Source: Spirogloea muscicola (Eukaryota; Streptophyta; Zygnematophyceae; Spirogloeales; Spirogloeaceae). From it: a stretch of DNA of 32,906 bases. Each line of letters begins with the position of its first letter. Position 1 is the stretch's first letter. The stretch lies in NCBI GenBank assembly GCA_009602725.1, contig WELB01000100.1:345711-378616 (forward strand), written 5' to 3'. Below the pieces are notes generated by a model that worked only from the letters and a program-made list of their open reading frames with translations, ran no database searches and was not told the DNA's origin. Below, one piece after another: positions 1 to 32,906 of this stretch. The translations under genes and the position numbers were made by a program.

Positions 1-46
1 GGCGGCGGCGGCGGCGGCTGCGGCGGCGGCGGCGGCGGCGGCGGCT
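1..46. repeat. GGC trinucleotide microsatellite
   Basis: The window opens with an almost uninterrupted run of GGC units broken once by a TGC. Such runs are common in first exons or 5' UTRs of GC-rich genomes and could encode poly-Ala or poly-Gly if a gene lies to the left. No gene can be assigned inside the window, so only the repeat is called. Confidence 0.9.
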
Positions 47-329
47 GACGGAGCGCTGGCCTGCCTGCCCGCCGCCTCGTCTAGTGGTGCAGTTGGCAAC
101 CGGGAATAGGCCAGGGCAGCTTCTCAGGGGCTTCGATGGGCCGCCCGCGAGATATAAATAAATGAGCGGAAGGGGTCGCTTTGCGGCCCAATGGTATATA
201 GTGAAGAGGAGCGCAGGCGCTGGAAATGAGGCGCGCGGTTCGGTGCGTCTTTCCGGGGGCCCAGGCCCGGGTCTTCGGCGCCACGGGGCTGCCGGAGGAG
301 CGGCCAGCTCCGGTGACCTTCGCCCGTGC

Positions 330-450
330 CTCTTCAGGCCCCGCAGTCGCTGCTTAGCTCGTAGTTTGGCCCCTTCGAACCTTGTCAATTCTTTTCGGGA
401 GCTGGCTTCTCACAGCCATTGCCCCCATTGGGAGAGCCACTTCTCTCTTC
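330..450 (-). repeat. Interspersed repeat R1, copy 1
   Basis: This is the reverse complement of the module seen at 19757-19880. It shares the GGTTCGAAGGGGCC core, the GGCTGTGAGAAGCCAGCCC quasi-palindrome (diverged here) and the GCTAAGCAGCGACTGCGG segment. Further copies lie at 18085-18200 (+) and 21565-21655 (-). The core GGTTCGAA resembles a Pol III box B. The remaining sequence from about 450 to 890 holds diverged pieces of the same family (for example the GAGGGCGATGGCTGTG motif at 670-690) and no credible gene. Confidence 0.65.
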
Positions 451-894
451 GCCCGTTGCGGGCGCCTCGGCGTCACCAACATCAACTCACCGCCGCTTCG
501 CTGCCCGCCTTCACAGAGAAGTAAGTCCATTCCTTTGGGCTGGCCTCTCCCAGCCACCAGTTAATCTGGCCGCGCTTGCTTCGAAGAAAGAGTCGTTCAG
601 TAGAGGGGGCAATGGCTGTGACTGGGCCCGAAGTGACTGTGTCGTGTTTAGGAGCTAAGACTCTTCCAGTAGAGGGCGATGGCTGTGGTTGGCCAGCCTA
701 GAGAAATGAATGAACGAAGTTCGAAGGGCTAAAGAGGGCTGGAAACGGGATGGGGTCATTTTGCGTTCGCTAAGAAGACGACTCTTCCAGTGGAGGGCAA
801 TCTGCTGAAAACTGGCCAACCCAGAGAAAGATATGGAACAGTTGTCGAAGGGGCCAGAAAGGCTGAAGCACACAGCGACTCAAGTGGCCGTTTG

Positions 895-955
895 GGTGCT
901 CATAAGATTCCCTGTTGACCAGCCGCAGGTCAGAGAAATTGGTCTTCGGGTAGCA
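895..955 (+). repeat. Interspersed repeat R3, copy 1
   Basis: The segment with CCCTGTTGACCAGCCGCAGG followed by TCAGAGAAA recurs at 16835-16905 (+) and, inverted, at 2895-2975 and 16420-16500. These short diverged copies identify a dispersed element. It flanks a retrotransposon endonuclease fragment at 1054-1225. Confidence 0.6.
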
Positions 956-1053
956 GATCCTCTATCTACAGCCAGAGGCTGCTGCAGCCTGGGTGCACCG
1001 GCATGCAGATGCAAACCGTGTGCCATTGACCGCTGGAGCAACACTAACAGGCG

Positions 1054-1225
1054 CATGCGATACGGAGAGCGGACAGTGGCCCACGACTGCCAACGGGATG
1101 CGATGCACGGCATCCTGGTGGAGGCTGGCTTCTCGGTGGCAGCGGAGGACTCCGCCGTCATGCCGCTCCAGCAACGGGCTGACGGTCTCCACGCTCGTCG
1201 CGTCGACCTTGTGGCCACCCCATAA
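1054..1225 (+). pseudogene. Non-LTR retrotransposon zinc-finger/endonuclease fragment
   Basis: The + strand translation runs from RYGERTVAHD through QRADGLHARRVDLVATP to a stop. It aligns closely with the better preserved copy at 21717-22251 (GGERTAAHD ... LQRADGLHTRRVDLVAS). This is the stretch between the His of the zinc-finger-like motif and the first acidic position of the restriction-like endonuclease fold. Everything downstream is missing, so this is a relic. From 1226 to about 2170 I see no gene and no strong repeat. Confidence 0.7.
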
Positions 1226-2175
1226 GCCGGCGGACCACGTCTTATCTCGGCGCCTTTGGACTTCGTCCCAACGTTTTTTCTGCTGGCCTTTCACAGCCAT
1301 CGCCCCTTTCTGGGGAAGAACACGTTTTAGGTGTGGCCACTGAGGAGAAAGCCTTGACTACTGGCGCCCACATACTCAGCTTTCCAAATGCAGCCAGCGC
1401 ACGGGCTTTCACACCTCCTCCGTGATGTATATACGGCATCGTGCGGGGGTTGGATCAAGTGGCCCTGGAGAGCACCGGTGATACCTGTACGACTTCACAA
1501 TGGGCTAAAGGCGTGTCGGTCTGGTGGGCGTCTCCCTGGGAAGTGGCAAGCGGCTATCTCACAGATGGCGTACTTACTGACAGCTTCTGAATAAAGGGCC
1601 CTGTTACTTCTGAGGCCAGCCATGCTGCACAGAGACAATCTCGAGGTACAATGACCGCCTTGCTGGCGATTCCTTCCACCTGCTCTCAATGGGATATCCA
1701 CAGCATGAATAGGTCGGTGATCCTTGTTGCTTTTGCTGCTGGCCTTGCAAGCTGACCAGTGGCACAGCGAGCAGGTTGCAGCACTACATGGAAGAAGAAG
1801 TGCTCGCCCCTAGAGGATGCACGGGGGCTCCTTGCCTTCAACTTTGTCGTGCTACCAATGCGTCCCTCCATTTCTCTCCAGCGGTCCTACTCGTTTGCTT
1901 TGTACCGCCATGACGGTCGCGCCCTCACAGCAGCCTCTTTCTTGCGCAGCCGGGGTCCACACTGACATCCTACTGCTGATACGGGGGTACTGACAGAGCC
2001 CTCTTTGCCCATCGTACATAGTCCCTTCTTTTTTGGGCTAGCTTTTCCAGCCCCTCAGTGGCGAGCCCTTCCTCTTAGAGCAATTTCGTGTATTTGAAAC
2101 AAACGAAGGCCAAATGGCCAAGTACAAAGGCAAGCACATCTTAAGACCTACATAACCCACAGTAGATTGACCCGC

Positions 2176-2865
2176 TCAGAAACCACGGGTCAAAACATAA
2201 AGGTCGATAACCGATGCCTGGATACTAGATGGCAGATACGAAGCCCTTCTGCCACCAACTAGAGCTCGCCCAGCTTTCTGGTGCAAAGCATTAGCCTGAG
2301 CACGCTGCAAACAGGCCGAAACTCGTCGTCGCAACAACAACAGATAAGCAGCTGGCAAGCCCATCTCAGCCGGGAACACATCTGCATGTCGTGTGTAGCC
2401 TAGATTGGCTAGGTTTTGAAGGAGAGTAAGGAAACGAGGACCTAAGCAGCCAAAGATGTCGATTGCTGCTGGCAAGAGCTGATCACATCGGGAGTAATCG
2501 GAGTAGTGCTGCAACTTTCTTTGTTCAGCACTGCCCACTGCGTAGCCAGCGATGTGTGTCGATGCTGGACCTTTATAGGCCTCCGTAACCACAATATCGA
2601 CCAAAGCCCTTGGTCCTCCACCAGGTTGCACGCCCACAATGTCAAGTGTGCGGCGATGATGACGTCCCTCGGCATCCGTGGTGATAGGCATGATGTTGTT
2701 CACTTCCACGACCGCACGGTACCCGGCGTCGCGCATCAAACCCGCCAGAGCATCACGGAGGAGGTTGTGGATGCCCACCACTTCTGGTCCAGTGGGGCAT
2801 TGCAGCATGTGAGTGGCGAGCTCAGCACTCTCTGCGCGGAAGCCGCCCTCACACTAGCGTAGAGA
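2176..2865 (-). pseudogene. C-terminal region of a second-lineage non-LTR retrotransposon (zinc finger + restriction-like endonuclease)
   Basis: An open reading frame of about 225 codons begins after a stop near 2866 and contains GFRAESAELATHMLQC, matching the ECGERSTDPAELAAHILRC region of the other fragments. Then come NLLRDALAGLMRDAGY, the endonuclease-like signature TLDIV ... LVDIVVTE ... RKLQHY, and a basic C-terminal tail with RRRVSACLQRAQANAL. The spacing fits the PD-(D/E)XK-type endonuclease of R2-like elements (D, then D-x-V, then K-x2-H/Y), which nicks target DNA to prime reverse transcription. It is clearly diverged from the copies at 18-22 kb, so it belongs to another lineage. The reverse transcriptase part is absent. 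It still has an intact C-terminus, which the other copies lack. Confidence 0.7.
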
Positions 2866-2894
2866 GCCCTCGCTGCTGCCTCTGGCTCTGGCCA

Positions 2895-2975
2895 GGGGAC
2901 CCGCTTCCAGGAACCCAGTCTCTCTGACCTGAGGCTGCTTAGCAGGGGTTACTGAGTGCTTCGTAGCTGCTTCGT
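2895..2975 (-). repeat. Interspersed repeat R3, copy 2
   Basis: CCAGTCTCTCTGACCTGAGG followed by CTGCTTAGCAGGGGTTAC matches 16430-16490 closely in the same orientation and 16835-16905 inverted. Downstream, 3000-3080 carries the GGACATTGTCCATTCTTTTT motif of the foldback repeats found at 17.7-19.2 kb. Confidence 0.65.
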
Positions 2976-3240
2976 TTCTTTTTTGTGCCATAGCGCTTCC
3001 GGCTTCTCTTTCTTTGGCTTTTGGACATTGTCCATTCTTTTTAGGGCTCTTCTCTATGGGCGAGCACTTCTTCCTCTTTGCCTATCCGGCGGCTTCGCAG
3101 CGTGTAAATGCCAAACCTGATCTGTATGCACCGGCTGGCTTTCACAGCCGCTTTCTGAGGAAATTCAATAAACGGTAAGGACACGAAGAAGAATGCGGCT
3201 GCTGTATCGAACGAGAAGGAAGAGGAACGCGGCAACTGAC

Positions 3241-3282
3241 ATATAAAGAGCGGCTATAAAGCCAGCTAGGTGCATACAGAGG
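3241..3282 (+). promoter_or_regulatory. TATA-like motifs upstream of the NFD4-like gene
   Basis: Two TATAAAG motifs about 14 bp apart lie some 270 bp upstream of the ATG at 3524 and before a GC-rich leader with many CGG/GCC triplets. A related 45-bp sequence occurs at 32529-32575. Promoter function is inferred from position only. Confidence 0.3.
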
Positions 3283-3523
3283 GTGTTCATAACCACCAGA
3301 GTCGTCGTGACTAGCAGAGGAAGCGCTCCGAGTATCTCCCAAACGAGCGAAACGGCGACGTTGCCATTCCCGCTCCGGCAGTCATCCCGGAAGCTCCAGC
3401 GCGGGCCGTACTCATCTTCCCGCGCCGCCTGCGCCGCCGCCGCCGCCGCCGGCGGTCTCACGGCGTCGGCGACGGCGGCAATGCGAGCGCGGTCGAGCAG
3501 GAAGCCCCTGCGGCGGCGCCGCC

Positions 3524-6500
3524 ATGGACAGCTGGCGGCGAGTGCTGGGCCTGCTGCTCCAGAACCGCTGGCTCGGCCTCGTCGCCGGCATGTGGATCCT
3601 CGCCTGCGCCGGCAGCAGCTACACCTTCGCCATCTACTCGCCCGCGCTCAAGAGCCGCCTGCGGTACAGCCAGCAGCAGATCGCCAGCCTCGCCGTCGCC
3701 AAGGACGTCGGCGACAGCGTGGGCATCCTCGCCGGGATGCTGTGTGATGTCTTCCCGCCTGCTGGAATGCTGCTTCTGGGCGGCTCGCTGGTGAGCAGTT
3801 TGATCTGTTGCTGATAGTTAGTCTATAAATGATCGCTCAAGATGAGGCCTTCGCACTGGGAAGCTTAAGCTTCTGCTGACCTCGGTAGTACCTGTGATGG
3901 GACATAGATAAGAAATGCTTGTACGATAAGCACGTGCAGACATTGAGGCCTTTCTACGTTGCTTCCCACACTTCATAGTAGAAGCCCTCAGTCCCTAGCA
4001 GGCTCAGTGTCAGTTTCCTGTCAGCTCAAAATGCATAGCCTGGGCTACCGGATCACAGGCATTATACGGATTTTGCTCCACTGGCGAATGAGAAAAGGTT
4101 TTATGTCTGTCTACACACGTCGTCCACGCAACTCAACCTTCCACGCTTTCACAAATGTAGAATCTGCTGGGATTTGGGGGCTTGTGGATGGTTGCCAGCG
4201 GAAGAGTCCCACAGCTCCCGTTCTGGCAGGTTGGCACTTCACTTCATTTGCTCAGCTCCAGATTCTCAGAGTCCTGTGAAGGGAAAGTGGACTCATCATT
4301 TGAGTACTCTGCCTGTCAATCGTCTGCTACAATAATCACTGTTGACGTTCCACTCCGGCTGGTGGTATAGATGTGCACACTCATTGGCCTTGGCACAAAT
4401 GGAACAACTTGGTTCAATACAGCCGTACTCGTCACAGTGGTGCGCAATTTTCCTAAGAGCAGAGGCCAAGTTGTGGGGATTCTGAAAGGGTTTCTTGGAC
4501 TCGGGGCAGCCGTTTTTGCGCAGCTATACACGGCAATATACAGCCCCGACCAGGTGATGCATGCTCAGCCACAGGAAGGGAGCAGCCGCAGACACATTAG
4601 TGTTCAGATTTCGGGTGTAGAAGTCGACCTGGCGATCAGTGACATAGCTTTGGTCATGTCTGAGGTCATGTCTGCAGGACTACTTACAACTATTGCTGCA
4701 TAGGTTAGCTGCAGTGGACTGCTTAAAGGGGTCCATGAAGTTGCAGACACTGACTGGCGCAGACCTTGTCAATTGCACTGACCAGGTATTCCTGTGCAGG
4801 TTTCGTTTCTCCTCCTGATCTCTGTGCTACCACTTTGTGTCAACGTTGCTGTCTGCTCCTTCCTCCGACCCCTACATCAAGTTCAGGAGGAGAGTGAGGA
4901 AGAGGAACACAGCAACTTCTCTTTCATTTATTTCATCTGCCTCTTCCTGGCCTTCTACCTCTCTGTTGCTGTGCTTGTCCAGGAATTCACATACATCAGC
5001 CGTAAGGTATTGTAGCTGTCCCTTATTAACGGTTGTCTTTGTAGCAAGTGCAATGCAGTTGTAGCTTGACGACTTTCTGTATTCTGGGATGAACCTCCAC
5101 ATACCAACTCTTGCAGCAGTACAAGGTGACCTCTGCAGTTGTTCTCTGATGTGATAGTCGCCCATTTTCAACCCTACCCATGTATAATCAAGCACTCACC
5201 TTCCCACATTATGGCCTGCACAGGCCGATGCTGCAATTGCAGGTGTCATGCTTGCCATTCTGTTTATGCCCTTGGTGACACCTGTGAGGTCCACGTTGAT
5301 CAAGTACATTGACAAGTCCCTCAAGGGAGCCCGCGGTGCCTTTGAAGCACTTCAGAATGTGAGTGCAGAATGTGCTCACGCCTGATCCATAGGAGTTGCC
5401 TCCTGTGACTCCACTGTTGTAGTACTTGCCTTGCTCTTCAGGTGGATAGAACGTCGGTCAACAATCACGTAAGCTGGAGATGTGATATGTCTGACAATTG
5501 TGGGTGTCTCACTGACGCGGAAAGGGCTGTTGTGATTTCCAACAGGAGCAACATGTGGCTGCAGTGCACGAGCATCTCCTTCCTGAGAAGGACACACTTG
5601 CTTCCGAAAGTATACTGGAAGAGAATGAAGAGCAGTACCCATCACAGGCAGCAGATGGCAGGAACTCAGGGACCAGCGCCAGCCCGCGGCCAATCATCTC
5701 ACATGCTGATGAGGAGGTCCTTGAGACTGACGAGGACGAGGAGAGGACAGAGGAGCCCTTTGTTAGGCATGCTCCAGGTTGAGTCGGCTCTACTTGTTGC
5801 AACAAAGCTTTGCCTGCGTGTCAGCAAAGTCAGCTACATCAGTTGCATGGTGTAGATGATGGTCGTCTCACTGAATGCTCAAGCATAGCCTTGTACGAGC
5901 TCCCCTTCTCCATCCCACAATGTGTGTTGGTTGTGACTACGTTGTTGCATCTTCGTGCCTGCAGTCAGGCGCATCAGTTCGCAGCTGCTGCTAGCTGTGG
6001 GAGAAGGTGCAGTCAAGCGCAGGAAGGGGCCCCGCAGAGGCGAAGACTTTACCTTGAGTCAGGTCTGCTTCATCAAGTTCCTGCTTGAGGGTGCTAAGGA
6101 GTACTGAATGTCGATAGTCCTGGCACGTTGATGTCTTTCTCGCACACCTCAAACATGCTGAATTTGATCTATTGATTCACAGTCTGACACTAAAGAACTC
6201 AAGCTCTCGTAGAGTCTGTAAATTGACTATCTTCTCATGTCTGTTTTGCAGGCTGTTGTGAAGGCCGACTTTTGGCTTCTATTTCTTGGCTGTGTTTGCG
6301 GCTGCGGCTCTGGCATGACAGCCATCAATAACCTCGCCCAAATTGGGCAAGCCCAGGGCTACACCACAGTCAACATATTTGTCTCAATGGTCAGCATTTG
6401 GAATTTTTTGGGAAGACTTGGTGCTGGTTACCTGTCCGAGAAGGTTGTAAGGTACGCTTTGTAATCTCATGCACTACCTCTCATGCACTACCTCAAATAC

Positions 6501-7450
6501 CTGGAAATAATCAGAGGTGAAGATGCTCTTTGCTCTTTCTTGATTAGAGATGTCTGTTAAGGCACGCCTGCGCTCAACAGCTAAAGTATCAGAGTACTTG
6601 GCTGCAGGGAGCATGCATTGCCTCGACCTATCATTCTTGCGATAATGCAACTGCTCATGTCAATTGGCCACCTCCTCTTTGCTCTAGCTGTTCCCAGCTC
6701 CTTGTACATTGGCTCATTGCTTATTGGTAAGCGCCCAGTGTCCTACTTACCATGATGGGCATGATTTTGTGATCCATAATTGGTTCTGAAGGTCCTGGGC
6801 ATCCTGGAGAGGATGCAGGTATTGAGAGCTGGAATGGAGGTCATTGTCTTGTCCCTGAGTATGCATCTGTTTTTGTAGGCCTAGGGTACGGTGCGCACTG
6901 GGCAATCATGCCTGCTACAGCATCTGAACTCTTTGGGTTGAAGAACTTTGGAATATTGTACAATACTCTCACGATTTCCAACCCAGCAGGTGCAATTACA
7001 AGCACTTCTGCAGAGCCGTTGTTGACCTCTCTGGGTAGTTGCTGAGGTGAGATTGCAATGTGCCGAAGGTACTGCTTATTGTGAGGCTAACGAGGCCCAA
7101 GAATGGCTTCTGCAGGCTCGTATCTATTCTCAGGCCTACTTGCCGGTTACATCTACGACAGGGAGGCTGCTAAGGGCCACCGTGAGCAGTACAGCAGCTT
7201 TGGGTCACACAACAGCACGGAGCCAGTTCCTCAGCAATGCACTGGGGCTCACTGTTTCCGACTCACATTCTTTGTTATGATGGGCGTCTGCTTTGTAGGA
7301 GTAATACTGAATGTCATTTTGATAGTCAGGACGAGACCAGTGTACAAAATGCTCTATGGCAAGCTGCAGGAAGGAAAGAGGATCACAGTTGAGGGCTTGA
7401 GCAAGCCTGTGACAGCTGTGACTGACAGTTCCCAACAACGAAAGCACTAG
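3524..7450 (+). CDS. NFD4-like nodulin/MFS membrane transporter, 11 exons, 651 aa
   Basis: Exons: 3524-3790, 4161-4229, 4371-4553, 4800-5006, 5224-5358, 5546-5777, 5965-6062, 6252-6451, 6608-6726, 6879-6989 and 7116-7450. All introns are GT-AG and all phases match. The ATG sits in a strong GCCGCCATGG context. The first half is a Nodulin-like domain: GMWILACAGSSYTFAIYSP near residues 21-39, the FPKSRGQVVGILKGF block in exon 3, and YIDKSLKGARG in exon 5. The second half is MFS-like: RRGEDFTLSQ, VKADFWLLFLGCVCGCGSG, GYGAHWAIMPATASELFGLK. About 12 hydrophobic segments predict a polytopic membrane protein. Two acidic loops (EESEEEEHSN; DEEVLETDEDEERTEE) are cytosolic-loop candidates and help make it longer than I expect for the family. 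The substrate is unknown; plant relatives were named after nodulins and a nuclear-fusion mutant. A TGTAA lies about 25 bp past the stop and could be the poly(A) signal. Confidence 0.92.
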
Positions 7451-8240
7451 CTTTTGTACACTGATAGTAGCTGTTGTAAAGTTAGGTCCTTTAAAATTAG
7501 GTCAGGCCCGATTGCCTCTGTATTAATTGTGTTTATGCGGCGGAGTACGTGTACAAGTATAGAGGTGGCACTTGCCCACGCATTTGTGACCCACACCTAG
7601 GCTGCAATGCATTGCAATCTCTGACAAGGATCTGCAGATATTGCTCTCCAGCCAAGTAAGTTTGCCGTGTGTTGCATAGCTTGCCATTGACTAAGCATTT
7701 GCATCATTTGCCTGCAAACTGCAAAACCCCAGGTTGACATACTATGTTGTTATTTGATGAAATACGGGGAGCTCTTACCGTGATACAGAACATCAATGAT
7801 AGCACCATCGCCTGCAACGGCACTTCTGACCAAACAGAGCACGTGGTCAAGCAGTAACTGGGTTACTCAGGCAACTGTCCTTGCAATTTATACACAAGCC
7901 CTGATTGCAGGTCCTTAAGCTCTAAGTGAGACTGTCTGCCAATCTCGTGCCAAGACACAAGCATCAGCAGCTACTCTCAATGGCCTCAGCTCCTGTCCCT
8001 GTGGGCGTTCGCATTCTGCAGTCCTCGCCAACGTCAGCGAGGCCCGCACCACGAGGACTTGTGCAGGCGCCTCAGTGGGCTGCCCCACGTTGCCGCTCGC
8101 CAAGGGGGCCAACTGGTGGCTCGACTCCGTCCTTGGCCTAGTTCTTGCGTGTCTAGAAGTGGGTTCGAACCACTGACGCAAGAGTTCACAATCCTTAAGA
8201 CTCGATCGGAGCTCGGATCGCCCACATTCACGCCCAGGCA
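7451..8240. other. 3' flank and gene-free spacer
   Basis: After the transporter stop there is AT-richer sequence with TGTAA near 7475, then no conserved coding signal. At about 8160-8175 a T-arm-like AGTGG/CCACT stem with a TTCGAAC loop reads on the minus strand, but no matching acceptor stem or D-arm was found, so no tRNA is called. Confidence 0.5.
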
Positions 8241-8323
8241 CAGATGTTCGGTTGCCGTGTCGACAAGTTACGCAAAAGTTACGCACAAAATACGCACAAG
8301 TTGCGGCCGGCAGCGGAGCCCGT

Positions 8324-8651
8324 CTACTCGTCGCCGGCGGGGCGGCTCATCTTGGACATGTCGAAGCCCGTGGACTCGAGCGTCTCGCCGTCCGCCTCGT
8401 GTCCCTGCGCCGCGCCTGCCGCGCGCTCCGCCGCCTGCCCCGGCTTCTCCGCGGCGTCGCCGTACGTCTTCCCCTCCGCCGCCGCCTGCGCACAGCCAAG
8501 GGCACGAGGTCGGCAGGCGGCTCCGCAAGTCACGCCGCAGGCGGCGGCGGCGACGGTGCTGGGACCTGCGCCGGGCGCTGCTGCTCACCGGGTCGAACCC
8601 CGCGGGCTCCGGGTCGGCTTCCGGGTTCGGCGCCGGCTTCTCGCCCTCGGC
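8324..8651 (-). CDS. Possible small two-exon gene, unrecognised
   Basis: In a CpG-rich block, a minus-strand reading joins 8589-8651 to 8324-8485 through a GTGAGC donor and a GCGCAG acceptor in phase 0. It gives an acidic, Ala/Pro/Glu-rich peptide: EGEKPAPNPEADPEPAGFDP, then EGKTYGDAAEKPGQ, ending TGFDMSKMSRPAGDE and a TAG stop. A Kozak-like GCCGCCATGGCGG lies upstream near 8741 but is not in the same frame without another splice. One N interrupts the upstream sequence at 8710. I do not recognise a family. High GC favours chance open frames, so this is weak. Confidence 0.25.
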
Positions 8652-9004
8652 CTACGCGCGCTCGCCTGGGCAGCGTCAGGCGCAAGAGGCCGCCGCGGCG
8701 GCGGCGGAGNCGCCGCCGCCGCCGCCGCTCGCGGCGCCGCCATGGCCGCCTTCGCGTTGCTGACTGGCGCCCCGGCACTCCTTGAACACGTGGCAGGCTC
8801 GTCAGTCTACTCCACGTGGCGGGCGATCGCGCGGCTCGCATGTCGGGGGGCCCGCGTAAACGGCAGGGGCTCTCGGGTTAGCAAACGCTAACGTACTCTC
8901 GTTTCCAGCTAGCCCGCCGTCAGCCGAGCTGTGCAGCTTGGGCCCGGCACGACCTGCGCCACAACCGGAAACAGCTCATCCAAGGTGACCTACAGAAAAG
9001 GAAA

Positions 9005-9110
9005 CAGCTCTTTCGAAGGGGCCTGAGGATGCTATGTCAGGACGGGGGAGGGTGGACCACTCAGTAGTTACGAGTGAGGAGCCTCAAATCCGACAAACTA
9101 GCTGCCGGAA
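9005..9110 (+). repeat. Interspersed repeat R2, copy 1
   Basis: CGAAGGGGCCTGAGGATGCT, GGACCACTCAGTAGTTACGA and GTGAGGAGCCTCAAATCCGA recur at 17490-17600 and in part at 18178-18265 and 19850-19890, same orientation. The stretch 9110-9360 continues with rearranged pieces of the family (GTGGCTGTGAGAGGCCGGCC). From 9360 to 9702 lies the 3' flank of the minus-strand gene, with TGTAA on the minus strand at 9576-9572. Confidence 0.7.
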
Positions 9111-9702
9111 AACTATCCCCCTGCCGAAAGCCTGAGGCCGCAGCGAGAGCAGCTCTTTCGAGCTGACAGCAGTGGCTGTGAGAGGCCGGCCCAAAGGAAT
9201 GGACAAGGTCTGGAAAGGGCCGGATGGCGTGAAAAGCAGGATACCAGTCTCCAAGACGTCGGCAAGTGGGCTCCCAATAACTCTAGTCAATAACTGCCAA
9301 GTCAGGACAACTAGAGGGCGGAAAGGCGTCGCCCTGACGGAGCCTGGAGGCAACAGCTAAGGCGCGGCCTGCACAAATAGCACGGCTCGGACGTTGCCTC
9401 AGGTAGTAATCCCACGACAGATAAAGACCCTAGACCCACAGCTTGAGGCAACTCCGTCTCAAACCCGTCTGGCTGAGCAGCGGGCGGCACATAGAGCTTT
9501 TGTGCTTGCCTGACCAACTACACTTGCATGATGATGCTGAGGCAGATGCAGGCCAAAGCGACACAGATTCTTTACATCCTGGCTAAAAGCAAGCCCGAGG
9601 TGAAGCTCTGCCTTGCTCCGCAACCCAGCCATAATACGCCCAAATCTGCGGAGCGAGGACGCATGGCGAGCAGATCTTCTGCCGACCATGTTATTGCCAT
9701 AG

Positions 9703-12700
9703 TCAGTGTCTTCGCATGGGCGCATTGGAGCCATCCTTGTGGATGGGGCCCATCCTTGGGTCGCTATCTGGAAGCAGCCTCTTGGGCGCCGCCTCACTAT
9801 CTACGGAAGCAAGGCTAGGGGAGGACGTCCTTGACTCAGCATCAGCAACAGTCGGAACATGCTGCTGTGAAGCACTAGCACTCTGTCTCCGTGCTATTAC
9901 TTCCTTCTTCGCTAGATTCAATATTAGCATTGCATCCAATTTGTACTGCAGAAACAAAGGCAACGACCACATTCAGAGACTGTCAAAAGCTGCAGTAGTT
10001 CTACTGAGTAGACACTGAAGCAGGTGAAAATGGGACTCTTCCAGTCCTTTCTTGCGAGCTTCACATAGAACAGCAGTTAACGGCAACATAGGGAGCAGAT
10101 ATCACCTCGCTAGCTGCCCCTGATCGTATCTTAGCAGCCATTACAGTCCACTTCTTGAAATGGACGCCTGCAGGACATAGAGAGATGGCAAATGTCCTCA
10201 AAGTTATCTTTCTCAGACTGCAGGAAGGCATGTTGTGGTTGAGCACCTATGCAGCTTGTCAAGAGTTGCTTATTGATGGCAGCTATTGTGCCTGTTGTAG
10301 CATCTATAGAAGAAGAGTCATCAGACCGCCGGTAGGATGCTCTTTCCGTGTTAAATGTTGAGTACATTCTCTATAATGCTTCATCCAGTCGCATGTAGGG
10401 CCTGTTTTAGTCTCATTCACTGTGGGCTTTCGGGGATTGTCATAAGTATCTGCAGGATGGCCACTGGAAGTACCTGATGTTACAGTGACTGTGCAAGTAC
10501 TTGATGATTCATTTCGTACCCTCCACAACGCTTGAACCTGATTCATGTAGTCAAACAAGTTCCTGGTGTGTTATGATACGTGGAAGTCAATAATTGACAT
10601 GTCAGAGCTTATTGAGTTCTCCACACACGTCCAGCATGCTACCAGTCCAGAAGGCCTACTGTGTCTTAGTTTTGTGGTTGAAGAAGGGTCAAAAGATGAT
10701 GGTGCCTACTTCAAAGTATGTTCCAAATGGTACATCATGAGCCTGGAGGACTGTCTCTAGTAACTGGGAGGAAAATACGCACAGGAAGAATCAGAAGCTA
10801 GAGCAGATGTATAATGCTAGATGGTTGCAAAGACAGGACCACAGTAATCCATTGACTAACAGCAAGAAGAGGCTGAACAACCTCTGCAACAACCTCTACG
10901 CACTACCTCTCCTCTGGGTTTCCAGGAGCAAGCTATTCAGGGTTGAGACATGGTGCAGAACACATTACCAGCGTGGACTTGTCGTCTTCAAAGCATGTCC
11001 GTTGCCAGTCAGTCATCGAAGTGGAGGGAGGGCACATGGGGCTATTGCACAAAGAGCGAAAGTCAATCTGCAGAAAGTGCGGACAAGTTGGATCAAAGCT
11101 TCACCAAAAAACCATCAATTTGTCACCTTGTTAGCATGTCTTCACCTTTACATTACGCATCCTGATCTTTGAAACCAGCAAATTATGGTCCATAAAGGCA
11201 GCACGAGAGTCACATGTAATGGCTAACCTTCCTGACCATGCCTCCAAATTGCTCAGAGACATGCCACTTCTCCACCTGCTTGTATGAAGTACCGATGTGA
11301 ATACAAAGGTACATCTCTTGCAAGCTGACTGCCAACTTGCAGTGCACCATTAGAAAGCCCAGAGCAGTGCTTAGGCACCAAAGTTGGAGAAGGCCGAGCC
11401 TCTCAAGGCAGTAACAGATCCTTGCTTATGGTGCACTAAGCTCACCTTCAACTCGCTATCTTTTCGGGCGTTTCTATATGTCGAAGTGAATGTTGATGAG
11501 TCATCAAGCAAGAATGTAAAGTACTCCTCAGCTGTACACGGTAAGCTATCCTGAAATCCAGATGTCAGAATTCAGCATGTGGAATGTAACCGTTGAACTT
11601 TCAGCAACCAACATGGAAAGTTTAGGAGAATCCAATCATCTTGCAAGCAAAGGCCAAGCTTTGCGCAGAAGCATAAGAAGAGCTGCTGCACGAGACTCAC
11701 CGATACTAGTGGCTGGAGGACTTCGTGGCTCAAGAATGGCTGCACAGGCTTGGATCGCGGCGGTGAGCGAGGAAGTTTCACCAAAGCACCTGGCAAAGGG
11801 AGAGGAGTAAACAGAAATTGGATTCCACACTCAGAGCGACAAAGTTGGGCAAAGGAACAACTTTCCAATCTCTTGGGGCATGCTCAATGGTGCTCGTCTT
11901 TGTAGGCAGCTACACAGAGTGGAAGAGGTATGTGCTGAGATTCACCATCCAACTCAGTATGCAGGTCCACACGACCACTCCGAGCCCGCATCAAGGACTG
12001 CTCCGCTTCCTGACAGGAGCAGAAAGAAACTCCACATTGAGTGACTATGGTGATGCTTACAGAACTACAACCCTGTGCCAAATGTCTTGGTTCCTCGACC
12101 TTGCGAGTACGTCTTAACCGTCGAACAAATCAAAGGCCAGTTTCATGCTACCCATGTAGGGGGTAAGCCAAGGTTCTGCCAGTACCTGGACCTCAGCCTG
12201 CTCCATGGTTGCGTAGTCAGCCACAGCCTTCTGGAGCAGTCGCAGGGAATGATTGCGATTCCAGAAGGATGCAAACTTGTATTTTGCCCTCCCTGTAGTG
12301 GTGAAGGAAGTGACAAAAGTCAACAGTCCCACTTGAGCTAACAACCACAGAAGATGGTTAGAAGTCTCTGCAGACGGATCTAGTACCAAAACGCCTGTGT
12401 GCTTTATATACGTGATAGAAGAAGCAAGGAAGTCCATCCCCAAGGCTGTATCTAGAAATTCCACAAGAGAGGCAGGGGCCTACAAGCAAGTACCATCTGG
12501 GCTTGCCAAGGGGGGCACACCATGACCACCAGCTCCAGCGCGCAGGATAAGTGTGACGGAGGGATTGATCATTGCGTGTTGGCTTCTCCGCATCTGTGTC
12601 ACACTGGGGTGATCTCAGATAATAGCCAGCTACATGCCGCAGGATAAGCGTGATTGAGGGATCAATTGCATGTTGCCTTCTCCAGATCTGAGTCATATGG

Positions 12701-15558
12701 GCTGATCTTTTACTTTAGCCAGCCACATGCCTGTAAACAGACTGACCTCGAACAATTCACGTACTCTGAACACATTATTTCATCGAAGCCAAGGTCTGAG
12801 CTGAAACCCTGACCCTAAGGTCAATCAACATGTTTAGCACTCGTTTCTAATAGCTGTATATGCCCTGACTTTGCGGCTATAAGGCGCGCATGTCGGTCAC
12901 AAGCACATCCTGTCAGAGGACTGCCTGGTTAGGCAAGCTCTGCGTGAACCATGTCTAGCTGGTTAGGACTTGCCTCTTCAATATCCTCCAGAGGGAGGAT
13001 GACTTTTAGTTGCTTCTTGAAGAGATTTGAATGAAAGCAGATGTGCCAAGCCGATATGTACATTCTTCCATGATACAAGAAAGACCTCTCCAGCCCACAA
13101 GAGAAGCTGTGCAAGACTACCTGCAATAGTGTCAACGACGTTCATTACAATACCTGATTGCCTTGTGAAACGTGACTGCAAGATAGCTGCAATGCTCAGT
13201 CAATAAACTGCCACCAGTTGCTGTGCAGGCAGCTTGACAGTAGCCTAACCTCATCAGGAGGCAGGTCGAATATTGTCTGCAGTGGGCCAGGCTTCTGATG
13301 CACCTCTGTGGCCACCTGCTCTGTGGACCCTCCATGGGAGTAGCGCCTTAGCTTCAAAGCTGATGGAAAGCCACGGCCCATATTGCCGTTTGATGGCCTG
13401 TACACTCTTGGAGCATACGGTAAAAATTCAGCAGGTTGTCAATCACAGTGAAGAAAAACATAATGGTCAGCACACAGCCTTCCTGGAGCCTGCTCAATAA
13501 GTTCCAAGCTTGTCCATGCAGTGCTTTAAGCTTGATGGAAAGCGCACCCTGACAAAGTAGTGGCGTGCATTTTGCTCTGCAATTGGAGACAGACCTGCAA
13601 AGAGACACAAAATGGTAACGAGTCACAGCGCCTCACCGCCAAGCTCTAATAACGGTGTAGGACTAGACAGCTGGGGCTACCAAGAGTCAGGGTCGAAAGT
13701 GTGTCATTGCAGGATAATCTTTCATATACGACAGTGTGAAATACCACCATGGTGAGGTGGTGGAAGTACAGCGAAGATCCTTGAATATAAACAATGATCT
13801 CATGCTGCGCTAATCTCCAGATCAATTATGGGAGAAAACCGCGGCAGTGTACTTCCAATAGACCTAAGAAGGAGGTTCTAATCAGAAATGCAGATAGTCC
13901 ATCACCTGGCCAGAGGTCCTGTCCAAGAAATACCAATCTGCTTCCCTCTCTTCACCTTCCTCGATGACTATAGTTGTGCTACCTAACTCCGAGCTCTTGG
14001 AGATGATGTCCCAATCGTAGATGCTAATCAAAATCTGCACCAGAAGACATAAGTAAGTGGGCACAATATGTAGGCTGCGACCTACTAGGTTCATCTCGCG
14101 TTGCCCATCGATGTATTTACTGGCCCGTGATTTGTGCTTTAAACAATCGCTGTTTGTGACACACGCACAAAAACTACCTTGACAGGCATCTCTTCAGTGT
14201 AGAAGTCAAACTCCTCACCCCACATTGGGTTTCGCGAGCCCATGACAGCAGAGCTGCAGAACAGCGGATCTCAAGCTCTGGAATTTGCCTAAGTCGAACT
14301 TAAAAACCAGTGTGCGTGCTAGACCACCAGTTTGTCAACAGTAACCAGCATACAAAGAAGAGGTCACTGGCAAAGTGACTGCAAGCTGAAGTCCTCAACA
14401 AACTCTTCTAGCACACTGTGTTGAGCGCATACGGCAGCAAGCTGACCTGAACCGCTTCTGTGAGCCACAAGTGATGACTGCATAAGGGTCTGAGGTGCCA
14501 CTTATGTTGGCGGCTTTCAGATTCTTGGCTGCAAGAAGTTGAAGCTGCACGGACGATGACAGGGTCCACTCACAACAATCTTAGTAGATGTGCCAATAAG
14601 ATTGTCTCTGGAACAACTGCAGCACTGTGCGACGAGCAATATGACTGTAGTAAACTTGTAGGAAGTGCAGGACTGATGTGTCGGCAATTCAGTCTACCAT
14701 AGCAACCGTTGTTGACACTGCATGAAGGTGGCCTCTGACCAAGCGTGTGAACGAGTGAGTCGAGCTTTCGGTGAGAGCACTATACACACATGTATCTGGT
14801 GCATGTGACCCGCACTGGACTCCGGGATATCCGCCTCCGCTTTCTGTGTCTTTACCTGCACGAGAGGAGAACTACATCAATTGCAAAGGTGTCTTCTCAC
14901 TCAATTGTCCTCTGAAAGGGCCAAGCCATCATACATCTCACCATTGATGTACACGACCACATGCAACTGCCGCTTCAGAGTAGATCGAAGAGACTTGCCG
15001 ACACCCATGGCAAGAAGCGGGTGCATGCACAGTAGCTGCATGGGGCAGGACTAACAGCTCAGGCACCTCATTCGCATCATGCGCTGGTGGTGCTGGAGCA
15101 GCAACAGACGTCTCAAACTGTTCCAGCTTCGTCTCTTTCCTTGCCTTCTGAAATCGCGAAACATGATCACAATCACTCGAATGGTGGACAGCAGCTGCCT
15201 GAACCTGCCTTGAGGAGCACAGAAAATCTCAACTGCAATCTGCCACATCCTAAGGAGCATTACTCGTGCACTTCAACAGAAACATCAAAACAGAAACATC
15301 AAAGTATAACTATGCTTTCCTCATTATCTACAAGGCTTGCACAAGCCTGACTGGTGCAGGAAGGCGCACCCTGAGAGCCCGGGGCTTCTTAAGGGCATGC
15401 TGCCAGGAGGCAGGCGAGGCCCGGGGGGCCTCTCTCTCCAGGGCGTGCTGGAGTAGGACAAAGAGGACGATCACGAGCACCGCCGTGACGAGCGACATGT
15501 TGACCTCCCGCCACGAAGGTATCAGCAGCGCCGCCGCGGCCCTGGCCAGCCCCTCCAT
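9703..15558 (-). CDS. BAGP1: C2-GRAM-VASt domain protein (BAGP1 type), 20 exons, about 707 aa
   Basis: Exons 5' to 3': 15558-15370, 15147-14953, 14855-14790, 14544-14447, 14253-14178, 14034-13906, 13594-13548, 13397-13250, 13120-12974, 12593-12494, 12292-12192, 12009-11946, 11789-11701, 11550-11446, 11275-11228, 11067-10969, 10763-10710, 10537-10474, 10167-10106 and 9945-9703. Phases agree throughout. Domains: an N-terminal hydrophobic anchor ([19 protein letters not shown]); a C2 domain at about 145-250 ([31 protein letters not shown]), which typically binds Ca2+/phospholipid; GRAM at about 310-405 ([52 protein letters not shown]); VASt at about 465-640 ([36 protein letters not shown]). In plants BAGP1 binds BAG6 and acts in basal immunity. 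The first two exons are least certain: the exon 2 donor is ambiguous and in-frame ATGs at 15711/15708 or 15498 are alternatives. Odd points are a GC donor after exon 9 and a second copy of exon 10. Confidence 0.88.
12540..12735 (-). repeat. Tandem duplication of a GRAM exon and flanking intron
   Basis: Two diverged copies of a roughly 97-bp unit lie head to tail. The used copy (about 12540-12638) carries exon 10 sequence [18 protein letters not shown] with its acceptor at 12594. The upstream copy (about 12639-12735) keeps an acceptor at 12688 and encodes [18 protein letters not shown] without a stop, one codon shorter. A possible donor (CAT|GTAGCT) would give a 54-bp in-frame exon at 12687-12634. 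Confidence 0.8.
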
Positions 15559-16330
15559 CCTGTTGCCCGCGGAGCTGATGTCGACCTCCCAGACGGCTCC
15601 ACCGTCTGAGCGGACGACGGCGCCAGCTCCCAGACGGCTTCTATTCAGGAGCCCTCGCTGCGCTGCCAGTCTCCAGAGCCTGCCGCTCGCCAATTCGTCG
15701 CGGAGCATCATGTGACTGGAACGGCAGCCCGCTCGGGAGCTCCGAGCAGGCGGGAGCTGGCCACCGAGGCGTCTGAGCGGATTCGGCGGCCGCCGAGAGG
15801 AGGCTGCGCCGCGCCAACCGCCGCGGGCCGGGCATGGCGGCCCATGGCCCGTCCCGCCGACGACGAGGCGCGGCCTTGGCTCGACGGGAGCTCCGCGGCT
15901 GCCAGAGAAGGAGGCCCCCGGGGCGGGCCGCCGCCGGAGCGGCCTAGCAGGACGGCAACGGCGGCGGAGGCGGCGGNTTCGCCGGAGTTGCCGGGGAAGG
16001 CGGGGCCTGGGGGGGGGGGGATGGTACTGCCGTCGCTTCCGTCGGCGGGCAGACGGCGGAATCGTGGGCCCCACCTGTGATGTCATTACCTCTGCTGCTG
16101 GCAGCTGCGTCTCCGTCAAATCCCGCCATTTCATGTAATTACCACGAGTTGCAGGCCCCTCGCCTCGCCACTCGTGTGCTCCCTCTGAGCGGCTGCCCGT
16201 TTTGGAGCAGCCGCTTCACGGGGCAGCCTTTCCATTCAATCAGTCAGGTCCACTGGCGTCCGTGGCGGTGCTCTGGCTCCCCCCGGCTGTCGGATTTGCA
16301 TGAGCTCACTCGTGAGTACTAATGTCACGA
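15559..16330. other. GC-rich 5' region of the BAGP1-like gene
   Basis: This CpG-rich stretch lies upstream of the chosen start and probably contains the 5' UTR/promoter. The frame stays open upstream to ATGs at 15711/15708, so a longer N-terminus is possible. There is one N at 15977 and an 11-base or longer G run at about 16010-16020. No other gene is visible. Confidence 0.4.
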
Positions 16331-16419
16331 AGCCCCATGCTAAGGAGAATTGCTCGCCCATAGAGAGGGGCTAAGGGGGCTGTTCATCCTTCTCTGGGCT
16401 GGTCGTGCCCTAGTTCTGG

Positions 16420-16500
16420 CCCTGTGGGGACTCGTTACCAGGAGCCCAGTTTCTCCGACCTGCGGCTGCTTAGCAGGGGTTACGAGTGTTATGTAGCTGC
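16420..16500 (-). repeat. Interspersed repeat R3, copy 3
   Basis: AGCCCAGTTTCTCCGACCTG then CGGCTGCTTAGCAGGGGTTA matches 2895-2975 in the same orientation and 16835-16905 inverted. Copies 3 and 4 form an inverted pair about 340 bp apart. Confidence 0.65.
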
Positions 16501-16834
16501 TTAATTCCATGTGTGCTAGCTTCAGCGCTTTCCCTTGGCCCCTTTGCCTGTGTTCATTCCATTTTCTGGGCTGGCCTCTCCCAGCCACCGCCCTCTCCTG
16601 GAAGCGTCTTCTATCTTCTTAAGATTAACAGTGTCAATGCAGGCTGGAAAAGACGTCAGTACCGACGAGTGAGCACATACAGATGAGTGAGCACATACAT
16701 GTATCTGAAAGACTAGCAGCCGGAAAGAACGACGCTTCCAGTAGAGGGCGATGGCTGTGAGTGGCCAGTCCAGATGACCAAATGAACGAGTTTTGAAGGG
16801 GCCAGAGGAATTGCTAAGCACACAGCGACTCAAG

Positions 16835-16905
16835 TGGCCACGAGGCACTCAGTAACCCCTGTTGAGCAGCCGCAAGTCAGAGAAAGTAGTCTCTGGGTGG
16901 CAGGT
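16835..16905 (+). repeat. Interspersed repeat R3, copy 4
   Basis: ACTCAGTAACCCCTGTTGAG and CAGCCGCAAGTCAGAGAAA are the inverted counterpart of 16430-16490. The intervening 16570-16830 contains foldback-family motifs such as GGCTGGCCTCTCCCAGCC and no gene. Confidence 0.65.
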
Positions 16906-16914
16906 CCCCTAGCC

Positions 16915-17175
16915 AGACCCAGAGGCTGCAGCCAATGCACGACCGGCATGCAGATGCAAGGCGTGGGACCGCTGTAGTGCCGTTAATTGCTGCAGCGAGA
17001 CTGACAGGCGCATGTGATGCACCTGAGCGAGAGAGCCTGCTGCCTTGAAGTAAGCCCGCTGCCCGTGGTAACAGCGGGACAAAGGCGGAAAGCAACCCCC
17101 TTGACGAAAGCCAGAGGCTGCAGCTAGAGCACGGCCAGCACGCAGATGCAAGGCGTGGGACCGCTGTAGTGATGT
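16915..17175 (+). repeat. Direct repeat pair
   Basis: A segment of about 60 bp with GCAGATGCAAGGCGTGGGAC then CGCTGTAGTG occurs at 16918-16978 and 17110-17172. Diverged forms are seen at 970-1040 and 17610-17665. It is probably an internal module of the same repeat family. From 17175 to 17480 I see only foldback-type motifs. Confidence 0.7.
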
Positions 17176-17489
17176 GGACTGCGCATGCAGAGAGATCAGA
17201 AAGTAGTTGAGTGCCTAGTGGCCACTAGAGTCGCTGTGCGTTAGCGCTTTTCTGCCCCTTCAAAATTTGTTCAATCTTTTCCCTGGGCTGGCCATTCACA
17301 GCCATCGCCCATTACTGTGCGTTCCATTGGCCTGGCCTCTTGCAGCCATTGCTGTAAAGTTGGAAGAGCTGTTGTTGTGTGTGGAGTCTTTCTCTCATTC
17401 TTTCTCATCTCTCTCGAGTACTTTGTTCATTATTTTCTTTGGGCTGGCTTTTACCAAATAACGGAGGGGCCTAAGGAGCGCTAAGCAGC

Positions 17490-17600
17490 TACGAAGGGGC
17501 CTGAAGATGCTATGGCAGAACGGGGGAGGATGGACCACTCAGTAGTTACGAGTGAGGAGCTTCAAATCCGACAGACTAGCTGCCAAAAAAGTATGCCCCC
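17490..17600 (+). repeat. Interspersed repeat R2, copy 2
   Basis: Nearly identical to 9005-9110: GGCCTGAAGATGCTATGGCA, GGACCACTCAGTAGTTACGA, then TCCGACAGACTAGCTGCC. It forms the left edge of the amplified array that extends to about 19890. Confidence 0.75.
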
Positions 17601-18084
17601 TGCCGAAAGGCGGAGGTCGCAGCGAGAGCACGGCCAGCACGCAGATGCAAGGCGTGAGCCATGGACCGCTGAATCAGAAGTGCGCGCCATAGAGAAGAGG
17701 GCTGGCAAAGCCAGCCCCAAAAAGAATGGACAATGTCCAAAGCCGAAGAAAGAGGAGCCGGAAAAAGGACTACTCTACAAAACACTGCAGAACACATAGA
17801 CGATGCAGAGGAAAGCTCAGTACCCACGAGTGAGCAACATCAGGTCTGAGTAGCTCGCTGCAGGGAAAGAGGCACTCTGCCGAGACCCAGAGGCGGCGGC
17901 CATAGCACGGCCTGCTCGCGTGTGGATGGCGTGGGCAAGGGAGAGAAGTGCGCGCCCATAGAGAAGAGGGGCTGGCAAAGCCAGCCCAAAAAAGAATGGA
18001 CAATGTCCAAAGCCAAAGAAAGAGGAGCCGGAAAAAGGACTACACCACAAAACACTGCAGAACACATAGACGATGCAGAAGAAG

Positions 18085-18200
18085 AAGAAGTGGCTCTCCC
18101 AAGGGGGGCAAGGGCTGTGAGAAGCCAGCCCGAAAAGAATTGACAAGGAGCGAAGGGGCCAAACTACGAGCTAAGCAGCGACTGCGGGGCCTGAAGAGGC
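18085..18200 (+). repeat. Interspersed repeat R1, copy 2
   Basis: GGCTGTGAGAAGCCAGCCCG then AAAAGAATTGACAAGGAGCG and GCTAAGCAGCGACTGCGGGG match 19757-19880. Here the box B-like GGTTCGAAGGG is changed to GGAGCGAAGGG. Confidence 0.7.
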
Positions 18201-18401
18201 TATTGCAGAACGGGGGAGGATGGACCACTCAGTAGTTACGAGTGAGGAGCCTCACATCCGATGCAGAGGGAAGCTCAGTACCCACGAGTGAGCAACATCA
18301 GGTCTGAGTAGCTCGCTGCAGGGAAAGAGGGACTCCGCCGGGACCCAGAGGCGGCGGCCATAGCACGGCCTGCTCGCGTGTGGACGGCGTGGGCAAGGGA
18401 G

Positions 18402-18775
18402 CGTTGAAGCGATATGGCCAGGCGCATGCGGAAGACTTGTGCGAGCGAACCGGCGGCGTTGAAGCCGGGCATCGCCCCTGGCAGACCCGGCCGCCGATCA
18501 ACTGGCGGGCAAGCCGCTGAATGAGATCCAGCCAGCGGCTGCCGAAAGCCCCGTGTACATCCATCGCCAGGGCCGCGAATTCATCCCCAACCGGGTGATC
18601 AGCATATTTTCGCTCCTTGTCCCGGGCCGCCCTGGCCGACCGCGTGCCCTGCAAACGACGCCGATATGGTGGGATTGGCGGAGTCGATGCAGTCAGTTGT
18701 CACCACTTCGGCGATGATGCGGGGACCGCCGCCGGGCGGGATGGCGACCAGGTCGGCGCGGCGTGTATGGGGCGG
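18402..18775 (-). pseudogene. Retrotransposon endonuclease-domain fragment, tandem copy 1
   Basis: Reading on the minus strand gives HTRRADLVAIPPGGGPRIIA, EVVTTDC, then after a frameshift near 18630 KERKYADHPVGDEFAALAMD and GAFGSRWLDLIQRLARQ. This is the core of the restriction-like endonuclease domain (D, D, K-x2-Y/H spacing) of the same lineage as 21717-22251. A short deletion near 18500 distinguishes it from its sister copy 950 bp to the right. Confidence 0.75.
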
Positions 18776-19052
18776 AAGGGAGACTGACAATCGCATGCGG
18801 TTACCTGGGCCCACGAGCAGGGCAAGCGCGGCCAGATTAACTGGTGGCTGGGAGAGGCCAGCGGCGTTTCGGCTCACCGCGCCTGCGTGACACAGCGCGC
18901 CTCGCAAGCCTGGCCAGCAGGTCGAGCCACTGAGACCCGAGAGCCTCGTGCACGTATCCTCGATGGGCGAGCCCTTCTCTTTGTCCATTCTTTTTTGGGC
19001 TGGCTTTGCCAGCCTCTCTTCTCTATGGGCGCAGCGCACTTCTCTTCTCTTT

Positions 19053-19140
19053 TGTCCATTCTTTTTTGGGCTGGCTTTGCCAGCCCCTCTTTCCCATAGA
19101 GAAGAGGGGCTGGCAAAGCCAGCCCAAAAAAGAATGGACA
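19053..19140. repeat. Perfect 39-bp inverted repeat (foldback/hairpin)
   Basis: The left arm 19053-19091 begins TGTCCATTCTTTTTTGGGCT. The right arm 19102-19140 is its exact reverse complement, separated by 10 bp. Inside each arm GGCTGGCTTTGCCAGCC is itself palindromic. Single arms of this structure occur at 17700-17735, 17965-18005, 18980-19015 and, diverged, 3030-3065. Confidence 0.9.
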
Positions 19141-19351
19141 ATGTCCAAAGCCAAAGAAAGAGGAGCCGGAGAAAGGACTACACTACAAAACACTGCAGAA
19201 CACAGAAACGATGCAGAGGAAAGCTCAGTACCCACGAGTGAGCAACATCAGGTCTGAGTAGCTCGCTGCAAGGGAAAGAGGCACTCCGCCGAGACCCAGA
19301 GGCGGCGGCCATAGCACGGCCTGCTCGCGTGTGGACGGCGTGGGCAAGGGA

Positions 19352-19715
19352 GCGTTGAAGCGATACGGCCAGGCGCATGCGGAAGACTTGTGCGAGCGAA
19401 CCGGCGGCGTTGAAGCCGGGCATCGCCCCTGGCAGACCCGGCCGCCGGTCAATGGCCTGGCGGGCAAGCCGCTGAATGAGATCCAGCCAGCGGCTGCCGA
19501 AAGCCCCGTGTACATCCATCGCCAGGGCCGCGAATTCATCCCCCACCGGGTGATCAGCATATTTTCGCTCCTTGCCCCGGGCCGCCTGGCCGACCGCGTG
19601 CCCTGCAAACGACGCCGATCTGGTGGGGTTGGCGGAGTCGAAGCAGTCAGTTGTCACCACATCAGCGATGATGCGGGGACCGCCGCCGGGATGGCGACCA
19701 GGTCGGCGCGTCGCG
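19352..19715 (-). pseudogene. Retrotransposon endonuclease-domain fragment, tandem copy 2
   Basis: Minus-strand translation gives GGGPRIIADVVTTDC, ASFAGHAVGQAARGKERKYA, DEFAALAMDVHGAFGSRWLD and LIQRLARQAIDRR. It is nearly identical to 18402-18775 but keeps the frame through the AARGKERKYA region. N-terminal zinc-finger and reverse transcriptase parts are missing, so it is a relic carried within the amplified module. Confidence 0.78.
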
Positions 19716-19756
19716 TATGGGGCTGGCCGTCCGCGCCCAGCTGGATGGGCATGATT

Positions 19757-19880
19757 GAAGAAGTGGCTCTCCCAATGGGGGCAAGGGCTGTGAGAAGCCA
19801 GCCCGAAAAGAATTGACAAGGTTCGAAGGGGCCAAAGTACGAGCTAAGCAGCGACTGCGGGGCCTGAAGAGGCTATGGCA
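19757..19880 (+). repeat. Interspersed repeat R1, copy 3
   Basis: This is the best R1 copy: GAAGTGGCTCTCCCAATGGG, GGCTGTGAGAAGCCAGCCC, GACAAGGTTCGAAGGGGCC, then GCTAAGCAGCGACTGCGGGG. It abuts the 3' end of the reverse transcriptase relic. Confidence 0.75.
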
Positions 19881-19889
19881 GAACGGGGG

Positions 19890-21390
19890 AGGATTGAGGA
19901 GTTCTCCACCGCAACCTTGAAGCCCGCCTCCGAAAACACCCCCTGCATACCGTCGCGCAGGAGGTCGTGGGAAGCGGTGTGCTCCCCCCCGTGGGCGCAA
20001 CGGAGCGTGTGGGCGGCCAGCTCCGCAGGATCAACGTGTCGGGGCACAGCACTCGCATTGAGGGACGCCCACGAGGCAGGGGGGGAGGAGGCCCAAGAGC
20101 CGATGGACCGCCGTCCGGAAGACCTCGTCGGGCATAGTGAGCGCCGCGTGGAGTGGAAGCGCTGTTAGCCACGCCGCCGCCCCAGGGGAGGAGGCTGAGA
20201 GCAGCCGGGCGCGCCCTCGTAGGTCAGCCGGGGGGAGAAGCTCCACCACCTGGTCGGAGGCCGCTTGTTCAACCAGCGCCGAGAAGCGTGCCTGGGCACG
20301 CTGGTCTGGGGTGTGGGCGAGGTGGATGAAAGGAACGGCCTGTTCCGACATGCAGGGGTGGACCGCCAGGAGCCCGTCGCGGGCAGAGCGGAGGGCAACC
20401 TGAAAAGGCAGCTGACCGATCTCCACCTCAGCTGCCACCCGCTCCAGGGCGGGCTGGCCGTGCACGAGGAACCTCTGGCACATTGAGGCTGCCACCTGAG
20501 CCCAGCTACCCATGTAGGCCGCCTCGCAGCCGCGGGCAACTGAGCGGCATCCCAAGCCGCCGCGGCTGATCGGCAGGCTGGCCTGCAGCAGCGCAGCTGG
20601 TGTGGTGAGGAACGCGGGGTGCTGCACCAGGGTGGCCGCGGACGCCAGGATGCCGGAGTCGAAGGCCGCATACGCTGCCTTCACCGCCGACGAGGGGGGG
20701 ATGGTGCGGGCCAGATATTGTGGCCGCTGCGCAATGCACCGAGTCAGCATCGCAGTCGCAAGCTGCATGTCGTGCAGCGTGTGGAGAGGGTCCGCTGGCC
20801 GGAGGTGTTCCTGCAGCCGCGCCTGCAGCTGCTTCGTCACGAAGGAAGGTGCGCCTAGGGGGACGCCGGGGAGGGTGAGGCCCCCGGCTGGTGTCTGGCA
20901 ACCCTCGGGCAGGCGCAGGTGGGCTGGCAGGCCCTGAGGGGACCAGGCGCTACACTTGTCCGCCCGAATATCCAGGCCGATCGCGTTCAGCTGCAATTGG
21001 AGGGTGTCAAAGGCAGCTGTGACATCCTCTGGCTTCTTCCCCACCAGCGTGGTGTCATCAGCGTATGTCGGCACGAGGACGCCGGGGTGAACCGCGACCA
21101 TTGCCTGGAGCGCACGGTGGTGTGCCAACGCATAGTACAACCCCGCCAGTGGATCCCCTTGGCGCGCGCCCCTGGTGGAGTGGAGGGTCTCCAGCCCATC
21201 ACCCCCCGCCCGCCACTGCAGCTCGCAGGGCTGACCGTACCCCAGCCTGAAGAAGGGTAGAAGGCCGGGGAAGGCCTCTCTCAGCTCCTCCGCGATGACA
21301 CCACGATCAACGCTATTGAAGGCGTTGCGGACGTCGACCGCCATGGCCACCTCGGGATGCAGGTCCAGGGCGGCCCGTACGCCGTCTCTT
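19890..21390 (-). pseudogene. 5'-truncated, frameshifted non-LTR retrotransposon reverse transcriptase
   Basis: A long minus-strand frame (about 21390 to 20031) carries RT palm motifs in order: AMAVDVRNAFNSVDR (motif A), STRGARQGDPLAGLYYALA (motif B), VPTYADDTTLVG (motif C with the catalytic YADD) and ADKCSAW. The thumb/connection region follows to FRTAVHRLLGLLPP, then QCECCAP. A frameshift near 20040 separates this from DPAELAAHTLRC and HDLLRDGMQGVFSEAGF, the zinc-finger-like part, which stops at about 19890 where repeat R1 begins. The fingers domain and the element's 5' half are missing; the open frame upstream of 21390 belongs to adjoining repeat DNA. The protein would have copied element RNA at a nicked target; this copy is dead. 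Confidence 0.85.
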
Positions 21391-21564
21391 TGGGCTGGCC
21401 TCTCAGTTCTCTCAGTACTACAAGGCATGGCCGCTCGGTGGGGCTTGTCTATCTGAGCAGGGACGGACGGGGCAGGCGTCACCCGCTGCTGGCTTTTTCC
21501 AGCCCCTATCCTCAATGGGCGAGCCCTTCTCCGCTGCCAGGTAGGGAGGGGTCACCCATCTTCA

Positions 21565-21655
21565 GTTATGCAATATCATTTGGCCCCTTCGAACCTTTGT
21601 CAATTCTTTTTCGGGCTGGCTTTTCACAGCCCTTGCCTCCGTTGGGAGTGCCACT
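21565..21655 (-). repeat. Interspersed repeat R1, copy 4
   Basis: TTGGCCCCTTCGAACCTTTG, TTTTTCGGGCTGGCTTTTCA and CCGTTGGGAGTGCCACTTCT are the inverted R1 core. The stretch 21390-21560 between the RT relic and this copy holds foldback motifs (GGCTTTTTCCAGCCCC) and no gene. Confidence 0.7.
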
Positions 21656-21716
21656 TCTCTATTATTATCACATCGCTTGGGGGTGTCACAGATCCTGAAT
21701 AATCCTTGCCCTCAGG

Positions 21717-22251
21717 ATGCCGGACGAACTCTTCCGTACGGCCACCCATCGCCTGTTGGGTCTTCCCCCGCCCTGTCTGCTTGGCGTGCTGCAGAGTGAG
21801 TGTGGGGAGCGGTCGACGGACCCGGCGGAGCTAGCGGCGCATATCCTTCGCTGCGCCACTGGCGGCGAGCGCACAGCCGCTCACGACCTCCTCCGCGACG
21901 GTATGTTCGGCATCTTTCAGGAGGCCGGATACACAGTTGCGATGGAGAATACTTCTGTCATGCCCATCCTCCAGAGGGCCGACGGACTCCACACGCGCCG
22001 CGTCGACCTGGTGGCGTCCACGACGGGCGGTGGCATCATTGCCGATGTGGTCACCACTGATGTGGTCGACCGCTCCAACCCGGGGCTTTCTGCCTCGCGG
22101 GCTGGCCACGCTGCGGCAAAGGCCGCTCGCAGCAAGGCGGCCAAACACGCCGACCACCCGGCTGCCGACGAGTTCGTCCCCCTGGCTGTGGACGTGCATG
22201 GGGCTCTCGGATCCCACTGGCTCGACCTGTTGGCCAGGCTTGCACGGCGCG
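21717..22251 (+). pseudogene. Retrotransposon C-terminal zinc finger and endonuclease region, 5' truncated
   Basis: The frame opens MPDELFRTATHRLLGLPPP, homologous to the end of the RT at 20.03-20.12 kb. It continues through SECGERSTDPAELAAHILRC and GGERTAAHDLLRDGMFGIFQ (Cys/His pattern as in R2-like zinc fingers), then GLHTRRVDLVAS, GGGIIADVVTTDVVDRSN, KAAKHADHPAADEFVPLAVD and GALGSHWLDLLARLARR. It is the best-preserved copy of this lineage, with no stops before the gap at 22252. Its ATG is probably fortuitous: the RT is missing and the segment was likely inserted as a truncated copy. What follows the Arg-rich end is hidden in the N run. Confidence 0.82.
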
Positions 22252-22825
22252 NNNNNNNNNNNNNNNNNNNNNNNNNNNNNNNNNNNNNNNNNNNNNNNNN
22301 NNNNNNNNNNNNNNNNNNNNNNNNNNNNNNNNNNNNNNNNNNNNNNNNNNNNNNNNNNNNNNNNNNNNNNNNNNNNNNNNNNNNNNNNNNNNNNNNNNNN
22401 NNNNNNNNNNNNNNNNNNNNNNNNNNNNNNNNNNNNNNNNNNNNNNNNNNNNNNNNNNNNNNNNNNNNNNNNNNNNNNNNNNNNNNNNNNNNNNNNNNNN
22501 NNNNNNNNNNNNNNNNNNNNNNNNNNNNNNNNNNNNNNNNNNNNNNNNNNNNNNNNNNNNNNNNNNNNNNNNNNNNNNNNNNNNNNNNNNNNNNNNNNNN
22601 NNNNNNNNNNNNNNNNNNNNNNNNNNNNNNNNNNNNNNNNNNNNNNNNNNNNNNNNNNNNNNNNNNNNNNNNNNNNNNNNNNNNNNNNNNNNNNNNNNNN
22701 NNNNNNNNNNNNNNNNNNNNNNNNNNNNNNNNNNNNNNNNNNNNNNNNNNNNNNNNNNNNNNNNNNNNNNNNNNNNNNNNNNNNNNNNNNNNNNNNNNNN
22801 NNNNNNNNNNNNNNNNNNNNNNNNN
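22252..22825. other. Assembly gap or masked run (574 N)
   Basis: All bases are N. The gap hides both the 3' end of the retroelement fragment and the start codon/5' end of the RBM5/SUA-like gene, so the true distance is unknown and frames read through it are meaningless. Confidence 0.98.
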
Positions 22826-25800
22826 GCGGCGCGGCGCCGCCGGGAGCGGTCGCCGTCGGACTCCGGTGGCGACGAGCAGAGCCGGTCGGGCGAGCGCCAC
22901 CGCCGCGACACCCGGTCGCGCGGGCGGTCCAGGAGCCGCTCGCCTTCCCCGACTTCCGACCACCGTTCGAGACGCGGGCGGCACGCGGAGCGCGAGGTGA
23001 GCAGCCGGCGGTTTTTCGTGCTGTCAGTGATCGGGGTCTGGAAACACCGTCCCCAACTTTTGATGGGGAAGCCGTCGTCGAGGTGGCTTGTCACGACAAC
23101 GTCTCATGGCTTGAGGACAGATACGCAGGGGCTGGCACACCGCTGCTTTGTGTTAGACCATCAACAGAGCAAAGTTAGGCCGTGCACGAGGATGCCTAGA
23201 GTTCCTGACCCAAGTGAATCTTGGCCGCATCTTGAGCCCCAGCGGCAAGGCAGCCCGTGAGGACCTCCTGTTGATCTGAATCAGATCGCTACTGCAACGG
23301 ACAGCTCGGCTTGCAGAGTTGCGCTTGTCTCAGCCCCACTGGGACACATGTGCAGGCTCCCTCCGCAACCATCGTCCTCAAAGGCGTTCCTCATGGAGCG
23401 ACCGAGAACACCATCTCGGAGCTTCTGGTGGGGAAGACGCCGGCCTCTAGGTCCAGCTGCTCTGATGTACACGATGACGAGGTCCTTAGGCGCCAAGGCT
23501 CGCATGAGCAGCCATGGGCCATTGCCGTCTCGATGTTGACCTCGTGACGCCCCCCGCCCTGGTCTGCAGACGGCTTGGGGGCCAGTGGCAGGCTGCCGCA
23601 TCATCAAGGACAAGGCCTCTGGCGCACCCCGGGGCTTTGCATTTGTCGACTTCCCGTCCGTGGTACTACTGCTGTGCTACTGCTGCTACCACGTGCCTCC
23701 CCCTCGACCTCAAGCCCTGACCATCACAGGCAGCTCGCAAAGCCCACTGCGGCTGCTGAAAGCCAACGGGATGGTGGCAGTGGGAAGCCCCGCATGGATG
23801 CCCATTGCGTGGCTCTCAGACCATTGAGGGCTCCGGCTTGCCACACACGACTTTGTGTGCCAGGGTGCTGCTCAAAGGCTGGTGGAGGGGGTTGGAAGGC
23901 ACGGCCTGCAGCTGGATGGGCGGTACCTTATTCTGGAGTACAGGTACATGCTCTACTTCATAACCATAATCACACATCATTTCCACACAGCCGTGATCCT
24001 GCTTACGCGTTGTTTTAGGTTTTCCCATCTTTGTCAAGGGAACGATGCTTGAGGGAGGGTTGGAGGGTGTGGGCTTGTGCATGCATGAGATTGAGTATGA
24101 CACGTAAGAGAGGTGCGCTATGCACACAGTCAAGCATTTGCAAGTACTGTTCTTGTCAACGTTAACAGCTCTGCAGCATTTTTGTAGCAGTAAGCCTGGC
24201 ATTGGTGGAGCTTATGCGGGCGTCAAACCAGGTGGCAACTTGCCACCTGCTGACTGGATCTGCTCTTCCTGCTCCTGTGTCAACTTTGCAAGGCGACAAC
24301 AATGTTTTCAGGTGCGGGACTGCTATACATAAAGTTGCAAGCCCACAACCCCTCCTGTTGTGCATGTCTCAGTGACAGGTCTGCTTGTGTTAGTATAACA
24401 ATGTGCAGCAGTGGAGATGAGTAGATGTCTTCGGGTTTTCATCTCAGCATCCATTGGTGTCACACTGCTGTTGCCGCAGTGTCAGGCGCCCAGAACGAAG
24501 GACCAGCCAGAGGCTGCTGAGCCCCAGCATCATTCCAGCTTGGAAGCCCACGATTTAGAACGAGGTCGACATGTCAACAACGTGCTGATGGTCAGAGGAC
24601 TCAGTGATGACATCGACGAAGAGGCGCTGCATTTCGAGTTTGCAAAGTATGCGCCTATTCAGGTACAAAGATGGAGCCCCTGAGCTTTATTTCTTGAGCA
24701 GGCATTTGATACCACGCCTGTGGGCTGTCAATCCAATATTTAATCCCAAGATCACAGTAAGTCACCGATGTCCATGACTTGACAATGTGTACTGACAGCT
24801 CACTCTGACAACTCTTCGATGTCAGGAATTGAGAATTGCTCGGGACAAGCTGACGCACGTCTCACGTGGCTTCGCATTTGTTCACTATCACGCAGTGGGT
24901 CTTTATTGATTCTCCTGCCATGTGCTTGCGCGTGTGCTTTATCTACTCCTGCGTGCATGCCTCTATCCCGCTTAATATTCTTCAAAATCAACACACTCAA
25001 GGCTCAATGGCCATTGCAGTTGGTTAGTGTTGGCCGTTGCTTGTCTCAATAAGTTCTTTGGACGAATGGTCTTTGAGGTATAGTCGTGCATGTCAGACCC
25101 AAACCATTACGAGCATAGCTCGTGGCACTCAGGCTGAGGTTGAACTTGTGATGTCAAGGTCCCTCACTTTCTCAGTGGACAGTGACCAAGTAATTGAGAT
25201 GAGTTGTGTTCCTCCTCTGACAGGTGAATGATGCAGTACAAGCTATGGAGGCCACCAATGGCATCTGTCTGAAGCCTGGCAGCCGGCCCTTGAACGTTAT
25301 CTTCGCTAGACCAACTCAGGGCGGTTCTTCAGCACAGGCTGCTCATGACATTCAGCTGGAGGTACCCAGATTGATAGTCCACCCCCAAAGTCTGTGGTCG
25401 CTGAATCGATCAACCAGCGTCAGTATTGGTTTGCCAGTCAGATGTGCCGTGTCTTAGACGGATAAGCCTGCGGGTACTGACTGTCAAGCTACTGGATTAA
25501 TCCAGTACGTTGACCCTTGCATCTATACAAGCACGTGTTGTGAAGGCTCTACGTTTTGTCGGTGTCCACTTATGTTTGTCAATTTGAAGTTGTTAAGCAC
25601 TCAAGCTCTCCTGCTGTCTGGGTAGCAGCAGGACCTGCTGGGGCTGTTCAGCTGTGTGCTGCTTGATACCTGGCAGAGGCGAGTGTCGAAGCTGTCTGCA
25701 TTGTCATAGTCACTAAGCACATGTGCACAAGTCACAGTACACCAGTCACTCATCCTGATGTAGCTCATCAGTGCTGCATTGTGCCTGACTTGCACTTCTT

Positions 25801-28327
25801 TTTCCTCCACAGTACGAGGATGCTGGCTGGGCCCTCAAAGAGTACAACATGGCAGAAGACAGTGGCTCCCATAAGAACCTCTTGTCTAGTCGGGGTCAGC
25901 AGGCAGAGGCGGAGTCGGTCGAAGCAGTGCTCCAGGCGGCTGCGGCCAAGCGGGCACAGCTTGCCAGCCGCCTCCACCAGCTGCATGCAGCACCCCATGC
26001 GCATGATGCGCAGCACACTTCCATGAGCGGCCAGCCGGCACTGGATGACCGCTGGCAAGGGGACGAAGATTGGGCAGCATCGGACGCTGGGCGGCCGGAG
26101 GAAGGGCTCCGTCGCGTGAGGCGCGACCGTAGACGTTCTCCGCCTAGCCATGAGGGAGAGAGCGGCAGTTGGTCGAGGCCGGGGCACTGGCACCGGCAGC
26201 GGCGGTCAGGCAGGGAGTATTTGGAGCATGAACATCATGGCTTTGATGGTGTGGCTGATGATGAGGAGCGAGCCTTGAGTGCCGAGGAGACGGTCGGCAA
26301 GGGCGCTCAGAAGGGTTATGTGTGGGATGAAGCATCAGGCTATTACTACAGTGCAGAGACTGGCCTTTACTATGACGGCCACAGAGGTATGTCATGCTGT
26401 GTTGGCTGCACTTGCAGCAAAGCCTGCTATTAACCACTATCCACTAAACTCCTGTTCAAAGCGAACGCGTGGCTGAAAGGTGTTGCTGCTGTTACGCTGC
26501 AAATTACATTCTCAAACACTGCATACTGTCACGCTTGCAGATACCACAACAAATGATACGTTCGTGTTGTATTAAGTCAGGACTTTGATATCTTGCAGGC
26601 ATGTACTACAACGGCAACTCCGGGAAATGGTACACGCTGGACGCAGATACGCAGCAGTATGTGATGTATGTTGATGACGACCATCAAACATCAAAGATGG
26701 AGGAGGAGTCAGCTGGCGGGGGGGACGCCGGGCCAGCAAAGGTGGAGAAGGCTGTAAGGGGTGCGATAAGCAAGTCGTCGGTGGCGGCGGAGCCGGTCGC
26801 CAAGGTGCGGCCAAGCCTAGCGGAAGCGGTGGCGGCTGCAGCAGCGGCGGCAGTCAAGAAGGAGCGCAAAGCGGAGAAAGAGCGGGAGCGGGAGCGGGAG
26901 CGGGAGAAGGAGGAGCGAGAGCGGCGGCGGGCAGAGGAGGAGCGAGCTCGACGCGAGCGAGAGCGCGAGGAGGCTGCCGCGAGCTGGCGGCAGGTTGCTG
27001 CGAGCGCGGCGGCAACGTCCACCTCGCAGCGCCCGAAGCTCTCCGCCCTCGCGGTGCTTGCTGGTGGCAGCATGGTGGCCAGCACCACCGGTGCGGCTGC
27101 GGACCGGAGCACAGTAGACAATGACGCTCTGCCACCAACAAGGCTGTCCGCCCATGCGGAGGACATTACGGCAGCTACCAAAGCCGCTGCCAAGGGCACA
27201 AAGTCGCAGCCGAGCCCGCTGCCAGCTGGTGCCGCCGGCTTGGCTGTCCAGCTGCCGTCCAGGACCAATGCTGTAGCGCTTGGTAGCTATGGTGGCCCAT
27301 CCGCGCCTGCGCCTGGGAAACGGCGCTTCTCCGAAGCGGCTGCTCCTGTCGCTGCCACCTTGGCTCCTGTAGTTACGAGAACGCAAACAGCAGCTCCTAC
27401 GCCAGCGCCAGCCCCTGTCGCGCAGCAAGACCTGCCAGACACTGCTGCCCGTCAACCTGGACCTGACATGGCAGAAGGTGGGTCCTGTCATAGCTTGTGC
27501 CGATCTCTACTAATATGCCAAGTTCTGGCATTGAGGGGTTGAGGTCAGGATGAAATTGGATGTCAGTGCAGCAGTTAGAAGGGGATGAGCTCTGAGGTGT
27601 AAGCAAATTAGTTACTTGCATGTCATAATGCAGCCCTTATCAATGTTCCTCAGCTCTTGTATCTCCAGATCGTGCAGCGGCAGCAGTACAGGGACACCCG
27701 CCAGCTCCAAGCGGCTATAGTGGGCTGCCTCAGGCAACTGAGGCAGCTCCGTTGTACCACCAGCCTCCACCTTTTCGGCATCCGGAGCCCCAACCACACC
27801 CCTCTCCGCATCCACCGCACTTCCTGGCAGGCAGTCCTCACCAGCCATATGTCCACCATCAGCCAGGGCCGCCTCCGCACCCGCCACAGATGCCCAGGCA
27901 GCACAGCGGGCCATATCATGGGCCGCCGCAAGTGCATCCCGCAATGCACCACCCACCACCGCCCATGACATGGCCTCCTCAGCATGGGGTAAGCATTCCT
28001 CTCGCTTTGTTTTAGCAACTTTTGAAGACTGATGCTGTGTCCCTGCTCCAACTTATCAGCTTGACCTTGAAAGACGAGGTGCGCTGTCTACAGGTCTTAT
28101 CAATTATATGCAGTTGAATGCAACATGTTTGCAACATGCTTAGTTGTTACTTTCAAGCACTGCAAGCAACCCCCAATGCCTGACGAACATCAGATTTACT
28201 TGGCCAGGGCTATGGCGGCCCTCCCATGGGCCTGCCGGTGCATCACGGGCCGCCCCACTTCTACCCCCCCCCCATGCACCAGCACTTCCCGCAAGCCCCT
28301 CGCCCATTCAGCATGCCAGGACAATAA
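22826..28327 (+). CDS. SUA: RBM5/SUA-like splicing factor lacking a G-patch, 5' partial, 12 visible exons
   Basis: Exons: <22826-22996, 23356-23427, 23570-23662, 23864-23943, 24191-24311, 24480-24662, 24826-24894, 25224-25361, 25813-26386, 26599-27477, 27654-27988 and 28208-28327. All are GT-AG and phase-consistent; about 944 residues are visible. Order: an RS-rich segment (RSRGRSRSRSPSP); RRM1 (ATIVLKGVPHGATEN, RNP1 RGFAFVDF); RanBP2-type zinc finger (DWICSSC ... CFQC, split across a splice); RRM2 (NNVLMVRGLSDDIDEEA, RGFAFVHY, PLNVIFARP); OCRE (YVWDEASGYYYSAETGLYYD, MYYNGNSGKWYTLD) at visible residues about 475-520; a Lys/Glu/Arg helix; and a Pro/His/Gly-rich tail ending RPFSMPGQ. Plant SUA controls alternative splicing of ABI3; RBM5 acts in spliceosome assembly. 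The C2H2 finger and G-patch expected after OCRE are absent. An alternative is a shortened paralogue. Confidence 0.9.
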
Positions 28328-28837
28328 ATGGGCCTAGGCTCTGTGTTGACTAAGGATCATCTCGCAGCCCAACTTTACACAGTCTTCTTGCTGCAAAGAC
28401 GCCCTGCTGTGGGCTTTATTTCAAAATGTATTTTGAAACTGAGGAATTCACAGGATGATCATTCTTTCATTAGACATGCAATGTCTCAAGGCTACCATTG
28501 CGTAACCTCGACACGAAGGACACTGCCATGTTGGTTGCTATCCACAACAAAGAACATCATTTAGAATGCATAATCACAACAAACAGGACCAATTGACCAT
28601 GACGTACGACAGATCTACATACGCGAGTCGAGATAGTCAGGTAAAGCTGAGCCATAAACTGTCTGCACACTTTGAGTGGTGTAAGAGGGGTGCAGCATCA
28701 AATGCTTGGTCCTGTGCTTCTGTTGCTGCTGACTTCTCAGCATAGGCTGGACAAGAAGCAAGCTGCACAACCCAGTGCAGTCTGCAAGTGATTGCCACTA
28801 GTGAGTAACACGGGGGATGGAGCAGGCAGCCGGCAGT
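28328..28837. other. Convergent intergenic spacer
   Basis: Only 510 bp separate the stop codons of the two convergent genes. AATAAA overlaps the SUA-like stop (28323-28328). TGTAA occurs on + at about 28680 and on - at about 28375, each inside the other gene's 3' flank. No further coding exon is visible. Confidence 0.5.
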
Positions 28838-31800
28838 CTAGCTTGGCGGCCTGACAATGCGCCCAAGAATACTCTCAAACAAATTCCCACTCCGGCCCCC
28901 ATAGTTGTTGCCAAAAGGCACGCGCTTCTTCCCGGCCTTCGCATCCTCCAAACCCTTTAGCTGCCTGAGCTCCTGCCGTAGCACCTGACCCGTCAAGGAA
29001 TGGAAACTATAACTTGGTGAGAGTTTGAACTGTCGTGCATGTGGCACCTCAAAGGCGACAGGGGGCTTCTGCTGTCAAGGGAAAATAAAGTAAAGCTGTG
29101 CACCAGTATATGTTGCAGCACGTTGAGAGCCATGAGCACTGAGAATGAGCTTGAGAGCAGGACATAGATTGTACATTATCTGTCCGGTACAGAATTTTCC
29201 GCTCGCTGACACGGAGCGCCGCCGCAGCTTGCTCCTTCTCCGTCAGGGCAGAGTCACCAGCCGCATTCTTGCCTCCTTCGCAAGCTTGCTCGTCGTCCTG
29301 TTGATGGATTGCCAGAAGCAACACAAGCAGTGACCAACTGATGTTGCTCGGTGTAGAAAGCTACTAAAGTCCAGAGAGCAGTCATTATGCGCACCTCTAA
29401 GCTTGATGGGTAGTTGGAGAGTGCCACTTGACATGAGGCCAGAATCAACTCCCGAGCCTCAATCTCCTCCTGCAAGCTTCTTGGGGCCTCTCTGGTTGCG
29501 CCTTCTCCAGCCGCCTGGGAGGCAAGCTGACAAGTTGCACAGGCGGCGCACTCGTCAATCCTCTCAGCACTTAAGCAAGCCTTCTTGACATGTACTGCGA
29601 TGGTTTACCCTCATGTTGCCTGAGGTTGTAACAAAGACAATGCCCATAGTTTGTCTTCTTGATCCTCACAGATGTAAAATCTGCAGCTTTGATACTTCTA
29701 CTACTGCCCATTAGCATTTCCTCATGCTGCTTTCAAAGTCAATGGTAGAAGACAAGCAGTCTTCTCGATCTAAGCACACCCTTTATCGCTATCTTCTAGT
29801 AGGGCCTGACCTTCACACTTCAGTGATGCTGCTCTCAAGCTGTCAGACATGTCATTGGCATGCCAGGAAGCAAAGTCAAACCTGGGCCAACGTCTCTCTT
29901 GTGGTCTCGGGTCCCGCCACGGCTAACATTGCGAATGCCAGCAGCTCCTTGGGCATCCCGTCCATCTTTACAGGAAAGGACTTCTCTCTGTCCATGTGCA
30001 ACGTTCAAAGTCAGAGCCAAGAGGCTTTATATGCATTCGCTTTTTTAAAATCAATCGTCTGGAAGTCAAGTCAGCAGATTGTCATGCTGCACTCCAAATG
30101 CATGACGCTGACTGAGCTTAGCAATCAGAACGTGCTAATAAATGATTCTGGGGTACAAATGAAGCAGCAGCCAGCACCACGACTCAGCTGTGCAACTCTT
30201 AACAGGTAACATTCCTCTTCCTACATCTTGGTATGATTGCAGCTTGTCAAACGAAGTTGTCCTCTCAGGACTGTTAACAGTATCACCTACTGCATTGACA
30301 TGGTGTTTAAGATGGAAGTGAGGCTTAAATGATCTTGGTGGAGGGCAATAGGCTCGAGCATTACGGGCCAAGTCCTACGGCCTGGAGACACTCCTGCTTG
30401 GCGCCCAGGATCGAGTCAGACTGTCGAAGGCTCAGCGCCAGCTCGACTGCGTCCCTGGGGTTGCGGCCTGCTGGCACGATGCCGTACGCCAACAGCAGCT
30501 CCCCATTCGGCCGCGGGCCGTAGCTATTGTACACCTGAGAGGCGCAGCATATGCATCCCAAATCCTAGCTGAGATCCTAGTTTACTCCAGACATCAATCC
30601 GTCCTTCAAAACTGGCCTCCAGGTAAGAGCGAGGACATGCTGCAGCAAGTCAGCAGCGTTTTGCCCTCGGACCTGCTGCCCAGGCTCGTACTTGCGATCA
30701 GGTCGGAGCACTATGGTGTTCGACTTGGTGTCAAAGTCCAGGCAGGATGAGACCTGCAAGAGCACCAAAGCAGCAGCGTGAGGTGCACATGGCCAGTACT
30801 CGACAGACCTGGAGCAGGACATGAGTGCTACGGGTAGGATCGCTCTGTGTGGTTATGTTCAGATGTGCTGCTGCACGGGCCATGCAGGAGCCAGCACATG
30901 ATTTCAACCAACAATAATTGCTATTACCCTACCTCTTTTTGCCTTCTACATTTGAGAACACCCAAAAGAGTTCATTTTGAGTATTGTCAGCTCAAGCCAC
31001 ATTTGTGAGAAGGTGCTTTCATGTACTGTATATGGAGCTGGTCCGGTTGTGCATAGACTGGATTGCTCAGGGCTTGATCAGTTTCCCACCAGGTGTGCAG
31101 GAGGGGCTAACTGTGCCAAGAGCTTATACTCAGTGCTTGTTTAAGGAAAAGTCCACAAATTAGCCGTATCTCAGGCGCACACCTCGGGGCTGTGGTTGAG
31201 CATGTCCGCCCAGGGCACAAGCGCCAGCTTGTTGCCATACGATGGCAGCCGCACCTGCATGACGCCGACGGCATGCTCAGCAGCCGGTGAGAGCCGGCCA
31301 CTCAGCGCTACAGCTGCACAACTCTGTCGTTGCATTTAAGAGGTAGCTGGCCGGAAATGACCAATAAGGTAAAAAGTCGGGGCTTGATCAACAAGGCCAG
31401 GGCTTAAGCAGTAAAGAGTATGATCAGGTCAAGGAGGGCGGACCAAGCGGGAGAAGAGCACAGCGAAGCCCCATTTGTATGCATCCAGTGTGAACACCTG
31501 CAGCAGCCCGGCACAGATGGGCCGGGCAGGACGTGCCTCCTCAGCGAGTCAGGCACGACGACATCCAGATCACATGCTCGAGGAGCGGGCTTGATGAACC
31601 CTCCATCCCGTTGCCTGCTGCCAACTACAAATCCTGCAGATATGTGGTCACCGGCAATTTCTTACATGCGCATGAGCTTAGGGATGCTGCGTGTGCTGGT
31701 GTGCACACCAAGCTTCAGTGGGCTACTGAAGTCGCACCTCAGCTGGGAAGATGTCCCGGTGCTTCTCAAACACGGCAGCCTTGAGGTCGTAGAAGCTGAG

Positions 31801-32906
31801 CCATCAAGGGGGGCCAACGCCAAGCGTAGCACGACGCCAGTTGAGGAGAAAGGAGGCACCCATTAGCAAGGCAGCGCAGCTATGCACACTTGAGCTGCGG
31901 CAGCAAGTACTGGACTTCCCTTCTCCAGGCTCAAGTAAGGGTGCAGTAATAGAAACAATAATAGAATAGAACAAGAATAGAAATAATTTACAACTTAGAG
32001 CCATGCGGCTTGCTCAGTCAGTACTTTACACTACGTGGAGCTCAGAGACATGAGGTGCAGGGCTTGGCTGCGAGGATGCGGGGCAACGTACGTGTCGGTG
32101 ACATCGGCGATGCACTCAAAGGCCTTGCGCTGCACTGGGGAGCCCGCGAGCAGCCGGTCGACCTCGTCGACGGACCACTGCAGAATGCAGGCCGGCGTGC
32201 GCGGCAGCGCCTCCATGTACGGGGCCCAAGCCGATGCAGCGCCGCGCGAGGCCTCGCCGACGAGGTATGTCGCGAGCGCGGGCCACTCGGGCACGCCCGC
32301 AGCTCGCAAGACGGCGCCCAGGCGCGGGCAGCCATAGACCTGCGCTCGCATCAATTGCAGTGTATATGATCAGTTGGTGCATGCAACAATGCATGGGACT
32401 AGCGCGCACCTTGCCCAGCAAATGACTCCCAGCCTTCGCTCTGGAATTAACATTCGGCACGCTTTGCATCTGATCCACATTCGACCACCGTTCTGGCGTC
32501 ACACATAGAATCAGGGAACCCGGCTGCTGGTATAAGAAAAGCGGCTGTCAAGGGCAGCCAGGTGCATACAAAGACTAATTAAGTCTAACCGTCAGTTTAG
32601 AATGACGGTTAAAATCATATCAGCGGAACCACCGGGGCCACCAGAAGGCGCAGACCGTGTCGGGCGTGATGAGGAGGCGGAGCGGGATGGAGAGGAGGGC
32701 GTCGCCGGCGGAGACGGGGCGCGCCGCCACCAGGCCGCGGTTGCCGTCGTCCACGGTGCGCAGCGAGACGCGCTGCGGCGGCAGGCCCTCGCGGCGCAGC
32801 CACGCCTCCAGCGCCGACACCTCGTACACCTTCTGCCCGTCCCACCCCCACGCCACCTCCCGTCGCGCCGGCGCCGGTGCCGCCGACGACGGCGGCGCCG
32901 CCGGCG
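28838..32906 (-). CDS. SET-domain protein lysine methyltransferase (plant Rubisco-LSMT family), 5' partial
   Basis: Exons 5' to 3': >32906-32656, 32339-32092, 31795-31738, 31497-31444, 31254-31183, 30753-30673, 30534-30365, 29987-29882, 29526-29395, 29297-29175 and 28984-28838. About 480 residues are visible and phases agree. The start codon lies beyond the right edge; the visible N-terminus is Ala/Pro-rich (PSSAAPAPARR), compatible with the end of a plastid transit peptide. SET motifs: GNRGLVAARPVSAGDALLSI (SET-N), ALVPWADMLNHS (cofactor-binding NH), NSYGPRPNGELLLAYGIVP (NxELLxxYG and the catalytic Tyr region). The C-terminal LSMT substrate-binding domain holds FPVKMDGMPKELLAFAML, LILASCQVALSNYPSSLEDD and LRVSERKILYR. 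It would transfer methyl groups from S-adenosylmethionine to a protein lysine. The tail VLRQELRQLKGLED suggests the Arabidopsis At3g07670-like subgroup rather than true Rubisco LSMT; the substrate is unknown. Confidence 0.9.
32529..32575 (+). repeat. Second copy of the TATA-containing element seen at 3241
   Basis: GGTATAAGAAAAGCGGCTGT and CAGCCAGGTGCATACAAAGA resemble 3239-3282 (ATATAAAGAGCGGCTATAAA, CAGCTAGGTGCATACAGAGG). It lies in the first visible intron of the SET gene, antisense to it. Confidence 0.4.
32586..32611. repeat. 9-bp perfect inverted repeat
   Basis: TAACCGTCA and TGACGGTTA are separated by 8 bp, giving a small hairpin 45 bp from the donor of the first visible SET-gene exon. 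It may be a remnant of a miniature transposon or a protein-binding site; no function can be assigned. Confidence 0.6.

Follow-up and report, generated by a model that had tools for sequence, protein, structure and literature searches.

Partial tandem duplication across the intron 6/exon 7 border of a C2-GRAM-VASt gene in Spirogloea muscicola: a probable intron relic

The host gene and its surroundings

The window, i.e., the whole stretch of 32,906 nucleotides of Spirogloea muscicola contig WELB01000100.1 that was analysed, carries on its minus strand a gene whose modelled part was spliced by hand into 14 exons (Table 1). The hand-spliced product matches, in this order and above the Pfam cut-offs, the C2 (57.7 bits), GRAM (59.5 bits), and VASt (62.8 bits) domains, and the host gene thus belongs to the C2-GRAM-VASt class. 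We take it to be BAGP1-like, as did the earlier note. The order C2, GRAM, VASt is common to the host gene and to the C2-GRAM-VASt proteins of plants (PMC4082322), a likeness that concerns the host gene only. When the 109-residue GRAM region was compared with viral and genome contig collections, 2 and 46 pattern matches were obtained, respectively, with no confirmed relative among them, and a search of solved structures returned one distant match, the yeast LAM6 in a fusion construct (E=2.5e-5).

The first and second GRAM exons, E6 and E7, are separated by intron 6. This intron is the only GC-AG one among the 20 introns used for our splice-site matrix, and it combines the donor GAG|GCAAGT with a weak acceptor. 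In one survey, GC-AG splice sites average 1.2% across plant species (PMC6310983). Intron 6 and its surroundings fold ordinarily (z=-1.04; 10 of 100 shuffles reach an equally good or better fold), so RNA folding does not point to any special structure in this region.

Matches to other protein families also lie in the window. On the plus strand, a Nodulin-like/NFD4 major facilitator gene (3524-7447) was modelled with 11 exons, and matches the Nodulin-like (280 bits) and NFD4_C (75 bits) families. At ~20.9-21.4 kb, on the minus strand, a reverse transcriptase match (PF00078, 40.2 bits) is probably part of a retroelement. Further on, the plus strand carries at ~23.5-26.7 kb, in this order, an RRM and a RanBP-type zinc finger, both below cut-off, and an OCRE domain above it (34.1 bits); these pieces resemble an RBM5/RBM10-type splicing factor gene. 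RNA family and tRNA searches of the window found none.

Table 1. Positions of the gene, exons, intron, and duplicated segments within the window
Feature	Positions	Strand	Description
C2-GRAM-VASt (BAGP1-like) gene, modelled part	10710..14559	(-)	14 exons, hand-spliced; Pfam domains
First GRAM exon, E6	12974..13120	(-)	147 nt; GC donor GAG|GCAAGT; splice frame and Pfam GRAM match
Intron 6	12594..12973	(-)	380 nt, GC-AG; upstream copy at its 3' end
Upstream copy of the duplicated unit	12639..12731	(-)	93 nt aligned; 76% identity to 12638-12542; Tandem Repeats Finder (TRF)
Open 54-nt form of the upstream copy	12634..12687	(-)	AG before, junction-made GT (12633) after; 18 residues
Stretch to splice out if both copies are included	12594..12633	(-)	40 nt; spacing to E7
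Downstream copy of the duplicated unit	12542..12638	(-)	97 nt; intron 6 contributes 45 nt and E7 its first 52 nt
True second GRAM exon, E7	12494..12593	(-)	100 nt, phase 0 to 1; donor ATG|GTACTT; spliced frame continues into E8

Extent of the tandem duplication

At the border between intron 6 and E7, a minus-strand unit of ~97 bp is present twice in tandem, with 76% identity over 97 columns. Tandem Repeats Finder reports this repeat at 12541-12731 with a period of 94, 2.0 copies, 77% matches, and a score of 226, the top of the 16 rows obtained for the window. The local alignment of one copy against the other scores 76, while 2000 dinucleotide-preserving shuffle pairs give a mean of 15.5 and a maximum of 27. 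The tandem duplication that the earlier note had placed at 12540-12735 is thus borne out by both approaches, with coordinates correct to a few bases. Using blastn with E up to 1, we found no further occurrence of the unit in the window.

Pairs of real sequences, with N runs and other repeats let in, were used as a further control. Among 1000 window pairs, 23 reach the score of 76, and 45 do so among 2000 pairs; in 24 of these 45, both stretches contain N, and the remaining 21 all lie within 16.8-18.5 kb. In another set of 2000 pairs, the best 4 all fall in another repeat at 17.7-18.4 kb. Elsewhere in the window, scores of this height are thus confined to N runs and to a different set of true repeats. 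The stretch 16800-18500 is itself repeat-rich: direct repeats of 143 nt (97%) and 115 nt (96%) are found within 17600-18401, and further similar sequence pairs start at ~16.8 kb.

The unit had been described as ~97 bp long and as containing the second GRAM exon. The size is right, but the exon is not contained as a whole: the unit consists of the last ~45 nt of intron 6 followed by the first ~52 nt of E7 (12593-12494), a true exon of 100 nt in all, so that the similarity of the upstream copy to E7 spans about half of this exon. As read directly from the sequence, the tandem duplication is genuine and partial. We also considered an assembly artefact and rejected it, because roughly one position in four differs between the two copies.

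Exon forms and splice sites of the upstream copy

In the upstream copy, an AG precedes position 12687 (acceptor TGACTCAG|ATC) and is followed by an open frame of 17 residues, which starts I W R R Q H A and counts one codon fewer than that of the downstream copy; 54 nt lead from this acceptor to a GT at 12633. The earlier note had pointed out the acceptor, the open frame, the missing codon, and the 54-nt distance, and all of them hold. About 45% of 17-codon stretches of such composition would be open by chance. Neither the second half of E7 (16 residues) nor its donor ATG|GTACTT is represented in the upstream copy. The GT at 12633 is the start of the second unit and would be intron-derived sequence placed there by the duplication.

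Splice sites were scored with a matrix built from 20 introns modelled by hand rather than from cDNA, the true sites being left out in turn. The acceptor of the upstream copy scores -0.4, below all 20 true acceptors (0.4 to 11.8), among which the acceptor of E7 is also weak (0.9). When the 32 AGs of intron 6 were scored, 19 of the 31 others, E7's own included, beat the AG of the copy (18 of 30 among the unused ones). The donor of the 54-nt form at 12633 scores 1.1, below 19 of the 20 true donors (range -2.3 to 9.1), and 40% of all GT sites of the window score at least as high. A site may be used in spite of a low score, as the weak true acceptor of E7 illustrates; this weakness, together with the small size of the matrix, means that the sites of the copy are shown to be unremarkable, not dead. 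The top-scoring unused AG of intron 6 is located at 12730 (GTCTGTTTACAG) with a score of 8.1, and splicing there meets a stop after six codons.

The upstream copy had been presented as a still splice-competent exon. This view is unsupported, given the scores of its donor and acceptor, the 40-nt intron that would be left to remove, and the absence of the donor of its own exon. An open frame and an AG are insufficient to make a splice-competent exon, and caution is needed on this point.

The mutually exclusive use that had been suggested is ruled out by frame for the 54-nt form under the gene model. Indeed, the 54-nt exon alone in place of E7 runs from phase 0 to 0, versus 0 to 1 for the 100-nt exon, and the frame is lost with a premature stop in E9. 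Tandem exon duplications giving mutually exclusive exons (PMC5740500) resemble this locus by their neighbouring homologous exon-like copies and their open frame; they differ from it in that here half an exon is copied and the 54-nt form is 46 nt shorter, which is not a multiple of three.

A longer form of 85 nt (12687-12603, with a GT at 12602) could also be envisaged as a mutually exclusive exon, replacing 16 residues of E7 in frame with 12 others. Its phase equals that of the 100-nt exon and its in-frame product is open; moreover, a length difference that is a multiple of three and GT-AG ends are among the criteria by which such exons are predicted (PMC5740500). As 9 nt remain between this form and E7, the joint inclusion of both is forbidden. 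However, the donor AGT|GTGACA scores -3.0, under all 20 true donors, with 82% of the GT sites of the window scoring at least equally, and about 16 of the 28 codons of this form are homologous to E7, and we consider its use extremely improbable. Among the 10 GT/GC dinucleotides of the upstream copy that were scored, a GC located 61 nt in (CTG|GCTATT) reaches 2.3, with the same phase as the 85-nt form.

The 54-nt exon could instead be a cassette, sometimes included together with E7. With phase 0 on both sides and with a GT and an AG present, its inclusion keeps the frame and adds 18 residues between PLEDIEE and MRRSQHA in the GRAM domain, and the mild third-position bias described below also favors it. 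The GRAM profile gives 48.8 bits with the insert versus 51.1 without it, a score that says little because the match enters the insert by three residues only. On the contrary, such inclusion requires the removal of a leftover intron of 40 nt, a spacing read from the positions of the two copies, while the 23 introns modelled by hand measure 126-380 nt in the C2-GRAM-VASt gene (13 introns, intron 9 having 126 nt) and 126-370 nt in the Nodulin-like gene (10 introns). The candidate intron is thus about a third of the shortest of them. For human introns, efficient splicing has been described as requiring a minimum length (PMC5435141). Furthermore, both the acceptor and the donor of the cassette are weak, and its GT would derive from the intron, having been placed there by the duplication. 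Hence, the in-frame character of the 54-nt inclusion, put forward in the earlier note, stands under the gene model, but this inclusion needs a 40-nt intron to be removed between sites that are weak at both ends, and we consider the cassette highly improbable.

Whether as an 18-residue cassette obtained through an unusually short 40-nt intron or as an 85-nt exclusive exon swapping a GRAM loop, it is very unlikely that this half-exon duplicate is in use as an alternative GRAM segment. If it were, it would illustrate how a partial duplication turns into a new exon, with a donor taken from the duplication junction or from the sequence past it; transcripts proving the use of the copy would make it a small but clear case of an exon formed from half of a duplicated exon and a junction-made donor.

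The acceptor at 12687 could finally be used with read-through into E7, which adds 94 nt and leads to the loss of the frame and to a stop in E8. By this way, the partial use of the upstream acceptor could act as a non-productive switch, the frame-shifted transcript being cleared by nonsense-mediated decay and expression being lowered. The GC donor of intron 6 and its weak true acceptor are consistent with such a switch; however, there is no sign of the site being kept for it and stronger unused AGs lie nearby, so that we regard it as unlikely.

Origin of the upstream copy and differences between the copies

The upstream copy is most probably a fairly old, decaying partial tandem duplication, i.e., a non-productive relic within the intron. 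The duplicated exon part is half an exon devoid of its donor, and the 54-nt form used alone and the 94-nt read-through both shift the frame and run into stops, according to frame arithmetic carried out under the gene model. As a working splice into the protein is hardly possible, the copy most likely represents a commonplace remnant of a small tandem duplication. In such a scenario, ~97 bp across the intron 6/E7 border, reaching about halfway into this exon, would have been duplicated in tandem long ago. Only the downstream copy continues into the remainder of the exon and its donor; for this reason it would have remained the working exon, and the upstream one would have been absorbed into the 3' end of the intron, where it would be decaying with no productive splice route. 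Its AG would be at most a weak competitor of the true acceptor, yielding some frame-shifted transcripts, and the upstream copy is perhaps a source of non-productive transcripts.

The absence of productive splicing is what we infer from these observations, as is the age of the duplication. The earlier note had offered a mutually exclusive exon, a cassette exon, or a recent decaying duplication; of these three readings, decay fits best, but "recent" is doubtful because the copies are ~76% identical.

Partial tandem duplications across an intron-exon border form a known class, producing a pseudo-exon with a duplicated acceptor. The present locus shares with this class the duplicated AG, the part of an exon behind it, and the worn copy in the intron, and no difference is evident. 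Within introns, partial tandem duplications are commonplace and, as it stands, this one is of little import.

The identity between the copies amounts to 41/50 (82%) in the exonic part and to 36/48 (75%) in the intronic part (p=0.46). The exonic part of the upstream copy is thus not significantly better preserved than its intronic part, which we count in favor of the relic. On the other hand, the third-position bias between the copies, the exonic gap of exactly one codon, the weak acceptor of E7 itself, and the dependence of the scores and intron lengths on hand-modelled introns (20 and 23, respectively) speak against it.

The third-position bias is the main result against the relic; it hints at coding constraint and does not decide. 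The 16 codon pairs lying wholly inside the unit show 9 differences, distributed 3:0:6 over codon positions 1, 2, and 3; 4 are synonymous and 5 are not (dN/dS ~0.33; Fisher p=0.20). In simulations that shared out the changes between the two copies in five different ways, an upstream copy that is open and carries at least 6 third-position differences is obtained in 3.6-22.2% of neutral cases, versus 71-77% when this copy is constrained and 34-53% when it is relaxed. This bias is mild evidence that some past or present coding constraint may have acted, or that most changes may have occurred on the working copy. The codon straddling the junction was left out of these counts, as its difference is not a substitution, and the signal of constraint is consequently weaker. 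When it is counted, 10 differences are distributed 3:0:7, 5 synonymous and 5 not, with a dN/dS of 0.26 (p=0.10), and the corresponding simulated outcome is reached in 1-12% of neutral and in 33-66% of constrained or relaxed cases.
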